Positions 1 through 64,000 of a DNA stretch of 64,000 nt are shown in pieces. The notes below the pieces were generated by a model. That model searched no databases. It saw only the letters and a program-made list of their open reading frames with translations, and had not been told where the DNA came from. The stretch is from Thermococcus thermotolerans (GTDB lineage: Archaea > Methanobacteriota_B > Thermococci > Thermococcales > Thermococcaceae), in the NCBI RefSeq assembly GCF_024707485.1, contig NZ_CP102602.1, positions 62,001-126,000 of the forward strand, read 5' to 3'. The position numbers and the translations under genes are program-made. The stretch's first letter is position 1. Each line of letters begins with the position of its first letter.

Positions 1-238
1 TTATCCCGGCCGAGCCAAGCATATGGCCCGCTGGATAGAGCTTCGCCTTGAAATCGCCGAGGTAGAATCTCTTTCCGAACTCGATTTCCCTGTAAAAGCC
101 GCCCTTCCTGAGGTGGCTGAGGAACTTGGTCGCCCTGGTGGCGAATATAATCTCCCCGCTGACGAAGTGGTCGGTGTGGGCGTGGCTCTGGAAGGCGAAG
201 CGAGCCGAGCTGTCGAGGCCGACGTTACCTATTATCAT
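1..238 (-). CDS. Beta-lactamase-fold RNA 3'-end processing factor (partial)
   Basis: The gene runs off the left edge; only its first 79 or so residues are present. The translation opens MIIGNVGLDSSARFAF and carries the metallo-beta-lactamase motif HAHTDH near residues 19-24, which binds the two catalytic zinc ions in this fold. A later YPAGHMLGSAG segment matches the next conserved histidine motif. Such proteins in Thermococcales are annotated as exonucleases or mRNA 3'-end processing factors (CPSF/KH-less type). I chose the ATG at 238; the frame stays open a little upstream, so a longer start is possible. It is divergent from the mutase gene and shares its 130-bp control region. The family is clear, the exact substrate is not. 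Confidence 0.82.
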   Translation of the reverse strand, partial: MIIGNVGLDSSARFAFQSHAHTDHFVSGEIIFATRATKFLSHLRKGGFYREIEFGKRFYLGDFKAKLYPAGHMLGSAGI

Positions 239-281
239 CCTCTCAAGATAGGCTAGAATCCTTTTAGGGCTTCCGGAAGAT

Positions 282-294
282 GGATAATTTATCC
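282..294. promoter_or_regulatory. Perfect dyad upstream of the mutase large subunit gene
   Basis: GGATAATTTATCC is a perfect 13-base palindrome about its central T. Related dyads lie at 35317-35329 and 35857-35869 before the other methylmalonyl-CoA genes. It may be an operator. On the minus strand it could also serve as the TATA region of the divergent gene, since it lies about 50 bases before that start. Confidence 0.5.
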
Positions 295-320
295 AAAGTC
301 AAGCCCAACCTTTAGTTATG
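291..320 (+). promoter_or_regulatory. Conserved upstream element shared with mcmA2
   Basis: This 30-base stretch agrees at 27 positions with 35326-35355, upstream of the B12-binding mutase subunit. Its core AAGCCCAACCTT also recurs before meaB (35832-35844). It ends eight bases before the TATA box, a place typical of activator sites in Thermococcales. The function is inferred. Confidence 0.6.
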
Positions 321-327
321 TAAAAGC

Positions 328-337
328 TTTTTATATG
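328..337 (+). promoter_or_regulatory. TATA box of the mutase large subunit gene
   Basis: TTTTTATATG is preceded by the BRE-like TAAAAGC and lies about 35 bases before the chosen start at 368, leaving room for a short leader containing the GGCAGGTGGTAGGC ribosome binding site. Confidence 0.7.
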
Positions 338-367
338 CCGGCGCCCAAATAGGGGCAGGTGGTAGGC

Positions 368-2056
368 ATGACTTTCGATAAGGAGAAGCTCGCGAAGATT
401 AGGGAGGAGGAAAAGCGCTGGGACGAAACGACGGTTAAAAAGTTCATCGAGAAGAGGCCCGAGAGGAAGGAGAGGTTCATGACCGATGACGGTTTTGAGA
501 TAAAGAGGATTTACACCCCCGCTGACCTTGGGGAAGACTGGGACTATCTGGAAAAGCTCGGCTTCCCTGGCGAGTACCCGTTCACCCGTGGCGTCTATGC
601 GACCATGTACCGCGGAAGGTTCTGGACGATGAGGCAGTATGCCGGTTTTGGAACTGCTGAGGAGTCTAACAGGCGCTACAAGTACCTCTTAGAGCAGGGA
701 CAGACCGGTCTGAGTGTCGCCTTCGACCTGCCGACCCAGATAGGCTACGACTCCGACCACCCGATGAGCGAGGGTGAAGTAGGAAAGGTCGGCGTTGCCA
801 TCGACTCTCTCTGGGACATGCGCGTCCTCTTCGACGGAATCCCGCTCGACAGGGTTTCCACTTCGATGACCATAAACTCGACCGCGGCAAACCTTCTCGC
901 GATGTACATCCTCGTGGCTGAAGAGCAGGGCGTCCAGCCCCACCAGCTCCGCGGGACGGTCCAGAACGACATCTTGAAGGAGTACATCGCGCGCGGTACT
1001 TACATCTTCCCGCCGCAGCCGAGTATGCGCCTCACGACCGACATCATCATGTACTGCGCCGAGCACGTGCCGAAGTGGAACCCGATTTCGATAAGCGGCT
1101 ATCACATCCGCGAGGCTGGAGCAAACGCGGTTCAGGAGGTCGCGTTCACTTTGGCGGACGGTATCGAGTACGTCAAGGCCGTCATAGACAGGGGCATGGA
1201 CGTTGACAAGTTCGCCGGAAGGCTGAGCTTCTTCTTCAACGCCCACAACAACTTCCTTGAGGAGATAGCCAAGTTTAGAGCCGCGAGGAGGCTCTGGGCT
1301 TACATAATGAAGGAGTGGTTCAACGCCAAGAACCCGAGGAGCATGCTCCTGCGCTTCCACACTCAGACGGCCGGTTCTACTTTGACGGCCCAGCAGCCGG
1401 AGAACAACATAGTCAGGGTTGCCATTCAGGCTTTAGCCGCTGTGCTCGGCGGAACTCAGTCCCTGCACACCAACTCCTACGACGAGGCTCTTAGTCTCCC
1501 GACAGAGAAGAGCGTCAGGATAGCCCTCAGGACGCAGCAGATTATCGCCTACGAGAGCGGCGTCGTTGACACGATAGACCCGCTCGGAGGTTCGTACTAC
1601 ATCGAGTGGCTCACCGACCACATCTACGAAGAAGCTTTGAAGTACATCGAGAAGATTCAAAAGATGGGCGGCATGATGAGGGCCATTGAGAGGGGCTACA
1701 TCCAGAAGGAGATCGCTGAGAGCGCCTACAAGTATCAGAAGGAAGTCGAGGAGAAGAAGCGCATCATCGTCGGCGTGAACGAGTTCATCGTTGATGAGCC
1801 GCTCGACGTCGAGATACTCAAGGTGGACCCGAGCATCAGGGAGAAGCAGATTGAGCGCCTTAAGAAGCTCCGCTCCGAGAGGGACAGCAAGAAGGTTGAA
1901 GAGGCCCTCGATAAGCTCAGGAGGGCGGCAGAAACCGAGGACGAGAACCTCATGCCCTACATCATCGAGGCCCACAGACACCTCGCGACCCTCGGAGAGG
2001 TCACCGACGTTCTCCGCGAGGTCTGGGGCGAGTATCGCGCTCCGCTGATATTCTGA
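368..2056 (+). CDS. Methylmalonyl-CoA mutase, large (alpha) subunit N-terminal domain
   Basis: This 562-residue protein is the TIM-barrel, substrate-binding part of adenosylcobalamin-dependent methylmalonyl-CoA mutase, which interconverts (R)-methylmalonyl-CoA and succinyl-CoA. Family-typical segments are visible: [19 protein letters not shown] near residue 67, [19 protein letters not shown] near 115 and [19 protein letters not shown] near 330. The B12-binding domain is absent, as usual for archaea, and is encoded separately at 35402-35833. An upstream in-frame GTG at 359 exists, but the ATG at 368 sits correctly behind GGCAGGTGGTAGGC. The gene stands alone here, 33 kb from its partner subunit, MeaB and epimerase, yet shares an upstream element with them. 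Confidence 0.95.
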
Positions 2057-2077
2057 GATCCCAACTCTTCTCCAAAA

Positions 2078-2087
2078 CTTTTTTAAC
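2078..2087 (+). promoter_or_regulatory. TATA box of the CGP-CTERM protein gene
   Basis: CTTTTTTAAC lies about 30-40 bases before the ATG at 2118, in the short gap after the mutase gene, so the surface protein probably has its own promoter. Confidence 0.5.
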
Positions 2088-2117
2088 TTTTCTGCGTTGT
2101 TAAAACTGGTGGAGGGT

Positions 2118-4064
2118 ATGAAAAGCCTGCGTGCCATCCTGCTGCTGACAGTTCTGAGTACACTTCTCACTCCAGTTTTTCCTGTGGGGCCTGTGTCCGC
2201 AGGGTATTCGATTCCGGATTACCCCGTCATGATGAGGATAAATGTAGCCAGCAACGGGAGTTTTGCCCTGATTGCAGTCACCCTCTCAGCCTACGGGAAT
2301 CCCCCGAACCACATGTGCCCCATAGATTCGCCCGACACCTACATCGGTTGCAGGGAGTTGTCCTTCAGAGACTACTTGCTTTTTGAGGTCGGTGATGGGC
2401 TAAGGTACGTCAACGTCACCCCCGCTTTGTCCCCCTTCAACTTCACGATCTTCTCGCCGGCCTCCTTAAACGATAAATGGTTTCTCACGGGAAAACGCTC
2501 GCATCATTTTCCTTGTTCATTTGGGGCCTGCGTTGACTCCAACTACACTGTAGTGGAATACTGGTCCGAGGGGAAAACCGTCAGGCAGCCTGCCAATGTC
2601 TCCACCCTAACCGCAAAGGTTCTCCTGGACTTTCCAAAGATCATCTCGTCCAAAGGTGTTGTTTCCGGCGAGAGCCTCCTCTTTTCATTCCCCTACATTA
2701 ACGAGACTTACGCCGTCCCCCTGGATGCCTTTGGGGAATACCTCAAACTGCTGGACTTCAGCGACTCCAGCGGTCTGGACGCGGAGAGATTTTTGGGATT
2801 CTTCCAGGCGGTACCCTTCAGGGATGGGCTCATACTCTACCTCCCAAGCTACGGCCTGGAATCCTATACGAGTGCGCCCTACATGAGCAGGGAATATATT
2901 CTCGTCGAGAACGAATCGAACCCATACATCCCTTACGCCTGGGTGGCTCATTCCGGGCTCGTGTGTTTCCCCGGCAACTCGAGCGGGATATCTCTAACCA
3001 GGGAAATTTTTCCTCCGGTCTTCTACTACCGTAATGGAAAGCTTAGACCCCTCCTGAACTTCTCCCTTGAGGCCCTCAACTGGACTCTAGAGGGTTCGGG
3101 GGAGGGATTCACCTGCACCCGCCCCATTCTGGAAACACCCAACGAGACCAGAGCAAAAGTTGGGGGAGAATCTTTCGTTCCCGACTTGGGGCTTCCTTCA
3201 GAGAAAAACAGGATTTACCTCTCCGTGATCCGACCGTTCCCTCACTACTCTCCCGGGAACACGACAATCATTGATTTTTGCGTGAACCTTGGGAACTGCA
3301 CCCATGCCGAGTTCGATGGGAGGTCGCTTACCTACCTTAAAATCCCGTTTCCAGGCCTTTTCGTTTACTCCCGCGACTCCTGGCTCTACCGCTCCATGAC
3401 GCACGAGGAGTGTAGGGACTTCTGCGCGTACTGGCGAGCTCCCCACTACAACGGCACCTTCAGGTACGACCCTGTAAAAAGGACACTGTCGTTGCTGAGT
3501 CAGGAGAACTTCTCCGGTTCCTGGGGAGAACCGGGCTGGTACCGTGTCTATAAAGCAAACGAGACCTCCCTCAGATTGCTGGACTCCGATTACAATCTCC
3601 ATGATATCCCTCTGAAGAACCTTTTGGAATGCGCCCAGACTCCGGAAGCAGCGAAGATGCTCAGAGGGATCGATTTTGGGGACGGTATTCTCTTCTACTA
3701 CCCCATGTATGCCGCTGAAGTTTCCCTTAAGGAAAAAGAAACCGCAGTGCTGTGGGGTTCCTACGATTCCAGCACTGAGGCTCCGCTCAATAAGACCTGC
3801 ATCCTCTTCTACTATTCGAACGGCAGCATAAAGTTCGCCCTGAGACCCGAAACCGCCCCCGTTGATGTTTCCGTCGGGGACTGGAAGATTGAAATGAGCA
3901 TCCCCTACCTTGATTTGAAAAACAGTACCGACGTCTCCGTGGGAACCAATCACGAAAGTCCGCCCACGTCAACGTCCGGTGGTAGCGGTGGAATATGTGG
4001 CCCTGCCGTGATGGTGGGCCTCTCACCCCTGCCCCTCTTCCTGAGGAGAAAACGCCAGGGATAG
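2118..4064 (+). CDS. CGP-CTERM sorting domain surface protein
   Basis: A secreted 648-residue protein of unknown function. It has a signal peptide (MKSLRAILLLTVLSTLLTP, cleavage near the VSA-GYS boundary at about residue 32), many Asn-X-Ser/Thr sequons and numerous paired cysteines. The C-terminus has a serine/glycine/threonine-rich linker followed by ICGPAVMVGLSPLPLFL and the basic tail RRKRQG. That is the CGP-CTERM signal known only from Thermococcales, thought to direct lipid attachment at the conserved Cys. The ATG at 2118 follows GGTGGAGGGT; the frame opens earlier with a TTG that lacks a binding site. I recognise no catalytic domain in the body of the protein. It presumably sits on the outer face of the membrane. 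Confidence 0.85.
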   Translation: MKSLRAILLLTVLSTLLTPVFPVGPVSAGYSIPDYPVMMRINVASNGSFALIAVTLSAYGNPPNHMCPIDSPDTYIGCRELSFRDYLLFEVGDGLRYVNVTPALSPFNFTIFSPASLNDKWFLTGKRSHHFPCSFGACVDSNYTVVEYWSEGKTVRQPANVSTLTAKVLLDFPKIISSKGVVSGESLLFSFPYINETYAVPLDAFGEYLKLLDFSDSSGLDAERFLGFFQAVPFRDGLILYLPSYGLESYTSAPYMSREYILVENESNPYIPYAWVAHSGLVCFPGNSSGISLTREIFPPVFYYRNGKLRPLLNFSLEALNWTLEGSGEGFTCTRPILETPNETRAKVGGESFVPDLGLPSEKNRIYLSVIRPFPHYSPGNTTIIDFCVNLGNCTHAEFDGRSLTYLKIPFPGLFVYSRDSWLYRSMTHEECRDFCAYWRAPHYNGTFRYDPVKRTLSLLSQENFSGSWGEPGWYRVYKANETSLRLLDSDYNLHDIPLKNLLECAQTPEAAKMLRGIDFGDGILFYYPMYAAEVSLKEKETAVLWGSYDSSTEAPLNKTCILFYYSNGSIKFALRPETAPVDVSVGDWKIEMSIPYLDLKNSTDVSVGTNHESPPTSTSGGSGGICGPAVMVGLSPLPLFLRRKRQG

Positions 4065-4099
4065 CCCCGGGTGGAAAGGCTTAAAACCCCACGAAAAAG

Positions 4100-4109
4100 C
4101 TTAAAAAAG
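4100..4109 (+). promoter_or_regulatory. TATA box of the L39e-L31e-eIF6-L18Ae operon
   Basis: CTTAAAAAAG with the purine-rich ACGAAAAAG upstream forms a BRE/TATA pair about 55 bases before the L39e start. Confidence 0.5.
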
Positions 4110-4158
4110 GATAGCCAAAGCATCAACAGGCATCATGATAATCCCGGGAGGTGTAGTT

Positions 4159-4314
4159 ATGGCGAGAAACAAGCCGCTTGCGAAGAAGCTCAGACTTGCC
4201 AAGGCCGCCAAGCAGAACAGGCGCATTCCGGTCTGGGTCATCGTCAAGACCAACAGGGAGGTCATGACCCACCCCAAGAGGAGAATGTGGAGAAGGACCA
4301 AGCTTAAGGAGTGA
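4159..4314 (+). CDS. rpl39e: 50S ribosomal protein L39e
   Basis: A 51-residue basic protein beginning [16 protein letters not shown] and ending [11 protein letters not shown], the full usual length of L39e. L39e lines the polypeptide exit tunnel of the archaeal and eukaryotic large subunit. The ATG follows GGGAGGTGTAGTT. It is the first gene of a four-gene translation operon; L31e starts ten bases after its stop. The order L39e-L31e-eIF6-L18Ae is conserved in Thermococcales. Its small size makes it easy to miss, but sequence and context leave little doubt. Confidence 0.97.
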
Positions 4315-4324
4315 GGTGATTTAG

Positions 4325-4594
4325 ATGATCAAGCCCGGAGAGGAAGTCATATTCGTCGTTCCCATCAAGAAGATAAAGAAGCGCGTTCCGCGCTGGAAGA
4401 GGGCCCCCAGAGCGGCTCGCTTTGTCCGCGAGTGGATAGCCAGGCACGCCAAGGCTGATGAGGTCATCATAGGCACCGACGTCAACGAAAAGCTCTGGGA
4501 GCGCGGCGCCGAGAAGCCACCCAGCAAGCTCCGCGTTAAGGTTGTTGTTGAGGAGGAAGAGGGCAAGAGGATTGCCAAGGTCTCCCTCGCCTGA
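4325..4594 (+). CDS. rpl31e: 50S ribosomal protein L31e
   Basis: This 89-residue protein starts [19 protein letters not shown] and has the characteristic [19 protein letters not shown] segment followed by [15 protein letters not shown]. It is full length for archaeal L31e, a protein near the tunnel exit that helps dock chaperones and the signal recognition particle. The ribosome binding site GAGGTGAT directly follows the L39e stop, so the two are co-transcribed. eIF6 follows after 27 bases. Confidence 0.97.
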
Positions 4595-4621
4595 TTCCTT
4601 TTAATTTAAAGAGGTGACGAG

Positions 4622-5308
4622 ATGCACATAGAAAGGCTCGATTTTGAGAACTCTCCATACCTGGGCGTTTACGGAACTGCCACAGACAGGGTAGTCCTTA
4701 TCAGGGAGGGCCTCGGCGAGAAGAAGCTTGAGGTTCTCAGGGAGGTTCTCAAGGTTCCGCTCATCGAAACGAGCATTATGAAGTCACGCATAGTCGGCAT
4801 ATTTGCGGCCGGAAACTCCAGCGCGATAGTCGTCCCGTGGTACGTCTGGGACGCAGAGCTGGAGAAGATAAACGGCCAGCTTAGGGAGCACGGGATAGAT
4901 ACGGAGGTAGTCCCCTTCCAGAGCACCCTCACGGCCTTCGGCAACCTGATTTTAGCGAACGACAGGGCGGCGCTGGTGAGTGCCAAGTTCACCCGCGAGG
5001 AGGCCAAGAAGCTTGAGGACATACTCGGCGTCGAGGTCGAGAGGGGCATGATCGGTGACTTCCACGCCGTTGGAAGCGTTGGAGTGGTAACCAACAGGGG
5101 CGGTTTGGTCCACCCCGAGGCAACCGATGAGGAGCTTGAGTGGCTCCGCGATCTCTTCAAGGTCGATATTTACGTCGGAACTGCCAATATGGGCGTTCCC
5201 TTCGTTGGCTCCTGCATGCTTGCCAACTCCCACGGTGTCGTCGTTGGACACCTAACAACTGGACCCGAGATTGTGAAGATTGAAGAAGCCTTGGGCTTCC
5301 TTGACTGA
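4622..5308 (+). CDS. eif6: Translation initiation factor 6
   Basis: A 228-residue aIF6. It binds the 50S subunit at the L14/L24e region and blocks premature joining of the 30S subunit. The pentein fold appears as repeated segments of the type GVYGTATDRVVLI, NLILANDRAALVS, VGVVTNRGGLVHP and SCMLANSHGVVVG, each a beta-beta-alpha-beta blade. Length equals the archaeal norm. The ATG follows AGAGGTGACGAG. It sits between two large-subunit protein genes, as in other Thermococcales. Confidence 0.97.
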   Translation: MHIERLDFENSPYLGVYGTATDRVVLIREGLGEKKLEVLREVLKVPLIETSIMKSRIVGIFAAGNSSAIVVPWYVWDAELEKINGQLREHGIDTEVVPFQSTLTAFGNLILANDRAALVSAKFTREEAKKLEDILGVEVERGMIGDFHAVGSVGVVTNRGGLVHPEATDEELEWLRDLFKVDIYVGTANMGVPFVGSCMLANSHGVVVGHLTTGPEIVKIEEALGFLD

Positions 5309-5325
5309 TGATGGAGGTGTGAGCT

Positions 5326-5556
5326 ATGGAGGTTAAGGTCTTCCGCGTTAGGGGCGTTTTCGAGAGGAACGGAAAGAGGGAGAGGTTCACCAGGGAGTAC
5401 CGCGGCCTCAAGGCCGAGGACGTCATCGAGATACTCTACTCCGAAGTTGGCAGCAAGCACCGTGTTCCTAGGAACAAGATATGGATCGAGAGCGTGGAAG
5501 AAATAGCCCCCGAAGAGGCCGAGAACCCGATAGTCAGAAAGCTGAGCGGCCTCTGA
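5326..5556 (+). CDS. rpl18a: 50S ribosomal protein L18Ae (LX)
   Basis: A 76-residue protein starting [18 protein letters not shown], with the family signature [17 protein letters not shown] in the second half. It is the archaeal counterpart of eukaryotic L18a (formerly LX). The ATG follows GGAGGTGTGAGCT, and the gene starts 17 bases after the eIF6 stop. It is the last gene here: the prefoldin and FtsY genes that sometimes follow are absent, and the next gene is on the other strand. Confidence 0.96.
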
Positions 5557-5572
5557 TTCCCTTTTCTCTTCC
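5557..5572 (+). terminator. Pyrimidine-rich terminator after L18Ae
   Basis: TTCCCTTTTCTCTTCC directly follows the stop codon. T-rich tracts of this kind end archaeal transcripts without a hairpin. Confidence 0.4.
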
Positions 5573-5634
5573 CCAGCAACTCAAACTCACTCTAAGCGAT
5601 TCTTCGCGGGGAAGTTTGGAAGAAATTTATAGAA

Positions 5635-6240
5635 TCAGGTCCCCTTCCCCCTCCAGCCAAGAACCCTCGACTGGTAGTGTCTCTTCGGGAATATCTCCAG
5701 CGGATCCATTCCCCTCTCGCGGAGGATATGCCTGAGCTCGACCTCGTAGTCTGCCTTCTCCAGTTCTTCGCTCTCCCGGATTTCAACGACGAAGAGCCTC
5801 TCCGTCAGCTCGCGTATCGTCTTGTAACCGAGGCCGAGGAGGGGCCTTATGTAGGCGACGTTGAATCTGTCCTCCAGCGAGCGGGCCTTCGGAAGGTCGA
5901 GGAAAGGAACCCTGTCGTCCCTCCTTGTCCCATCGCTGACCCTCTCGACTTCAGGCATCGCCGCTATCGCCTCAAGAGCCCTCTCGTGGATGAACTGAAT
6001 GGCGTTGTTGGGGTGGCCGTCTTTGATTGCCATATCTGCCGCTCTCTCCAGAATCTCCCGCGGGAGGTAGACGACCTGATGCTCGAAGCCGAGTCTTTCT
6101 GCAGTCTCTCTTGCGAAGCTCCAGTTGTCGAGGAGGCCAAAGCTGACCGTTATCAATCTCACATCGTAGCCGAGCCTGGTGAGAATCCACGCACTCAAAC
6201 TTGAGTCCTTGCCGCCGGAGTAGAGATGATGTACTTTCAT
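5635..6240 (-). CDS. PP-loop adenine nucleotide alpha-hydrolase (asparagine synthase/ThiI-like)
   Basis: A 201-residue protein starting MKVHHLYSGGKDSSLSAW. The SGGKDSS motif at residues 7-13 is the PP-loop that binds ATP and adenylates a substrate. Segments LLDNWSFARETAERLGFEH and DGTRRDDRVPF fit the family COG2117, described as a predicted subunit of a tRNA thiouridine enzyme. I therefore expect a role in tRNA thiolation or a related ATP-dependent amidation or thiolation, but the substrate is not shown by the sequence. The ATG at 6240 follows GGTGGTTACC; the longer open frame upstream has no binding site and runs into the VapB promoter. It is convergent with the ribosomal operon. Confidence 0.85.
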   Translation of the reverse strand: MKVHHLYSGGKDSSLSAWILTRLGYDVRLITVSFGLLDNWSFARETAERLGFEHQVVYLPREILERAADMAIKDGHPNNAIQFIHERALEAIAAMPEVERVSDGTRRDDRVPFLDLPKARSLEDRFNVAYIRPLLGLGYKTIRELTERLFVVEIRESEELEKADYEVELRHILRERGMDPLEIFPKRHYQSRVLGWRGKGT

Positions 6241-6335
6241 GGTAACCACCACTTTGGGTGCAATGGGCGCCTTATTAACCTCACCCTCCAAAAGGGTTAT
6301 TAGACTGGAAGGGCAATACTCTGCTGGTGAGAGTA

Positions 6336-6584
6336 ATGCCAGTTGTGACGAAGAAATACCAGGTGACAATCCCCAAAGAGGTGCGGGAGGCGCTGGGAAT
6401 AAGGGCCGGGGATGAGGTGGTTTTCGTTCGTGAAGGAAACAGGTATGTTCTGATGAAACTGACGGACCTCCTCAAAGAGCTGAGCGAAATAACAGAGGAC
6501 ATAGACGAGACCGTTGAAGAGGTCCGGCAGGGGCTTGCGAGGGGCATAGAGCGCTCTCTCCGCGAGCTGGAGGGAGGGAAATGA
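6336..6584 (+). CDS. vapB: AbrB/SpoVT-type antitoxin (VapB)
   Basis: An 82-residue protein opening MPVVTKKYQVTIPKEVREAL, the swapped-hairpin AbrB DNA-binding fold, with IRAGDEVVFVREGNRYVLM completing it near residue 40. The acidic, amphipathic C-terminus (LSEITEDIDETVEEVRQG) is expected to wrap the toxin. The ATG at 6336 follows GGTGAGAGTA; an in-frame GTG at 6327 is less likely. Its stop overlaps the PIN-domain start by four bases (ATGA), so both are translationally coupled. VapB normally represses its own operon. Confidence 0.9.
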   Translation: MPVVTKKYQVTIPKEVREALGIRAGDEVVFVREGNRYVLMKLTDLLKELSEITEDIDETVEEVRQGLARGIERSLRELEGGK

Positions 6585-6976
6585 AGGTGGTTCTAGACAC
6601 AAACGCCTTCAACAACAGTACTTTTTTGGAATGGTTGATGGAATCGAGCCTTGAACCTGTTACGAGCTCCGTTGTCTACATGGAACTGCTCTACAGGTAC
6701 GCCCGACGCAGAGGCTTGCCCGAAGCAAGGAGCAAGTTGATGGCGATTTTTGGCTCTTTGGCAATCGAGGTTATGGGTTTTGATGAAACATGCGCTGAAC
6801 TCGCTGTGAATTCAGCTATCGGCCGCTGGGACTTCTCCAAAAACGCTAGGGACTATATGATAGGTGCCCTGGCGCTGAAACTCAACGCCCCGCTAATTAC
6901 TTACAACAAGAAGCACTTCGAATGGCTTTCTGAGGTCTTCACACCGGAAGAAGCTATGGAGCGCTTCGGCAAATAG
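6581..6976 (+). CDS. vapC: PIN-domain ribonuclease toxin (VapC)
   Basis: A 131-residue PIN-domain protein. The acidic residues that hold Mg2+ are visible: Asp6 in MKVVLDTNAFN, Glu near residue 34 in SSVVYMELLYRYARR, and Asp near residue 102 in KNARDYMIGALAL. VapC toxins cleave tRNA or rRNA. The context (upstream AbrB antitoxin, ATGA overlap) supports a VapBC module. It sits between a tRNA-enzyme gene and a ribosome-associated operon. No sign of decay is seen. Confidence 0.9.
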   Translation: MKVVLDTNAFNNSTFLEWLMESSLEPVTSSVVYMELLYRYARRRGLPEARSKLMAIFGSLAIEVMGFDETCAELAVNSAIGRWDFSKNARDYMIGALALKLNAPLITYNKKHFEWLSEVFTPEEAMERFGK

Positions 6977-7033
6977 CTTTAAAAGGCCAACCTTTTTAAA
7001 GTGCTTGACCGCGAGAGCTAAGAGGTGAGAGAG

Positions 7034-7450
7034 ATGGAGAAACGCTTACCCGGAAAGGTGAGACGCGCCATAAGGGCGAGATACTACGACATCCCCCCGA
7101 GGGCGTGGATAGGTAAGAGAGGGTTGGATGAGGGCGTTATCGAGGAGATAAACACCCAGCTTGAGAAGGACGGAATCCTGAAGGTGGAGATAAGGAAAGG
7201 GGCTCTCATAAGCACCGAGATGGACCGGCGTCAGCTTGCCGAGAAGGTAGCGGAGATGACGGACAGCGAACTCATCGAGGTTCGCGGCAAAAGGTTTATA
7301 TTGTTCAAACCGAGGGAAGGTTGGGAAAAGTATTTAAGGAAGCTCCAGAGAAAGGAGCTTTCGAAGGAAAAGCGGGAGGAGAAGCCCGTTAAGAAAGTCA
7401 GGCTCGATATCGCTCAATTCAGGAGGAAATTCAAGAAGGGGAGGGATTGA
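7034..7450 (+). CDS. YhbY/CRM-domain RNA-binding protein
   Basis: A 138-residue basic protein. Residues 1-90 form the CRM (YhbY) domain: [20 protein letters not shown] contains the G-K-R/G loop, followed by [14 protein letters not shown]. The tail after residue 100 is rich in Lys and Arg. CRM proteins bind pre-rRNA or the pre-50S particle. The ATG at 7034 follows GAGGTGAGAGAG; the upstream GTG at 7025 lies inside that site. It is immediately followed by the S19e gene, whose start region overlaps its end, consistent with ribosome assembly. Confidence 0.9.
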
Positions 7451-7452
7451 AA

Positions 7453-7905
7453 GTGGCGACTGTTTACGACGTTCCCGGTGATTTGCTCGTTGAGAGGGTT
7501 GCGCAGAAGCTCAAGGAGATCGAGGCCATAAAGCCGCCCGAGTGGGCGCCCTTCGTCAAGACCGGAAGACACAAGGAGCGCCTTCCCGAGCAGGAGGACT
7601 GGTGGTACTACAGGGTTGCAAGCATCTTCAGGAAGATCTACATCGACGGCCCGGTCGGAATCGAGAGGCTCCGCACCTGGTACGGCGGCAGGAAGAACCG
7701 CGGACACGCTCCGGAGCACTTCTACAAGGCAGGAGGGAGCATCATAAGGAAGGCCCTCCAGCAGCTTGAGGCTGCCGGCTTCGTCCAGAAGGTTCCGGGC
7801 GAGGGCAGGATCGTCACCCCGCAGGGACAGAGCTTCCTCGACAAGATCGCCACCGAGCTCAAGAAGGAGCTTGAGGAGCAGATTCCGGAGCTCAAGAAGT
7901 ACTGA
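7453..7905 (+). CDS. rps19e: 30S ribosomal protein S19e
   Basis: A 150-residue protein with the signatures [34 protein letters not shown] and [20 protein letters not shown] of S19e, needed for 30S maturation. I chose the GTG at 7453, giving [12 protein letters not shown], because GGGGAGGG lies just upstream; a TTG at 7447 would overlap the upstream stop. It is co-transcribed with the CRM protein. A pyrimidine-rich stretch follows the stop. Confidence 0.95.
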
Positions 7906-8005
7906 GCTCCAGCCATTTTCCCTTGTTGACTTCTCTTGGATCTTCTCGCGTTTCAACCCAATACCTTTTTAACCGGAGGCCTAACCCTATGGTGGGGGTG
8001 AGAGG

Positions 8006-8344
8006 ATGGCCGAGGACATAGAGGAGATCAGGAAGCGCAAGCTCATGGAACTCCAGAAAAAGTACCTTGAGCAGCAGAAGGCGCAGGAAGAGGCCATAAG
8101 GCAGGAGATGGAGCTTGAAGCCCAGCTCAACGCGATAATGAGGAGGATTCTTACCCAGGACGCCAGGGAAAGGCTCGGAAGGGTAAAGCTGGTTCGTCCC
8201 GAACTGGCGAGGCAGGTCGAGCTGGTTCTCGTTCAGCTCTACCAGGCCGGACAGATAAGGGAACCCATAGACGACGCCAAGCTAAAGAAAATACTCGCCC
8301 AGATTGATGCAAGGACGAGACGGGACTTCAAGATTAAGTGGTAG
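8006..8344 (+). CDS. PDCD5/TFAR19-like DNA-binding protein
   Basis: A 112-residue all-helical protein of the PDCD5 family (MAEDIEEIRKRKLMELQKKY...), with the conserved ILTQDARERLGRVKLVRPEL segment near residue 50. Archaeal members bind nucleic acid; their cellular role is not settled. The ATG follows GGGGGTGAGAGG, and the TATA candidate CCTTTTTAACC lies about 35 bases upstream. In many archaea it neighbours S19e, as here. Confidence 0.93.
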   Translation: MAEDIEEIRKRKLMELQKKYLEQQKAQEEAIRQEMELEAQLNAIMRRILTQDARERLGRVKLVRPELARQVELVLVQLYQAGQIREPIDDAKLKKILAQIDARTRRDFKIKW

Positions 8345-8359
8345 CCAGAAGGTGCTCCC

Positions 8360-8638
8360 ATGGACGCCAGGGAGATAGTCAAGATACTCGACGAAAAGGG
8401 AGAGGTCAGTCTCGAAACCTGGAAAGCCGTCTCAGTTAAGAAGAACAAGGACGGAACCGTTGACGTTCTCTACAGGAACCTGCACGTTGGGACGGACGAG
8501 GATCCTGTCTTCCTCTGGATTTACGCCAACATAGTTGAGGACGACTGGGATGTCCGCGTTCTGGAGCGGATAACCTTCAAGCGCGAGGATCTTGTCTGGT
8601 TACTCCGCTACGTTGTGAAAAAAGGAGAAGGTTTATAA
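8360..8638 (+). CDS. Conserved hypothetical protein
   Basis: A 92-residue acidic protein I do not recognise. It begins MDAREIVKILDEKGEVSLET, resembling a short winged-helix start, and then has beta-rich VDVLYRNLHVGTDEDP and the helix REDLVWLLRYVVKKGEG. It starts 15 bases after the PDCD5 stop behind AGAAGGTGCTCCC and is likely co-transcribed with it. Its stop codon lies inside the GGTTTATAAGG promoter of the TFB gene. Confidence 0.8.
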   Translation: MDAREIVKILDEKGEVSLETWKAVSVKKNKDGTVDVLYRNLHVGTDEDPVFLWIYANIVEDDWDVRVLERITFKREDLVWLLRYVVKKGEGL

Positions 8639-8650
8639 GGGCTTTATAAA
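8632..8650 (+). promoter_or_regulatory. Twin TATA boxes before TFB
   Basis: TTTATAAG (8632-8639) and TTTATAAA (8643-8650) lie 27-45 bases before the GTG start of TFB. The first contains the stop codon of the preceding gene. Either could position transcription. Confidence 0.6.
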
Positions 8651-8676
8651 ATAGGCGGCCGGTTGGGGGTGTTTGA

Positions 8677-9576
8677 GTGAGCAAGCGTAGGGTCTGCCCG
8701 GTCTGCGGCTCGACGGAGTTCATCTACGACCCGGGTAGGGGAGAGGTCGTCTGTAAGGTTTGCGGTTACGTTATTGAGGAGAACGTCATAGATATGGGGC
8801 CCGAATGGCGCGCCTTTGATGCGAGCCAGAGGGAGAAGAGGGCGAGAGTTGGTGCCCCTGAGAGCATTCTCCTTCACGATAAGGGTCTTTCAACGGATAT
8901 TGGAATTGACAGAAACCTCTCTGGTTTGATGCGTGAGAAGATGTACCGCCTGAGGAAGTGGCAGAGCCGCCTAAGGGTCAGTGATGCGGCCGAGCGTAAC
9001 CTTGCCTTTGCCCTCAGCGAGCTCGACAGAATAGCCAGCCAGCTCAAGCTTCCCAGACACGTCGAGGAAGAAGCCGCGAGGCTCTACCGTGAGGCCGTGA
9101 GAAAGGGCCTCATAAGGGGACGCTCCATAGAGAGCGTCATAGCGGCGTGTGTCTATGCCGCCTGCAGACTCCTCAAGGTTCCGAGAACCCTCGACGAGAT
9201 AGCCGACATATCCCGTGTTGACAAGAAGGAGATAGGCAGGAGCTTCCGCTTCATAGCGAGAAACCTCAACCTTACGCCAAAGAAGCTCTTCGTTAAGCCG
9301 ACCGACTACGTCAACAAATTCGCCGATGAGCTGGGGCTCAGCGAGAGGGTGAGGAGGAGGGCCATAGCCATACTCGATGAGGCCTACGATAAAGGACTGA
9401 CGAGTGGAAAGAGTCCCGCGGGTCTTGTTGCGGCGGCGCTATACATTGCCGGTTTGCTTGAGGACGAGAAGAGAACCCAGAGGGAAGTTGCGGAAGTCGC
9501 GCGCGTCACCGAGGTCACCGTCAGAAACCGCTACAAGGAGCTTGTGGACAAGCTCAACCTTAAGATTCCGGTTTGA
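8677..9576 (+). CDS. tfb: Transcription initiation factor B (TFB)
   Basis: A 299-residue TFIIB homologue. The N-terminal zinc ribbon is CPVCGS...CKVCGYVI (residues 7-31), followed by the B-reader stretch (MGPEWRAFDASQREKRAR) and two cyclin folds (about 105-200 and 205-299). It recruits RNA polymerase to TBP-TATA and contacts the BRE. The GTG start at 8677 follows GGGGGTGTTTGA. Many Thermococcus species carry two TFB genes; this sequence alone does not say which one this is. Convergent with fen, separated by only 22 bases. Confidence 0.97.
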   Translation: MSKRRVCPVCGSTEFIYDPGRGEVVCKVCGYVIEENVIDMGPEWRAFDASQREKRARVGAPESILLHDKGLSTDIGIDRNLSGLMREKMYRLRKWQSRLRVSDAAERNLAFALSELDRIASQLKLPRHVEEEAARLYREAVRKGLIRGRSIESVIAACVYAACRLLKVPRTLDEIADISRVDKKEIGRSFRFIARNLNLTPKKLFVKPTDYVNKFADELGLSERVRRRAIAILDEAYDKGLTSGKSPAGLVAAALYIAGLLEDEKRTQREVAEVARVTEVTVRNRYKELVDKLNLKIPV

Positions 9577-9598
9577 GTTTGAAATAAAAAGGCGAAGT

Positions 9599-10624
9599 TT
9601 AGCGCTTCCCGAACCAGCTCTCAAGGGTTGACTGCTTTCCTGCCTTTACAGCCTTTTTCAGCCTCTCAAGGCCGTTTCTTACCCTCTCCTCACTGAAGTC
9701 GTGCTCATCACAGAGGAACTTTAGAATCCCCTCCTCGTCGGGTTCACGCCACTTGAGCTCGTATTCGTCGGTGACCGGTGGGTTGAGGAAGAACTCCTTT
9801 ATCGCGTAGAGGTCGACTTCGCTGTCCTTGTTGTACTTTTTCAGCGGGTCTTTGCTGCGCTTGACTATGGTGAGGGCCTTCTTGGGCCCGATACCCTTTA
9901 TTCCACCCGGGTTGTAGTCCGTGCCGACAAGTATGGCCATCTCGATGAGCTTCTCCCTGTCCACGCCGAGCTCCTTGAGAACCTCCTCCAGAACTATAAG
10001 CTCGGGCCGGACCTCAACGTAGACGTTCTTTCCGGGGAGCTTTCTCCTGCCGGTTATTGTCACGTTCCTAACGAGCCGGGGCGCACCGAAGAGGAGCGAG
10101 TCGTAGTCCTGGCTGGCTGAAGCGTAGACCTTCTTTTTAGCGGCCATGTATGCGGCCTGGGCCTCACCCTCGCTCGGTGCCTGAATTACGGGAATTCCCA
10201 TCAGCTCAAGGAGCCTCTCGGCGTCGTTTATCAGTTGCTCGTTGACCTTGGTTGCGCGCATCGCGTACTTCTTGGCCTCCTCAAGGTCTCCGCGCTCCAA
10301 AGCCTCGTACCACTTCTCCTCGGCCTCTTTCCTGGCCTCACGGCGCTTCTCTATCTCCTTCTTTTTGAACTCCGGGGGCTTCCCGTCGAAAACGTACGCC
10401 GGCTTTATCCCTGCCTCCATAAGGTTGATGTTCCTGTAGAAGAGGCCGCTCAGGTGGGAGGTTATCCTTCCGCGGGAGTCCATGAGCGGTGTCCCGTCCC
10501 TCTGTCTTATGGTTGAGAGGAACTGGTATATCGCGTTGAAGGCATCAACGGCAACCCTTCTGCCGTAGAGGTTCTCCAGCTCTATCTCCTTCTTCGGAAC
10601 GAGCTCACCGATCTGTACACCCAT
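9599..10624 (-). CDS. fen: Flap endonuclease 1
   Basis: A 341-residue FEN1, the structure-specific nuclease that removes 5' flaps during Okazaki fragment maturation and repair. It starts [21 protein letters not shown] (N-domain with catalytic Asp27 in RVAVDAFNA). The I-domain holds the acidic cluster [14 protein letters not shown] and [10 protein letters not shown], and the helix-hairpin-helix is [20 protein letters not shown]. The C-terminus [11 protein letters not shown] is a canonical PCNA-binding PIP box. I chose the ATG at 10624 behind GGTGGTTATGGGT rather than the earlier start. Confidence 0.97.
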
Positions 10625-10671
10625 AACCACCACCTAAAAAAGAGTTGGAAAGGAGATATTTAGCCTTTGCC

Positions 10672-10724
10672 TCGGCCTACCGGATTGATCATCACCCATC
10701 AGAGAGGGGAAGGCTCCTCATCGG
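10672..10724 (-). ncRNA. Candidate C/D box sRNA at the psiE stop
   Basis: On the minus strand the order is CCGATGA (weak C), 15 bases, CTGA (D'), TGG, GTGATGA (perfect C'), 13 bases, CCGA (D). Flanking GCC and GGC could form a short closing stem. The psiE stop codon TGA lies inside the C box. Box C is imperfect, spacers differ from 12, and I see no well-placed TATA box, so this is only a candidate. Confidence 0.45.
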
Positions 10725-11155
10725 CCCCTGTGCTCCATAAGGAATTCCTCGTGCTGAGTGATGCGCTTCCTCTCTTGGACGTATATCCAGCCCATTACAA
10801 ACATCAGGAGGGACATTCCCACGAGGGTTGTCCACTCAATCCTGCTGTAATCGAGAGTCACCACTATTTTTCTCACTATTGCAAGAACACCCAGCTCGAC
10901 AACGTTGCGCATGCTAACGTGGTGATCTTTAATGTACATCGCCAATAGCTCGAATATCTCAAGGAATATTATCACGAGGACTATCTGGTGGAGAACGGTC
11001 TCGACGTCAAAGTTATTAAAGGAGTTTATGACCAGTCTCCACATTATGTAGACTATATACGCCATCGTGAGCGTTGCGAGTGCGATAACCACTACATCAA
11101 AGAGAACGTTTAGCCACGTCATTACCGACCTCCCGATTTCTGTCGGTTCTCTCAT
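10718..11155 (-). CDS. PsiE-family membrane protein
   Basis: A 145-residue protein with four hydrophobic helices (about residues 11-36, 46-66, 80-98 and 104-124). The FLEIFELLAMYIKDHHVSMRN segment is typical of the phosphate-starvation-inducible PsiE domain. Function is unknown even in bacteria. The ATG at 11155 follows GGTGACCGCG; the longer open frame upstream lacks a site. The charged tail QERKRITQHEEFLMEHRGR is cytoplasmic by the positive-inside rule. It lies alone downstream of a 9-bp inverted repeat at 11179-11205. Confidence 0.82.
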   Translation of the reverse strand: MREPTEIGRSVMTWLNVLFDVVVIALATLTMAYIVYIMWRLVINSFNNFDVETVLHQIVLVIIFLEIFELLAMYIKDHHVSMRNVVELGVLAIVRKIVVTLDYSRIEWTTLVGMSLLMFVMGWIYVQERKRITQHEEFLMEHRGR

Positions 11156-11178
11156 CGCGGTCACCCTGTGATAGCACA

Positions 11179-11205
11179 TCCCGAAAAAAGAAAAGGTTTT
11201 CGGGA
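11179..11205. repeat. Inverted repeat upstream of psiE
   Basis: TCCCGAAAA and TTTTCGGGA are perfect 9-base arms around the loop AAGAAAAGG. The site lies 24 bases upstream of the PsiE start, so it could be an operator or a leader hairpin. Confidence 0.5.
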
Positions 11206-11396
11206 TATCGGGCGCCTGAGTCGAGACATTCAACGTTCAGGGTTCCAATGTCATCCCGGTGTTCTGAATATTAGGTGCCCAACCTTCGGTTCTTTTAACG
11301 TCCGTCGAGCTTTTTATCGTCAAAAAGAGAAGGGAAAAGTTATAACTCGTTTTACGGACGTGAAACTGTGACTTTCATTCAGGTGAGGTGGTTGAG

Positions 11397-12791
11397 ATGG
11401 ATGGGAACTTGGAAGCTCTCTTCAGACCCAAGAGCATCGCCGTCATCGGCGCTTCTGAAAAACCGGGCAAGATAGGATACGCTGTTATGAAAAACCTCGT
11501 TGAGTACGGCTACGATGGGAAGATATACCCGATCAACATCAAGGGTGTTGAGATCGAGATAAACGGGAGAAAGTTCAAGTCCTACAGGAGCATCCTCGAC
11601 GTCCCGGACGAGATTGATATGGCGGTCATCGTCGTTCCGGCCAAGTTCGTTCCGCAGGTCGTCGAGGAGGCCGGAAAGAAGGGCGTCAAGGTTCTCCCGA
11701 TAATAAGCTCCGGCTTCGGTGAGCTCGGCGAAGAGGGTAAGAAGGTCGAGAGGCAGATAGTTGAGATAGCGCACAAGTACGGCATGAGAATACTCGGCCC
11801 GAACATCTTCGGTGTCGTCTACACACCCGTCAAGATGAACGCTACCTTCGGCCCGACCGACGTCATGCCGGGTAGCCTTGCCCTCATCAGCCAGAGCGGA
11901 GCGCTTGGAATAGCCCTCATGGGCTGGACGATCCTTGAGAAGGTCGGCCTTTCAGCGGTCGTCAGCGTCGGAAACAAGAGCGACATCGACGATGCCGATC
12001 TGCTTGAGTTCTTCAAGACCGACGACAACACCAAGGCGATTCTCATATACATGGAGGGCGTCAAAGACGGAAGGCGCTTCATGGAGGTCGCCAAAGAGGT
12101 CAGCAAGGAGAAGCCGATAATCATCATCAAGGCCGGAAGGAGCGAGCGCGGAGCCAAAGCTGCGGCAAGCCACACCGGTTCCTTGGCCGGAGCTGACAAG
12201 ATATACGAGGCCGCATTCAAGCAGAGCGGTGTTCTCAGGGCCTTAACCATCGGCGAGGCCTTCGACTGGGCGAGAACGCTCAGCAACCTTCCGGAGCCGG
12301 AGGGGGAGAACCTCGTCATACTCACCAACGGCGGCGGAATCGGAGTTATGGCCACCGACGCCGCCGAGGAGGAGGGACTGCACCTCTACGACGACCTCGA
12401 TGAGCTGAAGGTCTTCGCCAACCACATGCCGCCCTTCGGTTCCTACAAGAACCCGGTCGACCTGACCGGTATGGCCGGTGCCGAGAGCTACGAGGGAGCG
12501 GTTCGCGACGCACTCGCCAACCCGAACATGCACAGCATAGCCGTCCTTTACTGCCAGACGGCCGTGCTCGACCCGCGCGACCTGGCCAAGATAGTTATCC
12601 GCGAGTACAACGAGAGCGGCAGGAAGAAGCCCCTCGTCGTTGCAATCGTTGGCGGCATAGAGGCCAAGGAAGCCATCGACATGCTCAACGAGGAAGGAAT
12701 CCCTGCATATCCAGAGCCGGAGAGGGCCATAAAGGCCTTAGCCGCGCTCTACCGCTGGAGCAGGTGGAAGGCCAGGCAGAGAAGGGAGTGA
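11397..12791 (+). CDS. ADP-forming acetyl/acyl-CoA synthetase, alpha subunit
   Basis: A 464-residue alpha subunit. These enzymes convert acyl-CoA, ADP and phosphate to acid, ATP and CoA, the main energy step of peptide and sugar fermentation in Thermococcales. Domains: CoA-binding Rossmann fold (FRPKSIAVIGASEKPGKIG, residues 7-25), then succinyl-CoA-synthetase-like domains with the phosphorylated histidine in KAAASHTGSLAGAD (about residue 257). The ATG at 11397 lies behind GGTGAGGTGGTTGAG. No beta subunit is adjacent, which is normal because alpha and beta genes are unlinked in this order. The substrate isoform (acetyl, aryl, succinyl) cannot be read from the sequence. A T-rich tract follows. 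Confidence 0.93.
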   Translation: MDGNLEALFRPKSIAVIGASEKPGKIGYAVMKNLVEYGYDGKIYPINIKGVEIEINGRKFKSYRSILDVPDEIDMAVIVVPAKFVPQVVEEAGKKGVKVLPIISSGFGELGEEGKKVERQIVEIAHKYGMRILGPNIFGVVYTPVKMNATFGPTDVMPGSLALISQSGALGIALMGWTILEKVGLSAVVSVGNKSDIDDADLLEFFKTDDNTKAILIYMEGVKDGRRFMEVAKEVSKEKPIIIIKAGRSERGAKAAASHTGSLAGADKIYEAAFKQSGVLRALTIGEAFDWARTLSNLPEPEGENLVILTNGGGIGVMATDAAEEEGLHLYDDLDELKVFANHMPPFGSYKNPVDLTGMAGAESYEGAVRDALANPNMHSIAVLYCQTAVLDPRDLAKIVIREYNESGRKKPLVVAIVGGIEAKEAIDMLNEEGIPAYPEPERAIKALAALYRWSRWKARQRRE

Positions 12792-12816
12792 TTCCCTTTT
12801 CTCTCTTCTGATTCTT
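12792..12816 (+). terminator. T-rich terminator after the acyl-CoA synthetase gene
   Basis: A pyrimidine tract (TTCCCTTTTCTCTCTTC...) directly follows the stop, the usual archaeal termination signal. Confidence 0.4.
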
Positions 12817-12884
12817 AGGTTGTCATCCAGTTCCCCCGGCAAGTGTTTTTAACGTGCACTTCCCAGATAACTATGGGGAGCCCT

Positions 12885-13592
12885 ATGCTCGTCGCCCTGA
12901 TCTCGGACATCCACTCCAATCTGGAGGCGCTGAGGGCCGTGTGGCGGGAGGTAAGGAAGGCCGATGCCGTTCTGTGCATGGGCGACCTGGTCGGTTACGG
13001 TGCTTCTCCCAACGAGGTCGTTGACTTCGTCCGAAAGCAAATGGAGAAGAGAACCTTCATCTGCGTCCGCGGCAACCACGACAATGCCATAGCGTTCGGC
13101 GCCGAGTGGGGGTTCAACCCCTACGCGAGGCAGGCTGTGCGGTGGCACCAGCGGGTGATGACAACGGAGAATCTTGAGTTCCTCCGGAGGCTTCCGGTAA
13201 GGCAGTTATTCACGGACAATACCGGACGGAGCTACCTCCTCATCCACGGCTCGCCGCGTGCCCCCCTGGATGAGTATCTGTTTCCTTGGTTCTCGGATTT
13301 GGAGTTGCGCTCCGTTCTCAGCTACGTCAGGCAGGACGACCTGCTCGTCGGCCATACCCATGTCCCAATGCTGAGGGTGATAGACGGCAGGAGGATAATC
13401 AACCCCGGCGGCGTCGGTCAGCCCCGCGACGGCGACTGGAGGGCGGCCTATGCATTAATTGACACCGAAAAAGAGCTGCCTGACAACGTTGAGTTCCACC
13501 GGGTGGAATACGATGTTGATTCTGCTGCGGAGAAGATAATAGAAGCGGGACTTCCAAGGTTCCTGGCAATGAGGCTCTACGAGGGATATTGA
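12885..13592 (+). CDS. Calcineurin-like metallophosphoesterase
   Basis: A 235-residue phosphoesterase. The metal-binding motifs appear in order: DIHSN (residues 8-12), GDLVGYG, GNHDNA, and the C-terminal GHTHVPM near residue 160, followed by NPGGVGQPRDGD. This pattern is the YfcE/MJ0936-like group, often active on cyclic nucleotides or phosphodiesters; the true substrate is unknown. I chose the ATG at 12885 because GGGGAG lies four bases before it; an ATG at 12873 would include that site in the coding region. Its end is eight bases from the convergent PRC-barrel gene. Confidence 0.9.
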   Translation: MLVALISDIHSNLEALRAVWREVRKADAVLCMGDLVGYGASPNEVVDFVRKQMEKRTFICVRGNHDNAIAFGAEWGFNPYARQAVRWHQRVMTTENLEFLRRLPVRQLFTDNTGRSYLLIHGSPRAPLDEYLFPWFSDLELRSVLSYVRQDDLLVGHTHVPMLRVIDGRRIINPGGVGQPRDGDWRAAYALIDTEKELPDNVEFHRVEYDVDSAAEKIIEAGLPRFLAMRLYEGY

Positions 13593-13599
13593 GAGGGGG

Positions 13600-13926
13600 T
13601 CACTCCCCCGGAGTCTGGGATTCCTCCTCAGAGAGCCTTCTCTTTATCGTGCCGACTCTTCTGAGCTTGGACTTGACAGCGAGCTTGCCTGAGTCTATTA
13701 TGATTACCTCGCCGATGCTCTTAACCGCACTCACAGGTATGAGGAGAAGACCCTCGTGATCGGTGACAAACTCGCTCGTATCGAGATCCTCATCGGGCTC
13801 GGCAACTATCACAAGGATATCGCCGGTTTCCTCATCGAAGCTGAGGTCATAGACCCAGCCGAGCCTTATGCCGGTATCGGTTATCAGCTCCACGTCCCTA
13901 AGCTTGGAAGCTATTATCTTGACCAT
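13600..13926 (-). CDS. PRC-barrel domain protein
   Basis: A 108-residue protein starting MVKIIASKLRDVELITDTGI. The beta-rich segments GIRLGWVYDLSFDEETGDIL and GLLLIPVSAVKSIGEVIII form a PRC barrel, a small fold found in photosynthetic reaction centres, RimM and many archaeal stand-alone proteins. The ATG at 13926 follows GGGGTGGCGAAA. Its function in archaea is unknown; links to RNA metabolism and division have been proposed for the family. The basic tail SKLRRVGTIKRRL could bind nucleic acid. Confidence 0.85.
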   Translation of the reverse strand: MVKIIASKLRDVELITDTGIRLGWVYDLSFDEETGDILVIVAEPDEDLDTSEFVTDHEGLLLIPVSAVKSIGEVIIIDSGKLAVKSKLRRVGTIKRRLSEEESQTPGE

Positions 13927-14001
13927 TTTCGCCACCCCTCGGTTTAATCGTGTAAGTTCTTGGGCACCAACGTATAAAACTTTTTCCAAAAGGAAAGGAA
14001 A

Positions 14002-16512
14002 TCAGAAGGTGTAGTAGTCTGGCCCGCCCCTCTTCTCGACGCGTGACTTCCTGCTCTCCTCGAAGTTCCTGTAGTAGTCGAGCATGTACGGGGTTATGCT
14101 CGGCCTGACCTTCTTGAGGGCCTCCTCAAAGTCTCTCTTTGAAACCCTGAGCTTCTCAAGGAACTCCTCACTCTCCTCCTCGACCAGCTCTGCGGGGAGT
14201 TCGGTCATTATCCTGCGCATCGCCAGTAGTGCCGCCTCCCTCACGAGGGCCTCGATGTCGGCTCCGGAGTAGCCCTCCGTCTTCCTCGCCAGCTCACGGA
14301 GGTTAACATCATTTGCGAGGGGGACACGCCTCGTGTGTACCTTCAGTATCTCCAGCCTGGCCTTTTCGTCCGGGGCTGGGACGAGTATGAGCCTGTCGAA
14401 TCTACCCGGTCTGAGCAGGGCTGGATCGAGGATATCCGGCCTGTTGGTTGCGGCAATGACGACCACACCGCTGTTGCGCTCTATGCCGTCCATCTCGGTG
14501 AGTAGCTGGTTGATGAGCCTGTCAGTAACGCGGCTCATGTCGCTTCCTCTAGCGGGAGCTATCGCGTCGATCTCGTCGATGAATATCACCGTCGGAGCCG
14601 CCTGTCTGGCCTTCCTGAATATCTCTCTCACGCGCTTCTCACTCTCGCCTACCCACTTGCTCAGCACCTCCGGCCCGCGAATGCCGATGAAGTTTGCCTC
14701 GCTCTCCGTTGCGACGGCTTTGGCGAGGAGGGTCTTACCGGTTCCTGGCGGACCGTAGAGGAGAACTCCCCTTGGGGGCTCTATTCCGAGCCTCTGGAAG
14801 GCCTTCGGGTACTTGAGGGGCCATTCTACGGCCTCCCTGAGCTCCTGCTTTACCTCGTCGAGACCACCGATGTCCTCCCAGTGAACGTTTGGCATCTCAA
14901 TGAGGACTTCCCTCAAAGCGGAAGGCTCGACCATCTTCAGCGCCTCGTAGAAGTCGGCCTTCCTAACGCGAAGCTCCTGGAGAACCTCCGGAGGAATGCG
15001 CTCCTGCTCGGGGCTTATCTTGCCCTCGTTGATGAGTCTCCTCAGGACGACCATGGCTGCCTCTCTCGCGAGAGCGGCTAAGTCCGCACCGACGAAGCCG
15101 TGCGTCTTCTCGGCTATCTCCTCAAGCATCCTGTCTACCAGCCTGCTCCTGACCTCCGGATAGACTTCGCTCTCGCTCTTGAGGGCCTCTTTAACTTCCT
15201 CGTCACTCTTCGCTGCCTCGACCCTCTCGATGAGCCTCTCCAGTTTTGCTCTCTCAAAGGTCTCCCTCTTCATAAGTTCTTTGAGAACCCTGAGAACCGT
15301 TGCTTTGTCGTAGTCCGGTTCAAGGGGCATTCCCCTGGTGTGTATCTGGAGTATCTCCTTCCTGCCCTTTTTGTCGGGAACTCCGACTTCTATTTCTCTA
15401 TCGAACCTGCCCGGTCTTCTCAGGGCAGGGTCAAGGGCATCGGGCCTGTTGGTTGCGGCGATGACTATGACTTTGCCCCTCCCCTTCAGGCCGTCCATCA
15501 GTGTGAGCAGCTGGCTTACGACCCTCTTCTCGACTTCTCCGACGACTTCCTCCCTCTTCGGGGCTATTGCGTCAATTTCATCGATGAAGATTATGCTCGG
15601 TGCGTTCTCCTCGGCGTCCTTGAATATCTCCCTTAAACGCTCTTCACTCTCGCCGTAGAATTTGCTCATTATCTCCGGGCCGTTGATGGCTATGAAGTGC
15701 GCGTTGGCCTCGTTGGCTACGGCCTTTGCCAGGAGAGTCTTACCAGTTCCAGGCGGGCCGTAGAGGAGCACACCCTTCGGCGGTTCAATTCCAAGGCGCT
15801 CGAAGAGCTCCGGGTGCTTGAGCGGGAGCTCAACCATCTCGCGTATCTTCTGAATCGCATCGCTCAGACCGCCGATGTCCTCGTAGGTGACCTCTGGGAT
15901 GGCCTCCTCACGTATCTCAACCGCCTGGGGGAGAACCTCGACTTCGGTGTTGTAGGTTATCTGGACGATGCCCCTGGGAACGGTGTTCACGACGACGAAT
16001 TTGAGCTCTCCAAAGCCGATGGGCATGGTCTCAAAGAGGCCCCTAAGAAGTTCATCAAAGGGTGAGCCGCCGTAGTAGGTTTCGCTCCTGCTGCTTGCGA
16101 CGATGAGGTCTCCCTTCAGAACGGGCCTGCCCAGGAGGTTCTGCTTGACCATCTCTCCAGGTATCTGAATGAAGACACCCTTCTGGGCCGGCGCCAGAAC
16201 AACCTTCTTCGCCTCCTGCACCTCCGCCTTGGAGACGGTGATGTAGTCCCCTATGCTCACCCCTGCGTTCCTCCTGATGTATCCGTCCATCCTGATGATG
16301 TCCAGCCCGCGGTCGTCTGGGTGGGGGTTGGCCACTATCGCGGCGGTGGTTCTCTCCCCAATCAGCTCGACTATGTCTCCGGGCTCAACGCCGAGCTGGC
16401 GCTGGTACTTTCTATCAAAGCGGACTATCCCCCTGCCTACGTCCCTCTTGAGGGCCTCGGCAACGCGGAGCTTTATCTTCTCATACTTTTCCTCGTCTTT
16501 ACCAAAAATCAT
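14002..16512 (-). CDS. CDC48/VAT-type AAA+ ATPase
   Basis: An 836-residue unfoldase with an N-terminal substrate domain (about 1-190) and two AAA modules. Each has Walker A GPPGTGKT (near 245 and 580), Walker [11 protein letters not shown] and a second region of homology with ATNRPD. It unfolds proteins for the proteasome. The protein is about 100 residues longer than typical CDC48 because the D1 lid contains a charged helical insertion (around [20 protein letters not shown]), as in Pyrococcus homologues. No intein is present. The ATG overlaps the stop of the upstream gene by four bases, so the two are co-translated. The C-terminus ends DYYTF and is not a strict HbYX motif. Confidence 0.96.
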
Positions 16513-17270
16513 CTTGACCGCCTCCTCTGCTTTTCTATGGCCTCTTCAAGCGTCAGATTGCCCAGGGCCACCTCACGGGCGAGCTTTGAGGATATCGTGA
16601 TGTTGCCGCTCAGCTCGCGACTGCGTCTCTTTATGTCCTCAATCTCACGCTTAGTGGGTTCCTTCGCCTCTATGAGCTCTCCAATGGGAACCTCCCTTCC
16701 CTCTCGCAGGCCAATGTTTATCGCCGCCACGATGTCCTGAACCTGTGAAACCTCTATCCCCCCTACCTTTGGGGTCGTTCTCGACTCGTTAACGACGGTT
16801 ATGGGGTAATCGTATCCCAGCAGGTCGGCGAGGGCTTTGAGCATAAGAATCCTCTGCCGTTTGGCCCCGTGTCCTATCTTGATTTTAGCGCCGGGATACT
16901 TCTCCAGCAGGTCCAGGATTATTTCAACGTCCCTCGGATTCTTAAGGTGGTGAACCTCTATTACGCGGTTATCGGCGACGACGCTCAGGCCGGGCCTCTC
17001 CCCGGGGTCGATGGCTATGTACACCCTTTTAAACCTCTCCCTTCCCTCAAGCTTGGCAAGGAGTTCGTCTATAAAGTTCTCGTTCCTCACGATGATCTTA
17101 ACGGGAAATGCAACCCTGGCGTAGTCAGCCTCGCCAGTCAGGACGACCTCAACATCGAGGGGTATCCTGTCTCCGACACGAAGGCTGTGGAAGGGTATGC
17201 CGTACTCCTTCAGCACCTTCGTCGCCATATAGTAAACCCTGGCGTCGCTTGTCACTATCGCTACTCTCAT
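16509..17270 (-). CDS. Conserved protein with possible RNase H-like domain, coupled to CDC48
   Basis: A 253-residue protein starting [20 protein letters not shown]. The middle has [20 protein letters not shown], where the D-P-G after beta-strand residues recalls the first catalytic strand of RuvC/YqgF-like RNase H folds, followed by [12 protein letters not shown] and [15 protein letters not shown]. The C-terminus is helical and basic. No enzyme name can be given. The start at 17270 is the first good ATG; its ribosome binding site is weak. Its stop overlaps the CDC48 start (ATGA), which suggests a functional link with that unfoldase, but this is inference from position. Confidence 0.8.
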
Positions 17271-17354
17271 GGTTTCTGATACGTCTCCACAATTAAAAAC
17301 CTTTCTAACCGTTCTAATCAAAAATTTTGGCCAAGAAAGGCTTTGATTCTGTGG

Positions 17355-17370
17355 AAAAAAGTTTATAAGC
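17355..17370 (+). promoter_or_regulatory. BRE/TATA promoter of the acidic mini-protein
   Basis: AAAAAAGTTTATAAGC is a near-ideal BRE plus TATA box, about 38 bases before the ATG at 17401, with GGGGGATTGGG as the ribosome binding region. Confidence 0.75.
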
Positions 17371-17400
17371 CATTATTGGCAAGTAAAAAGGGGGATTGGG

Positions 17401-17556
17401 ATGCAGCCTCCTAAGAAAAAGAAGAAGGTCGAGGAGTTTGAGGAGGAAGAACTCTTCGAGGAAGAGGAGGAGTGGGAACTCGAAGAGGATTGGGAAGATG
17501 AAGATTGGGAAGAGGAGTGGGAGGAAGAAGACTGGGAAGAAGAGGAAGAGTGGTGA
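17401..17556 (+). CDS. 51-residue acidic, tryptophan-rich protein
   Basis: An unrecognised small protein. It starts MQPPKKKKKVEEFEEEE, a five-lysine head followed by an extremely acidic body. I count 27 Glu and 4 Asp among 51 residues, and six Trp at positions 25, 31, 36, 40, 45 and 51, that is every four to six residues to the C-terminus. There is no hydrophobic core, so it is probably disordered or a single helix. A strong promoter and the binding site GGGGGATTGGG support expression. Such composition can mimic DNA or bind basic proteins or ribosomes, but this is speculation. Neighbours (CDC48 operon, divergent) give no hint. Confidence 0.82.
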   Translation: MQPPKKKKKVEEFEEEELFEEEEEWELEEDWEDEDWEEEWEEEDWEEEEEW

Positions 17557-17558
17557 TT

Positions 17559-17687
17559 TTATAGCTCTTTGAGTTTCTCCATCGACTTTTCGTGGCTGGC
17601 TTTTATCGGCTCTCCCGGATTGATGTAGAGGCCGATTTTGGTTGCTCCTCTGCCTAAGACTGCACTGAAATGATAATATCCTTGGTG
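17559..17687 (-). pseudogene. Possible gene remnant downstream of the DUF234 ATPase
   Basis: The minus strand reads SHQGYYHFSAVLGRGATKIG followed by LYINPGEPIKASHEKSMEKL and KEL before a TAA stop. The composition looks like real protein, but the frame has no start codon and continues upstream only as the shifted frame of the ATPase. It may be the C-terminal scrap of a gene cut when the ATPase arrived. I do not recognise the family. Confidence 0.35.
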
Positions 17688-17688
17688 G

Positions 17689-19053
17689 CTAAGACTTAGG
17701 AGAAATAAGGTTTTTGAAGTCCTCCAAGTCCCAGAGGAGGTAGCCTTCAGCCCTCAAGGCCTCTTTTCGCTCTATCTCCTTTGCAATCAGCCCATACCAC
17801 TCCTCCCAGTCCTCAAGTCCCATAGGGACTGTCTTTTTCTCCAAATTCTTCAAAACTCCCCGCGCTTCCCTCTCGCTCAGACCTTTCCACTTGACTTCGA
17901 CGAAGAGGGCTTTCTTTGTCCTATCGTTCAAAGCGACCAGATCAATCTCCTCACTCCTGTGCCACCACCTTCCAATCTTCGTGAACGTGAAGGGAAGCCT
18001 TCCTGCTTTGTTCAGCTCGATCAGGAACTGCCTCGCCACCTCTTCGAAGATCCTCCCAACGTAGGTATTAAAGGCGCCCCAATCCATCTCGAACGTTCCA
18101 ATCTCTATCTTCCCGCGGTTGGGCTTGACAAAGCGGAACCAGAAGGTGAAGAAGTTGTCGTTCAGGTAGTAGCGGGCTTTTCTGCTCCTCTCGCTCTCCG
18201 TTATGGGCACCTCCCTTCTCACCAAGTCAAGAGAAATCAGCGTTCTCAAGTATTTGGGCATGTCCTTCGTCTCTATGCTAGCGTACTGGGCAATCTCACT
18301 GACCCTGTGTCTCCCGTTAGCGAGGGCCTCCAGGATTAGGTAATAGCGGTGCACATCCCCTAATTCCTCCCTCAGTATAAACTCGGGCTCCTCGTAGAGG
18401 ATTGAAGTGGGCGAAAACGCTGTTTCCATAAGCTCCCTTTCGAAGTCCTCCCCTCTGAAGAGGCGGAAGTACATAGGGACCCCACCGGTTACCGAGTAGA
18501 TCCTGACTACAGTCTCCAGCGGTCTGTTCCTGAAGTATTCCGCCACGTGGAAAAAGTTCAGGGGCTTCAGCCTGAGCTGTGCGGTTCTCCTTCCGTAGAG
18601 GGGGTTGTTATAGCCCATTAGTCCCTCCATCAGACCAACCAGGGAACCGCTGAGTATGAGGAAAAAGCGGTCGTCCAGGATTTCATCGATCACATGCTGG
18701 AAAACCGCCGGCGTGTTTTTGTCCGTGAGCAGTAGATAGGAAAACTCGTCTATCACTACGACGAGCCTTCCCGAAGCCCTGAGTTTTATTAGCTCAAAGG
18801 CTTTCCTGAAATCGTCCACCTCGACCGCAGGCAGGCCGAGTTTTTCCGCGGTCTCAAGGTAGAACCTCCTCGCGTTGGTCTCCAGGCCGTTCCTGTCGGC
18901 GAGGAAGTAGATGGCCGGTTTGTCCTTGATGAATATCTTCACAAGCTCCGTCTTTCCTACCCTCCTGCGCCCGTAGAGGATTAAGACCTCCTTCTTTCCA
19001 GAGTGGTATAGCTTGTCGAGTAGTGCCAGCTCATTTTTTCGGTTCACAAACAT
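17689..19053 (-). CDS. Archaeal AAA ATPase with DUF234 nuclease-like domain
   Basis: A 454-residue protein of the archaeal ATPase family (PF01637) fused to DUF234. Walker A is LYGRRRVGKTELV (near residue 27), Walker B is VVVIDEFSYLL (near 100), and a winged helix (RHRVSEIAQYASIETKDMPK) lies in the middle. The end carries EEIDLVALNDRTKKALFVEV, the E-x-D-x-V...EVKW pattern of a PD-(D/E)xK nuclease fold. These genes are abundant and mobile in Thermococcales; their function is unproven. The ATG at 19053 follows TTGGTGAAGATA. The scrap downstream suggests insertion into older sequence. Confidence 0.88.
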   Translation of the reverse strand: MFVNRKNELALLDKLYHSGKKEVLILYGRRRVGKTELVKIFIKDKPAIYFLADRNGLETNARRFYLETAEKLGLPAVEVDDFRKAFELIKLRASGRLVVVIDEFSYLLLTDKNTPAVFQHVIDEILDDRFFLILSGSLVGLMEGLMGYNNPLYGRRTAQLRLKPLNFFHVAEYFRNRPLETVVRIYSVTGGVPMYFRLFRGEDFERELMETAFSPTSILYEEPEFILREELGDVHRYYLILEALANGRHRVSEIAQYASIETKDMPKYLRTLISLDLVRREVPITESERSRKARYYLNDNFFTFWFRFVKPNRGKIEIGTFEMDWGAFNTYVGRIFEEVARQFLIELNKAGRLPFTFTKIGRWWHRSEEIDLVALNDRTKKALFVEVKWKGLSEREARGVLKNLEKKTVPMGLEDWEEWYGLIAKEIERKEALRAEGYLLWDLEDFKNLISPKS

Positions 19054-19179
19054 TATCTTCACCAAGATAATCTTTGACAGGATAAAATTTAAGGGTTTCG
19101 CAGGTACTCGGGGAAGTAAACACTTTCACTTACGCAAACCCATTTATAGAAGGGCGTTATCTTTTCTCCCGGTGATAGA

Positions 19180-20382
19180 ATGGCGTTCCTGAAGGTCGTC
19201 CCTCTGGAAAGGGCCCTTGAGGTCATAGACTCATTCCCACTGCAGCCCCAAGTCGAAAGCGTTCCCTTAAGCGAGGCCCTCGGCAGAGTCCTGGCAGAGG
19301 ATATAACCTCCCCAGTGGACGTTCCCCCCTTTGACAGGGCCACCGTCGACGGTTACGCCGTAAGGGCTGAGGACACCTTCATGGCGAGCGAGAGCGAGCC
19401 GGTGAGGTTGAAGGTTATCGGGGAGATAAACGCAGGAGATACGCCGGCAGTGGAGCTCAAGCCCGGTGAGAGCGTTTACATCTCCACGGGCGCTCCCCTG
19501 CCTAAGAATGCCGATGCGGTGATACAGTTCGAGGACGTGGACAGGGAAGGCCAGGAGGTCATCATCTACAAGCCGGCCAACCCAGGTCTCGGTGTCATGA
19601 AGGTCGGAACCGACATCCCGAAGGGGAAGGCTCTTCTCAAACGTGGAACGAGGCTGACCTTCAAGGACACCGCCCTCCTGTCCGCTGTGGGAATCGCCGA
19701 GGTTCCTGTCTTCAGGAAGCCCCGGGTGGCAGTTATAAGCACCGGAAACGAAGTAGTCCTCCCCGGGACGGAGCTGAGATACGGGCAGATATACGACATA
19801 AACGGCCGCGCAATAGCGGACGCGGTCAGGGAGCTCGGTGGGGATGCCATCTTCCTCGGCATTGCAAGGGATGACCGCGGGAGTCTCAAGGCGCTCATCG
19901 AGAAAGGTATTGAGTGCTGCGACATAGTGCTTCTCAGCGGCGGTGCGAGCGGTGGAATAAGGGACCTGACCAGTTCGATAATCGAGGAGCTCGGTGAGGT
20001 CAAAATCCACGGCATAGCGATCCAGCCAGGAAAGCCAACGATAATCGGCCTGATCAACGGAAAGCCCGTCTTCGGCCTTCCGGGCTACCCGACCAGCTGC
20101 CTGACCAACTTCACCCTGCTCGTCGCCCCCCTCCTAAGAAAGCTCCTCGGAAGGGAGAGCGAAGTTCGGAAGGTCAGGAAGAGGCTCGCCCACAAGGTCT
20201 TCTCGGTAAAGGGCAGGCGCCAGTTCCTGCCGGTCAGGATAGAGGGCGAAAAAGCTATACCCATACTCAGGGGAAGCGGGGCCGTTACGAGCTTCATAGA
20301 GGCCGACGGCTTCATCGAGGTGCCGGAGAACGTGGAGATACTGGAAGCAGGGGAGGAAGTCGAGGTTACTTTCTTCGGCTGA
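19180..20382 (+). CDS. moeA: Molybdopterin molybdenumtransferase MoeA
   Basis: A 400-residue MoeA, which inserts molybdate or tungstate into adenylated molybdopterin. Thermococcales depend on tungsten ferredoxin oxidoreductases, so tungsten is the likely metal. Recognisable segments: PPFDRATVDGYAVRAEDT (residue 49 on), VYISTGAPLPKNADAVIQFE, RVAVISTGNEV, LLSGGASGGIRDLT and VFGLPGYPTSCLTNF. Length matches single-copy MoeA without a PBP extension. The ATG follows CCCGGTGATAGA; a TATA candidate CATTTATAG lies about 37 bases upstream. It stands alone between the divergent ATPase and serS. Confidence 0.95.
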   Translation: MAFLKVVPLERALEVIDSFPLQPQVESVPLSEALGRVLAEDITSPVDVPPFDRATVDGYAVRAEDTFMASESEPVRLKVIGEINAGDTPAVELKPGESVYISTGAPLPKNADAVIQFEDVDREGQEVIIYKPANPGLGVMKVGTDIPKGKALLKRGTRLTFKDTALLSAVGIAEVPVFRKPRVAVISTGNEVVLPGTELRYGQIYDINGRAIADAVRELGGDAIFLGIARDDRGSLKALIEKGIECCDIVLLSGGASGGIRDLTSSIIEELGEVKIHGIAIQPGKPTIIGLINGKPVFGLPGYPTSCLTNFTLLVAPLLRKLLGRESEVRKVRKRLAHKVFSVKGRRQFLPVRIEGEKAIPILRGSGAVTSFIEADGFIEVPENVEILEAGEEVEVTFFG

Positions 20383-20456
20383 CTTTGTCGTCCCTCCAAA
20401 TCCCCCATCAAAACCTTTTTTAAACTCCTTCACCTTCTTCTCCCAGGTGGAAGACT

Positions 20457-21824
20457 ATGCTGGACATAAAGCTCATCCGTGAAAATCCCGACCTCGTTAA
20501 GGGCGACCTCATAAAGCGCGGCGAGCTTGAGAAGCTCAAGTGGATAGACGAGATTCTGGAGCTTGACAGGAAGTGGCGCGAGAACCTGAAGAGGATAAAC
20601 ACACTCAGGAAGGAGCGCAACCAGCTTGCCGTCCAGATAGGCAAGCGCAAGAAGGCCGGAGAGCCGATAGACGATCTGCTGGCTAAAAGCAACGAGATAG
20701 TGAGGCAGATCGAGGAGCTTGAGAAAGAGGTTGAAGAGCTGAGGAAGAGAATTGACTACTACCTCTGGCGTCTCCCGAACATCACCCATGAAACCGTTCC
20801 TATTGGCAAGGACGACAGCGAGAACGTCCCAATAAGGTTCTGGGGCAAGGCCCGCGTCTGGGAGGGCTTCCTTGAGAGCTTTAAGGAGCAGAGCCTCGGG
20901 AAGATGGAGTATGAGGTTCTCGACTGGAGGCCGAGGCTTCACGTTGATATGCTCGAAATCCTCCGTGGTGCGGACCTTGAAAGGGCCGCGAAGGTCAGCG
21001 GTTCGAGGTTCTACTACCTCATGAACGAGCTCGTCATCCTCGACCTGGCTTTGCTCCGCTTTGCCCTCGACAAGCTCATCGAGAAGGGCTTCGTCCCGGT
21101 CATACCGCCGTACATGGTCAGGCGCTTTGTGGAGGAGGGCGTCACGAGCTTCGGCGACTTCGAGGACGTTATATACAAGGTCGAGGGCGAGGATCTCTAT
21201 CTAATCCCGACCGCCGAGCACCCGCTCGCTGGAATGCACGCCAACGAGATAATCGAAGGGAAGGACTTACCGCTGCTCTACGTCGGAATAAGCCCATGCT
21301 TCAGAAAGGAGGCCGGAACCGCCGGCAAGGATACTAAGGGAATCTTCCGCGTTCACCAGTTCCACAAGGTCGAGCAGTTCGTCTATGCGAAGCCAGAGGA
21401 AAGCTGGGAGTGGCACGAGAAGCTCATCCAGAACGCGGAAGAGATATTCCAGGAGCTTGAGATTCCCTACCGCGTTGTAAACATCTGCACCGGCGATCTG
21501 GGATACGTGGCTGCCAAGAAGTACGACATAGAGGCCTGGATGGCGGGCCAGGGCAAGTTCAGGGAAGTTGTCAGCGCGAGCAACTGTACCGAGTGGCAGG
21601 CGAGACGCTTGAACATCCGCTACCGCGACAAGACCCACGAAAAGCCCAAGTTCGTCCACACGCTCAACTCGACGGCTATAGCAACCTCAAGGGCGATAGT
21701 GGCGATACTTGAGAACTTCCAGACGGAAGAAGGCGTCGTAAAGCTCCCGAAGGCCCTCTGGAAGTACACGGGCTTCAAGGAGATACTGCCGGCCCACATG
21801 AAGGAGAGGTGCTGTCAGGATTGA
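20457..21824 (+). CDS. serS: Seryl-tRNA synthetase
   Basis: A 455-residue class II synthetase that charges tRNA-Ser. Residues 1-110 form the tRNA-binding coiled-coil arm (MLDIKLIRENPDLVKGDLIK...). Catalytic motifs follow: IPTAEHPLAGMHANEII, motif 2 FRKEAGTAGKDTKGIFRVHQ, and motif 3 in the closing third (NSTAIATSRAIVAILENFQ). This is the common bacterial-type SerRS, not the rare methanogen type. The ATG follows CAGGTGGAAGACT. The C-terminus ends with a CC pair. A TATA-like CCTTTTTTAAAC lies about 35 bases upstream. Confidence 0.97.
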   Translation: MLDIKLIRENPDLVKGDLIKRGELEKLKWIDEILELDRKWRENLKRINTLRKERNQLAVQIGKRKKAGEPIDDLLAKSNEIVRQIEELEKEVEELRKRIDYYLWRLPNITHETVPIGKDDSENVPIRFWGKARVWEGFLESFKEQSLGKMEYEVLDWRPRLHVDMLEILRGADLERAAKVSGSRFYYLMNELVILDLALLRFALDKLIEKGFVPVIPPYMVRRFVEEGVTSFGDFEDVIYKVEGEDLYLIPTAEHPLAGMHANEIIEGKDLPLLYVGISPCFRKEAGTAGKDTKGIFRVHQFHKVEQFVYAKPEESWEWHEKLIQNAEEIFQELEIPYRVVNICTGDLGYVAAKKYDIEAWMAGQGKFREVVSASNCTEWQARRLNIRYRDKTHEKPKFVHTLNSTAIATSRAIVAILENFQTEEGVVKLPKALWKYTGFKEILPAHMKERCCQD

Positions 21825-21845
21825 GCACCCCCTCCCCCTGTTCTC

Positions 21846-22550
21846 TCATATTCCGCCGCGCTCCCTCACCTTTCTCCTCACGTTTGGGTCGCGGTCGGCT
21901 ATCAGCTTCAGCGCCTCCTCGAAGCTCATCCAGTCAGGAACTTCCTCGTTGATGTAGATGCCGGTCCTTCCGATGGCGTCCCTCCTCGTGAGAACGTGGA
22001 CGCGCTCGGTAACGACCTCGATGCTCACGCCGAGAGTCTTCGCCACTTCGCTCTCCCGCCCCACGACTTCCCTTTCTATGTGACCCCTCTCCGTGGGGAC
22101 TATAAGTATCAGCTTCTTATTCACCCCTGGAACGCGCTGCCTGGTCTTCACGCCCCATATGTCTATCATCCCTCCCCACCTGTAGAACTCAAGCTCCCTG
22201 TCGGTGGGGTCGATCAGCGGGAAGGTGACCGTCGTTTCCTCGTCTATCTCGATGACGCCCTTGATGAGGTGCCAGGGGGTGGCCATGACTATCTTTCTCC
22301 TGCTCACAAGCCCCTCAAGGGCCAGCTCGATGAGGTAGCTCGGCACCCGGTAGGGGATGAACACATCTATGTCGCTGTCCCGTCTGACGTCTCCCCTTGC
22401 GACGCTCCCGTAGAGCTGGGGGTCGAACTGCTCCAGTCTCTCCATGATCTCAAGCGCCTTTTCTCGCTTTTCCCACAGGTAGCGCCAGCGCTTTGGGGAG
22501 TAGACGACCTCCCTCTCATCCCAAACGCGAACTACCTTTTCCCTCGGCAT
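21846..22550 (-). CDS. Minimal nucleotidyltransferase-domain protein
   Basis: A 234-residue protein with the polymerase-beta type motif LYGSVARGDVRRDSDIDVFI (about residues 46-65), which supplies two catalytic Asp residues. The rest, including TVTFPLIDPTDRELEFYRWG and KKLILIVPTERGHIEREVVG, is specific to a conserved archaeal family (COG1665-like) with unknown substrate. No HEPN partner is adjacent, so it is not an obvious toxin-antitoxin component. It starts MPREKVVRVWDEREVVYSPK. It is convergent with serS and divergent from the next gene. Confidence 0.85.
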   Translation of the reverse strand: MPREKVVRVWDEREVVYSPKRWRYLWEKREKALEIMERLEQFDPQLYGSVARGDVRRDSDIDVFIPYRVPSYLIELALEGLVSRRKIVMATPWHLIKGVIEIDEETTVTFPLIDPTDRELEFYRWGGMIDIWGVKTRQRVPGVNKKLILIVPTERGHIEREVVGRESEVAKTLGVSIEVVTERVHVLTRRDAIGRTGIYINEEVPDWMSFEEALKLIADRDPNVRRKVRERGGI

Positions 22551-22593
22551 CGAGCTAAGCTCGACCGGAACGTTTAAAGCCCTACCGATAGCG

Positions 22594-22602
22594 TTTTATA
22601 TA
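22594..22602 (+). promoter_or_regulatory. TATA box of the gene at 22632
   Basis: TTTTATATA with GATAGCG before it lies about 34 bases from the ATG at 22632. Confidence 0.6.
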
Positions 22603-22631
22603 GCGGGAACCAGTTTTGGGTGGTGAAAGAA

Positions 22632-23060
22632 ATGCCAGTGCTGGGATTCAACGTAACCAAGATAGAGCTTGAGAGGGTCACACTCTCGGTGCCCCAGGGC
22701 CAGATAGAAGTCAGGCTCTCTCCCAAGGTTAAAGAGATGCGCCTCGGGGAGATACGCACCCCCACCGGAAAGATGAATGGGATAGAGATACTTTTCAGGT
22801 ACGAGATTGATTACAACCCCAAGATCGCCCAGGGCGCAATTGAGGGCGTGATACTCTACGTTCCCCTCCAAAAGGACAAAATAGACGAAATACTCAACCT
22901 CTGGGAGGAGGAGAAAAAGATAGACTCACTGACCTTTGCCGAAGTCGTTAACTTCATAACCAAGGAAGTATCGCCGATACTCATGCTTATGGCCAAGGAG
23001 ATGCGCCTGCCGTACCATGTGCCTCTTCCAAGGGTTGAGGTTAGGCCCCAGCCCCAGTGA
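22632..23060 (+). CDS. Conserved hypothetical protein (SecB-like layout possible)
   Basis: A 142-residue protein, MPVLGFNVTKIELERVTLSV onward. The first 80 residues are alternating beta strands and the last 50 are helical (VVNFITKEVSPILMLMAKEM), ending in the proline-rich PYHVPLPRVEVRPQPQ. This layout resembles SecB-fold chaperones, which have four strands then helices, but I cannot confirm homology. The ATG at 22632 follows GGTGAAAGAA. Monocistronic. Confidence 0.78.
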   Translation: MPVLGFNVTKIELERVTLSVPQGQIEVRLSPKVKEMRLGEIRTPTGKMNGIEILFRYEIDYNPKIAQGAIEGVILYVPLQKDKIDEILNLWEEEKKIDSLTFAEVVNFITKEVSPILMLMAKEMRLPYHVPLPRVEVRPQPQ

Positions 23061-23090
23061 CCCTTTCTATTCCATTAAATTTTAGTGTCA

Positions 23091-24269
23091 TTAATGATAT
23101 ATTCCCTCAGCTTCGTGTATCTTGGAGGCAGCCTCCTGAAGTCCCTCGCGGAGCATCGCGTTTTCTGCCAGCTCAAGTGCCCTTATATATGCCCTCTTGT
23201 TGAAGTAGTACTCGATATTATCTATATCGACGAGGACATCCTCCGAGCCTGTGGTGGCGGCGTAGTGTTTGAGAACTGCTATGCGTACCCTGGCGCGGAA
23301 CTTCAGATCGCTCTTGGTTTCCAACACGTTTTTGTACGCTTCCATGGCCTCGTTTAGCTTCCCCATCCCTATGAGGGCCTCAGTGAGCTCCGTAAGTTTC
23401 TCTGCGGCCATCTCATAATCCCTCTGAGCGCGGTACGAGCTGATTACTTGGTAGAGCATCCTTGCTGTGTTGAGGCCGATGAGCTTCGCTCTGCTGAAGT
23501 TCTTCGCAAGTAGGTATGCATACTGGGCCTTTACAAGACAGCTGGTAGTTCCGTCCAGGTCTCCGTGGGAGTAGGCTATCTTGCTGGCCTTCTCAAAGTT
23601 TTTGGCCGCTGTGTCCATCATCTCTATGAAGTGTATGTCGTAGCCAAATATTGCACGGATAAAGCCCGCAAGCCGGTAAAAAGCTTCCGCGGCGCCGAGG
23701 GCATCTCCTTTCTCCAGTCTGCCCTCCGCGACCTGGCCGTAAAGGGTTATCAGGGTCTCGGCGAGCCTCTTGTACGATTCAATATTGTCTATCATCCTGT
23801 AGTATCGGTAGGCTGACTCATAAGCCCTTATTGCCATGGGAATGTCATCATTGTCCTGATAGGAATTGCCGAGGTCCTCATAAATGGCCGCGAACTCTTC
23901 GGCATACTTCATCAGGTTCTTCTCATCGTTAAGCGTCATGAAAATCTCAAGAACGTTTGAGCAGTACTCATCGAGAATGTCGAGATCAACCTCCGCGCGG
24001 GAGACCTCCGCCTCTATGAGGTCGATATACAGGTAGGCACTCTTGAGAAGGGAGGGCCTGGCCTTATCGATGGCGTTTGTCTTTTTGAGAAGGACGTATC
24101 CGAGGTACTTATACAGCCTCGCGGCGTCTTCGGTTTTGCCTTCCCCCTCATAACCCTTCGCGGCGCGGAGAACCAATTTTAGGCCATCTTTGATTCTCCC
24201 TTCATTGAGCCTCTTGAAGGCGAGCTGTTCGAGCTCTTCTGGCCCTTCTAGTCCGATGTTCGCTGGCAA
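23091..24269 (-). CDS. TPR/SNAP-like helical repeat protein
   Basis: A protein of about 392 residues built of tetratricopeptide-like helix pairs (for example AAKGYEGEGKTEDAARLYKY, MAIRAYESAYRYYRMIDNIE and EALIGMGKLNEAMEAYKNVL). Such repeats bind other proteins. Similar single-copy TPR proteins occur in all Thermococcales with no known partner. The start is uncertain: TTG at 24269 is five bases behind GGTGA, while GTG at 24278 would overlap that site. A TATA candidate TTAAATATCC lies about 60 bases before the start. Confidence 0.85.
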   Translation of the reverse strand: MPANIGLEGPEELEQLAFKRLNEGRIKDGLKLVLRAAKGYEGEGKTEDAARLYKYLGYVLLKKTNAIDKARPSLLKSAYLYIDLIEAEVSRAEVDLDILDEYCSNVLEIFMTLNDEKNLMKYAEEFAAIYEDLGNSYQDNDDIPMAIRAYESAYRYYRMIDNIESYKRLAETLITLYGQVAEGRLEKGDALGAAEAFYRLAGFIRAIFGYDIHFIEMMDTAAKNFEKASKIAYSHGDLDGTTSCLVKAQYAYLLAKNFSRAKLIGLNTARMLYQVISSYRAQRDYEMAAEKLTELTEALIGMGKLNEAMEAYKNVLETKSDLKFRARVRIAVLKHYAATTGSEDVLVDIDNIEYYFNKRAYIRALELAENAMLREGLQEAASKIHEAEGIYH

Positions 24270-24342
24270 ATTTCTCACCCCACATGATTCAAGTCCAGGG
24301 CTTGTTGGCTAAAGTTAATGACTCGGGATATTTAAGCGTTGT

Positions 24343-25362
24343 CTATGCCCAGACTATTCTGTACCCCGCTGCCTTCCTAAGTCTGTTCATGACCGCAAAT
24401 CCGAGGCCCTTCTCTTCGACGCCTTCGGCGATTATCACATCTACCCCGCGCTTATCCAGCTCTCGGAGGGCCCTGAACAGGTTCTTTGCAACTTCCTCCT
24501 CGGTCTTTCCGAGATAGAAGAATTCATCGGCCCCATACTCCTCGGTTGCCATGACTCCCACGCGGAGACCCTTTGCGCGGTACTCCTCGACCAGTTCCGC
24601 TATTTTCGCCCGCACGTTCTCCCGCTTTCCTTCGACGACTATAACCTGGGCGTTGGGGGAGTAGTGCTTGTACTTCATACCCGGTGAACGGGCCACATCG
24701 ACCAGCTTGCCCCTAACGGCGGGGTGTATCTCGACCTCGCCTATGACCTGCTCTATCTCCTCAAGGGGCAGACCGCCGGGCCTCAGCAGGGTCGGCCTTT
24801 CGGAGCTCATGTCTATGACCGTTGACTCGACACCGATCTTCGTTTCGCCCCCGTCGATTATGCAGTCTATCCTTCCATAAAAGTCGTCTATCACGTGTTC
24901 CGCCAGTGTTGGGCTGGGCTTTCCGCTTATGTTTGCGGAAGGTGCCGCTATCGGGGTGCTGGCCTTTATAAGGGCGAGCGCTATCGGATGGGCAGGCATC
25001 CTTACCGCGACGGTGTCGAGGCCTCCGGTGGTGGCGTAGGGAACCTCCTCCCTCTTGGGCAGAACCATCGTCAGCGGACCGGGCCAGAACCTCTCGGCGA
25101 GAAGCTTCGCCTCCCTTGGGATGTCTCTCGCAAGCTTCCTCAGGTCGTCGAAATCGGAGATGTGGACTATGAGCGGGTTGTCCGGGGGCCTGCCTTTGGC
25201 CTCGAATATCCTCTTAACGGCCTCTTCGTTGAGCGCATCGGCACCGAGACCGTAGACTGTCTCCGTTGGAAAAGCTACGAGCTTTCCCATCAGTATGAAT
25301 CTCGCGGCTATTCTTATTTTCCTCTCATCCACTCCGTCCCGCATGTTGATTACTACCGTCAT
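24343..25362 (-). CDS. Threonylcarbamoyl-AMP synthase (Sua5/YrdC)
   Basis: A 339-residue Sua5 that makes threonylcarbamoyl-AMP for the t6A37 modification of ANN-decoding tRNAs. The YrdC domain spans residues 15-205 (LVAFPTETVYGLGADA, FEAKGRPPDNPLIVHI, STPIAAPSANISGKPSPT). A C-terminal Sua5 domain follows after the linker GMKYKHYSPNAQVIVVEG. The start is ATG at 25362 after GGTGGGAGA. The full Sua5 form with both domains is typical of archaea. A glycosyltransferase gene lies 32 bases upstream on the same strand. Confidence 0.95.
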   Translation of the reverse strand: MTVVINMRDGVDERKIRIAARFILMGKLVAFPTETVYGLGADALNEEAVKRIFEAKGRPPDNPLIVHISDFDDLRKLARDIPREAKLLAERFWPGPLTMVLPKREEVPYATTGGLDTVAVRMPAHPIALALIKASTPIAAPSANISGKPSPTLAEHVIDDFYGRIDCIIDGGETKIGVESTVIDMSSERPTLLRPGGLPLEEIEQVIGEVEIHPAVRGKLVDVARSPGMKYKHYSPNAQVIVVEGKRENVRAKIAELVEEYRAKGLRVGVMATEEYGADEFFYLGKTEEEVAKNLFRALRELDKRGVDVIIAEGVEEKGLGFAVMNRLRKAAGYRIVWA

Positions 25363-25394
25363 TCTCCCACCAAGGGTTCACCTGGAGGAGGCCG

Positions 25395-26432
25395 TTAAAA
25401 ACGTTGCCCAAGAACATCAGCGTAGACTTCCTCAACCTCACGGGCTATTCTGCTCCATGAGTACGTCCCGGCGATTCTCCTCCCCCTGTGGCCCGCTTTA
25501 GCATTGAACTTTGGTTCTAGGAGCAGTTTCACAGCATTGACCAGCTCATCGAGGCTCTCAAACGTTAGGCCGTTTTTGCCCTCTCGTATAAGCTCAGGGA
25601 CGGCGCTGACACGCCTTCCCACCGCCGGGACACCGAGGCTGTTAGCCTCAAGCACGACGAGTCCAAAGCCTTCCCGCTTGGAAGGAAGAACCAGCAGCTT
25701 GCTCCGGGACAGTATGGTATCCACATCGTGTCGGTAGCCTGTGAACTCGACATTTCGGGGAGCTACTGCCTGGAGCTGTTTTCTAAGAGGGCCGTCACCG
25801 ACCATAAGGAACCTCTCCTCCGGCAGACGGCGGGCCAGCTCTATGAACGTTTCTGGGCTCTTGTAATCCCTGAGAGCTCCGATGTACGTGATGTAATCCC
25901 TCCTTCTGCTGGTTTCTCTTAGCGGTTTGACACCGTTGGGTATGACCCTCACCCTACTCGCTCCGAGGGATGCCGCCTTCTTGGCGAGCCAGTGGCTGAC
26001 GGCTATAATCGCGTCAGCGCTGTTCAGTGTTCTCTTCACATAGAATCTCCCGAGGGCTAACGTTGCCGTGTGCTCTAGATCGCTTCCGTGGGCCGTCACA
26101 ATGAGAGGGAGTCCGGTTTTTTCCTTTGCGAGAACCCCTGCAAAACTCGTCGTTCCAATGAAGTGAGCGTGGATCAGGTCAAAGCCAAACTTTCTGTGGA
26201 GTCTGGATATCTCCCTTGCCCCAAGCAGGGCGAAGCTCGTCCCCCTGATTCCATAAACCGGTGGAACCGTGACGTAGTGGACAAATTCTGATTCAAATTC
26301 CCTCGGCTCGATGGGCCCGTAGGTAAGGACGTGAACCTCGTGCCTCTTTCTCAGCTCCCTTACGAGGCTGTCCAGGTGGTTGGCAACGCCTCCGCCGTGT
26401 GGTGGATAGTGTCCTACCATCAGAATCCTCAT
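25395..26432 (-). CDS. Glycosyltransferase, GT4 family
   Basis: A 345-residue GT-B glycosyltransferase starting MRILMVGHYPPHGGGVANHL. The glycine-rich GGGVA loop in the N-domain and the C-domain EX7E region (PSKREGFGLVVLEANSLGVP, residues about 257-276) are typical of GT4 enzymes that transfer sugars from nucleotide donors with retention. The acceptor is unknown; surface glycans or glycolipids are likely because the upstream gene encodes a surface protein. It begins 38 bases after the CWB2 gene ends on the same strand, so the two may be co-transcribed. Confidence 0.9.
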   Translation of the reverse strand: MRILMVGHYPPHGGGVANHLDSLVRELRKRHEVHVLTYGPIEPREFESEFVHYVTVPPVYGIRGTSFALLGAREISRLHRKFGFDLIHAHFIGTTSFAGVLAKEKTGLPLIVTAHGSDLEHTATLALGRFYVKRTLNSADAIIAVSHWLAKKAASLGASRVRVIPNGVKPLRETSRRRDYITYIGALRDYKSPETFIELARRLPEERFLMVGDGPLRKQLQAVAPRNVEFTGYRHDVDTILSRSKLLVLPSKREGFGLVVLEANSLGVPAVGRRVSAVPELIREGKNGLTFESLDELVNAVKLLLEPKFNAKAGHRGRRIAGTYSWSRIAREVEEVYADVLGQRF

Positions 26433-26470
26433 TTTGACCGGAGAAAGTGGAGAGGAGGCGTTAAAAAGGC

Positions 26471-27685
26471 TTATGGTCTTCCCCTGTCCCGTCCTCCAGG
26501 AATCCCGGGGGAGCCCGGCATGCTCCTTTTGGTCGTCAGCATCGCCATTTCGTTTCTGATCTGAGGTATCAGGTCATTGAGGAGGAGGGAGTAGTCCCCC
26601 CTGCTGAGCGCCTCTTTGGCCTGAGCCAGGAGGGACTCCAGCTCGCCCACATCATAGCCCTTCCGTTTGAGTACTCTAACCATGACCTCAAGCTGGTGTA
26701 TCTCAAGCTCTAACTGCATCCTCACAGATCCCTGGTATACGGTTCTCATCTCGCTGTATGCGCGGGATATGACAAAGTCCGCATTGAAGCTGGCTATCAT
26801 GGCGAGCTGGTACGCTCTGGAGTATTCACCCGAGTTGTAGGCATCCCATGCAGCGTTCAGGGCACTCTTCGCCCCTTCGAGCTTTTTCCTTGCGGCCGGT
26901 ATCTGGAGCCCATCAAGGAGCCCTTCAGCGCGGCCGGTTTTGTTCTGGACGTTGATGAGAAGTGAATAAACCTCATCCCTCGTGGGGGACTGGGCAAGGT
27001 TTCCCTCCTCGTAGCCTGTGAAGTGGGATTTCATCCATTCATCAAGTTTTTCCCTGTTCAGGGGAAACATCGGCTTCTCCCTGCCGGAATATGTAATGGC
27101 ATACTTGACCTCGGTTATACCGCTGAACCGTCCCAGTGCCGCTATCGTTATGTTCTCCCTCCCCTCATCCGTGAGGATCAGTATTGGCTTCCCCTTGAAC
27201 TCGTAAGGCCTCAGCTTCATGGCCTCAAGATAGGCCTCTATCGCCAGGGCATCGCGACCGTTGGCTATGACCACGGTTTTTATTCCATCAAAAACGTCCG
27301 GGAACTCGTCCTTGAGCGCCTGTATCACCACGAGGTTCGTCTCGTATCTGGTCTCACCGTACCAGCGCTCGTAGGGGATTCCAAATTCCTCCAGGTCTCC
27401 GGTGTACTCCTCGGGAACGGCAACCGGGCCGCCGATTATTATGACCCTGTCCGGGTCAATGCTGAGTATTTCGGCGCTCGCCGCGGGATCGTACGTTCCC
27501 CACGGGCTTACTATCAGCTGGGCACCAAGGAGGTCGGCCACGTTCTGGGCTATGGCGGCATCGGCTTCATTGTCGCTCACGAGGATGACCAGCCTCAAAT
27601 CCCCTGCACCCGCGTGTCCGAGGGGAACCCCGCCGAGCATGAACATGAAACCGATGAGGATTACAAGCCCTCTTTTCCATATCAC
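26471..27685 (-). CDS. Secreted protein with cell-wall-binding repeat 2 domain
   Basis: A 404-residue exported protein. A signal peptide (LVILIGFMFMLGGVPLGHAG) precedes a CWB2-like domain of Rossmann-type repeats: LRLVILVSDNEADAAIAQNV, DRVIIIGGPVAVPEEYTGDL and TRYETNLVVIQAL. In bacteria CWB2 binds anionic wall polymers; archaeal versions must bind something else. The second half is helical (SALNAAWDAYNSGEYSRAYQ) and ends in a Pro/Gly-rich basic tail, PGSPGIPGGRDRGRP. No lipid or CGP anchor is seen. The gene lies downstream of asnB on the same strand. Confidence 0.82.
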   Translation of the reverse strand: MIWKRGLVILIGFMFMLGGVPLGHAGAGDLRLVILVSDNEADAAIAQNVADLLGAQLIVSPWGTYDPAASAEILSIDPDRVIIIGGPVAVPEEYTGDLEEFGIPYERWYGETRYETNLVVIQALKDEFPDVFDGIKTVVIANGRDALAIEAYLEAMKLRPYEFKGKPILILTDEGRENITIAALGRFSGITEVKYAITYSGREKPMFPLNREKLDEWMKSHFTGYEEGNLAQSPTRDEVYSLLINVQNKTGRAEGLLDGLQIPAARKKLEGAKSALNAAWDAYNSGEYSRAYQLAMIASFNADFVISRAYSEMRTVYQGSVRMQLELEIHQLEVMVRVLKRKGYDVGELESLLAQAKEALSRGDYSLLLNDLIPQIRNEMAMLTTKRSMPGSPGIPGGRDRGRP

Positions 27686-27828
27686 GCCTTTTCACCTGCT
27701 TCTACCTTGGGAAAAGCCTTATTTAAGCATTTTTCACGCAATCGTTTGTCCCCGTTTGGCTTGGAGGGAAAGGGAAAGGCGGAAAGACTCCCCTCATGCC
27801 GGGAGGATTAACGGACGTTCAAAATCGT

Positions 27829-29268
27829 TTACCCACGTTTAAAGGCCTCGTTAAAGGCTCTTCGGGCGTACTCGCTCAGGGTGAGCCCTTCACCTTTCGC
27901 CAGCTTTTCGAGGAGCTTCTGGGAGTGGCTCCCATACTGGGCGGCTTTCTTTTCACGTTCCGCTATCTCCTTTGGCAGGCCGAGTTCGATCGCCATCTTC
28001 CGCAGAATGGCCTTTCTGGTGCCGTCCCTGATCTTTAATCCCACTGGCGTTCCCAGGGCAACTGATACCACCGCCAGGTCAAGGAAGGGCACGCGCCCCT
28101 CAACTGAGTTGAGCATGGCTATTTTGTCGTCCCTTGCGAGGTTTTTCTCCCCCAGCTCAAGGAGGTCTTTCTCCATCAGCGCGGGGTTCTTGAGGTACTT
28201 GGCATATCCTCCGAAGAGCTCATCGGCCCCCTGTCCGCTTAGGAGAAGCCTGCATCCGTCTTTGCTCGCCAGCCTCGTTGAGAAATAAAGGGGAACCCCT
28301 ATCGCGAGGTTCATTGGGTTCGGTTCCTCTATGGCAAAGATAACCCTTGGAACGGCATCGCGGACGTCGGCTATGTCAAAGACATACTCCTTAAGCGGAA
28401 GCCCCAGGAGTTCGCTGGCCTTTCGCGCCCATTCTAGGTCGGGACTGCCCTCTGCGCCTGAGGTATACAGAATAACATCGGAATGGTGGGACGCCAGCAG
28501 GGCTATGAGCGAGCTATCCAGACCTCCCGAGAACAGAATACCTGTTCTTTTCCCTGTCCTGACCCTGACCGCGTGATCCAGAACGTTCATAAGCGCGCGC
28601 TTTGCCCTCTCCGGTGTCATGTTTCTCCTGAGTTCTGTGATCATGAAGAGCTTCCTTCTCTCAGCACCTCTATTTGAGATCACCACGAGTTCGCCTGGCA
28701 TCACTGGTATTGCCTCTTCGCCTATTGCCCACAGGACTTTCTTTTCCGAGGCAAAGAAGCCGCTCGGCGAGTAGTAGAGAGGCCTAACACCGATTGGATC
28801 TCTGAAGAGATATATCCTCTCCCCATCGCTGAAGGCCACAGCGTAGTCTCCCTCAAGCATCATCATAGCTTTCCGGACGGCCCCCCATACGTCCATCCCG
28901 CCCTCAAGGAGGTGTTCGATGAGCCTTAGGATTACCTCGCTGTCAACGTCGGTCTCAAAGGAGACACCCTTTCCTTCGAGGTAGGCCCTCAGGTGCCCAT
29001 GGTTGTATATCTCCCCGTTGTGGACGAGGGCTAAGTCGTTGTAGAACGGCTGGGTGTAGCTGGAAGAGCCCGTCATCGCCAGCCTGCACTGGAGAAGACC
29101 TATTTTTCCCTCGGGAATCTCGGAAAGGCGTGAAAAGTCATCGGACTTGAAGACACCTCCATCTGTCCAGACGCCGAAGGAGTCCTCTCCCCGGTGCTTT
29201 CCGGATATTATCATCCTCATGAACCTGTCCTTCAAACTCTCACCGATTCCTCCAGCTATCAGACACAT
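27829..29268 (-). CDS. asnB: Asparagine synthetase, glutamine-hydrolysing
   Basis: A 479-residue AsnB. The mature N-terminus would be Cys2 (MCLIAGGIGES), the nucleophile of class II glutamine amidotransferases. The glutaminase domain continues with HRGEDSFGVW and LVHNGEIYNHG, and the synthetase domain has the PP-loop ILFSGGLDSSLIA near residue 240. The longer frame upstream must be discarded because Cys must follow the initiator Met; GGTGGGAGC supports the ATG at 29268. Archaeal copies are shorter than E. coli AsnB. A close alternative is another amidotransferase of this family. Confidence 0.92.
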   Translation of the reverse strand: MCLIAGGIGESLKDRFMRMIISGKHRGEDSFGVWTDGGVFKSDDFSRLSEIPEGKIGLLQCRLAMTGSSSYTQPFYNDLALVHNGEIYNHGHLRAYLEGKGVSFETDVDSEVILRLIEHLLEGGMDVWGAVRKAMMMLEGDYAVAFSDGERIYLFRDPIGVRPLYYSPSGFFASEKKVLWAIGEEAIPVMPGELVVISNRGAERRKLFMITELRRNMTPERAKRALMNVLDHAVRVRTGKRTGILFSGGLDSSLIALLASHHSDVILYTSGAEGSPDLEWARKASELLGLPLKEYVFDIADVRDAVPRVIFAIEEPNPMNLAIGVPLYFSTRLASKDGCRLLLSGQGADELFGGYAKYLKNPALMEKDLLELGEKNLARDDKIAMLNSVEGRVPFLDLAVVSVALGTPVGLKIRDGTRKAILRKMAIELGLPKEIAEREKKAAQYGSHSQKLLEKLAKGEGLTLSEYARRAFNEAFKRG

Positions 29269-29343
29269 GCTCCCACCGTGGGGACTTGGGGGTACGACAC
29301 CAAAAGGCTTCTTCATTATTCCTTGAAAGCGTTTTCATAACGT

Positions 29344-29382
29344 TTCCCCGAAACTGAAAGCCTGCCCAGAAACTGCGGGGAA
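29344..29382. repeat. Inverted repeat between the GPN GTPase and asnB genes
   Basis: TTCCCCG and CGGGGAA are perfect 7-base arms; the 25-base interior contains two AAACTG repeats. Placed after the GPN GTPase stop on the minus strand, it could be a 3' end hairpin or an operator of asnB. Confidence 0.4.
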
Positions 29383-29389
29383 GATTGAA

Positions 29390-30133
29390 CTATGTCAGGT
29401 CGCCGCAGGTGCAGCGGTGCTCGTAGGCAAGGGTCTCAAGGTCGTCAAAGCCCTCCCCGGTCTTGGCGGAGATGTAGAGAACCCTCGTGGGGGGTGCCAG
29501 CTCCGGAAGGGCCGAGCACATCCTGTACGCCAGGAGTCCCTGCATCGAGGGCTCCAGCTTGAGCCTGGCGTTCAGATACTCCACGTCGTCGAGGTATCTC
29601 CTATAGTCCTCAAGTCTCTCCACGGTGTCGACCTTGCTCATGGCCGGAACGGTTGTCGTTCCAAGGCGCAGTTCTATCATCATGCCAAAGAAGCGAACGA
29701 AGCAGAAATCAGCGGGTTTCCTCAGTATGTCCGGGCTGAAGAGATAGACCGTTAACGGTTCCGGAAGATTTTCCATCAGCCTGACACCGAACTCGTGGAA
29801 GAGAAAAGTCTCCATCTGGCCGGGGGTATCGAGGAGAACGTAATCGCTTCCCTTCTCCACCTCCAGAATCGTGGAGACATAGTTGGAGACCCTTGGGAGA
29901 AGTCGGTCGTAGCTTTCCACTATTGCCCCGTTGGGGCCGTAGCCTTCCTCCATTATGTCCCAGGCGGTTACGTCCCGCCTGACGTCGACATCGGGCTCGT
30001 AGGGAAGTCTCTTCACTCCCGTATCGAGGTTGACATACGAAACTGAGTAGCCGTTTTCCTCAAGGTATCTCCCGAACGAGGCTGTTAGGGTGGTCTTTCC
30101 GCTCCCGGCAGTTCCCACGAAAGTTACTATCAT
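29390..30133 (-). CDS. GPN-loop GTPase
   Basis: A 247-residue GTPase with P-loop TFVGTAGSGKTTLTASFG (residues 3-20), the defining YGPNGA insertion near residue 66, G3 DTPGQ and G4 SKVD. Archaeal GPN is a homodimer related to eukaryotic GPN1-3, which help assemble RNA polymerase II. The stop and start overlap with the upstream MinD-like gene: its ATG lies within the last codons of that gene, so the pair is co-translated. The C-terminal HRCTCG cysteine pair is unusual. Confidence 0.94.
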   Translation of the reverse strand: MIVTFVGTAGSGKTTLTASFGRYLEENGYSVSYVNLDTGVKRLPYEPDVDVRRDVTAWDIMEEGYGPNGAIVESYDRLLPRVSNYVSTILEVEKGSDYVLLDTPGQMETFLFHEFGVRLMENLPEPLTVYLFSPDILRKPADFCFVRFFGMMIELRLGTTTVPAMSKVDTVERLEDYRRYLDDVEYLNARLKLEPSMQGLLAYRMCSALPELAPPTRVLYISAKTGEGFDDLETLAYEHRCTCGDLT

Positions 30134-30867
30134 CTCATCACCCTGGCCTTGAGGCCGGATATTCTGGAGATCCTCTCCGCCAGCTCCATGAATGCCTTCG
30201 CACCTTCCGATTCAGGTTTATACTCCACCACAGGGACACCTTCGAGGGTGGCCTCCCTGACGGCAGGGTCTTCAGGGATAACGGCGAGGAGGGGTATTTC
30301 CATGACCTCTTCGGCCACCTCGGGCGGGATTTCCGTCTCGCTCCTTCCCGAACGGTTGAGAACAAACCCCAGAATAGCCAGGCCTGCCTTCTTTAAAACC
30401 ATCCCTACCTTCATAGTGTCGGTGACGCACGAGATTTCGGGGTTTGTAACTAGAAGAACTTCCTCTCCGCTCAGCATCGCGTTCATTGCGTCCATCTGAA
30501 GCCCCGCGGGGGAGTCTATCACGACAAAATCGAACTTATCCTTCAGCTTCTTTATCGTCTCGGGAAGCTTTCGGGGGTCGGCCCTTATCACGTGCTCCCA
30601 GTCTATCGATGCTGGAACGAGGTGAACGTTCTCATAGGCCGTGGCGTATATCGCATCACTTATTGTAGCCCTCCCGGCGAGAACATCGTGGAGGGTTGTG
30701 TATGCGTCATCGATTCCCATGACGAGGCTCAAGTTAGCCATTGTAAGGTCAGCGTCAACGGCACAGACGTGATAACCCATCTTTCCGAGGGCGATCGAGA
30801 GGTTGGCAGTCGTTGTGGTCTTTCCCGTGCCCCCCTTGCCGCTTGCAATGGAGATCAGCCTGCCCAT
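30130..30867 (-). CDS. MinD/ParA-type ATPase
   Basis: A 245-residue deviant Walker ATPase: SGKGGTGKTTTTANL (signature lysine, residues 8-22), VDADLTMANLSLVMG and VIDSPAGLQMDAMNA. Unlike the paralogue at 51 kb it has no amphipathic membrane-targeting tail; it ends RISGLKARVMR. Such MinD-like proteins position cellular structures in euryarchaea or act as regulators. The ATG at 30867 follows GGTGGGACA; an in-frame ATG twelve bases earlier lies before that site. It overlaps the GPN GTPase gene by four bases. Confidence 0.9.
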   Translation of the reverse strand: MGRLISIASGKGGTGKTTTTANLSIALGKMGYHVCAVDADLTMANLSLVMGIDDAYTTLHDVLAGRATISDAIYATAYENVHLVPASIDWEHVIRADPRKLPETIKKLKDKFDFVVIDSPAGLQMDAMNAMLSGEEVLLVTNPEISCVTDTMKVGMVLKKAGLAILGFVLNRSGRSETEIPPEVAEEVMEIPLLAVIPEDPAVREATLEGVPVVEYKPESEGAKAFMELAERISRISGLKARVMR

Positions 30868-30974
30868 TGTCCCACCCATCTACTTTTCGGCTAAACCTTT
30901 ATGAACCTTTAGTTATAGCACCCCTTTGAAGTATTGTGAAGAACGGAGAGTTTGAATCTTCTGAGGTGAGAGAA

Positions 30975-32783
30975 ATGAGGACGTTTGTTGCCGATACGAG
31001 CGTAATCGTTGACGGTAGGCTTACACAGTTCCTCGCGGGTATCGATGGTGACGTTAAGGTCATCATACCTGAGGCGGTCATAGCCGAGATAGAGCACCAG
31101 GCCAACGAGGGAAAGGCGATAGGCCATGTCGGACTTGAGGAGCTCAAGAAGCTTAGAGAGATGGCCAACGAGGGCAGGATTATACTGGAGTTCCACGGAG
31201 AAAGGCCCGAACTCTGGCAGATAAAGAGGGCCAAGTCCGGGGAGATAGACAACATGGTTAGGGAGATAGCCAGAGAGCTGGGCGCCACCCTGATAACCGG
31301 CGACCAGGTGCAGAGGGACATCGCGATAGCAAAGGGGATAGACGTGATATATTTAACCGCCAGAAAGGAGGTCAGGCACCGCCTGGAGGACTTCTTCGAC
31401 GAGACTACGATGAGCGTCCACCTGAAGGCCGGGCTGAGGCCCCTCGCAAAGAAGGGAAGACCTGGAGAGTGGAGGCTCGTCCCGGTCAGGGACGAAATCC
31501 TCACGGACGAGGAGCTGGAGGAGATAGCGGACGACATAGTTGAGAGGGCAAAGCGCGATCCAGAGAGCTTCATAGAGCTCGACGAGCCAGGAGCGACTGT
31601 CGTTCAGCTCAGGAACTACCGTATAGTTATAGCCAAACCGCCCTTCGCTGACAGGATAGAGATAACCGCAGTCAGGCCGGTCAAGAAGCTCAGCATCGAG
31701 GACTATGAGCTGAGCGAGAAGCTCATGGAGCGCCTCAGGGAGAAGGCGGAGGGGATACTCATCGCTGGAGCGCCGGGTGAAGGAAAGACGACCTTCGCCC
31801 AGGCCCTTGCCGAGTGGTACGCCGGCATGGGCAGGATAGTTAAGACAATGGAGAAGCCCCGCGACCTTCAGGTCGGTGAAGAGATAACCCAGTACACAGC
31901 TCTGAGCGGCAGGATGGAGAAGACCGGCGACATACTCCTCTTGGTGAGGCCGGACTACACGATATTCGACGAGATGAGGAAGACGAGCGACTTCAAGATA
32001 TACGCTGACCTTCGCCTGGCGGGAGTGGGTATGGTAGGAGTTGTGCACGCAACGAAGCCGATAGATGCAGTTCAGCGCTTCATCGGAAGGGTGGAGCTCG
32101 GAATGATACCGCAGATAGTCGATACCGTCATCTTCATCAAGGCCGGAAGGGTCGCCAAGGTCCTGACGCTGGAGTACCTCGTTAAGGTGCCGAGCGGCAT
32201 GAGGGAGGAGGATTTAGCGAGGCCGGTGATAGAGGTCAGGGACTTTGAGACCGGTGAGCTTGAGTACGAGATATACACCTACGGCGAGGAGATAAGCGTC
32301 GTGCCCGTCAAGAGGGAGGAGAAAGCTCCAGCCCTTAAACTCGCGGAGAAGAGGCTCAAGCAGGAGATAAAGAAGTTCCTGCCCGATGTCTACACTGAGG
32401 TGGAGATAGTCAGCCCGCACAAGGCGATAATCTACGCTGACGAGTTCGACATCCCGGCGATAATCGGCAAGAAGGGCAAGCGCATCACCGAGCTGGAGAA
32501 GAGGATAGGCATAAGCATCGACGTCAAGAGCTTCACCGAAAGAGAGGCGGCAAAGCCGAAGGAGAGGATATCCGTTGAGGTCGAGGAGAAGAAGAAAACG
32601 ATTGTCCTCCGCGTTTCCCCGGACTACGCAAAGAGGCCCCTCAAGTTCTACGGCGGCGAGCAGTACGTCTTCACCGCAACGCCCAGCAAGAAGGGTCTCG
32701 TCAAGGTGAGCAAGAGCACACCCATAGGCAAGGAGCTCAAGAGGCTCATCGAGGCGGGGATACCCATCTGGGCGACCGCCTGA
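30975..32783 (+). CDS. PINA: PIN-domain and KH-domain ATPase
   Basis: A 602-residue protein with three parts: an N-terminal PIN domain (TFVADTSVIVDGRL, acidic residues Asp6 and Asp12, then LGATLITGDQVQRD), a type II/IV secretion-like ATPase (Walker A GAPGEGKTTFAQA near 273, Walker B TIFDEMRKT) and a C-terminal KH domain with the loop IPAIIGKKGKRITELE near 505. The same architecture in Sulfolobus (PINA) forms hexamers and migrates Holliday junctions. The ATG follows GAGGTGAGAGAA. It heads the cluster of tiny membrane proteins, 46 bases away. Confidence 0.93.
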   Translation: MRTFVADTSVIVDGRLTQFLAGIDGDVKVIIPEAVIAEIEHQANEGKAIGHVGLEELKKLREMANEGRIILEFHGERPELWQIKRAKSGEIDNMVREIARELGATLITGDQVQRDIAIAKGIDVIYLTARKEVRHRLEDFFDETTMSVHLKAGLRPLAKKGRPGEWRLVPVRDEILTDEELEEIADDIVERAKRDPESFIELDEPGATVVQLRNYRIVIAKPPFADRIEITAVRPVKKLSIEDYELSEKLMERLREKAEGILIAGAPGEGKTTFAQALAEWYAGMGRIVKTMEKPRDLQVGEEITQYTALSGRMEKTGDILLLVRPDYTIFDEMRKTSDFKIYADLRLAGVGMVGVVHATKPIDAVQRFIGRVELGMIPQIVDTVIFIKAGRVAKVLTLEYLVKVPSGMREEDLARPVIEVRDFETGELEYEIYTYGEEISVVPVKREEKAPALKLAEKRLKQEIKKFLPDVYTEVEIVSPHKAIIYADEFDIPAIIGKKGKRITELEKRIGISIDVKSFTEREAAKPKERISVEVEEKKKTIVLRVSPDYAKRPLKFYGGEQYVFTATPSKKGLVKVSKSTPIGKELKRLIEAGIPIWATA

Positions 32784-32829
32784 GAAAACTTTTTATAGTT
32801 TGCTTTCTTCTTTTTTATGGTGGTAAGAA

Positions 32830-33066
32830 GTGGGAGCCGCCGACGTACTGGCAATCCTCGGGGCGATATTTTTCATACTCCTGATATTCATGCCCTTTAT
32901 CCCAAGGGGTCCAAGCCTGATGGTGCTCTTCCTTGGTCTCCTGCCCCTGGCTCTGCTCGTCGTTCTCATAGTAAAGATGTGGGAGCTCAGCAGTGAGGTC
33001 AGAAGCATTAAAGAGGAGCTAAAGGCACTCCGGGACGAAGGGGGGAACGCGAAAGATGGGGAGTGA
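32830..33066 (+). CDS. Two-helix mini membrane protein A
   Basis: A 78-residue protein with two transmembrane helices (about residues 6-24 and 28-49) split by FIPRGPSL, then a charged helix WELSSEVRSIKEELKALRDE able to form a coiled coil. The GTG start lies behind GGTAAGAA. It overlaps the next gene by 11 bases. Function is unknown. The same plan recurs in the following four genes, which points to one family or a multi-subunit membrane complex. Confidence 0.78.
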   Translation: MGAADVLAILGAIFFILLIFMPFIPRGPSLMVLFLGLLPLALLVVLIVKMWELSSEVRSIKEELKALRDEGGNAKDGE

Positions 33067-33289
33067 GTATGACATCCTTGAGGCCGTTGGTGCGATACTG
33101 ACGGGCGTGGGCCTAGTAATACTGCTCACAGCAGGGGAAGCCGGATTGATCCTTGGGCCGGTACTCCTTGTGATGGGTCTCGTCGTCTGGAAGATGGGCG
33201 AGATGAGGAGGGAGTTCAACGAGAAGCTCGAATCCCTCAGAGAGGAGATAGAGTCCCTCAAAACCCCCGGGGGCACCGCGGATGGCTGA
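33056..33289 (+). CDS. Two-helix mini membrane protein B
   Basis: A 77-residue protein: helix 1 ILEAVGAILTGVGLVILLTA, helix 2 GLILGPVLLVMGLVVWKMGE, then EMRREFNEKLESLREEIESL as a coiled-coil tail and a Gly/Asp-rich end. The ATG overlaps the end of A; its stop overlaps the start of C. No known domain is recognised. Confidence 0.78.
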   Translation: MGSEYDILEAVGAILTGVGLVILLTAGEAGLILGPVLLVMGLVVWKMGEMRREFNEKLESLREEIESLKTPGGTADG

Positions 33290-33505
33290 CGTCTCCACCA
33301 AAGGATTCGCGATAATCGTCCTCTCAATATCACTTTAGTGCATCCAGTGGGGTGGCTGTCTGCCCTTGTAACGGCCCTGCTCTTTGCCCTGGTCGGCTGG
33401 ACGGTTATTGGAATAGCGAATGAAATCGATGGTCTGAGATCGGAGATATGGATGCTCCGCCATGAGGTAAAGGCCCTCAGGAAAGAACTCAGGACGGTGG
33501 AGTAA
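33282..33505 (+). pseudogene. Two-helix mini membrane protein C, frameshifted
   Basis: An ATG at 33282 opens MADVSTKGFAIIVLSISL and stops at TAG (33336-33338). The -1 frame then reads 55 residues from an overlapping GTG (33338): a second helix WLSALVTALLFALVGWTVIG and the tail EIWMLRHEVKALRKELRTVE, stopping at 33505. Joined, they match the two-helix-plus-coil plan of genes A, B and D. One T lost from CTTTTAG would explain the break. Programmed slippage at CTTTAG or coupled restart at TAGTG are alternatives, and a sequencing error is possible. Confidence 0.65.
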
Positions 33506-33506
33506 G

Positions 33507-33755
33507 ATGAAGCTCGTGAGGGACCTCGTCGTGCTCTTTGCACTGCTCGTGTCCATCTCCATGCTCCTGTGGGCTCAGCCCGAGAGCAGGGGCTCGGTGG
33601 GCTTTTATCTCGGCATTGCCTTCATTGTTCTGGCCTTCCTGCTCCTCGCCATCTGGGTGGAGCTGGAGCGCCTGGAGGACAGAATCCTCGAACTGGAATT
33701 CATCCTAGGTGAGTCAGGGGGAGATGAGAAAGATGAGAGGGATGTGGAAGGATAA
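33507..33755 (+). CDS. Two-helix mini membrane protein D
   Basis: An 82-residue protein: LVVLFALLVSISMLLWAQ and VGFYLGIAFIVLAFLLLAIW as transmembrane helices, then WVELERLEDRILELEFILGE and an acidic tail. It starts one base after the stop of C and overlaps E. Function is unknown; order and overlap show co-transcription with the cluster. Confidence 0.78.
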   Translation: MKLVRDLVVLFALLVSISMLLWAQPESRGSVGFYLGIAFIVLAFLLLAIWVELERLEDRILELEFILGESGGDEKDERDVEG

Positions 33756-33930
33756 GATTTTCTGGGGCACTGCTGGAGTTGCCCTCCTCCTCTACGCCTA
33801 CGGCATATTCTTGGAACCCAGCCCTCTGGCACTGGTCATTGGGAGCGTTTTCTGGGCTGTGGCGTTCCTGTATCTCCTGTGGGCGAGTTTCAGGAAGAAG
33901 GTTCGGAAGATTCTTGGGAGTGCAGGGTAA
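33733..33930 (+). CDS. Two-helix mini membrane protein E
   Basis: About 65 residues: two hydrophobic helices (KIFWGTAGVALLLYAYGIFL and LALVIGSVFWAVAFLYLLWA) and a short basic tail FRKKVRKILGSAG. It lacks the long coiled-coil tail of its neighbours. The start is uncertain: ATG at 33724, 33733 or 33742; I chose 33733, nine bases after GGAG. It ends the cluster; an antisense C/D RNA lies directly behind it. Confidence 0.7.
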   Translation: MRGMWKDKIFWGTAGVALLLYAYGIFLEPSPLALVIGSVFWAVAFLYLLWASFRKKVRKILGSAG

Positions 33931-33986
33931 GGCTCAGCTGCGAGGGTACTCATCACACGTCAGCTAGCGAAATTGTCTTCATCGCC
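33931..33986 (-). ncRNA. C/D box sRNA, antisense to the gap before maf
   Basis: The minus strand reads GCGATGA (C), 15 bases, CTGA (D'), CGT, GTGATGA (C'), exactly 12 bases, CTGA (D), with GGC/GCC able to close the ends. The bases before D' are complementary to UAGCGAAAUU, part of an ultra-conserved 23S rRNA segment. A TATA-like GGTTAAAAAATC lies 24 bases upstream on the minus strand. Such guides direct 2'-O-methylation with L7Ae, Nop5 and fibrillarin. Confidence 0.82.
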
Positions 33987-34034
33987 GGGTTAGGTTCTCG
34001 CAAGATTTTTTAACCCTTTTCAGGAGGAGAGACC

Positions 34035-34589
34035 ATGCTGGTTCTGGCCTCTGCCTCACCGAGGAGACGGGAGATACTCGCCCGCTTCCTGGATAAGTTC
34101 GAGGTTATTCCAAGCAGGGCCAGCGAGGAGTGCGACCTGAGAGACCCGACCGAGTACGCCCTGGAGCTGGCCAGACGGAAAGCGTGGGAGGTTTACAACC
34201 GAGTGGGCGGAACCGTCATCGGCGCCGATACCGTGGTCAGCGTAGATGGGAAAATCCTTGGAAAGCCCAAAGATGAGGAAGACGCCTTCAGAATGCTCAG
34301 GCTCCTAAGCGGGAGGGTTCACAGGGTCACGACTGGCTACTGTATAATCCATAAAGGCACGGAAATCGCGGGAGTCGTCATCACGGAGGTTAAGTTCCGG
34401 GAGCTGGACGATGAGATGATCTGGGCATACGTCAGAACCGGCGAGCCGATGGACAAGGCAGGAGCTTATGGCATACAGGGAAAGGCCGGTCTCTTCGTCG
34501 AGTGGATCAGGGGTGACTACTACAACGTCGTCGGCTTCCCTCTGGAGATAGTCTGGAAGCTGAGGCAACTTGGATTTGAGGTTTTATGA
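34035..34589 (+). CDS. Maf-type nucleoside triphosphate pyrophosphatase
   Basis: A 184-residue Maf/YhdE family enzyme that hydrolyses non-canonical or dTTP/UTP nucleotides to monophosphates. The N-terminus MLVLASASPRRREIL carries the signature S-x-S-P-R-R, and GGTVIGADTVVSVDGKILGK near residue 58 and DKAGAYGIQGKAGLFVE near 142 complete the active site. The ATG follows AGGAGGAGAGACC. It is convergent with the PHP gene (34-base gap). Confidence 0.94.
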   Translation: MLVLASASPRRREILARFLDKFEVIPSRASEECDLRDPTEYALELARRKAWEVYNRVGGTVIGADTVVSVDGKILGKPKDEEDAFRMLRLLSGRVHRVTTGYCIIHKGTEIAGVVITEVKFRELDDEMIWAYVRTGEPMDKAGAYGIQGKAGLFVEWIRGDYYNVVGFPLEIVWKLRQLGFEVL

Positions 34590-34623
34590 GTTTCAACGGG
34601 ACTCCAGCGGATTTAAGGCAAAC

Positions 34624-35280
34624 TTACAAAAACTCCCCGAACAGCAGGTCTTCCTTCGTGCCTCCCGCCTTCTTGAAAACCTTCTCGCTCCAGGAGACGC
34701 GCCCGACGGCGGGAGGGTAATGGGCATCGCTCGCGAAGACCAGCTTTACGCCGCGCTTTATGCACTCCCTTATGAAGTCAATGTCGGGAACACGGTAGCG
34801 GGAGCTTATCTCAAAGGCCTTTCCGTTGGCCTCTGCCAGATCGAGAATCTCCTCCAGCTCCTCCAGTGCCGGATATCCTATGTGGGGAAAGTTTGCACCA
34901 AAGTGCCCTATGACCGTCACGTTCTCATCGAGAAGGGCCAGCTTCACAAGCTCGATGTACTGGCTCGGGCTCTCCAGCCACTCGTGGACGCTGGCTATCA
35001 CGTAGTCGAGCTTTTTCGCCATGACGTCCGGGAGATCGACGCCTCCGGATGTTATGTTGCCCTCAATCCCTGCCAGCACCGTGATATCTGCCTCCCCTCC
35101 CCATCGCTTTATCTCCCTAACGTACCTGCCAAGGGTTCTCTCCGAGAGGTAGTGGCTGTGGTCAGTTATGCCGAGCAGTCTAAGTCCCTTCTCTTCGGCG
35201 GCCGCTATGTTCTCGGTTATCCCCCCGATGCCGTCCGAGTAGACGGTGTGGGTGTGTGCGTCATGTGGGAATTCGAGCAT
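34624..35280 (-). CDS. PHP-domain phosphoesterase
   Basis: A 218-residue metal-dependent phosphoesterase. The PHP motifs are DAHTHTVYSDG (residues 7-17), GITDHSHY, AGIEGNI, SVHEWL, GHFGANF and SDAHYP near the end, which together bind three metals. Relatives include histidinol phosphatase and the PolX nuclease domain; no fused domain is present, so substrate is open. I set the start at MLEFPHDAHTHT (35280); the longer frame would run through the mutase promoter region. It is divergent from the B12 subunit gene. Confidence 0.88.
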   Translation of the reverse strand: MLEFPHDAHTHTVYSDGIGGITENIAAAEEKGLRLLGITDHSHYLSERTLGRYVREIKRWGGEADITVLAGIEGNITSGGVDLPDVMAKKLDYVIASVHEWLESPSQYIELVKLALLDENVTVIGHFGANFPHIGYPALEELEEILDLAEANGKAFEISSRYRVPDIDFIRECIKRGVKLVFASDAHYPPAVGRVSWSEKVFKKAGGTKEDLLFGEFL

Positions 35281-35316
35281 GCTGTGAATTCGGGAAGGGG
35301 CATTAAAAAGCCTTCT

Positions 35317-35329
35317 GGACAAAATATCC
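35317..35329. promoter_or_regulatory. Imperfect dyad upstream of mcmA2
   Basis: GGACAAAATATCC resembles the perfect dyad at 282-294 and lies directly against the conserved 30-base element, in the same arrangement as there. It may be an operator, or the TATA region of the divergent PHP gene. Confidence 0.45.
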
Positions 35330-35355
35330 AAAGTAAAGCCCAACCTTGAGTTTTG
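35326..35355 (+). promoter_or_regulatory. Conserved upstream element shared with mcmA1
   Basis: 27 of 30 bases equal those at 291-320. It ends five bases before the TATA box TTTAAATAG (35362-35370) of the mutase small subunit gene. Probable activator or regulator site. Confidence 0.6.
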
Positions 35356-35401
35356 ACAACCTTTAAATAGTCGCTGAAACAAAACCCACCCGGTGGTGAA
35401 A

Positions 35402-35833
35402 ATGGTCGAGCGCTCCAAGGTTAGGGTTCTCGTTGCAAAGCCGGGACTTGACGGTCACGACAGGGGAGCCAAGGTCGTTGCGAGGGCTTTGCGTGACGCT
35501 GGTTTTGAGGTCATATACACGGGCATAAGGCAGACTCCGGAGCAGATAGTGGAGAGCGTCATCCAAGAGGACGTTGATGTCCTTGGAATAAGCATCCTCT
35601 CCGGCGCGCACATGGTTCTGATTCCCAAGATTCTGAGGCTCCTTGAGGAAAGGGGTATAAAGCCCAACGAGGACGTTCTCGTTATTGCCGGTGGAATAAT
35701 ACCCCCCGACGACGCCGAGCAGCTTGAGAAGACCGGTGTTGCCAAGGTCTTCGGCCCGGGAAGTCCGATTGGCGACATAATAAGCTTCATCGATGAGAAC
35801 GTCCCGAGGCTAAAGAAGTTCAGGTCGGGGTAG
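35402..35833 (+). CDS. Methylmalonyl-CoA mutase, B12-binding subunit
   Basis: A 143-residue cobalamin-binding domain. The base-off signature D-x-H-x-x-G is in [16 protein letters not shown] (residues 16-31; His supplies the lower cobalt ligand), followed by SILSGAHM and [15 protein letters not shown]. It completes the split mutase whose TIM-barrel subunit is at 368-2056. The ATG at 35402 follows GGTGGTGAAA. It heads the run mcmA2-meaB-mce. Confidence 0.95.
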
Positions 35834-35869
35834 CCCAACCTTTATAATTTCTTCCTGGATAATTTGTCC
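35832..35869 (+). promoter_or_regulatory. Third copy of the mutase control motifs, before meaB
   Basis: AGCCCAACCTTTA (35832-35844) runs into the TATA box TTTATAATTT (35841-35850). GGATAATTTGTCC (35857-35869) repeats the dyad, here near the transcription start and 11 bases before the ATG, a position suited to a repressor. Confidence 0.5.
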
Positions 35870-35880
35870 GAGTGGTGACG

Positions 35881-36840
35881 ATGATAGACGACCTTATAGA
35901 ACGCATGCTCCAGGGGGACAGGCGCGCGACGGCGAGGCTCATAACCCTCGTCGAGAACGATGAGGAGAAGGCGAGGGAGATAATACGGAAAATACATCCC
36001 CATACGGGGAACGCATACATCGTCGGCATAACCGGCCCGCCAGGGGCCGGAAAATCGACCCTTCTCGACAAGCTCATCAGGGTTGCCAGGGAGGAGGGGA
36101 AAGTCGTAGGCGTCATAGCCATAGACCCCACCTCGCCCTTCACCGGCGGTGCCCTTCTCGGCGACAGAATAAGGATGCAGAGGCACTCGACGGACCCGGG
36201 AGTTTTCATCAGGAGCATGGCAACCAGGGGTTCCCTCGGTGGACTCGCCAAGGCCACCAACGATGCCATAAAGGTTCTCGATGCCTACGGCTGTGACGTC
36301 ATCTTCGTTGAGACCGTCGGCGTCGGCCAGATTGAGATTGACATCGTCAAGACGGCCGATACCGTGGTTCTCGTAACCGTGCCCGGTTTGGGAGATGATG
36401 TGCAGGCGATAAAGGCCGGCCTTATGGAGATAGCGGACGTGTTTGTCATCAACAAGGCCGACAAGGAAGGAGCGGATGCGACCTACTTCGAGCTCAACCT
36501 TATGCTCGACCTTGAGAAGGAGCGCTGGGAGAAGCGCGGCTGGAGGCCGCCTATAGTCGAGACCGTGGCGACAACGATGAAGGGAATCCGGGAGCTCTGG
36601 GCGGCCATAAAGGAACACCACGAGTTCCTTGAGCGTAGCGGCGAGATAGAGCGGAAGAGAAAGTTCCGTGCTGAGGAAGAGGTCAAAACGATAGTTTCGG
36701 GCAGAATAGCCAAGGCCATAAGCGAGAGGCTTGATGATAAGGAGGTGGCGGCTCTAATAGAAAAGGTCGTGAGGAGGGAGGTCGACCCTTACTCTGCCGC
36801 GGATCTTGTACTTGAAAAAGCCCTGGGGGTGAAGGTATGA
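35881..36840 (+). CDS. Methylmalonyl-CoA mutase-associated GTPase MeaB
   Basis: A 319-residue G3E-family GTPase (MeaB, formerly ArgK). P-loop [17 protein letters not shown] near residue 51, DPTSPF and [11 protein letters not shown] in the switch regions, [12 protein letters not shown] and [11 protein letters not shown] (G4) are all present. MeaB guards loading and repair of the mutase cofactor. The ATG follows GAGTGGTGACG; an in-frame GTG at 35872 is not needed. Its stop overlaps the epimerase start by four bases. Confidence 0.95.
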
Positions 36841-37238
36841 TAAAGAAGATAGACCACGTTGGTATAGCCGTTAAGAACCTCGACGAGGCCATCAAGGTCT
36901 GGGAGGGCCTCGGCCTAAAGGTCGAGGAGATTGAAGAGGTGCCCGACCAGAAGGTTAGAACCGCGATAATCCACGTCGGCGAGAGCAGGATAGAGCTCCT
37001 TGAAGGAACCTCCGAGGATTCGCCGATAGCCAAGTTCATAGCCAAGCGCGGCGAGGGCATACACCACATAGCCCTCGGCGTCGATAACATTGAGGAGCAC
37101 CTTGAGAAGCTCAAGGCTGAGGGGTACAGACTCATCGATGAGAAGCCCCGCACCGGTGCCGGGGGTGCGAGGATAGCCTTCGTCCACCCGAAGGCGGTAA
37201 CGGGTGTGCTTCTCGAACTCTGCGAAAGGGAAGGATAA
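36837..37238 (+). CDS. mce: Methylmalonyl-CoA epimerase
   Basis: A 133-residue vicinal-oxygen-chelate protein that converts (S)- to (R)-methylmalonyl-CoA. Metal ligands are His7 (IDHVGIAV), Gln in [10 protein letters not shown], His near 79 ([13 protein letters not shown]) and Glu near the C-terminus (VLLELCERE). Coupled to meaB by an ATGA overlap. Together with the two mutase subunits it forms the propionyl-CoA/succinyl-CoA route; a carboxylase is not in the window. Confidence 0.95.
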
Positions 37239-37410
37239 TGTCTGAAAATCTCTATTTTGGGTGCATAGTCCCATTTTCTCTTTAACTCAATGGTCCGGGT
37301 ATCAGTGCATTTGGTCGCACACAGTAACGTTTATAAGAACATTAACAAACTTACTGCGGCTGTAATGTCATGACCCTGTTGATCAAGTAATGTGTGCGAA
37401 GTGATGACGT

Positions 37411-37836
37411 ATGATGTTTAGGGGGCGGCCCCGGAGGAGAGGCTCACGGGTTATTGATTATCGCCGTCTCGACGATGTCCTCGCCAAAAATCCCCAGCGG
37501 GGGAAGATTTTAATAACCAGAAGACCGCCCTTTGAGGTCAAAGCGCCCAACGTTTACCAGGTGTGGATTACTAAAGTCTCCCATCCAAAGGCAGTCCATC
37601 CGTCCAGGCTTCACGTGATTGAGCAGATTGTTTGGGATCGCTTGGGGAACAAAAAATCTGACGTTGTTCTGGATGCGGTTGAATACCTGATGATAGAGAA
37701 CGGCGTTGAACCCACGCTCCGCTTCGTTAGCAAGATACGGGACATGGCCGTCATGAGGAACTCTGACTTCTACGTTACCGTGAGTGATGGCATAGACACC
37801 AAGGTGCTCAACATCCTGCGGAGAATAGTCGAGTAA
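37411..37836 (+). CDS. DUF835 domain protein
   Basis: A 141-residue stand-alone DUF835 protein. The family pattern is visible: KILITRRPPFEVKA (I-T-R-x-P-P), YQVWITKV, VVLDAVEYLMIENGVEPTLR (the D-x-x-E-Y-L core near residue 93), and RDMAVMRNSDFYVTVSDG. In Thermococcales DUF835 is often fused to chemosensory or sensor domains; here only an arginine-rich head (FRGRPRRRGSR) precedes it. Function is unknown. TATA box CGTTTATAAG is at about 37328-37337, leaving a leader of roughly 55 bases. The exact ATG (37411 or 37414) is uncertain. Confidence 0.82.
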   Translation: MMFRGRPRRRGSRVIDYRRLDDVLAKNPQRGKILITRRPPFEVKAPNVYQVWITKVSHPKAVHPSRLHVIEQIVWDRLGNKKSDVVLDAVEYLMIENGVEPTLRFVSKIRDMAVMRNSDFYVTVSDGIDTKVLNILRRIVE

Positions 37837-37894
37837 GCCACCTCAGGTAAAGTTATATAACCTATCCCATCATTCTCCAATTTAGGTGTAGGGC

Positions 37895-40800
37895 ATGCCG
37901 TACATCGAGAAGATTGAAATGAAAGGCTTCAAATCCTACGGTAACCGGAAGGTAGTCGTCCCGCTTTCTAAGGGGTTTACAGCGATCGTGGGTGCCAACG
38001 GTTCTGGAAAGAGCAACATTGGTGACGCCGTTCTCTTCGTTCTCGGTGGACTGTCTGCCAAAGCCATGCGTGCGACCAGGATAAGCGATTTGATCTTCGC
38101 GGGCACAAAAACAGAGGCACCGGCAAAGTACGCCGAGGTGGCGATGTACTTCAACAATGAGGATCGGGGCTTTCCAATCGATGAGGACGAGGTCGTGATA
38201 AAGCGCCGCGTTTATCCCGACGGGAGGAGCACGTACTGGCTCAACGGCAAGAGAACCAGCAGGAGCGACATACTCGATGTCCTCAGTGCGGCCATGATTT
38301 CGCCTGAAGGATACAACCTCGTTCTCCAGGGTGACATCACCAAGTTCATCAAGATGAGCCCCACCGAGAGGAGGATGCTCATAGACGAAATCTCCGGAAT
38401 AGCGGAGTACGACGCAAAGAAGGAGAAGGCCCTGAAGGAGCTGAAGCAGGCCGAGGAAAACCTCGCCCGCGTTGACCTGCTCATCAGGGAAGTCAAATCC
38501 CAGCTCGACAAGCTCGAAAAGGAGCGCAACGACGCCCTTCGCTACCTCGACCTCAAAGACCGTGTCGAGAAGGCGAAGGTTACGCTCCTCCTTGGTGAGA
38601 TAAGGAAGCTGAAGTCCCTGATTGAGGAGAACAATCTCCGTGACAAGGAGATAGAGGCGGAGATAGCCGCCATAGAGGAGCGCCTCAAGGACATAGCCAA
38701 GGAGATAGTCGCCAAGGAGAAGGAGCTGAACGCAATTGAGAAGGAGCTTGAGGAGAAGAGCGAGGATGGCATTCTTGAGGTTACCAGGAAGATCAGCGAG
38801 GTTCAGTCGAAGATCGAGATGGCGAGGAAGAACATCGAACTGGCCCAGAAGGAGATAGAGGACAGCCAGCACAGGCTCGCCAAGACCAAGGAGGAGCTGA
38901 AGAAGGTATCCGAGGAGATAGAGAAGAGCAGGAACGCCATTCAGCGCTGGACTAAGAGGCGCGAGAAGCTCAAGGCGGAGATAAAGGAGAAAGAGGTTGT
39001 CAAAAACGAGCTGGTCATCAAGCTCGGAGAGATAGACAGGGACTTTGCGATAGCCAAGCAGGACTTCGACAAGGTCGTTGACGAACTTGAGGAGGCCAAG
39101 AAGGAGCTCTACATGAAGGAGAGCGATATCAGAAAGTTCGAGGAGGAGATAGAGCGCCTTAAGGCCAGGATTGCACAGGACAGCGCCAGGAGAACGGCAC
39201 TCAAGTCCAAAATCGAGGAGGCAAAGAAATCCCTTGAGACCAAGCGCTCCGAGCTCGGAGAGATAGAGGGGAAGATGGCTAAGGCCGAGGCGAGGCTTAG
39301 GAAGGCAGAAAAGGAGCTTGAAGAAAAGACCAAGGCTCTCAGGAAGGTCGAAGGAGAGCTTTCCAAGGCCAGGGAAGAGCTCATCAAGGCCGAGGCCCAG
39401 CGTGAGGTGAGGGGCAACAGGGCCATAGAGTTCCTCAAGAACCAGAACATTCCCGGCCTCTACGGCTCGCTTGGAGAGCTGATAAGCGTTGCGGACAAGG
39501 ACTATGCCCTTGCGATAGAGGTCGCCCTCGGCGGGAACTACGACAACGTTGTGGTGGAAGACGATAAGGTCGCCGAGAAGGCAATCAGGCTCCTCAAGGA
39601 GAAAAAGCTCGGAAGGCTGACCTTCCTCCCGCTCAACAAGATAAAGCCCCGTTCTATGCGCGAGAAGCCTTCGCTCGGAATCCCCGCGATGGACGTTGTC
39701 CAGTACGACCCGCGCTTCAAAAATGCGGTGGCGTATGCCTTGGGAGATACGCTCATCGTGAGCGACCTGGATGAGGCAAGAGCGGTAGGAATCGGAAAGG
39801 TTCGCATGGTGACCCTGGGCGGTGAGCTCCTTGAGAGGAGCGGGGCGATAACCGGCGGTCACTACAGGCCCAGGGGCAAACTCGGGGTGAACGTCGACGA
39901 GGTACGGAAGAGGGTCGAGAGGCTCGAACGCGAGAAAGAGGCCTTGGAATCCTCAATTAACGCGCTCAAGATCGAGGTTAAGAGTCTCCAGAACGAGCTC
40001 TTTGAGCTCCGCATGAGGAAGAGCGACCTGAGCAAGGATCTGCAGGTCGTCCAGAGGGAGATGGAGCGCCTCCTCGCCGAGGACAGGGCCCTTAAGGAGG
40101 GCATAGAGGAGAGCGAGAGGCTCATCGAGGTTCTTGAGAAGAGGATTCACGGAACTAAGGGCGATATGGCAAAGCTCCGCGGAAGGATAGAGCGGCTTGA
40201 AAAGAAGAAGGAGAGGCTCAAGAGGGCCCTTGAGAACCCCGAGGCTAGGGAGCTGAACCAGAAGATCAGGGAAGTGGAGCACGAGATAAGCAAGCTCAGG
40301 GAGGAGCTGAGCAAGGTCGAGAGCAAGCTTGAGAACCTTGAGATAAGGATAAACGAGGAGCTCCTCCCGAGGAAGGCCGACCTTGAGGAGGAGATAGAGG
40401 GGCTCGTGAACAGGATAAACGCCCTCAAGGCCAACATCGCCGAGAACGAGAACGCGATAAAGGAGTTCGAGAAGGAACTTGAGGAGCTCAGGAAAGCCGA
40501 GGAAAGCGTCAAGGACGAGCTCAAGGAGCTCCGCGAGAGGCGCGAGAAGGTCAAGAACGAGATAATAAGCCTCCGCTCGGAGAAGGACGAGCTCAACTCC
40601 AAGCTTCAGGAGCTGCGCATTGAGGCCAACACCCTCAAGATAAAGCTCGCCCAGTACGAGGCGACGCTGAAGGAGAAGCAGGGCGAGCTGAAGCACCACG
40701 ATACCAAGCTCATAAGGAGCATCAAGGAAGTCCCGCTGGAGCTTGAAGCTTTGCGGGAGCAGATAGAGAAGATGGAGGAGGAGATACGCTCCCTTGAGCC

Positions 40801-41461
40801 CGTCAACATGAAGGCCATAGAGGACTTCGAGGTCGTTGAGAGGAGATACCTTGAGCTGAAGAGCAAGCGCGAGCAGGTCGTCGCCGAGAAGGAGAGCATA
40901 GAGGAATTCATCGAGGAGATAGAAGGCCAGAAGAGGAACGTCTTCATGCAGACCCTCAGCGAGATAGCCAGGAACTTCTCGGAGCTCTTCGCGAAGCTCT
41001 CACCCGGAGGGAGTGCCAGGCTCATCCTTGAGAACCCGGACGACCCCTTCGCGGGCGGTCTTGAGATAGAGGCCAAGCCTGCCGGAAAGGACGTTAAGCG
41101 CATCGAGGCCATGAGCGGCGGTGAGAAGGCTTTAACTGCCCTCGCCTTTGTCTTCGCGATACAGCGCTACAAGCCGGCGCCGTTCTACCTCTTCGACGAG
41201 ATAGATGCCCACCTCGACGATGCCAACGTCAAGCGCGTTGCTGACCTCATCAAGGAGGCCTCCCAGAACAGCCAGTTCATCGTGATAACCCTGAGGGACG
41301 TCATGATGGCCAACGCGGACAAGATAATCGGCGTCAGCATGAGGAACGGCGTCTCGCGCGTCGTTGCGCTCAGCCTTGAGAAGGCAATGAAGATACTTGA
41401 AGAGGCAAGGAAGAGAAGCGAGGCCGAGCACGCGGAGATGTTCGGACATCTGAGCGGGTGA
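37895..41461 (+). CDS. smc: Chromosome segregation protein SMC
   Basis: A full-length 1188-residue SMC. The N-terminal head has Walker A IVGANGSGKSNIGDA (residues 31-45). Two long coiled coils (about 165-500 and 680-1010) flank the hinge (NIPGLYGSLGELISVADKDY near 517). The C-terminal head has the ABC signature MSGGEKALTALAF and Walker B FYLFDEIDAHLDDAN. SMC dimers with ScpA organise and segregate the chromosome. The ATG follows TAGGTGTAGGGC and the TATA box AGTTATATAA (37851-37860) lies about 40 bases upstream. In this genome a HEPN-MNT pair separates it from scpA. Confidence 0.97.
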   Translation: MPYIEKIEMKGFKSYGNRKVVVPLSKGFTAIVGANGSGKSNIGDAVLFVLGGLSAKAMRATRISDLIFAGTKTEAPAKYAEVAMYFNNEDRGFPIDEDEVVIKRRVYPDGRSTYWLNGKRTSRSDILDVLSAAMISPEGYNLVLQGDITKFIKMSPTERRMLIDEISGIAEYDAKKEKALKELKQAEENLARVDLLIREVKSQLDKLEKERNDALRYLDLKDRVEKAKVTLLLGEIRKLKSLIEENNLRDKEIEAEIAAIEERLKDIAKEIVAKEKELNAIEKELEEKSEDGILEVTRKISEVQSKIEMARKNIELAQKEIEDSQHRLAKTKEELKKVSEEIEKSRNAIQRWTKRREKLKAEIKEKEVVKNELVIKLGEIDRDFAIAKQDFDKVVDELEEAKKELYMKESDIRKFEEEIERLKARIAQDSARRTALKSKIEEAKKSLETKRSELGEIEGKMAKAEARLRKAEKELEEKTKALRKVEGELSKAREELIKAEAQREVRGNRAIEFLKNQNIPGLYGSLGELISVADKDYALAIEVALGGNYDNVVVEDDKVAEKAIRLLKEKKLGRLTFLPLNKIKPRSMREKPSLGIPAMDVVQYDPRFKNAVAYALGDTLIVSDLDEARAVGIGKVRMVTLGGELLERSGAITGGHYRPRGKLGVNVDEVRKRVERLEREKEALESSINALKIEVKSLQNELFELRMRKSDLSKDLQVVQREMERLLAEDRALKEGIEESERLIEVLEKRIHGTKGDMAKLRGRIERLEKKKERLKRALENPEARELNQKIREVEHEISKLREELSKVESKLENLEIRINEELLPRKADLEEEIEGLVNRINALKANIAENENAIKEFEKELEELRKAEESVKDELKELRERREKVKNEIISLRSEKDELNSKLQELRIEANTLKIKLAQYEATLKEKQGELKHHDTKLIRSIKEVPLELEALREQIEKMEEEIRSLEPVNMKAIEDFEVVERRYLELKSKREQVVAEKESIEEFIEEIEGQKRNVFMQTLSEIARNFSELFAKLSPGGSARLILENPDDPFAGGLEIEAKPAGKDVKRIEAMSGGEKALTALAFVFAIQRYKPAPFYLFDEIDAHLDDANVKRVADLIKEASQNSQFIVITLRDVMMANADKIIGVSMRNGVSRVVALSLEKAMKILEEARKRSEAEHAEMFGHLSG

Positions 41462-41466
41462 ACCTA

Positions 41467-41871
41467 ATGTTTGATAGGGAAGAGTTCGAGCGGTGGTTGT
41501 CTCAGGCTGAATATACCCTCAGAAGTGCTGAGAATGACATGAATTCCAAATTTTATTCATGGGCATGCTTTAAGGCCCAGCAGGCTGCGGAGTACGCCGT
41601 CAAAGCTTTGCTCTTTGGGCTTGGGGTCATGGCTTACGGCCATTCAATAAAGAGACTGCTCGACATACTATCCAAAGAGATCGAGGTTCCAGAGGAGCTT
41701 TTTGACAATGCCAGGATGCTGGACAGGCATTATATCCCCCCACGATACCCGGACGCATACATAGAAGGTGCTCCCTACGAGTACTACGGGGAAAAGGATG
41801 CCCTTGAGGCCATCAATTCTGCACGCGAGGTCATCGCCTTCGTCAGGAGGGTGGCCGATGAGGTCAAGTGA
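41467..41871 (+). CDS. HEPN-domain protein of a HEPN-MNT module
   Basis: A 134-residue HEPN protein: YTLRSAENDMNSKFYSWACF and KAQQAAEYAVKALLFGLGV are the first two helices, typical of the family. The usual catalytic R-x4-6-H is not visible; GLGVMAYGHSI retains the His but has no Arg, so nuclease activity is doubtful. The ATG follows GGTGAACCTA, within eight bases of the SMC stop. Its end overlaps the MNT gene by 14 bases. Toxin candidate by analogy with HEPN-MNT pairs. Confidence 0.85.
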   Translation: MFDREEFERWLSQAEYTLRSAENDMNSKFYSWACFKAQQAAEYAVKALLFGLGVMAYGHSIKRLLDILSKEIEVPEELFDNARMLDRHYIPPRYPDAYIEGAPYEYYGEKDALEAINSAREVIAFVRRVADEVK

Positions 41872-42277
41872 ACTGCCCTACGAGGGAGACGTTAAGAAGT
41901 ACGTGGAAGCCCTCAAAGGTGCACTCCGGCCTAAATTAGTATTGCTTTACGGTTCACTGGCAAGGGGAACCTTCGGGCTTGGCAGTGACGTGGATATACT
42001 CGTGATATCAGAAAACCTCCCCAAAAACCCAAACGAACGCTTAAAGCTTCTCTACGAGCTCGACAGAACCCACGCGCCTATAGATGCCAAAGCATACACT
42101 CCAGAAGAAGTTAAGAGGATGCTCCTCAAGGGACACCCACTCATAATGGACGCTCTGGCGGATGGGAAGGTTCTCTACGCCGATGAAGATTATCTAAGAG
42201 AGATTATGGCGATGTTCAAGATGGCCAAGAAGAAATTCCGCCGTTTTGAGAGGGGCTGGATTAGAATTGAGAGGTGA
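41858..42277 (+). CDS. MNT-type minimal nucleotidyltransferase antitoxin
   Basis: A 139-residue nucleotidyltransferase with LLYGSLARGTFGLGSDVDIL near residue 29 (catalytic G-S...D-x-D). MNT partners of HEPN toxins adenylylate or AMPylate the toxin to silence it. The ATG at 41858 follows AGGAGGGTGGCCG; a longer frame overlapping the HEPN gene is spurious. The scpA gene follows with overlapping ribosome binding sequence, so scpA probably depends on the same transcript. Confidence 0.88.
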   Translation: MRSSELPYEGDVKKYVEALKGALRPKLVLLYGSLARGTFGLGSDVDILVISENLPKNPNERLKLLYELDRTHAPIDAKAYTPEEVKRMLLKGHPLIMDALADGKVLYADEDYLREIMAMFKMAKKKFRRFERGWIRIER

Positions 42278-42282
42278 AACCG

Positions 42283-42942
42283 ATGGAATCGCGCCGTGAG
42301 GAGGAGATAACGCCCGTTGACATTCTCCTCCAGCTCGTCACCATGGGCAAGGTCGATCCGTGGAACATAGACATCGTTGACCTGACCGAGAAGTACATCG
42401 AACGGCTGAGGGAGATGAAGGAGCTCGACCTCCGCGTCTCGGCGAGGGCCATCCTAGCGGCGTCAATCCTCGTCAGGATGAAGAGCGAGGCCCTGCTCCA
42501 CGCCGACGAGGAGGAAGAGGAGGAGCACCACGAAGAGCGCATACGGGTGGAAGTTGAACCCTTGGCCCCTCCGCTCAGGAGGGTCGAGCGCTACTACACC
42601 TTCGACGACCTCCTGGATGCCCTCATGGACGCCCTTGAGGAGGCCGAGAAGAGGAAGCCGCGGAAGAGGAAGAAGGTCGAGATAGAGGAGGAGGTCTTCG
42701 TCGTCGACGACTTCCGCGTTGACATCGAGAAGCACGTCTACAGGCTCCACGAGATAGTCGTGAACATGTACCGGGAAACTAGGGAGCCGATAAACTTCTG
42801 GGACCTAGTCTTCGACCCAACGCCGAAGATAGTGGCCAGAACCTTTCTCTACCTGCTGTTCCTCTCCAACATGGGCAAGGTTGACCTCATTCAGGAGGAG
42901 CCGTTTGGTGAGATATTTGTAGTTCCGGTTGAGGAGGCTTGA
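42283..42942 (+). CDS. scpA: Segregation and condensation protein ScpA
   Basis: A 219-residue kleisin. The N-terminal ITPVDILLQLVTMGKVDPWN and IDIVDLTEKYIERL helices bind SMC; the C-terminal winged helix (VARTFLYLLFLSNMGKVDLI) binds the other head. The middle is highly acidic (EEEEEEHHEE) and basic (KRKPRKRKK). The ATG at 42283 follows GAGGTGAAACCG. The 3' end overlaps the convergent gene by about 50 bases. Confidence 0.94.
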   Translation: MESRREEEITPVDILLQLVTMGKVDPWNIDIVDLTEKYIERLREMKELDLRVSARAILAASILVRMKSEALLHADEEEEEEHHEERIRVEVEPLAPPLRRVERYYTFDDLLDALMDALEEAEKRKPRKRKKVEIEEEVFVVDDFRVDIEKHVYRLHEIVVNMYRETREPINFWDLVFDPTPKIVARTFLYLLFLSNMGKVDLIQEEPFGEIFVVPVEEA

Positions 42943-43361
42943 TTTCTTTCCTCCCTCTTTGCCGGTCTTATCGTTATGACCAGCAGGGGTTCTTCGCTCC
43001 CTATGTAGAGGCTCTTCTTTTCCCGGTTCATGTAGAAGCAGTACCTTCCGTTCGGAAGGCCTTCAACGAATTTCCGGGGGACTGTATGCCTGACCATTCT
43101 CCCATCGAAGAAGACGCAGTCGTAGGCCTGCGAAATCCCGGAGACCCTCTCTCTGATTTCCTCAATGGACAGCATCTCGCATTCGAGCTTGGCACAGATT
43201 AGGCTCCTCCTCCCGTCCGTGAAGATTACCACCCTCTCGTTCACGTCAATTCTCTGCGAGCGATCGAGGAAGCCCCACAGTGCAGAATACACCCGCTCAA
43301 GTCTTTTCTTTTTCGCCAGCCTTTTGACGAGCCTCTCCCGGGCGTGCCTCGTGAGGAGCAT
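42891..43361 (-). CDS. Conserved hypothetical protein, convergent with scpA
   Basis: A 156-residue protein, MLLTRHARERLVKRLAKKKR onward. It has a basic helical head, then beta-rich stretches RIDVNERVVIFTDGRRSLIC and SLYIGSEEPLLVITIRPAK. I do not recognise a family, although the layout is that of a small archaeal nucleic-acid-associated protein. The last 17 residues are read through the 3' end of scpA, an unusual convergent overlap. It is divergent from hef with only 49 bases between starts. Confidence 0.72.
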   Translation of the reverse strand: MLLTRHARERLVKRLAKKKRLERVYSALWGFLDRSQRIDVNERVVIFTDGRRSLICAKLECEMLSIEEIRERVSGISQAYDCVFFDGRMVRHTVPRKFVEGLPNGRYCFYMNREKKSLYIGSEEPLLVITIRPAKREERNQASSTGTTNISPNGSS

Positions 43362-43379
43362 ACCCTAACTTCGTCCGAG

Positions 43380-43390
43380 AATTTATAAAC
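43380..43390 (+). promoter_or_regulatory. TATA box of hef, leaderless start
   Basis: AATTTATAAAC centres 26 bases before the ATG at 43411 and no GGTG-type site precedes that ATG, so the mRNA is probably leaderless. Confidence 0.65.
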
Positions 43391-43410
43391 TTCGCCGAGG
43401 ATATAGGCAC

Positions 43411-45783
43411 ATGTATCTCCGCCGCGATATAATCGAGCCCCGCGTTTATCAGGAGGTAATCTACGCCCGCTGTAAGGAGACCAGCTGCCTCGTGGTTCTC
43501 CCAACGGGGCTGGGAAAGACGTTGATAGCGATGCTCATAGCCGATTACAGGCTCTCGAAGTACGGTGGTAGAGTCCTCATGCTCACCCCGACGAAGCCCT
43601 TAGCGCTCCAGCACGCCGAGAGCTTCAGGCGGCTCTTTGACCTCTCTCCGGAGAAGATAAACGTCCTTACAGGCGAGCTCTCGCCCAAGCAGAGGGCAGA
43701 GCTGTGGGAGAGGAGTGTTATCGTTACTGCCACGCCCCAGACCGTTGAAAACGACATCCTCACCGGAAAAATCTCCTTAGAGGACGTTGTTCTGCTCGTT
43801 TTTGACGAGACCCACAGGGCGGTGGGGAACTACTCCTACGTCTTCATAGCCGGGGAGTACCTTAAAACCGCTAAACACCCGCTCGTGCTCGGCCTCACGG
43901 CCTCCCCTGGGAGCGACGAGGAGAGGATACGTGAGATTGTGAAGAACCTCGGGATAGAGCGCATCGAGATTAGGACGGAGAGCTCGCCCGACGTCAAACC
44001 CTACGTGCAAAGAATGAGCTTCGAGTGGGTGAAGGTCGAGCTCCCCGGCATCTACAAGGAGGTGCGGAAGCTCCTCCGGGAGATGCTCAAGGAGAGCCTC
44101 AAGCCCCTTGCCCAGTTCAGGCTCGTCTCGACCTACTCGCCGGACATCTCAAAGAGGGAAGTCCTACAGGCGGGCTCGAAGATAAACCAGGAGGTCGCGC
44201 GGGGCAACTACGAGCTCGGCCGGCTTAGAATGTACCAGGCCAAGGCGGTGAAGCTGCAGCACGCGATAGAACTGCTTGAGACTCAGGGGCTGACGGCTCT
44301 CCGTGCCTACCTCAAGAAGCTCAGGGAGGACAGGAGGACGAAATCCAGCAGGCAGCTCATGGAAGATCCGCGCATGAGGAAGGTGATATACCTCCTCGTC
44401 CAGGCGAAGGAGCTCGGCCTCGACCACCCGAAGATGGAGAGCATGTTGAGTCTGATTAAGGAACAGCTGAAGAAAAAGCCGAACTCAAAAATCATAGTCT
44501 TCACGAACTACCGCGACACCGGGAGGAAGATCGTCGAGGTTCTCCGCGGTGAGGGAGTAACAGCCGAGCGCTTCATCGGCCAGGCGAGCAGGAGCAACGA
44601 CCGGGGGATGAGCCAGAGGGAGCAGAAAGAAGTCCTCGACAGGTTCTCGCGCGGTGAGTTCAACGTTTTGGTGGCCACGAGCGTTGGCGAGGAGGGCCTT
44701 GATGTTCCGGAGGTCGATCTCGTCGTCTTCTACGAGCCTGTGCCCTCGGCCATAAGGAGCATCCAGAGGCGCGGAAGAACCGGGAGGCACAGGCCGGGAA
44801 GGGTCGTTATACTGATGGCCAAAGGGACCCGCGACGAGGCCTACTACTGGAGCTCAAGGCGAAAGGAGAAGGGCATGTTCGAGGCTATAAAAAAGATAGC
44901 CCGTGAACTTGAAAAAGCTCATCCACACCGGGCTGAAATAAGGGGAAAGGTTCCGGAGCGTGTTGAGATGCCTTCGAAGGGGAAGATAACCCCGCTCGAT
45001 GAGTTCCTGAAGCCGAAGGAAAAGTCAGAAAAGGCCACGGAAAAAGAGAAAAAAGCCGAGAAACCCACGCCTTCTAAGGAAGTCTACGAGAAGCTCCCGA
45101 TAAAGCCGGTTTTTGTGAAAAAACCGAAGGGGATAGTCGTTTACGTTGACAACCGCGAGCTTAGAAGCGGCGTTCCAAAGCACCTGAAGGAGCTCGGGGC
45201 CGAGATAGAGGTCAGGACTCTCGATGTGGCCGACTACGTTGTGAGCGAGGAGGTCGGGATAGAGAGGAAGAGCGCCAACGACTTCATACAGTCCATCATA
45301 GACGGCAGGCTCTTCGACCAGGTGGAGCGCTTAAAGAGAGCCTACGAGAAGCCTGTGATAATCATAGAGGGCGAGCTTTACGGTATAAGGAACGTTCACC
45401 CCAACGCCATTAGGGGTGCCATAGCGGCGGTAACCCTCGACTGGGGTGTGCCGATACTGTTCTCCTCCGGAACTGAAGAGACTGCCCAGTTCATTTACCT
45501 CATGGCCAAGCGCGAGCAGGAGGAGAGAAAGAAGGAGGTTCGCCTGAGGAGCGAGAAGAAGGCGCTAACCCTCGCCGAGAGGCAGCGTTTGATAGTTGAG
45601 GGCCTCCCCTACGTCTCGTCCACACTCGCGAAGAGGCTCCTCCGGCACTTCGGAAACGTTGAACGGGTTTTCACTGCCACGGAGGAGGAGCTCCAGGAAG
45701 TCGAGGGAATAGGCAAAAAGAAGGCGAGGGAGATAAGAAAGGTGATCACCGCACCCTACGTCGAGGACGAGGACAAAGCTTAA
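43411..45783 (+). CDS. Hef helicase-nuclease
   Basis: A 790-residue Hef, the archaeal FANCM/XPF relative that processes stalled forks. The superfamily 2 helicase (about 1-500) has PTGLGKTLIAML, VFDETHRAVG, GLTASPG and SIQRRGRTGR. A charged linker of Lys and Glu leads to the XPF-type nuclease with VYVDNRELRSG and the active-site GIERKSANDF near residue 617. A tandem helix-hairpin-helix (VEGIGKKKAREI) closes the protein. All catalytic motifs are intact. Archaea keep either Hef or a short XPF; the long form is typical of euryarchaea. An H/ACA RNA follows 24 bases after the stop. Confidence 0.97.
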   Translation: MYLRRDIIEPRVYQEVIYARCKETSCLVVLPTGLGKTLIAMLIADYRLSKYGGRVLMLTPTKPLALQHAESFRRLFDLSPEKINVLTGELSPKQRAELWERSVIVTATPQTVENDILTGKISLEDVVLLVFDETHRAVGNYSYVFIAGEYLKTAKHPLVLGLTASPGSDEERIREIVKNLGIERIEIRTESSPDVKPYVQRMSFEWVKVELPGIYKEVRKLLREMLKESLKPLAQFRLVSTYSPDISKREVLQAGSKINQEVARGNYELGRLRMYQAKAVKLQHAIELLETQGLTALRAYLKKLREDRRTKSSRQLMEDPRMRKVIYLLVQAKELGLDHPKMESMLSLIKEQLKKKPNSKIIVFTNYRDTGRKIVEVLRGEGVTAERFIGQASRSNDRGMSQREQKEVLDRFSRGEFNVLVATSVGEEGLDVPEVDLVVFYEPVPSAIRSIQRRGRTGRHRPGRVVILMAKGTRDEAYYWSSRRKEKGMFEAIKKIARELEKAHPHRAEIRGKVPERVEMPSKGKITPLDEFLKPKEKSEKATEKEKKAEKPTPSKEVYEKLPIKPVFVKKPKGIVVYVDNRELRSGVPKHLKELGAEIEVRTLDVADYVVSEEVGIERKSANDFIQSIIDGRLFDQVERLKRAYEKPVIIIEGELYGIRNVHPNAIRGAIAAVTLDWGVPILFSSGTEETAQFIYLMAKREQEERKKEVRLRSEKKALTLAERQRLIVEGLPYVSSTLAKRLLRHFGNVERVFTATEEELQEVEGIGKKKAREIRKVITAPYVEDEDKA

Positions 45784-45807
45784 GTCTGGATTTGGGGAAA
45801 TTACACT

Positions 45808-45876
45808 GCCCCCGGGAAACCGCGGGGGATGAGCGCCTCGGCGAGCTGTGATTCCCCTTCGCTCCCCGGGGGCACA
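45808..45876 (+). ncRNA. H/ACA box guide sRNA
   Basis: A 9-bp lower stem GCCCCCGGG / CCCGGGGGC is followed directly by ACA (45874-45876). Inside, 7-base unpaired strands AAACCGC and TTCGCTC form the pseudouridylation pocket. The upper stem GGGGGA/TTCCCC carries a K-turn: tandem GA pairs (5' GA, 3' GA) with a TGT bulge, the L7Ae site. A TATA-like AGCTTAAGTC centres 25 bases before the start. Expected target form: GAGCGAA-U-N-GCGGUUU, with part of these arms pairing. Confidence 0.88.
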
Positions 45877-45884
45877 CTTCCCGG

Positions 45885-46730
45885 TTACCTCGTGACGATG
45901 GCGTTCACCCCAGCCGCGGCCAGGGTTAGTAGCTCAAAGATTTTGTAGGCTTCCTCAAGGGTTCTGGCCTCGAACTCGACCGTCTTTCCGTCAAGGCGCT
46001 TCACGAAGGGCAGCAGTTCGGCCGTGTCAGCCATGTCGCTTCTAAGGAAGCGAACCTTAACGTGGACCGGCTCTTTAGTCACGAGCGGCTTTGCCTCTCC
46101 CATCTTCAGCCTCTCAACGGCTTCTATAACTCCCTCCCTCAGCATGGCCTTTATCCTGCGCATTCCGGGGCTCTTGGCGGCGTAACGCGAGGGGGACTCC
46201 TTGAAGGGGACGCCAACTGCCCAGGGGGTGAATGTTTTAACGTCGGTCTCTATGAGCCTCCTGTCTCCGCCCACCAAGATTACAGGAATCCCCCAGCTAC
46301 CAAGGAGATAAGAATTCAGCAGGAACTCGCTCACTTCAACGCCGTTAATTTCCAGACTGTCTATTGACGCTCCACTGTAGGTGTGGTCAAAGGTCGCTCT
46401 ATCGGTACCCGCCTTGGCGTGGTAGCCAAGGAAGAGAGCTGCGTCACTCCCCCTTGCAAAGGCCACCATGCTGAGCGGCCTTGGGAAGCCCCTCACCAGC
46501 TCGATGTAGTCCGGCGTGTCCTCTGGCAGTATATTTACCATCGGCCCGTGGCTGTCCGCTATGATGATCTCCTCAAAGCCCAGCTCGTGGTGCAGTGTTT
46601 CCGCGGTGACCTTTACTATCTCGGTCGCTATCTTCCTGGCCTCCGAGTAAAGCGCTCCCTTCACGAACAGGTGCTGCCTGCTGACTATGTATGGCAGGCC
46701 CTCAAGGTCGAGGGATATGAATGCACGCAT
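45885..46730 (-). CDS. M55-family D-aminopeptidase (DppA-like)
   Basis: A 281-residue zinc peptidase starting MRAFISLDLEGLPYIVSR. The metal-binding acidic and His residues are in SLDLEG, IIADSHGPMVNIL and FLGYHAKAGT. B. subtilis DppA, the reference, removes N-terminal D-amino acids; a peptide-degrading role fits a peptide-fermenting host. The ATG at 46730 follows GGTGATGCCG. A longer frame runs into the promoter region and is rejected. The 46794-46829 inverted repeat lies upstream. Confidence 0.88.
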   Translation of the reverse strand: MRAFISLDLEGLPYIVSRQHLFVKGALYSEARKIATEIVKVTAETLHHELGFEEIIIADSHGPMVNILPEDTPDYIELVRGFPRPLSMVAFARGSDAALFLGYHAKAGTDRATFDHTYSGASIDSLEINGVEVSEFLLNSYLLGSWGIPVILVGGDRRLIETDVKTFTPWAVGVPFKESPSRYAAKSPGMRRIKAMLREGVIEAVERLKMGEAKPLVTKEPVHVKVRFLRSDMADTAELLPFVKRLDGKTVEFEARTLEEAYKIFELLTLAAAGVNAIVTR

Positions 46731-46793
46731 CGGCATCACCACGATAAAAATCGAAGCGGTAAAAGATAAGTCTTGTGGTGGATGACATAACTG

Positions 46794-46829
46794 GTGGGAA
46801 TATATGGCACGAAATTCGATAATTCCCAC
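46794..46829. promoter_or_regulatory. Inverted repeat in the divergent promoter
   Basis: GTGGGAAT and ATTCCCAC are perfect 8-base arms 20 bases apart between two divergent genes. Probable operator. The TATA box for the plus-strand gene lies just downstream. Confidence 0.5.
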
Positions 46830-46840
46830 TTATGAAAAGG

Positions 46841-46851
46841 GTTATATAGGC
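46841..46851 (+). promoter_or_regulatory. TATA box of the gene at 46882
   Basis: GTTATATAGGC follows GAAAAGG (BRE-like) and lies about 35 bases before the ATG. Confidence 0.65.
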
Positions 46852-46881
46852 TTTCTTTCATAAAATAGAGTGGTGATTGGT

Positions 46882-47121
46882 ATGCAAATCGTTGAACTCG
46901 ACATTAAATTGCCCTACGAAGGAAGGGGAAAGATTCTGAACCGTCTTTATGAAAAGGTTAGGGGCAAGATTCGGGACATACACTTCTTCCCGCCGACACT
47001 GGAGGGTATTAGCGAAATCAGGATGGAGATAGTCGAAGATGACGCTCCGAAGCTCCTCTCCGAACTCAAGAGAATAATCAAGAACGGAAAGATAACCTTC
47101 AGGGTTCTCTCCGAGGCTTAG
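46882..47121 (+). CDS. Conserved hypothetical small protein
   Basis: A 79-residue protein: MQIVELDIKLPYEGRGKILN, then a beta strand pair (ISEIRMEIVEDDAPKLLSEL) and GKITFRVLSEA. The alternating beta-alpha-beta pattern resembles a ferredoxin-like (ACT or RRM) fold, without a recognisable family. The ATG follows GGTGATTGGT, and a good TATA box precedes it. Its stop overlaps the convergent GGGP synthase gene by four bases. Confidence 0.75.
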   Translation: MQIVELDIKLPYEGRGKILNRLYEKVRGKIRDIHFFPPTLEGISEIRMEIVEDDAPKLLSELKRIIKNGKITFRVLSEA

Positions 47122-47879
47122 CCCTTTATACCCTTATTGAGCTCCTCTAGCTTTTCTCTGGCCTTCTCAAGCGAGCCGGCCTTTTCTATAGCAGTTCCGG
47201 TGACGATTATATCCGCCCCGGCTTCGACCGCTTTTCCTGCCTGCTCCCCGGTTCTTATGCCACCCCCGACTATGAGGGGAACGTCTATGACGCGCTTAAC
47301 GAGGGATATCATCTCGGGCGGAACGGGCTCCCTCGCCCCGCTTCCGGCCTCAAGATAAACGAGGCGCATTCCGAGATACTGGCCGGCTAGGGCGTAGGCC
47401 GCCGCAATCTTCGGCTTGTGCCTCGGGATTGGTTTGGCGTCACCGATCCAGCCTACCGTTTCTCCGGGTTCAACAATCAGATACGCCATTGGTATGGGCT
47501 CTATGCCGTAGCGCTTGACCGTGAACGCCCCCAGGGCCTGGGATCCGGTTATGAAGAAGGGGTTGGTTGAGTTCAGCAGGCTCATGAAGAATATGGCATC
47601 GGCGTGTTTACTTATCCCGCCGTGGGAACCGGGAAAGAGTATCGTTGGAAGACTTGAGCTCTCTTTTATGGCCTTTACAACGCCATCCAGAACGTCTCCT
47701 TCGGCTCCTGTGGAGCCGCCTACCATTATGGCGTCAACGCCGACTTCCTCGCTCATCCTTGCTATCTCTCCGGCCACTTCGGGGGTAACGTCGTCTGGGT
47801 CAATGAGAACAAAGTGGAGCTTTTCCCTTTTGAGCTTTTCATGGATGTACGACTCTACTCTCCCCAGTTCAAGCTTCAT
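47118..47879 (-). CDS. Geranylgeranylglyceryl phosphate synthase
   Basis: A 253-residue TIM-barrel enzyme that makes the first ether bond of archaeal lipids from glycerol-1-phosphate and geranylgeranyl diphosphate. FVLIDPDDVTPEVAGEIA, IMVGGSTGAEG, ILFPGSHGGISKHADAIFF, YLEAGSGAREPVP and VGGGIRTGEQA are the phosphate and prenyl contacts. The ATG at 47879 follows GGTGGAAAAA; the start lies 11 bases inside the end of the upstream gene, so both are coupled. Confidence 0.95.
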   Translation of the reverse strand: MKLELGRVESYIHEKLKREKLHFVLIDPDDVTPEVAGEIARMSEEVGVDAIMVGGSTGAEGDVLDGVVKAIKESSSLPTILFPGSHGGISKHADAIFFMSLLNSTNPFFITGSQALGAFTVKRYGIEPIPMAYLIVEPGETVGWIGDAKPIPRHKPKIAAAYALAGQYLGMRLVYLEAGSGAREPVPPEMISLVKRVIDVPLIVGGGIRTGEQAGKAVEAGADIIVTGTAIEKAGSLEKAREKLEELNKGIKG

Positions 47880-48318
47880 TTTTTCCACCGAATTCTATAG
47901 CTTCCCTCTCGCTTTTAATCCTTTTCCATTTCAGACGGAGATTTTCGAGTATCCCAACCAGAATCGCGTCCGGCTCTTCCTCGAATCTGTAGAGGTTCGT
48001 CTCTACTCTAACGTCGCTCGCACCGAAGCCTTTCACGGCCTCTCCGTGCCTGGAGACCTCAACAGAGAGCTTCTCCTCCAGTCTCTTCCCGCTGGGAATC
48101 ATGTACGCCCTCAGGAGTTCTGCATCTCTCAGGAGGAAGTCTATGTGCCAGTGGAGCTTTTTGTCCTTCCTGAAGTGCCTGGCGACCCTCTTCTCAAGGG
48201 AGTTCATGGCGGATCCGACATAAACGTAGTACCCTTTCCTTAAAACGAATCTCCTGCCCTTTGTGGTTATCTCCCTCTCCTCTGGCAGGTGGATAACGAG
48301 GAAGTACGCACCCTTCAT
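47869..48318 (-). CDS. DUF123 (GIY-YIG-like) protein
   Basis: A 149-residue protein, MKGAYFLVIHLPEEREITTK onward. GYYVYVGSAMNSLEKRVARH carries the G-Y-Y-x-Y-V-G-S core shared with GIY-YIG nucleases, with Arg and His placed as in active enzymes, and HWHIDFLL follows. DUF123 occurs alone or fused to endonuclease III in archaea and Thermotoga. The longer frame upstream is low-complexity and overlaps the divergent gene, so I start at 48318. It overlaps the GGGP synthase gene. Confidence 0.87.
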   Translation of the reverse strand: MKGAYFLVIHLPEEREITTKGRRFVLRKGYYVYVGSAMNSLEKRVARHFRKDKKLHWHIDFLLRDAELLRAYMIPSGKRLEEKLSVEVSRHGEAVKGFGASDVRVETNLYRFEEEPDAILVGILENLRLKWKRIKSEREAIEFGGKNEA

Positions 48319-48377
48319 GGAAACGACTCTCACCCAGGGTTTATAAACTCCTGACCCAACTCTTATCGGTGTGATGT

Positions 48378-48770
48378 ATGGACGAAAAGAAAAAGAGGCG
48401 CCCCATCGACGAGTTTGCCTGGCAGGAGTACGACAGGGACGAGTTTGAGGAGAAGTTTCCGGCTCTGGCAAGGGAGCTTGAGGAAGAGGGTGTTCCGATA
48501 GCAGGATACAGAACGAGTGAGAAAAAGGCAATCGCGGAAGAGGATGAGATGCAGGACTTCTCAGGTTACAATCCAACGGTCATAGACTTCCTCCGGAGAT
48601 GCGAAACGGACGACGAGGCTCTTGAGATAATCAACTGGATGGAGGAGCATGGTGAGATAACCCACGAGATGGCCAAAGAGCTCCGTATAACCCTCGTCCA
48701 GAAGGGTGTAAGGGCTTTCGGTTCTAAAAAAGAGTGGGGATGGTACGAGAAGCACAGAAAAAGGGAATGA
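48378..48770 (+). CDS. DUF2095 family protein
   Basis: A 130-residue, very charged protein. PIDEFAWQEYDRDEFEEKFP and LARELEEEGVPIAGYRT are the family core, and a helical second half (DFLRRCETDDEALEIINWME, RITLVQKGVRAFGSKKEWGW) follows. DUF2095 is conserved in Thermococcales and methanogens, with no known role. The ATG follows CGGTGTGTG-type sequence; the TATA candidate GTTTATAAAC is shared with the divergent DUF123 gene. Confidence 0.85.
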   Translation: MDEKKKRRPIDEFAWQEYDRDEFEEKFPALARELEEEGVPIAGYRTSEKKAIAEEDEMQDFSGYNPTVIDFLRRCETDDEALEIINWMEEHGEITHEMAKELRITLVQKGVRAFGSKKEWGWYEKHRKRE

Positions 48771-48771
48771 G

Positions 48772-50283
48772 TCAGATGTTCCCTATCCTCTGAAGAACCA
48801 TTCCCTCTATCCTTATCGGCTCAGTTCTCCTTGCGAAGACTATTGCTTGGTCGAGCCTCGCTTCACTCTCGGCGCGTATCGTGAATAGGGGATCGCCCTC
48901 TTTGACCTTTTCTCCAACCTTGACGTAGAGCTCTATCCCGGCTCCCTTGTCTTCGGGGGCACCGGCGGCTCTGGCTATTCCTGTGATTGCCCTGTTGTCT
49001 ATCCCTGTTATATAACCGCTGGTTGGTGCAGTGAATGTGTATGTCTTATCTCCAACGGGTATCTCTTCCGGCTTAATATCTGGGTTTCCTCCCTGTTCCT
49101 CTATGATTTCTTTCATCTTATCCCAGGCTTTTCCGCTCTCAAGTATCTCTCTCGCCATTTTCTTACCCATCCCTGCGGGAGCGACTCCTCCCATCTCAAG
49201 GAGAATGCCTGCAAGACCAGTAGCCTTCTCTATCAGGCTTCCGGGCCCTTTGCCAGTCATAAGTGCTGAGAGAGCCTCTCTGGCTTCTAGTGCCGGGCCA
49301 ACGGTGTGGCCTATAGGCTGGCCGCCGTAGGTTATGGCTACTTCCACGTACTGGCCGAGTCTTCTGCCGAGCTCTATAAAGTCCCTGGAGAGTGCCCTGG
49401 CCTGGTCGACGGTCTCGACTTTGACGCCTTTGCCCGTCGGGATATCGATGAGCACGTACTGGCTTCCCATTGCGTATTTCTTGGACATTATGCTGGCAAG
49501 CATGAGGCCGGTCGGGTCGATGCTCAGTGCACGTTCGGCCTTGATTGTTATGTCGTCAGCTGGAGCGAGGTTCAGAGCTCCGCCCCAGACCATACAGGCG
49601 CCTATCTTTTCCACTATACGTTTTATCTCGTCGAGGGAGAAGCTGACCTCTGCAAAAACCTCGACAACATCCGCCGTTCCGGCGGCGCTGGTTATCGCCC
49701 TTGAGCTGGTCTTTGGTATCGTCAATCCTGCAGCTGCAACTATGGGCACGACGAGTATGTTGGTCTTATTTCCGGGAACGCCGCCGATGCTGTGGACATC
49801 CATTATCGGCTTCCTGTCTATGTCCAGCATGTCACCGGTTTCGGCCATCGCTATCGTCAAGGCGGCTATCTCGTCCATGTCCAGACCGTTGATTTCCAGC
49901 GACGTTACAAAGGAGCTTATCTCGATATCGCGGAGCTTTCTGTCCACAATGTCCTTGATTATAGCCTCTATCTCCACCTTCCTGAGTTTCTCTCCGTGCA
50001 TCTTCTTTTTGATATAGCGGACGCTTTCTGGGGTACCGCTGGGCGTTACCAGGACAACTTCTCCTTCAGAGAAACTGTGGAGCTGGAGAATGTCCCTGCT
50101 GATTCCGATTTCGCCCTCCTTTACGAGATTGCTCACAACGACACTGCCATAAACTGTCTTTTTGCCTGCTTCAATCTTCACTAGGTCGTCCGGGTGCAAC
50201 TTGGCCTTTTTGGCTTCCTTCTCGTTGATGAAAACGGAATACCTCCCGCTGTACATGTCAAGTATCCTGACCTTGGCCTTCAT
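48772..50283 (-). CDS. AMP phosphorylase
   Basis: A 503-residue enzyme that splits AMP with phosphate into adenine and ribose-1,5-bisphosphate, feeding the archaeal type III Rubisco salvage route. The thymidine phosphorylase-like core includes [20 protein letters not shown] (phosphate loop), [19 protein letters not shown] and [20 protein letters not shown]. An N-terminal extension of about 84 residues ([20 protein letters not shown]) is characteristic of the AMP-specific group. The ATG at 50283 follows GGAGGGATGGAA and gives exactly the family length. Confidence 0.94.
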
Positions 50284-50409
50284 TTCCATCCCTCCTTTTA
50301 CACACGAGTTCACCCTATTGGACAGAAGAGTACTTAAATGTTTTCGACTGGTTGGCTGTTAAAGCAGGCCCAGCTGTTCGTATCGCTTGGCAGAGAAATG
50401 TAAAAAGAA

Positions 50410-50658
50410 TCAGCTACTGATGCCGTGTCCATACTCCGTGATGGTCAGCACGCCTGAGTGGAGTTCCCCGGTGCTCAGAAGGGCTCTCACAATATCGGGG
50501 ACCACTTCCCTCACTGCCGGGGGGAGGAGGCCTTCTCCCTTAAGATAATATCCAACCACCTCACTGAGGGGGGCGCTTACGAGCCTGCCTTTAAAAACCC
50601 GGACAACTTTGTCGTCCACCTCGACTATCCTGTCTGGATAGCCGAGCCTGACCTTCAT
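50410..50658 (-). CDS. Conserved hypothetical small protein
   Basis: An 82-residue protein, MKVRLGYPDRIVEVDDKVVR onward, with a beta-rich start and the helix PLSEVVGYYLKGEGLLPPAV. I do not recognise a family. The ATG at 50658 follows AGGTGGGGCGCT and a TATA candidate TTAAATAAAG lies upstream. It stands between the AMP phosphorylase promoter and the MinD-linked membrane protein. Confidence 0.72.
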   Translation of the reverse strand: MKVRLGYPDRIVEVDDKVVRVFKGRLVSAPLSEVVGYYLKGEGLLPPAVREVVPDIVRALLSTGELHSGVLTITEYGHGISS

Positions 50659-50746
50659 AGCGCCCCACCTCCAAGTTAAGATTAAATAAAGAGACCTTTT
50701 AAAATTTAACGCCCCAGAAATGTTTAATAACAAAAGGACTAGAAAA

Positions 50747-50995
50747 CTAAAGGTTCATTACTTCCTCTTCTATTGACTCCTCAAGGGTCTTCTCCCACTC
50801 CTCGACATCAAAGTCAACTAGCTCGCTCTCAAGGTCCTCCTTGAGGCTGGTGACACGCCTCTTGAGGGCACTCTTGGTCTCTTCGTCGTAAACGACGTAG
50901 TAGGGGTTGCTCTTGGCTGAATAGTAGAGCATAAGGAGGACGATGTTGAGCACTATGAGAATGACCACTATTCCGTAAAGCAGTGCCTCGGCCAT
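50747..50995 (-). CDS. Small membrane protein coupled to minD
   Basis: An 82-residue protein with one transmembrane helix at the start (LLYGIVVILIVLNIVLLMLY) followed by a basic region and an acidic helical tail (EEWEKTLEESIEEEVMNL). Its ATG overlaps the MinD stop in TAATG, so it is translated with MinD. A membrane partner of MinD is possible. No known domain. Confidence 0.8.
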   Translation of the reverse strand: MAEALLYGIVVILIVLNIVLLMLYYSAKSNPYYVVYDEETKSALKRRVTSLKEDLESELVDFDVEEWEKTLEESIEEEVMNL

Positions 50996-51774
50996 TACCT
51001 CTTCCCTCCAAACAGCGCTTTGAAGACCCTCTTAATCGGGCTCTCTGGTTCGGGCGCCTGCCACTTAATTCCTGCGAGCTTGGCCGCGAGCTGCTTGATA
51101 GCTATGGCCGCCGGACTCGTCGGGTTCTTTATGACGAGCGGTACACCGTAGGCACTTGCGCGCTTGACCTCGGGATCCTCGGGTATCATCGCGAGGACGG
51201 GGACCTCAAGTATTGCCTCTATCTCCTCCTGAGTCAGTTCGGTCTTCTCGTTGGTGACCCTGTTGAGTATGGCTCCAAGCGGGAGGGTTCCAAGCTTCTC
51301 TGCGATGAGCTTGGTCTTGAGACTGTCAGTTATGGCCGAAATCTCCGGGTTAGTAACTATTATCAACTCCTTGCCTATAAGAAGCGCCGTAACCGATGTC
51401 ATCTCAAGACCGGCTGGGGCATCGATAAGGACAAAGTCTGCCATCTGTCCGATTTCCCTGATCAGCTGTCTGAGCTTCTCCGGCTTGGCCTTTTTAATCT
51501 TTTCAAGGCTTAATCCACCGGGTATTACTTTGACCCCCGCGGGGCCTTCATAGATTGCATCCTTAAGATCAGCCTCCCCTGCGAGGACATCATGGAGTGT
51601 TATTGGGATATCCTCCATACCGAGAACAAGGCTGAGATTTGCCATGGTTATATCGGCATCCAGCAGGATGACCTCCTTTCCGAACTGGGCCAGGGCGACA
51701 CCCAGATTGGCAACAGTCGTTGTTTTACCAGTTCCTCCTTTTCCCGATGCAAAAACAATTGAGCGACCTTCCAA
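50995..51774 (-). CDS. minD: MinD ATPase with membrane-targeting tail
   Basis: A 259-residue MinD: FASGKGGTGKTTTVANLG (Walker A, signature Lys), LLDADITMANLSLVLG and LIDAPAGLEMTSV. Unlike the paralogue at 30 kb it ends SPIKRVFKALFGGKR, an amphipathic helix of the MinD membrane-targeting type. Start chosen at TTG 51774 (MEGRSIVFAS) behind GGGGGTG; GTG at 51783 is an alternative. A TATA box CGTATAAAATC lies about 65 bases upstream. Confidence 0.92.
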   Translation of the reverse strand: MEGRSIVFASGKGGTGKTTTVANLGVALAQFGKEVILLDADITMANLSLVLGMEDIPITLHDVLAGEADLKDAIYEGPAGVKVIPGGLSLEKIKKAKPEKLRQLIREIGQMADFVLIDAPAGLEMTSVTALLIGKELIIVTNPEISAITDSLKTKLIAEKLGTLPLGAILNRVTNEKTELTQEEIEAILEVPVLAMIPEDPEVKRASAYGVPLVIKNPTSPAAIAIKQLAAKLAGIKWQAPEPESPIKRVFKALFGGKR

Positions 51775-51945
51775 AGTTAACACCCCCGATATGAGCGGTG
51801 ACCGCCCTTCTCTATAAAGCGTTTCAAACTTTCCGATTTTATACGGAGTGCAGTCTTTGTGTGTATGAAGTATGCAGGCAATGCTTTTATTTTTTGCGGT
51901 TCATCCAGGGATAGAAAGAAAAGATGGAAGAAACTTATACGTAGT

Positions 51946-52791
51946 TCATTCTTTTTTCGCCTTTTCTCGTGCTTCAGCTTCCAGTTTCTCTTGGACTTCC
52001 TGCTCAAGCTTTATCCTAGCCATCTCAGCTGTATCTGCAAGACTCCGGAAGAGCTTCAGCATCTCCATCGGTAGCGGGAGGATTATAACGTTGCTCCGGT
52101 CTCCGGCGACATCGCTTATCGTCTGGAGCGTCCTGAGCTGGAGGGCCATCGGGTGCTGGGACACTATCTCGGCGGCGTCGCGGAGCTTCTCGGCGGCCTG
52201 TCTCTCTGCCTCAGCCAGGGTTATCCTTGCACGCCTCTCACGCTCGGCCTCCGCCTGCCTTGCCATCGCCCTCTGCATTCCGCTCGGCAGCTCAACGTCC
52301 TTGATCTCGACCGTGCTGACCTTTATTCCCCACGGATCGGTTGCTTCATCTATAATCTTCTGGAGCTGTAGGTTGAGCTTTTCGCGCTCGCTGAGCAACT
52401 CATCGAGGTGTGCCTGACCGATGACGCTCCTGAGGGTGGTCTGTGCTATTTGGCTCGTGGCCATAATGTAGTTGGCCACCTGGGTCACCGCCTTTATTGG
52501 GTCTATCACCCTGAAATAAACAACCGCGTTGACCCTTACCGGAACGTTGTCTTTGGTTATGGTCTCCTGGACGGGAACGTCCAGAACCCTGGTACGGAGG
52601 TCAACTATCACGGCCTTTTCGAATATCGGGATTATGAAGAACAGACCGGGACCCCTTGCCCCGACTATCCTTCCTAGGCGGAATATCACCGCCCTCTCGT
52701 ACTCCTTGACTATCTTTATGGCCGTCGCCAGTATAATCAAAACAAACAACAAAACGATTCCCAAAACCACTGTACCTGTCGTCACAACCAT
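51946..52791 (-). CDS. SPFH/stomatin-like protein
   Basis: A 281-residue prohibitin-fold protein. An N-terminal transmembrane helix ([18 protein letters not shown]) precedes the SPFH domain ([40 protein letters not shown]) and an alanine/glutamate-rich coiled coil ([20 protein letters not shown]). Its partner is the NfeD protease just upstream; in Pyrococcus that protease cuts the C-terminal tail of the stomatin. I chose the ATG at 52791 behind GGAGGTATGAAG. The overlap with nfeD shows coupling. Confidence 0.93.
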
Positions 52792-52793
52792 CT

Positions 52794-54137
52794 TCATACC
52801 TCCTTACGTTTTCCAGAGGGTTCGACTATGAGGGTGAGCCCCCTCACCTCAACAACCCGGACCTCCTCCCCGACGGGTACCCGGCTCCCGTTTCTGCTCA
52901 CAGCCTTCCACAGCTCCCCGCGCACCTTTATGACGCCCTCCGGATCAAGCTCCTCGACGACTTTGCCGACCGTGCCAACGAGCTCTTCCCTTCCGGATTT
53001 GGGCTTTTTCTTCTGGGCCCTGACCACGGCGGCCATTCCAAACAGGAAGAACAGGCCGAGGAGAACCGCCGTGGCGATTATTGCGATCCTCAGGAGGGTG
53101 TAGGTCTCCCCAGTCACCAGGTATTCACCTCCCGCTCCGCTGAAGAGCATTATGCCTCCGATGATGAAGGTCGTCACTCCTGCCACGGTGAACAGGCCGA
53201 AGGTCGGCGTCAGCGCCTCGGCTATGAAGAATATCATTGCAAGGACTATAAGAACGAGTCCTGCACTCTTGTATCCAAAGTATCCCAGCCCGATGAGGCC
53301 AAGGACTAGCATTATGGCGCCTACTGTCTCAGGGACATGCCAGCCGGGCGTGAGGAAGCCAAATATCAGGCCAATGAATCCAAGGTTCAGGAGGAGATAC
53401 GCTATCGTCGGGTCTGTTATGTACTTAACGACCGTGTCCTTGAAGGATGGCTCAATGTACACGACCTTTGCGTCCTTCAGGTGCAGGGTTACTTTCCCTT
53501 TCCCCCCAACTGGAATTTTAGTTTCCATTCCATCGGCCTTCTGGATGAGTTCGTCAACGTTGGTTGCGATGACCTCGATAACGCCGTATTTCAGGGCTTC
53601 CTCAGGGGTCACGCTTCTGTCCTGTGTTATGAACTCCTCCGCCAGCGTCTCGTTTCTGCCGCTCATCCTGGCCAGCTCGCGAAGATACGCTATGTAGAAG
53701 TTCGTGATCTTTGGCGGTGCCTCGACGATGCTCCCGTTCTGGCCGTAGCCGAGTATCGGCCTGCAGGCACCGATCACCGTGCCGGGACTCATCGCTATCA
53801 GATGGGAGCTCAGTGCTATGTAAGTGCCTGCTGATGCGGCCATTCCCCCGGATGGGTAAACGTAGATTATAACCGGAACCCTTGCGTTCTGGATCCTCGT
53901 AACGATGGCCTGCATTGCGTCGCCCCTGCCGCCGGGGGTGTTGAGCTCGATTATTATCGCCTCCGCGTCCTTCCTCTCCGCTTCGCTGATGTATCTGTCG
54001 AACTGGTCAACGGTGTATCCGGTTATCATGCCGTCTACCTTTGCGACGTAGACCACCTTTTCCTGGCCGTGGACTTCCGGCTGGAAAAGCAGGACGAAAA
54101 GAAGAACAACTGCAACCAGCGCAACCCTGGACTTCAT
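52794..54137 (-). CDS. Membrane-bound NfeD-type serine protease
   Basis: A 447-residue protease of the ClpP-like SppA/NfeD family. A signal peptide ([20 protein letters not shown]) leads to the protease domain with [15 protein letters not shown] and the nucleophile Ser in [13 protein letters not shown] (about residue 100); the Lys base should lie downstream around PPKITNF. Four to five transmembrane helices follow, then the C-terminal OB-fold ([20 protein letters not shown]). Matches the P. horikoshii stomatin-specific protease in layout. Co-transcribed with the SPFH gene. Confidence 0.94.
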
Positions 54138-54199
54138 GACTACCGCCTATACTAAATACCACCAAGGGGTTTAAATCTTTTGCCTGTCCTCCAAAAGTG

Positions 54200-54208
54200 A
54201 TTTATACA
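54200..54208 (+). promoter_or_regulatory. TATA box of the gene at 54229, leaderless start
   Basis: ATTTATACA centres about 25 bases before the ATG, and no ribosome binding site precedes that ATG. Confidence 0.55.
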
Positions 54209-54228
54209 TCTGGAGCCAATTTTCTAAC

Positions 54229-54528
54229 ATGAGCCTGAAGGCCCGGGTAAAGCTCTACCGCGTTTCAAAGGGAAGGGATAAGGTCGAGCGGGCATGGGAG
54301 CTCGTGAGGGAGGCGGCCAAATATTCCAACCGTGAGCCCTACTGGGAGTTCCTCAAAAAGAACTTTGACGTCCGCCCTGAGGATATAAAGGACGCCCTCC
54401 GCTACCTCGAAGAACATGGAGAGGTTCAAATCAAACGCTCCATTGACGGTAAGAGGCTCTACGTTTCGACCCTAAAGGATATAAGGGAGAACCCCGTTAG
54501 GCTCGACCGATGGCTGGGATTGACCTGA
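54229..54528 (+). CDS. Conserved hypothetical, winged-helix-like protein
   Basis: A 99-residue basic protein: MSLKARVKLYRVSKGRDKVE, the helix REPYWEFLKKNFDVRPED, and ALRYLEEHGEVQIKRSIDGK followed by RLYVST, which looks like a winged helix with a beta wing. It overlaps the DNA glycosylase gene by 19 bases. Possibly a small DNA-binding partner; not recognised further. The mRNA appears leaderless. Confidence 0.75.
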   Translation: MSLKARVKLYRVSKGRDKVERAWELVREAAKYSNREPYWEFLKKNFDVRPEDIKDALRYLEEHGEVQIKRSIDGKRLYVSTLKDIRENPVRLDRWLGLT

Positions 54529-55340
54529 GGAAGACCACGAACGAGATGGTACGCAACGGAACGTGGAAGTTCGAGAACGGCATCTTCTATCAGGCGTTCC
54601 GAGACGGCATAGCCGGCTACGATGGAGAGGACTTCATTCTTCCCGATTCGTGGAGCAGGCGGGAAAGAAAGTCCGCGAAGGAAAAGCTGTCCTTTGTCCT
54701 CGGCCTCGATACGGACTTGGATTCCTTCTACGCCGAGATAAGAGATTCGCCCTTCGCTTTCCTGATAGACGAGTTCTACGGCTTAACAGTCCCTGCCGCT
54801 CCGAGCCCGTACCAGGCGTTGGTTGAGACGATAGCGCAGCAGCAGGTAAGCTTTGAGTTCGCTCAGAGGACCATCGCGAACCTCGTGGAGCTCGCGGGCA
54901 GGCAGGTGGGGGATTTACACGCATTCCCATCTCCCGAGAGGATAGCGTCCCTGAGCGAGGAGGAGCTGAAAAGGACCAAGCTCGGCTATCGCGCCGCTTA
55001 CATAAAGTCACTGACGGAGCTTTACCTTGCCGGAAAGCTCGACCTTGAACTCTGGGAGTGGAGCATTGATGAGGCCGTTAAGTATCTCACAAAGTTCAGG
55101 GGAATAGGAAAGTGGAGCGCCGAGCTCTTCCTTGCGTATGGCCTCAGAAAGAACGTCTATCCGGCCGGAGACCTCGGGCTGAGGCGAGGGATAGCGAAGA
55201 TTTTTGGGAAGCGCGTTAAGGAAGTAAAAGAAAAGGACGTTCGCGGGATAATCGAACCCTACGGTAGATGGAAGGGGCTTCTGGCGTTCTATATCCTCTG
55301 CTACGACAGAAAGACCGAGATGGAGAGGAAGAAGAAATGA
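54510..55340 (+). CDS. DNA-3-methyladenine glycosylase (AlkA/HhH-GPD family)
   Basis: A 276-residue base-excision glycosylase. The helix-hairpin-helix is LTKFRGIGKWSAELFLAYGL (about residue 200) and the catalytic Asp follows in YPAGDLGLRRG. The conserved SPYQALVETIAQQQVSFEFA lies near residue 98. AlkA-type enzymes remove alkylated purines. The N-terminal 90 residues (MAGIDLRKTTNEMVRNGTWK) form the family's beta domain. It overlaps the upstream small gene, and its stop overlaps the next start (ATGA). Confidence 0.93.
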   Translation: MAGIDLRKTTNEMVRNGTWKFENGIFYQAFRDGIAGYDGEDFILPDSWSRRERKSAKEKLSFVLGLDTDLDSFYAEIRDSPFAFLIDEFYGLTVPAAPSPYQALVETIAQQQVSFEFAQRTIANLVELAGRQVGDLHAFPSPERIASLSEEELKRTKLGYRAAYIKSLTELYLAGKLDLELWEWSIDEAVKYLTKFRGIGKWSAELFLAYGLRKNVYPAGDLGLRRGIAKIFGKRVKEVKEKDVRGIIEPYGRWKGLLAFYILCYDRKTEMERKKK

Positions 55341-55669
55341 GCGAAATCAGGATTATCCTGCCCAAGGAAAGGTTCAAAGCCCTTCGGGGCAAAGATATCA
55401 CCTCCTTCCTCCGCGAGAGCCTCCCCAGAGTTGAAGAGACCCTCCAGGCAGAGCGTGAGGATCTCCTGAGGGAGAAGGTCTCCAAGCTGGAGGAGAAGCT
55501 CCGCGAGATGGAGGGTGAGATTGAAGAGCTTAAAGAGTTCTACGAGAAGGCTTTGAGGGATAAGGGGTTCATGATGGCCGAGCGCGACAGGCTCAGGGTG
55601 GAAAACGCTGAACTGAGGAAGAAGGTCGAGGAGAAAAGGAGAGAGCTTGAGAAAGTTCACGGATCGTGA
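55337..55669 (+). CDS. Coiled-coil protein upstream of the MNT-HEPN operator
   Basis: A 110-residue protein, MSEIRIILPKERFKALRGKD then SLPRVEETLQAEREDLLREK and a long coiled coil to the end (KLEEKLREMEGEIEELKEFY, MAERDRLRVENAELRKKVEE). The first 40 residues could be a ribbon or swapped-hairpin type head. It is translationally coupled to AlkA by ATGA. The first operator half-site lies in its last codons. Compare the coiled-coil gene at 56689. Function unknown. Confidence 0.75.
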   Translation: MSEIRIILPKERFKALRGKDITSFLRESLPRVEETLQAEREDLLREKVSKLEEKLREMEGEIEELKEFYEKALRDKGFMMAERDRLRVENAELRKKVEEKRRELEKVHGS

Positions 55670-55720
55670 ACAAATCGTTCATGAAGTGTGAACGAAAAGT
55701 TCATAAATCATGAACGAGAG
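55655..55720. repeat. Three tandem 22-bp operator units
   Basis: Three 22-base units start at 55655, 55677 and 55699. Each reads GTTCAY-N5-RTGAAC plus five spacer bases, so six half-sites occur exactly 11 bases apart in alternating orientation. The array ends eight bases before the ATG of the MNT gene at 55729 and covers its TATA-like TTCATAAAT (55700-55708). It is probably an operator for autoregulation. Confidence 0.85.
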
Positions 55721-55728
55721 CTGGTAAC

Positions 55729-56337
55729 ATGCATGAGCTGATATCAACTCCCGAGAGAATCAGGATTCTCAGGTACGCACTTGAGCGCCATAGGGTGGGT
55801 GTTGAAGAAACCGCTAGGGCAACGGGTCTGAGCAAAGGACTCGTTTCCAAAACTCTCCGTCTCCTCGTGAATTACGGCATAGCCGAGAAGTCCGGCAGAG
55901 GTTTCAGGATACTAAACGTTCCCAGAACCCGCGAGCTTAAAAGGTTCATCAACTTCATAACCCTATCCAAAAAGCTGGAACCCCTGAAAGATGGGTGGGT
56001 TATGGCCCTTGGGATATACGGGAGCTTTGCGACCGGAGAAAACACTCCCGAAAGTGACCTTGATGTCTGGGTCTTCGTTGAAAGGCCGAGCATAGCCAGA
56101 TCGGCTTCCCTAAAGAGGGGGATAGAAAAAGCAACCGGCAGGGAGGTCAACCTCCTTGTCCTCACACCGGAGAGAGTCAAAAAACTTAGAGCCAGCGATC
56201 CGGTCTTCTATTACTCGCTCGCATACGGCTCGATGGTGATATGGGGGGAGGGACTTGAACGGATTCGAGGGATGTATCGACCGAAACCTGCTAAGAAGGG
56301 TTCCCCCATCCGAGGAAAAAGGATGGCTGAGCATTAA
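55729..56337 (+). CDS. MNT-type nucleotidyltransferase with N-terminal winged helix
   Basis: A 202-residue protein: a winged helix-turn-helix (ILRYALERHRVGVEETARAT, then GLSKGLVSKTLRLLVNYGIA, residues 12-56) precedes the nucleotidyltransferase motif LGIYGSFATGENTPESDLDV near residue 93. It is the antitoxin of a HEPN-MNT pair and also a DNA-binding repressor, the natural reader of the 22-bp operator before it. The HEPN gene starts within its last 83 bases. Confidence 0.9.
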   Translation: MHELISTPERIRILRYALERHRVGVEETARATGLSKGLVSKTLRLLVNYGIAEKSGRGFRILNVPRTRELKRFINFITLSKKLEPLKDGWVMALGIYGSFATGENTPESDLDVWVFVERPSIARSASLKRGIEKATGREVNLLVLTPERVKKLRASDPVFYYSLAYGSMVIWGEGLERIRGMYRPKPAKKGSPIRGKRMAEH

Positions 56338-56692
56338 ACGCGCTGAAGAGTGGCTTGAAGAGGCGAGGAGGAACCTCGCCTATGGTTCATACCGGACGTC
56401 CCTTATGGCGTCATACATGGCCATGTTCCACGCCGCTAGGGCGGTTCTCTTTCGCGACGGCTGGCGTGAGAAGAGCCACTACTGCATAGCCCGCTACTTA
56501 GAGGAATTCTACGTTAAAAGCGGAAAGCTGGAAGAACGTTGGGTTGAACTCTTGGACAGGATGAGAGAGTTGGGGCACGAGGACCAGTATGACATAGTCT
56601 ATGAGCCTGATGCAGAAGAGGTTGAAGAGGCAATCAACATCGCGAAAGACTTTCTGTCGCTCATGAAAAAACTCTTGGAGGAAGAGGCATGA
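56255..56692 (+). CDS. HEPN-domain toxin candidate
   Basis: A 145-residue HEPN protein with NLLRRVPPSEEKGWLSIKRA, EWLEEARRNLAYGSYRTSLM and the family motif in VLFRDGWREKSHYCIARYLE (Arg and Ser-His placed as in ribonucleolytic HEPN toxins). The TTG start at 56255 is supported by GGGGGGAGGGAC just before it, giving an 83-base overlap with the MNT gene; no ATG fits. The stop overlaps the next gene (ATGA). Likely an RNase or tRNA-directed toxin by family. Confidence 0.86.
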   Translation: MNGFEGCIDRNLLRRVPPSEEKGWLSIKRAEEWLEEARRNLAYGSYRTSLMASYMAMFHAARAVLFRDGWREKSHYCIARYLEEFYVKSGKLEERWVELLDRMRELGHEDQYDIVYEPDAEEVEEAINIAKDFLSLMKKLLEEEA

Positions 56693-57087
56693 AACTCATC
56701 ATCAAACCGAATAAGGGCTTCGGAAAAATTGAGGTGGAGATAAGCGAAGAGCTGTGGGAGGAGATAGAGCGCCTCAGCGAGAGGTACGGAGTTCCCGTTG
56801 AGAAGGTAATCGAGATTGCCCTGACCGGCGAGTTCCGTGAGCTGAAGGGAAACCTTGAGGAGCTTGAGAAGAAGGCAAGGGAGCTTGAGGAAAGGACGTG
56901 GGAGCTTGAGAAGGAGTATGCCCCGCTCCGCTTCAAGGCCTATGGCCTTAGCGAGGACAACAAAATCCTGGCGATAGAGCTGTCAGGTTTAATAGCAGAA
57001 AATAACCAGCTTAAGAGGTTTCTCCGCATGAAGCCCGAGCGCAACGTCGAGCTGAGAAAGCTTATATCCTACTACCTTCAAGGTTGA
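56689..57087 (+). CDS. Coiled-coil third gene of the MNT-HEPN operon
   Basis: A 132-residue protein: MKLIIKPNKGFGKIEVEISE, then EELWEEIERLSERYGVPVEK and VIEIALTGEFRELK, like a ribbon-helix-helix head, then a coiled coil (LEELEKKARELEERTWELEK) and a helical tail. No function is recognised. The ATGA overlap with the HEPN gene makes it part of the same operon. The TATA box for the C/D RNAs (57060-57069) lies inside its 3' end. Confidence 0.75.
   Translation: MKLIIKPNKGFGKIEVEISEELWEEIERLSERYGVPVEKVIEIALTGEFRELKGNLEELEKKARELEERTWELEKEYAPLRFKAYGLSEDNKILAIELSGLIAENNQLKRFLRMKPERNVELRKLISYYLQG
57060..57069 (+). promoter_or_regulatory. TATA box of the tandem C/D RNAs
   Basis: GCTTATATCC centres about 25 bases before the first base of the sRNA at 57091, the correct spacing for archaeal initiation. 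Confidence 0.6.
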
Positions 57088-57090
57088 ACC

Positions 57091-57148
57091 GCGGATGATG
57101 ACAGCGAATTGCACCGAACTTCGTGATGACGAGGACTGGCCCTGACGC
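57091..57148 (+). ncRNA. C/D box sRNA 1
   Basis: ATGATGA (C, 57095-57101), 12 bases, CCGA (D', 57114-57117), ACTTC, GTGATGA (C', 57123-57129), 12 bases, CTGA (D, 57142-57145); GCG/CGC can close the ends. Both guide regions are exactly 12 bases, the archaeal norm. Predicted targets read TGCAATTCGCTG and GGCCAGTCCTCG in DNA letters. Confidence 0.88.
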
Positions 57149-57151
57149 CGT

Positions 57152-57234
57152 CCCGGACGGGCCGTGACGATTCCAAGACGGGCTGAACCGCTCTGCGGTT
57201 GTGACGTACCCTATGAGCGCCGAGCCCGTCCGGG
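57152..57234 (+). ncRNA. C/D box sRNA 2 with long terminal stem
   Basis: An 11-bp stem CCCGGACGGGC / GCCCGTCCGGG encloses GTGACGA (C), 12 bases, CTGA (D'), a 5-bp hairpin ACCGC-TCT-GCGGT, GTGACGT (C'), 12 bases and CCGA (D). C and D both change the U-U pair to C-C (GACGA with CCGA), as if compensating. The D' guide complement CCCGUCUUGGAA resembles the conserved 23S rRNA segment ACCCGUCUUGAAACACGG. Confidence 0.86.
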
Positions 57235-57282
57235 GCGTGAATACTCGGGCATTTTGTGGCTTCTTTTCTACGGCTAACCAGC

Positions 57283-57300
57283 CAAAAGTTTTTTATACTG
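57283..57300 (+). promoter_or_regulatory. Promoter of the secreted protein gene
   Basis: CAAAAGTTTTTTATACTG is a BRE plus TATA box about 35 bases before the ATG at 57330. Confidence 0.65.
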
Positions 57301-57329
57301 CAAGTTGTTTACGTATGTTGGTGGTGTGA

Positions 57330-58868
57330 ATGAGACGTAAGAAAATTGTTGTATTGGGCCTCAGTTTGCTGGTAATATTGCCGGTCTTTTGGGCCGTTTT
57401 CAGCACGCCGGTTGAGGCGAGCGACTATGAGGAGGTCAAGGTTGCATACTACCGAACCCTGCCGTTCAAGGAGCCTGAAGCTAAGGTCCTCATTTCGAGC
57501 AAAGGCGTGAACACGGTTACCGTCCTGGGCATGCTCCCAAACGGCACGCCGGTTGACCTCGGCACCTACGCAGGCAGGGGTTCGATTACGCTGGACTACA
57601 AGCGGATTGAGAGATACCTTCAAACCTGGGAGGAACACCTCAAAAAAACCGGAACAGACCCGTCCCTTGTGAATCCTGGAGTGGTTCTCCTCGGCACGAA
57701 CCATGGGAAGGGTAAGCTTGGATATTTTGTAAAAGGTGTACCTCTAAATCTTAAGGAAGTTCTAAAGCGGAGAAGCTTCAGGGTTTCGATTGCCAATGAC
57801 TTCCGCCCTCTGTTATCTTCCACGGAACTTGAGCGGCTAAAACCTCTTGAAGCGAGTACAATGGCGGAAAAAGGGGCTGGAATTGATTCTTTCCCGCCGG
57901 GTTCTTTCCCGGAGGAGTGCTATTCCGGGCCCTACGGGACTTCGGTGTGCTTTGACTGGGTGCTTGAGAAGGTTTATGACACGGAGGACAACACGGCAAT
58001 ACCCCTCGCCGCTGCCTTCTTAAACGGCGACGTGGGCGAGATTGATGATGTATATCTAAGGGAGCAGTTCCAGTCGTCCAGGGTTTTAGGCGTGGAGATA
58101 GGTTTCTCGGCAGTTGCGGCGGTTGACCGGAGCGGTACGGGGGCAAACTACGAGGCCCAGATAGCTGGGATGGTGTACACCCTCAAAGGAACACGCCTGT
58201 GGCTTAATAAAGTGGTGAGAATTAGGGGAGAGGACATAAGAAGGCCGACTGTAGTCGGAATCGGAATAAAGGGAGACATAGCCCTTGCCAAATATCGCTT
58301 GTATGGGCCTTATGGGCCGTTAAAGGTCACTATGTATGTCGTAATGGCTCAACCGGAGATAAGGAACGGAAAGCTAATTCCCGCGTGGAGTAAGGAGGGA
58401 GGAGCACCTTCCCGCTACGGCGGGACCTTTAGAAGAGCCATGTACTACATAGAACGCTACTGGAAGCCGAGCTTTACTGTGAAATCAAAGGACTTCATTG
58501 ACGTTAACAACTTTGACGTTTCACAGAGCGTCTCCACACTACCGCTCTTCAGCGTTGCCGCGCCTGTGCTTCCAAAGCTGGACGGTCCTCTGGGGGCCGA
58601 TGTTTATCCTATACTGCTGTCAGCTGGTGTTGGGGTGACCAAATACCGCTCAGAGTATGCCCTCGTAGGGATTACAGTGGGGCTCGAACATAGATACAGA
58701 GAAGTCTCTGGTACTTTCTACAAGAGTCCTGTCCGCTTTGAGTACAGCGGAAACGAGTACTGGCTCAGCTCGATGTATGCGGACGTTACAGTGCTTCCTT
58801 TGTCTAACCCAGGGTGCGACCCTCGAAGGAGGGTTTGTCCGAAAGATGAAGAAACTCCAGAAAGCTGA
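57330..58868 (+). CDS. Secreted protein of unknown function
   Basis: A 512-residue exported protein with signal peptide IVVLGLSLLVILPVFWAVFS cleaved near VEASD. It is beta-rich and has Cys pairs (FPEECYSGPYGTSVCFD; CDPRRRVC near the end) that could form disulfides. No known domain is seen and no anchor is present. The ATG follows GGTGGTGTGA. The next gene on the same strand is a wall-type amidase with its own promoter. Confidence 0.8.
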   Translation: MRRKKIVVLGLSLLVILPVFWAVFSTPVEASDYEEVKVAYYRTLPFKEPEAKVLISSKGVNTVTVLGMLPNGTPVDLGTYAGRGSITLDYKRIERYLQTWEEHLKKTGTDPSLVNPGVVLLGTNHGKGKLGYFVKGVPLNLKEVLKRRSFRVSIANDFRPLLSSTELERLKPLEASTMAEKGAGIDSFPPGSFPEECYSGPYGTSVCFDWVLEKVYDTEDNTAIPLAAAFLNGDVGEIDDVYLREQFQSSRVLGVEIGFSAVAAVDRSGTGANYEAQIAGMVYTLKGTRLWLNKVVRIRGEDIRRPTVVGIGIKGDIALAKYRLYGPYGPLKVTMYVVMAQPEIRNGKLIPAWSKEGGAPSRYGGTFRRAMYYIERYWKPSFTVKSKDFIDVNNFDVSQSVSTLPLFSVAAPVLPKLDGPLGADVYPILLSAGVGVTKYRSEYALVGITVGLEHRYREVSGTFYKSPVRFEYSGNEYWLSSMYADVTVLPLSNPGCDPRRRVCPKDEETPES

Positions 58869-58925
58869 CTTTCACTTGTTTCCTTTAAATTTCAGAGGCT
58901 GGACAAACCGCAACTTCTGGTAAAA

Positions 58926-58935
58926 ATTTATAAAG
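58926..58935 (+). promoter_or_regulatory. TATA box of the amidase gene
   Basis: ATTTATAAAG lies about 45 bases before the chosen ATG at 58978. Confidence 0.5.
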
Positions 58936-58977
58936 CCAATGGACGTTTTCTTGCTCTGATGTATGGAGGTGTACTCA

Positions 58978-59961
58978 ATGAGAAAGATGGGTGCAATAGT
59001 GATACTGTTTGTTCTTCTTGCAATTTTTCCTATCGTTGGTGTGGGGGAGGTTAGTGGAGCCCAGACCGACCTGAGCGGTTATACAATCTGCGTTGACGCA
59101 GGCCATGGTGGAACGGACCCCGGAGCGGTCGCCAACGGCGTTCAGGAGAAGGACATCAACCTGGCGATAGCCCTTAAAGTGGCAAAACTCCTTGGAGAGG
59201 ATGGCGCGCGGGTTGTCCTCACCAGGGACGGTGACTACTACGTTTCCCTCTCCAGCAGGGTAAGCATAGCCAACTCTGCCGGCTGTGATATCTTCATAAG
59301 CATACACGCCAACTCCGGGCCCACCTCAGCGAGCGGCTTTGAGGTCTACCACTACTACGGCTCAACCTACGGCAACCTGCTCGCGACCTACGTTGACCAG
59401 GAGATAGCCAAGGTAATCCCGCTCAACAACAGGGGCGTTAAGGAGGCGGGCTTTTACGTAATCAAATACACGAGAATGCCGGCCATACTTATCGAGACCG
59501 GCTTTGTTACCAACACCTACGACGTTAGCATAATAACCAACGAGAACTACCAGTGGCGCTATGCCTACGCCATCCTTCACGGCGTCCAGAGGTATTTTGG
59601 AGTTCCCGTCCACGACCCGGTTCCGACGGTTACGGGAATAAGGTTTGCCCAGCATAGTGGTTACTTCCGCATCGTCCTTGACGTGAGCAAGGCAGTTACC
59701 TACCACACCTACTACACCTCCTACTCGAACGGTTACTACTTCATAATTCAGCTCGACGGGGCGAGACTCTCAGACCTCGGCTGGAGCACCTACAACAGCT
59801 GGCAGTACATCTATACGGGCTCATCGAGCGTCCCCTACATCTACGCCACCGAGAGCAACGGCAGCGTCTTTGTAGTTCTTGTGCTCAACACGCCGTACCT
59901 ACCGTACAACTCCTTCACCCTCAGCAACCCCGACAGAATAGTGGTGGACGTCTACGGCTGA
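58978..59961 (+). CDS. N-acetylmuramoyl-L-alanine amidase-like protein with AMIN domain
   Basis: A 327-residue exported hydrolase. After the signal peptide ([20 protein letters not shown]) comes an amidase_3 domain with its zinc ligands: His in [12 protein letters not shown], Glu in [10 protein letters not shown], His in FISIHANSG and the catalytic Glu in [11 protein letters not shown]. The C-terminal region ([20 protein letters not shown]) is an AMIN-like beta domain. All catalytic residues are intact although Thermococcales lack peptidoglycan, so the natural substrate is unclear. The ATG at 58978 follows GGAGGTGTACTCA. Confidence 0.9.
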
Positions 59962-60452
59962 CGTTTTCTCCGCCCTTTCCGCCTTTTCTTCCTCGGTATC
60001 AGTCTCACCGGGCTTCCGCAGTCCGGGCAGATACCCTCCGGAGGCATCTCGCTAAAGCGCTTCCCGCAGCCTATGCAGACGTAGTTCCAGCGGATGACTC
60101 GCTTTATCCCGCGCTTGAGGGTTTTGAACTCGATTCCTAAGGTCTTCGCTATGTTCTGCAGATTGTAGTCGTCGGTGAATAAAACCCCCTTCAGCTCGTA
60201 GGCCAAAGCAAGAACCTCAAGGTCTGCCCCGCTGAGTTCGTTTAACTCGCCTGTCTTTCTTGCCGCTTCCATCACGGCTTTAATACTCTCCCTCGATGGC
60301 TGGAGAACCCTAACCTTTCCCGCGCTTATCAATCCCTCCAGAAAAAGCCTCGACTCAGGGTCTTTCACCTCATCGACGACCTTCGGCGTCGTAACACCCT
60401 CGACATCGAACCCCTGAATGAAGACCGCCGCATCGATGACCTGAACCTTCAT
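59952..60452 (-). CDS. nob1: NOB1 endonuclease (PIN plus zinc ribbon)
   Basis: A 166-residue NOB1, which trims the 3' end of 16S rRNA. The PIN domain spans residues 1-110 ([11 protein letters not shown], catalytic Asp7; [13 protein letters not shown] near residue 90) and the zinc ribbon is [11 protein letters not shown]...CPDCG. The tail is Lys/Arg-rich. It overlaps the end of the amidase gene by ten bases. Confidence 0.95.
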
Positions 60453-60511
60453 GGTCTAAACTCGGAGAAACCCTTTTTTAGATTTCCGTCGAAATGAAGC
60501 CGGTGGTGCGG

Positions 60512-61279
60512 ATGAAGGTCGACCTGAACTCGGACCTCGGCGAGAGCTTCGGCCGCTACAAACTCGGCCTCGACGAGGAGGTCATGAACTACATCACGAG
60601 CGTCAACGTAGCTACCGGCTGGCACGCCGGCGACCCCCTGGTCATGAGGAAAACGGTCAGGCTCGCGAGGGAGAAAGGTGTTGCCGTTGGTGCCCATCCC
60701 GGCTACCCAGACCTCCTCAGCTTCGGCAGGAGGTACATGAAGCTCTCGCCTGAGGAGGCGAGGAACTACATTCTCTACCAGATTGGCGCCCTCTATGCCT
60801 TCACAAGCGCGGAAGGAATCGAGCTCCAGCACGTCAAGCCCCACGGGGCGCTCTACAACGCCCTCGTGAATGAGGAAGAACTCGCGAGAGCTGTGATAGA
60901 GGGAATAGCGGATTTCGACAAGAAGCTGATCTTCGTTACTCTCTCCGGCTCAAGACCTGCAGAGATGGCGGAGGAGATGGGGATTAAAGTTGCCCACGAG
61001 GTCTTTGCTGATAGGGCCTACAACCCGGACGGAACACTCGTCCCGCGCTCGAAACCCGGGGCGGTAATCCACGACAAAGAGGAGATAGCCGAGCGTGTGG
61101 TCTCGATGGTCAAGGATGGTGGAGTCAGGGCGATAAACGGCGAGTGGATCGAGCTTAGGGTTGATACCATCTGCGTCCACGGCGACAATCCTAAAGCGGT
61201 CGAAATTGCGGCTCACATAAGGAAAGTCCTTGAGGAAGAGGGCGTTAAGGTGGCTCCTATGAGAGAGGTGGTGCGTTAG
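60512..61279 (+). CDS. pxpA: 5-oxoprolinase subunit A (PxpA, LamB/YcsF family)
   Basis: A 255-residue protein with [20 protein letters not shown] and the signatures [28 protein letters not shown] and [12 protein letters not shown]. With PxpB and PxpC it cleaves 5-oxoproline, a heat-formed damage product of glutamine and glutamate, using ATP. I chose the ATG at 60512 behind GGTGGTGCGG. TATA-like CCCTTTTTTAG lies about 35 bases upstream. A PIN toxin pair separates it from pxpB. Confidence 0.94.
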
Positions 61280-61320
61280 GTTTATACACATGAAAATTGA
61301 AAGGATGCTTGGTGGGGGTG

Positions 61321-61524
61321 ATGGAGATTATTGAAGCAATTTATGAGAACGGCGTATTCAAGCCAGCTGAAAAACCCAACATTCCCGAAAAAAGACGCGT
61401 GAAGCTCATTGTGATTGATGAATTCATAAGGGACCTTGAAAATGCCTTCGGAATCTTTGAGGAGGGCATTGACGTCAGAAAACTGCGTGAGGAGTGGGAC
61501 AGGAATGTATCTGGTGGATACTGA
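61321..61524 (+). CDS. DUF104-type antitoxin
   Basis: A 67-residue protein starting MEIIEAIYENGVFKPAEKPN, the hallmark of the AF2212/DUF104 antitoxin family. The helical end (DVRKLREEWDRNVSGGY) should bind the toxin. ATG chosen at 61321; upstream in-frame TTG at 61297 lacks a binding site. Overlaps the toxin gene by 20 bases. Confidence 0.88.
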   Translation: MEIIEAIYENGVFKPAEKPNIPEKRRVKLIVIDEFIRDLENAFGIFEEGIDVRKLREEWDRNVSGGY

Positions 61525-61882
61525 CGTCATAATAGATGTACTGAGGGGGGTTGAGGAGGCAAAACGTTACCTGCTAAAATTGGCTGAAGAGGGCCTTGCA
61601 GTTTCAACAGTAACCGTAGCGGAGCTGTTTTCGGGAAAAGAAACGCGGGATCCAGTGAAGCGTGAAAGGATACTCAGACTTCTAAGGCATTTTGAGATGA
61701 TACCTGTTGATAGGGATATAGCCATCCTTGCCGGGGAAATCCGGAGAGATTATGGACTCCACCTTGGCGATGCTGTAATATCTGCAACTGCAATAATTCA
61801 CGGCCTAACTATAGTTACCGGTAACCTCAAGCACTTCTCACAGGTTGAAGGACTTCCCCTTCTGAAGCCTCCCTATCGGTGA
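61505..61882 (+). CDS. PIN-domain toxin (VapC-like)
   Basis: A 125-residue PIN protein: MYLVDTDVIIDVLRG (Asp5), AVSTVTVAELFSGK (Glu near 42) and GLHLGDAVISATAIIHGLTI (Asp near 94) supply the acidic centre. The pair with DUF104 is a known VapBC-like arrangement. It sits inside the 5-oxoprolinase operon, with pxpB starting five bases after its stop. Confidence 0.9.
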   Translation: MYLVDTDVIIDVLRGVEEAKRYLLKLAEEGLAVSTVTVAELFSGKETRDPVKRERILRLLRHFEMIPVDRDIAILAGEIRRDYGLHLGDAVISATAIIHGLTIVTGNLKHFSQVEGLPLLKPPYR

Positions 61883-61886
61883 GACC

Positions 61887-62582
61887 ATGCAACCGACGAT
61901 AAAACCCGCCGGCGATTCGGCGCTGGTTATTTCCTTCGGGGAATTCATTGACGAAGAGGTAACCACAAAAATCCACGCCATTGCCGACGCGGTGGAGAAG
62001 GCCAAGTTTGAATGGCTCGTTGAGGTCGTGCCGGCGTACTCGACTGTTTACATCTTCTACGACCCCCTCAAGGCGAGCTTCAGCGAGGTGAAAGCGGCCA
62101 TTGAGTCCCGCCTCCAGGTTTCACCGGAATCCTTCAAGGGCAGACTCGTCGAGGTTCCGGTAGTTTACGGCGGCGAATACGGCCCGGATATCGGCTTTGT
62201 GGCGGAACACAACGGCCTGACCGTCGATGATGTGATTGAAATACATTCCAAGCCGACCTATCGCGTCTTCTTCCTCGGTTTCCTTCCCGGCTTCGCCTAC
62301 CTCGGCGGTATGGACGAGAGGATATCGGCTCCAAGGCTCGAAAAACCCCGCCTGAAGGTTCCTGCCGGCTCAGTCGGGATAGCGGGAAAGCAGACCGGCA
62401 TCTACCCCCTCGAAAGCCCCGGCGGCTGGAGGCTCATTGGGAGGACTCCGCTCAGACTGTTCGACCCTGAGAGGGAACCCCCGACCCTTCTAAGGCCCGG
62501 TGACATGGTGAGGTTCGTCCCAATCGACGAGTCGGAGTTCCGGGAGTTCTACGAGCGTGAATGGGGTGAAAAGAATGATTGA
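61887..62582 (+). CDS. pxpB: 5-oxoprolinase subunit B (PxpB, KipI-like)
   Basis: A 231-residue protein, MQPTIKPAGDSALVISFGEF onward, with VFFLGFLPGFAYLGGMDERI, PRLKVPAGSVGIAGKQTGIY and GGWRLIGRTPLRLFD. These are the allophanate hydrolase subunit 1 signatures. The ATG follows GGTGAGACC. It overlaps pxpC by eight bases. Confidence 0.94.
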   Translation: MQPTIKPAGDSALVISFGEFIDEEVTTKIHAIADAVEKAKFEWLVEVVPAYSTVYIFYDPLKASFSEVKAAIESRLQVSPESFKGRLVEVPVVYGGEYGPDIGFVAEHNGLTVDDVIEIHSKPTYRVFFLGFLPGFAYLGGMDERISAPRLEKPRLKVPAGSVGIAGKQTGIYPLESPGGWRLIGRTPLRLFDPEREPPTLLRPGDMVRFVPIDESEFREFYEREWGEKND

Positions 62583-63576
62583 GCTCCTAAAAGTGCCCTC
62601 GCTCCTAACCGTCCAGGACTCCGGCAGGAGAGGTTACCGAAAGCTCGGTGTCCCCGTTTCCGGCTTCATGGACGATTACTCCGCGAGAATAGCGAACCAC
62701 CTCGTCGGAAACCCCGGCGATGCACCCCTCCTTGAGTTCCTTCTGGCCGGCCCAACCATTCGGTTCAACGCTTCCTGCGTCTTTGCGGTTGCGGGGGACG
62801 TTGAGGTGAAGCTCAACGGCGTGCCTGTTGAGCCGTGGACGAGTCACTGGGCAAAGAGGGGGGATATACTTGAGGTGGAGACGCTGAGGGGCAGACTCTA
62901 CGGATACATTGCCTTCGCCGGAGGGATAAAGTGTGAGTCACTCCTCAGCAGCTGCTCCACCTATCCAAAGGCCGGCCTCGGCAGGCCACTGAAGGCTGGC
63001 GATAAGCTGAATCTCGGTTATGCAGTGCTAACCGGGAAGGATGGGAGATACCTTCCCCCGGAACTGAGACCGGACTATTCTTCCAAGGAAAAGACTGTCC
63101 GCGTCGTTCTCGGGCCAAATTTAGACCACTTCACCGAGGAGGGAATAGAGACCTTCCTGAGCGAGTCCTATACCGTAACTCCTGAGTCCGACAGGATGGG
63201 CTACCGCCTCGATGGAAAGGCCATAGAGCACTCAGAGAGGGGCGCGGACATCGTTACGGAGCCTTTACTGCCGGGAACGGTTCAGGTGCCGGCCAGCGGA
63301 AAGCCGATAGTCATGATGCGTGACGCTCAGACGACCGGCGGCTACGCCAAGATAGCCGTCGTTGCAACGGCAGACCTTTCCATCGTTGCACAGAGCCGGC
63401 CGGGGGAGAGGTTAGGATTTAGGGCTGTGAGCGTCGATGAAGCTCGGGAGCTTCTGATAAGGCGCGAGAAAACCCTGATGGCAATCAAGGATTTTCTTGA
63501 CGGAAAAATGCACGCCTATAGGATCAAGGCGGGAGGAGAAGAGTTAATTGCCTTCACAAAAGTGGAAAAAGAATGA
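62575..63576 (+). CDS. pxpC: 5-oxoprolinase subunit C (PxpC, KipA-like)
   Basis: A 333-residue protein with LLTVQDSGRRGYRKLGVPVS, GYIAFAGGIKCESLLSSCST and ETFLSESYTVTPESDRMGYR, plus GTVQVPASGKPIVMMRDAQT near the end, the allophanate hydrolase subunit 2 domain. The ATG at 62575 follows GGGGTGAAAAGA. Completes the PxpABC complex. Confidence 0.94.
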   Translation: MIELLKVPSLLTVQDSGRRGYRKLGVPVSGFMDDYSARIANHLVGNPGDAPLLEFLLAGPTIRFNASCVFAVAGDVEVKLNGVPVEPWTSHWAKRGDILEVETLRGRLYGYIAFAGGIKCESLLSSCSTYPKAGLGRPLKAGDKLNLGYAVLTGKDGRYLPPELRPDYSSKEKTVRVVLGPNLDHFTEEGIETFLSESYTVTPESDRMGYRLDGKAIEHSERGADIVTEPLLPGTVQVPASGKPIVMMRDAQTTGGYAKIAVVATADLSIVAQSRPGERLGFRAVSVDEARELLIRREKTLMAIKDFLDGKMHAYRIKAGGEELIAFTKVEKE

Positions 63577-63578
63577 GG

Positions 63579-64000
63579 TCAGTCCTTCTTGCGCATGACC
63601 TTGACGACCTTGTAGGTCTTGCCGTTGCACTCAACGTCGTCTAGTATCTCTATTATTTTGACGCTGTCGCCGTCGAAGAGGCCCTCAGGCCTGAACAAAT
63701 CCGCCTTTTCCCTGTCGCTGCAGTCCGCGAGGTGGAGCTTTATCACCGATCCTGCTATGGCCAGTCTCGGCTCTATGGCAACCTCGATGCTCGGCTCGAC
63801 GACCTCGACAACCCTCACCTTTCCCTCGTGGAGCGGGCAGGAGTGTGAGGGCATGCTCCTTACCCGGAGGATTTTATACCTCCTACCGGGTTCGAGGTTT
63901 CCGACGCAGACTCCTGCGAGCTTGCACGTCTTGCACGGTTCTGCCGGGCCGTAATATATGAATTCAACCCCGGGTCTTGCCAGTTTTTCCCCAACTAACG
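63579..64000 (-). CDS. UPF0179 family protein (partial)
   Basis: The gene runs off the right edge; about 140 residues are present. It reads [20 protein letters not shown], then [20 protein letters not shown] and [20 protein letters not shown]. The four cysteines in C-x2-C-x5-C and SHSC suggest an iron-sulfur cluster or zinc site. The family is archaeal and of unknown function. Its stop lies two bases from the pxpC stop. Confidence 0.9.

Follow-up and report, generated by a model that had tools for sequence, protein, structure and literature searches.

What is a run of tiny membrane-protein genes doing directly behind the PINA gene in Thermococcus thermotolerans, and does it belong with that neighbour? 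The genes, called A to E here, make up an array at positions 32830-33930 (+ strand) of the 64,000-nucleotide stretch of DNA that was analysed (hereafter the window). We think that they probably form an accessory operon that evolves fast, encodes coiled-coil membrane hairpins and is found in part of the Thermococcales. This judgement concerns anatomy and evolution, and the possible role of the operon is weighed separately below.

The array and its predicted products

The locus contains the following features, in window coordinates:

30975-32783, + strand: PINA (PIN-domain/ATPase/KH protein; NCBIfam NF010335, E 1e-266), the fixed left flank, outside the array
32784-32824, + strand: array promoter predicted from the sequence (A-rich BRE, TATA box, Shine-Dalgarno)
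32830-33066, + strand: gene A, 78 aa, GTG start, two TM helices and a predicted coiled-coil tail
33056-33289, + strand: gene B, 77 aa, two TM helices and a predicted coiled-coil tail (WKMGEMRREFNEKLESLR)
33282-33505, + strand: gene C, frameshifted in the window (18-aa fragment at 33282-33338, then 55-aa fragment from GTG 33338)
33507-33755, + strand: gene D, 82 aa, two TM helices and a predicted coiled-coil tail
33733-33930, + strand: gene E, 65 aa from ATG or 73 aa from GTG 33709, two TM helices and a short basic tail
33932-33986, - strand: sR39, a C/D-box sRNA (Rfam RF01122, 77 bits vs a gathering score of 50, E 1.4e-18), fixed right flank
34035-34589, + strand: Maf nucleotide pyrophosphatase (Pfam PF02545, E 7.7e-61), fixed right flank

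These coordinates bear out the tightly packed run of small genes reported right after PINA: the genes of the array overlap or lie at most 1 nt apart, and gene A starts 46 nt past the PINA stop in the same orientation. sR39 is antisense, between gene E and Maf. The neighbours look like housekeeping genes, and there are no defence genes among the ORFs read around the array. The preliminary description had counted five genes of 65-82 residues, each with two transmembrane helices. This is true of A, B, D and E (78, 77, 82 and 65 aa, two hydrophobic segments each) but not of C, which is broken here (18 + 55 aa) and thereby interrupted between its helices. Heptad-like charged tails are seen in A, B and D; the tail of E is short and basic.

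The frame of gene C that opens at ATG 33282 reads MADVSTKGFAIIVLSISL and then stops, and the second helix and the tail lie in another frame, open from GTG 33338 (55 aa). Gene C is intact in four close relatives (G031, G048, G071 and G037), i.e. it encodes two helices in 74 aa, or 79-80 aa in one of them, and DNA alignment with the relatives places the loss of one nucleotide in the window gene after about position 33329. The frameshift could be an assembly error instead of a true mutation. Translation of the 55-aa part is conceivable from the sequence, since its GTG shares bases with the preceding stop codon (TAGTG).

AlphaFold places the helices of B at residues 7-25 and 30-69 (pLDDT 84.8) and those of D at residues 2-22 and 25-70 (pLDDT 74.6). 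Both models are short hairpins whose helix 2, 40-46 residues long, crosses the membrane and continues unbroken as the tail. Fold comparison says little about so simple a hairpin, and a Foldseek search with the B model against the PDB and viral structures gave no significant match (best E 0.28). Basic residues follow directly on helix 2 in A, B, D and E and also mark the N-terminus of D and E, which suggests that both protein ends are cytosolic; the topology signal is weak for the N-termini of A-C and for the tail of C. The heptad spacing of L, I and V in the tails (e.g. IANEIDGLRSEIWMLRHEVKALRKEL in C), taken together with the monomer models, points to coiled coils.

The array members had been described as diverged paralogues, and for three of them this description appears to be correct. 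Profile-profile comparison gave probabilities of 95% for A-B, 94% for A-C and 90% for B-C over 62-76 columns, and none of 60 shuffles that preserved the composition of the helix, loop and tail segments reached these values. The links to D are weaker (C-D 72%, B-D 51%, A-D 41%) and were reached by 1-3 of the 60 shuffles; D is probably a further paralogue. For E, no convincing profile-profile link to the other array families was found.

Outside the array, only weak and mostly partial matches were obtained in 94 Thermococcales genomes, and within the Thermococcales the families are, as far as these searches can tell, confined to a single locus. A phylum-wide search with B (115 genomes) returned nothing but array members and one weak match to a longer protein; in the searches run, no homologue of the array came up outside the Thermococcales. 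No relative of family B was seen in viral contigs (24 patterns) or in phages and none of family D in plasmids, some of the collections searched leaving out records near the window. No array member scored above threshold in Pfam, NCBIfam, PADLOC or PHROGs, and we found no literature description of a PINA-Maf array locus. We note separately a hydrophobic protein of 133-137 aa in two genomes (G028, L194 1641-2054, reverse strand numbering; G027, L195 1762-2163), which has no Pfam match. Its C-terminal end resembles family B (E 2e-4 to 7e-3), a further weak match is present in G024, and it is a possible source or relative of family B.

Promoter, distribution and the relationship to PINA

The sequence after the PINA stop reads GAAAACTTTTTATAGTTTGC...GGTGGTAAGAAGTG. 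It contains a TATA box TTTTTATA at 32790-32797, within the near-palindrome AAACTTTTTATAGTTT (32786-32801), and a Shine-Dalgarno-like GGTGGT at 32819-32824, upstream of gene A. The TATA box, the BRE and the Shine-Dalgarno-like site are close to the motifs of T. onnurineus (TTWTAW TATA, A-rich BRE, GGDGRD; PMC5316973). We predict that the array is most likely transcribed from a promoter of its own, because a similar string precedes whichever array gene stands first, i.e. A, B or others in genomes of the genus g1 and E in those of the genus g5. The promoter and the coupling of the genes are retained even after gene loss; in G047 nothing but the promoter and the initial codons of A is left before sR39.

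Two further readings of this promoter were considered. A regulon sharing it was rejected, since the 25-nt string from the TATA box to the leader occurs once in the genome, even with up to 3 mismatches allowed. The palindrome round the TATA box hints at an operator. We leave this as suggestive, because the visible dyad stands out from column-shuffled controls clearly at one position and marginally at three others, related sequences do not give independent evidence, and an A-rich BRE and a TATA element are a general feature in Thermococcus (PMC5316973). In some relatives the symmetric arms round the TATA box are longer (GCAAACT...AGTTTGC; in G049, GGAAACT...AGTTTCC).

The distribution of the array was investigated at 86 loci, i.e. 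the window and the region behind PINA from 85 further genomes; Maf was found downstream in 71, and sR39 was located by blastn. Profile searches detected at least one array gene or remnant in 37 of the 86 loci, a count from which arrays hidden by small contigs in metagenome bins may be missing. All 22 loci with at least two array families keep the order A-B-C-D-E with no duplication. The full set of five is present in 7 loci; E is the only family in 11, B in 3 and D in 1, and 6 loci have B-C. The other subsets seen are A-B-C, B-C-D, A-B, A-B-E, A-E and C-D. A B-E junction created by the loss of C-D is a 23-nt overlap. Nearly all g4 genomes and three of g5 have empty sites, with a PINA-Maf gap of 104-111 bp that holds little but sR39. 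In g1 the gap measures anything between 64 and 1274 bp. That of G024 (100 bp) is empty.

PINA itself is present in 93 of the 94 Thermococcales genomes and in 74 of 74 near-complete ones. The array is adjacent to PINA, co-oriented with it and separated by 46 nt from its stop codon, and it could be imagined as a partner module whose hairpins anchor PINA, or its work on DNA, at the membrane. We regard this as very improbable. There is no conserved co-occurrence (PINA in 74/74 near-complete genomes, the array in 37/86 loci), many PINA-Maf intervals of the same kind lack the array, the array has its own conserved predicted promoter, unrelated cargo is found in the same slot, and PINA, with a dN/dS of 0.02-0.06, shows no relaxation matching that of the array genes. 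By the criterion given with the preliminary description, comparison of the gene order around PINA across the Thermococcales, which showed the array to be often absent beside it, largely refutes the association with PINA; on the genomic evidence a PINA partnership is unsupported because every near-complete genome has PINA, with or without the array.

Three observations concern the surroundings of the array. The slot is also held, alone or behind array genes, by a family of soluble proteins of 122-126 aa (MKYDVVIIPESFHKFDKHNMEHIC...; G019, G020, G042, G044, G050, G055 and G058-G061) that has no Pfam or NCBIfam match. In ten genomes (G018, G040, G043, G056, G072, G073, G076, G077, G081 and G085) PINA is interrupted past residue ~271, at the P-loop, by about 590 residues with no break in the reading frame; this insert resembles an intein. 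Finally, in G077 (L091 ~307-820) sR39 is apparently split, its two parts lying ~400 bp apart as if by an insertion within the sRNA gene.

Decay is common among the array genes. C, frameshifted in the window, is cut down in G040 and G067, D is frameshifted in G027, B is reduced in G049, and E is broken or truncated in G048, G086, G089 and G029. On a quick DNA tree of PINA and Maf we counted 6 state changes for A, 7 for B, 11 for C, 6 for D and 12 for E, and full arrays occur in several clades. This pattern fits an A-E operon that was ancestral in g1 and then suffered repeated loss, and it fits at least E and the promoter being older than the g1-g5 split; the E proteins of the g5 relatives have a coiled-coil tail, unlike that of the window. 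Exchange may also have spread the array. The array has been lost in many lineages, and its function is therefore dispensable.

Selection, allele exchange and possible roles

The dN/dS values within allele classes were calculated, like the alignments and the tree, from short sequences; they are mostly 0.1-0.35 for the array genes, as compared to 0.02-0.06 for PINA; Maf has 0.08-0.17. In one group the majority of B pairs give higher values (0.4-0.85), based on few changes. Because the families recur at the same locus elsewhere with dN/dS well under 1, the array does not consist of chance ORFs; by these estimates the genes are real and under purifying selection that is looser than that on PINA.

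The alleles differ between relatives in a manner that depends on the gene. Between G000 and G071, identity is 93% for A and 44% for E; between G000 and G031 it is 54% for A and 79% for E. Between the same genomes the 46-bp and 104-bp non-coding flanks are ~90-97% identical, sR39 explaining part of the 104-bp value. In the quartet G000, G071, G031 and G037, gene A groups G000 with G071 against G031 with G037 at 63 informative sites (1000/1000 bootstraps), with 0 sites for the C-E split and 2 for any other. Genes C-E group G000 with G031 against G071 with G037 at 131 sites (1000/1000 bootstraps), as compared to 10 for all other splits together, 6 of them for the gene-A split. These opposite trees show, at the level of sequence, that alleles have been replaced gene by gene between species. 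The fact that alleles are exchanged while the flanks are conserved suggests a changing target.

These results bear on the suggestion that the five proteins are subunits of a membrane assembly. The invariant gene order, the tight overlaps and the seven loci with all five families could be taken to indicate an obligate complex in which A-E are fixed subunits. Such a complex is unlikely, since some loci keep one member only and alleles of A have been exchanged separately from those of C-E. Subsets (E alone 11, B-C 6, B alone 3, D alone 1) are commoner than the full set, single-gene loci are under purifying selection, C is broken in the window genome, and E has no demonstrable homology to the rest. 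In other words, an assembly is possible, but not one that requires all five parts.

A serious rival, which we still consider unlikely, is that the genes encode dispensable, nearly neutral orphan membrane peptides that arose by tandem duplication and are now decaying, with no sharp function. The frameshifts, truncations and scars in many genomes agree with it, as do the 6-12 state changes per gene and the raised dN/dS of B (0.4-0.85) in most pairs of one group; frequent decay is, moreover, also expected of a weakly useful gene. On the other hand, dN/dS is mostly 0.1-0.35 elsewhere, the promoter and the coupling of the genes are kept after gene loss, and divergent alleles have spread by exchange and not by mere drift.

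We therefore return to the accessory operon as the preferred reading and outline how it might work. The locus between PINA and sR39-Maf encodes up to five tiny hairpins (A-E). These would insert in the membrane with both ends cytosolic and self-associate via helix 2 and its coiled-coil tail, each member acting alone or with its siblings. Their role would most likely be that of a non-essential effector or shield at the membrane face, under changing selection. A defence role is a plausible hypothesis: of the individual functions considered, virus or plasmid exclusion at the membrane is tentatively ranked first, followed by a function in adapting the membrane, or a membrane complex, to local conditions. 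More doubtful is an undescribed archaeal exclusion or recognition system built solely of two-helix coiled-coil hairpins, i.e. a polymorphic array whose alleles are shuffled between species since its members recognise or block a partner that itself changes, be it a virus, a plasmid or a competitor.

The array genes undergo loss, disruption and exchange between species much more readily than the neighbouring genes, and the PINA-sR39-Maf slot, with empty, partial and full versions in close and partly cultivable hyperthermophiles, amounts to a natural experiment. If it is true that the hairpins exclude viruses or plasmids, they would constitute a very simple kind of membrane defence in archaea. 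Even if they do not, the array remains an example of orphan membrane genes that originate by duplication, persist under weak selection, pass between species and disappear.

Comparison with known systems

Holin-like or membrane-depolarising effectors of a recognised defence system had been mentioned as one possibility. The small size, the two-helix form and a turnover typical of defence loci agree with such a role, and phage holins and Rz-like spanins are likewise small, with one or two helices and a coiled-coil tail. Nevertheless we judge it improbable, as neither sequence nor fold supports it, although turnover and allele exchange keep the idea alive. There is no PADLOC match (best E 0.028, between A and part of a Macro-domain protein; none for B-E), the best PHROGs match has an E of 0.009 and the best PHROGs lysis match one of 0.048 (spanin models ~0.05), no PDB or viral fold is matched better than E 0.28, and the unit has no sensor or nuclease gene. 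Nor is the setting that of a phage or prophage: the array lies between the core genes PINA and Maf with no lysis genes, and B occurs in no phage record.

Diverged, fast-evolving small membrane proteins are also clustered in euryarchaeal loci, including those of Thermococci, described by Makarova et al. 2015 (PMC5898192). Those loci contain an AAA+ ATPase, a SalXY-type ABC transporter and S-layer genes, whereas the array operon has none of these.

LapA_dom (PF06305) and other small helix-coiled-coil proteins combine short membrane helices with a coiled-coil tail, as the array proteins do. The matches stay below the cut-off of 28 bits (C fragment 17.9 bits, A 12.5 bits; E 0.003 for gene C and 8e-4 for one B member), and we read this likeness as one of composition, not of membership.

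The last comparison is with a 67-aa protein that is paired with an ArsR-type regulator (G000:C1:484948-485106; L192 4925-5421, - strand) in the same genomes as the array. It has one helix as opposed to two, and it is widespread in the Thermococcales beside its ArsR-like gene, unclustered. The profiles of A and C match it weakly (E ~1e-5 to 1e-3) and over helix 2 and the tail only, so common descent is not demonstrated. What it shares with the array proteins is a small membrane helix followed by a charged coiled coil.
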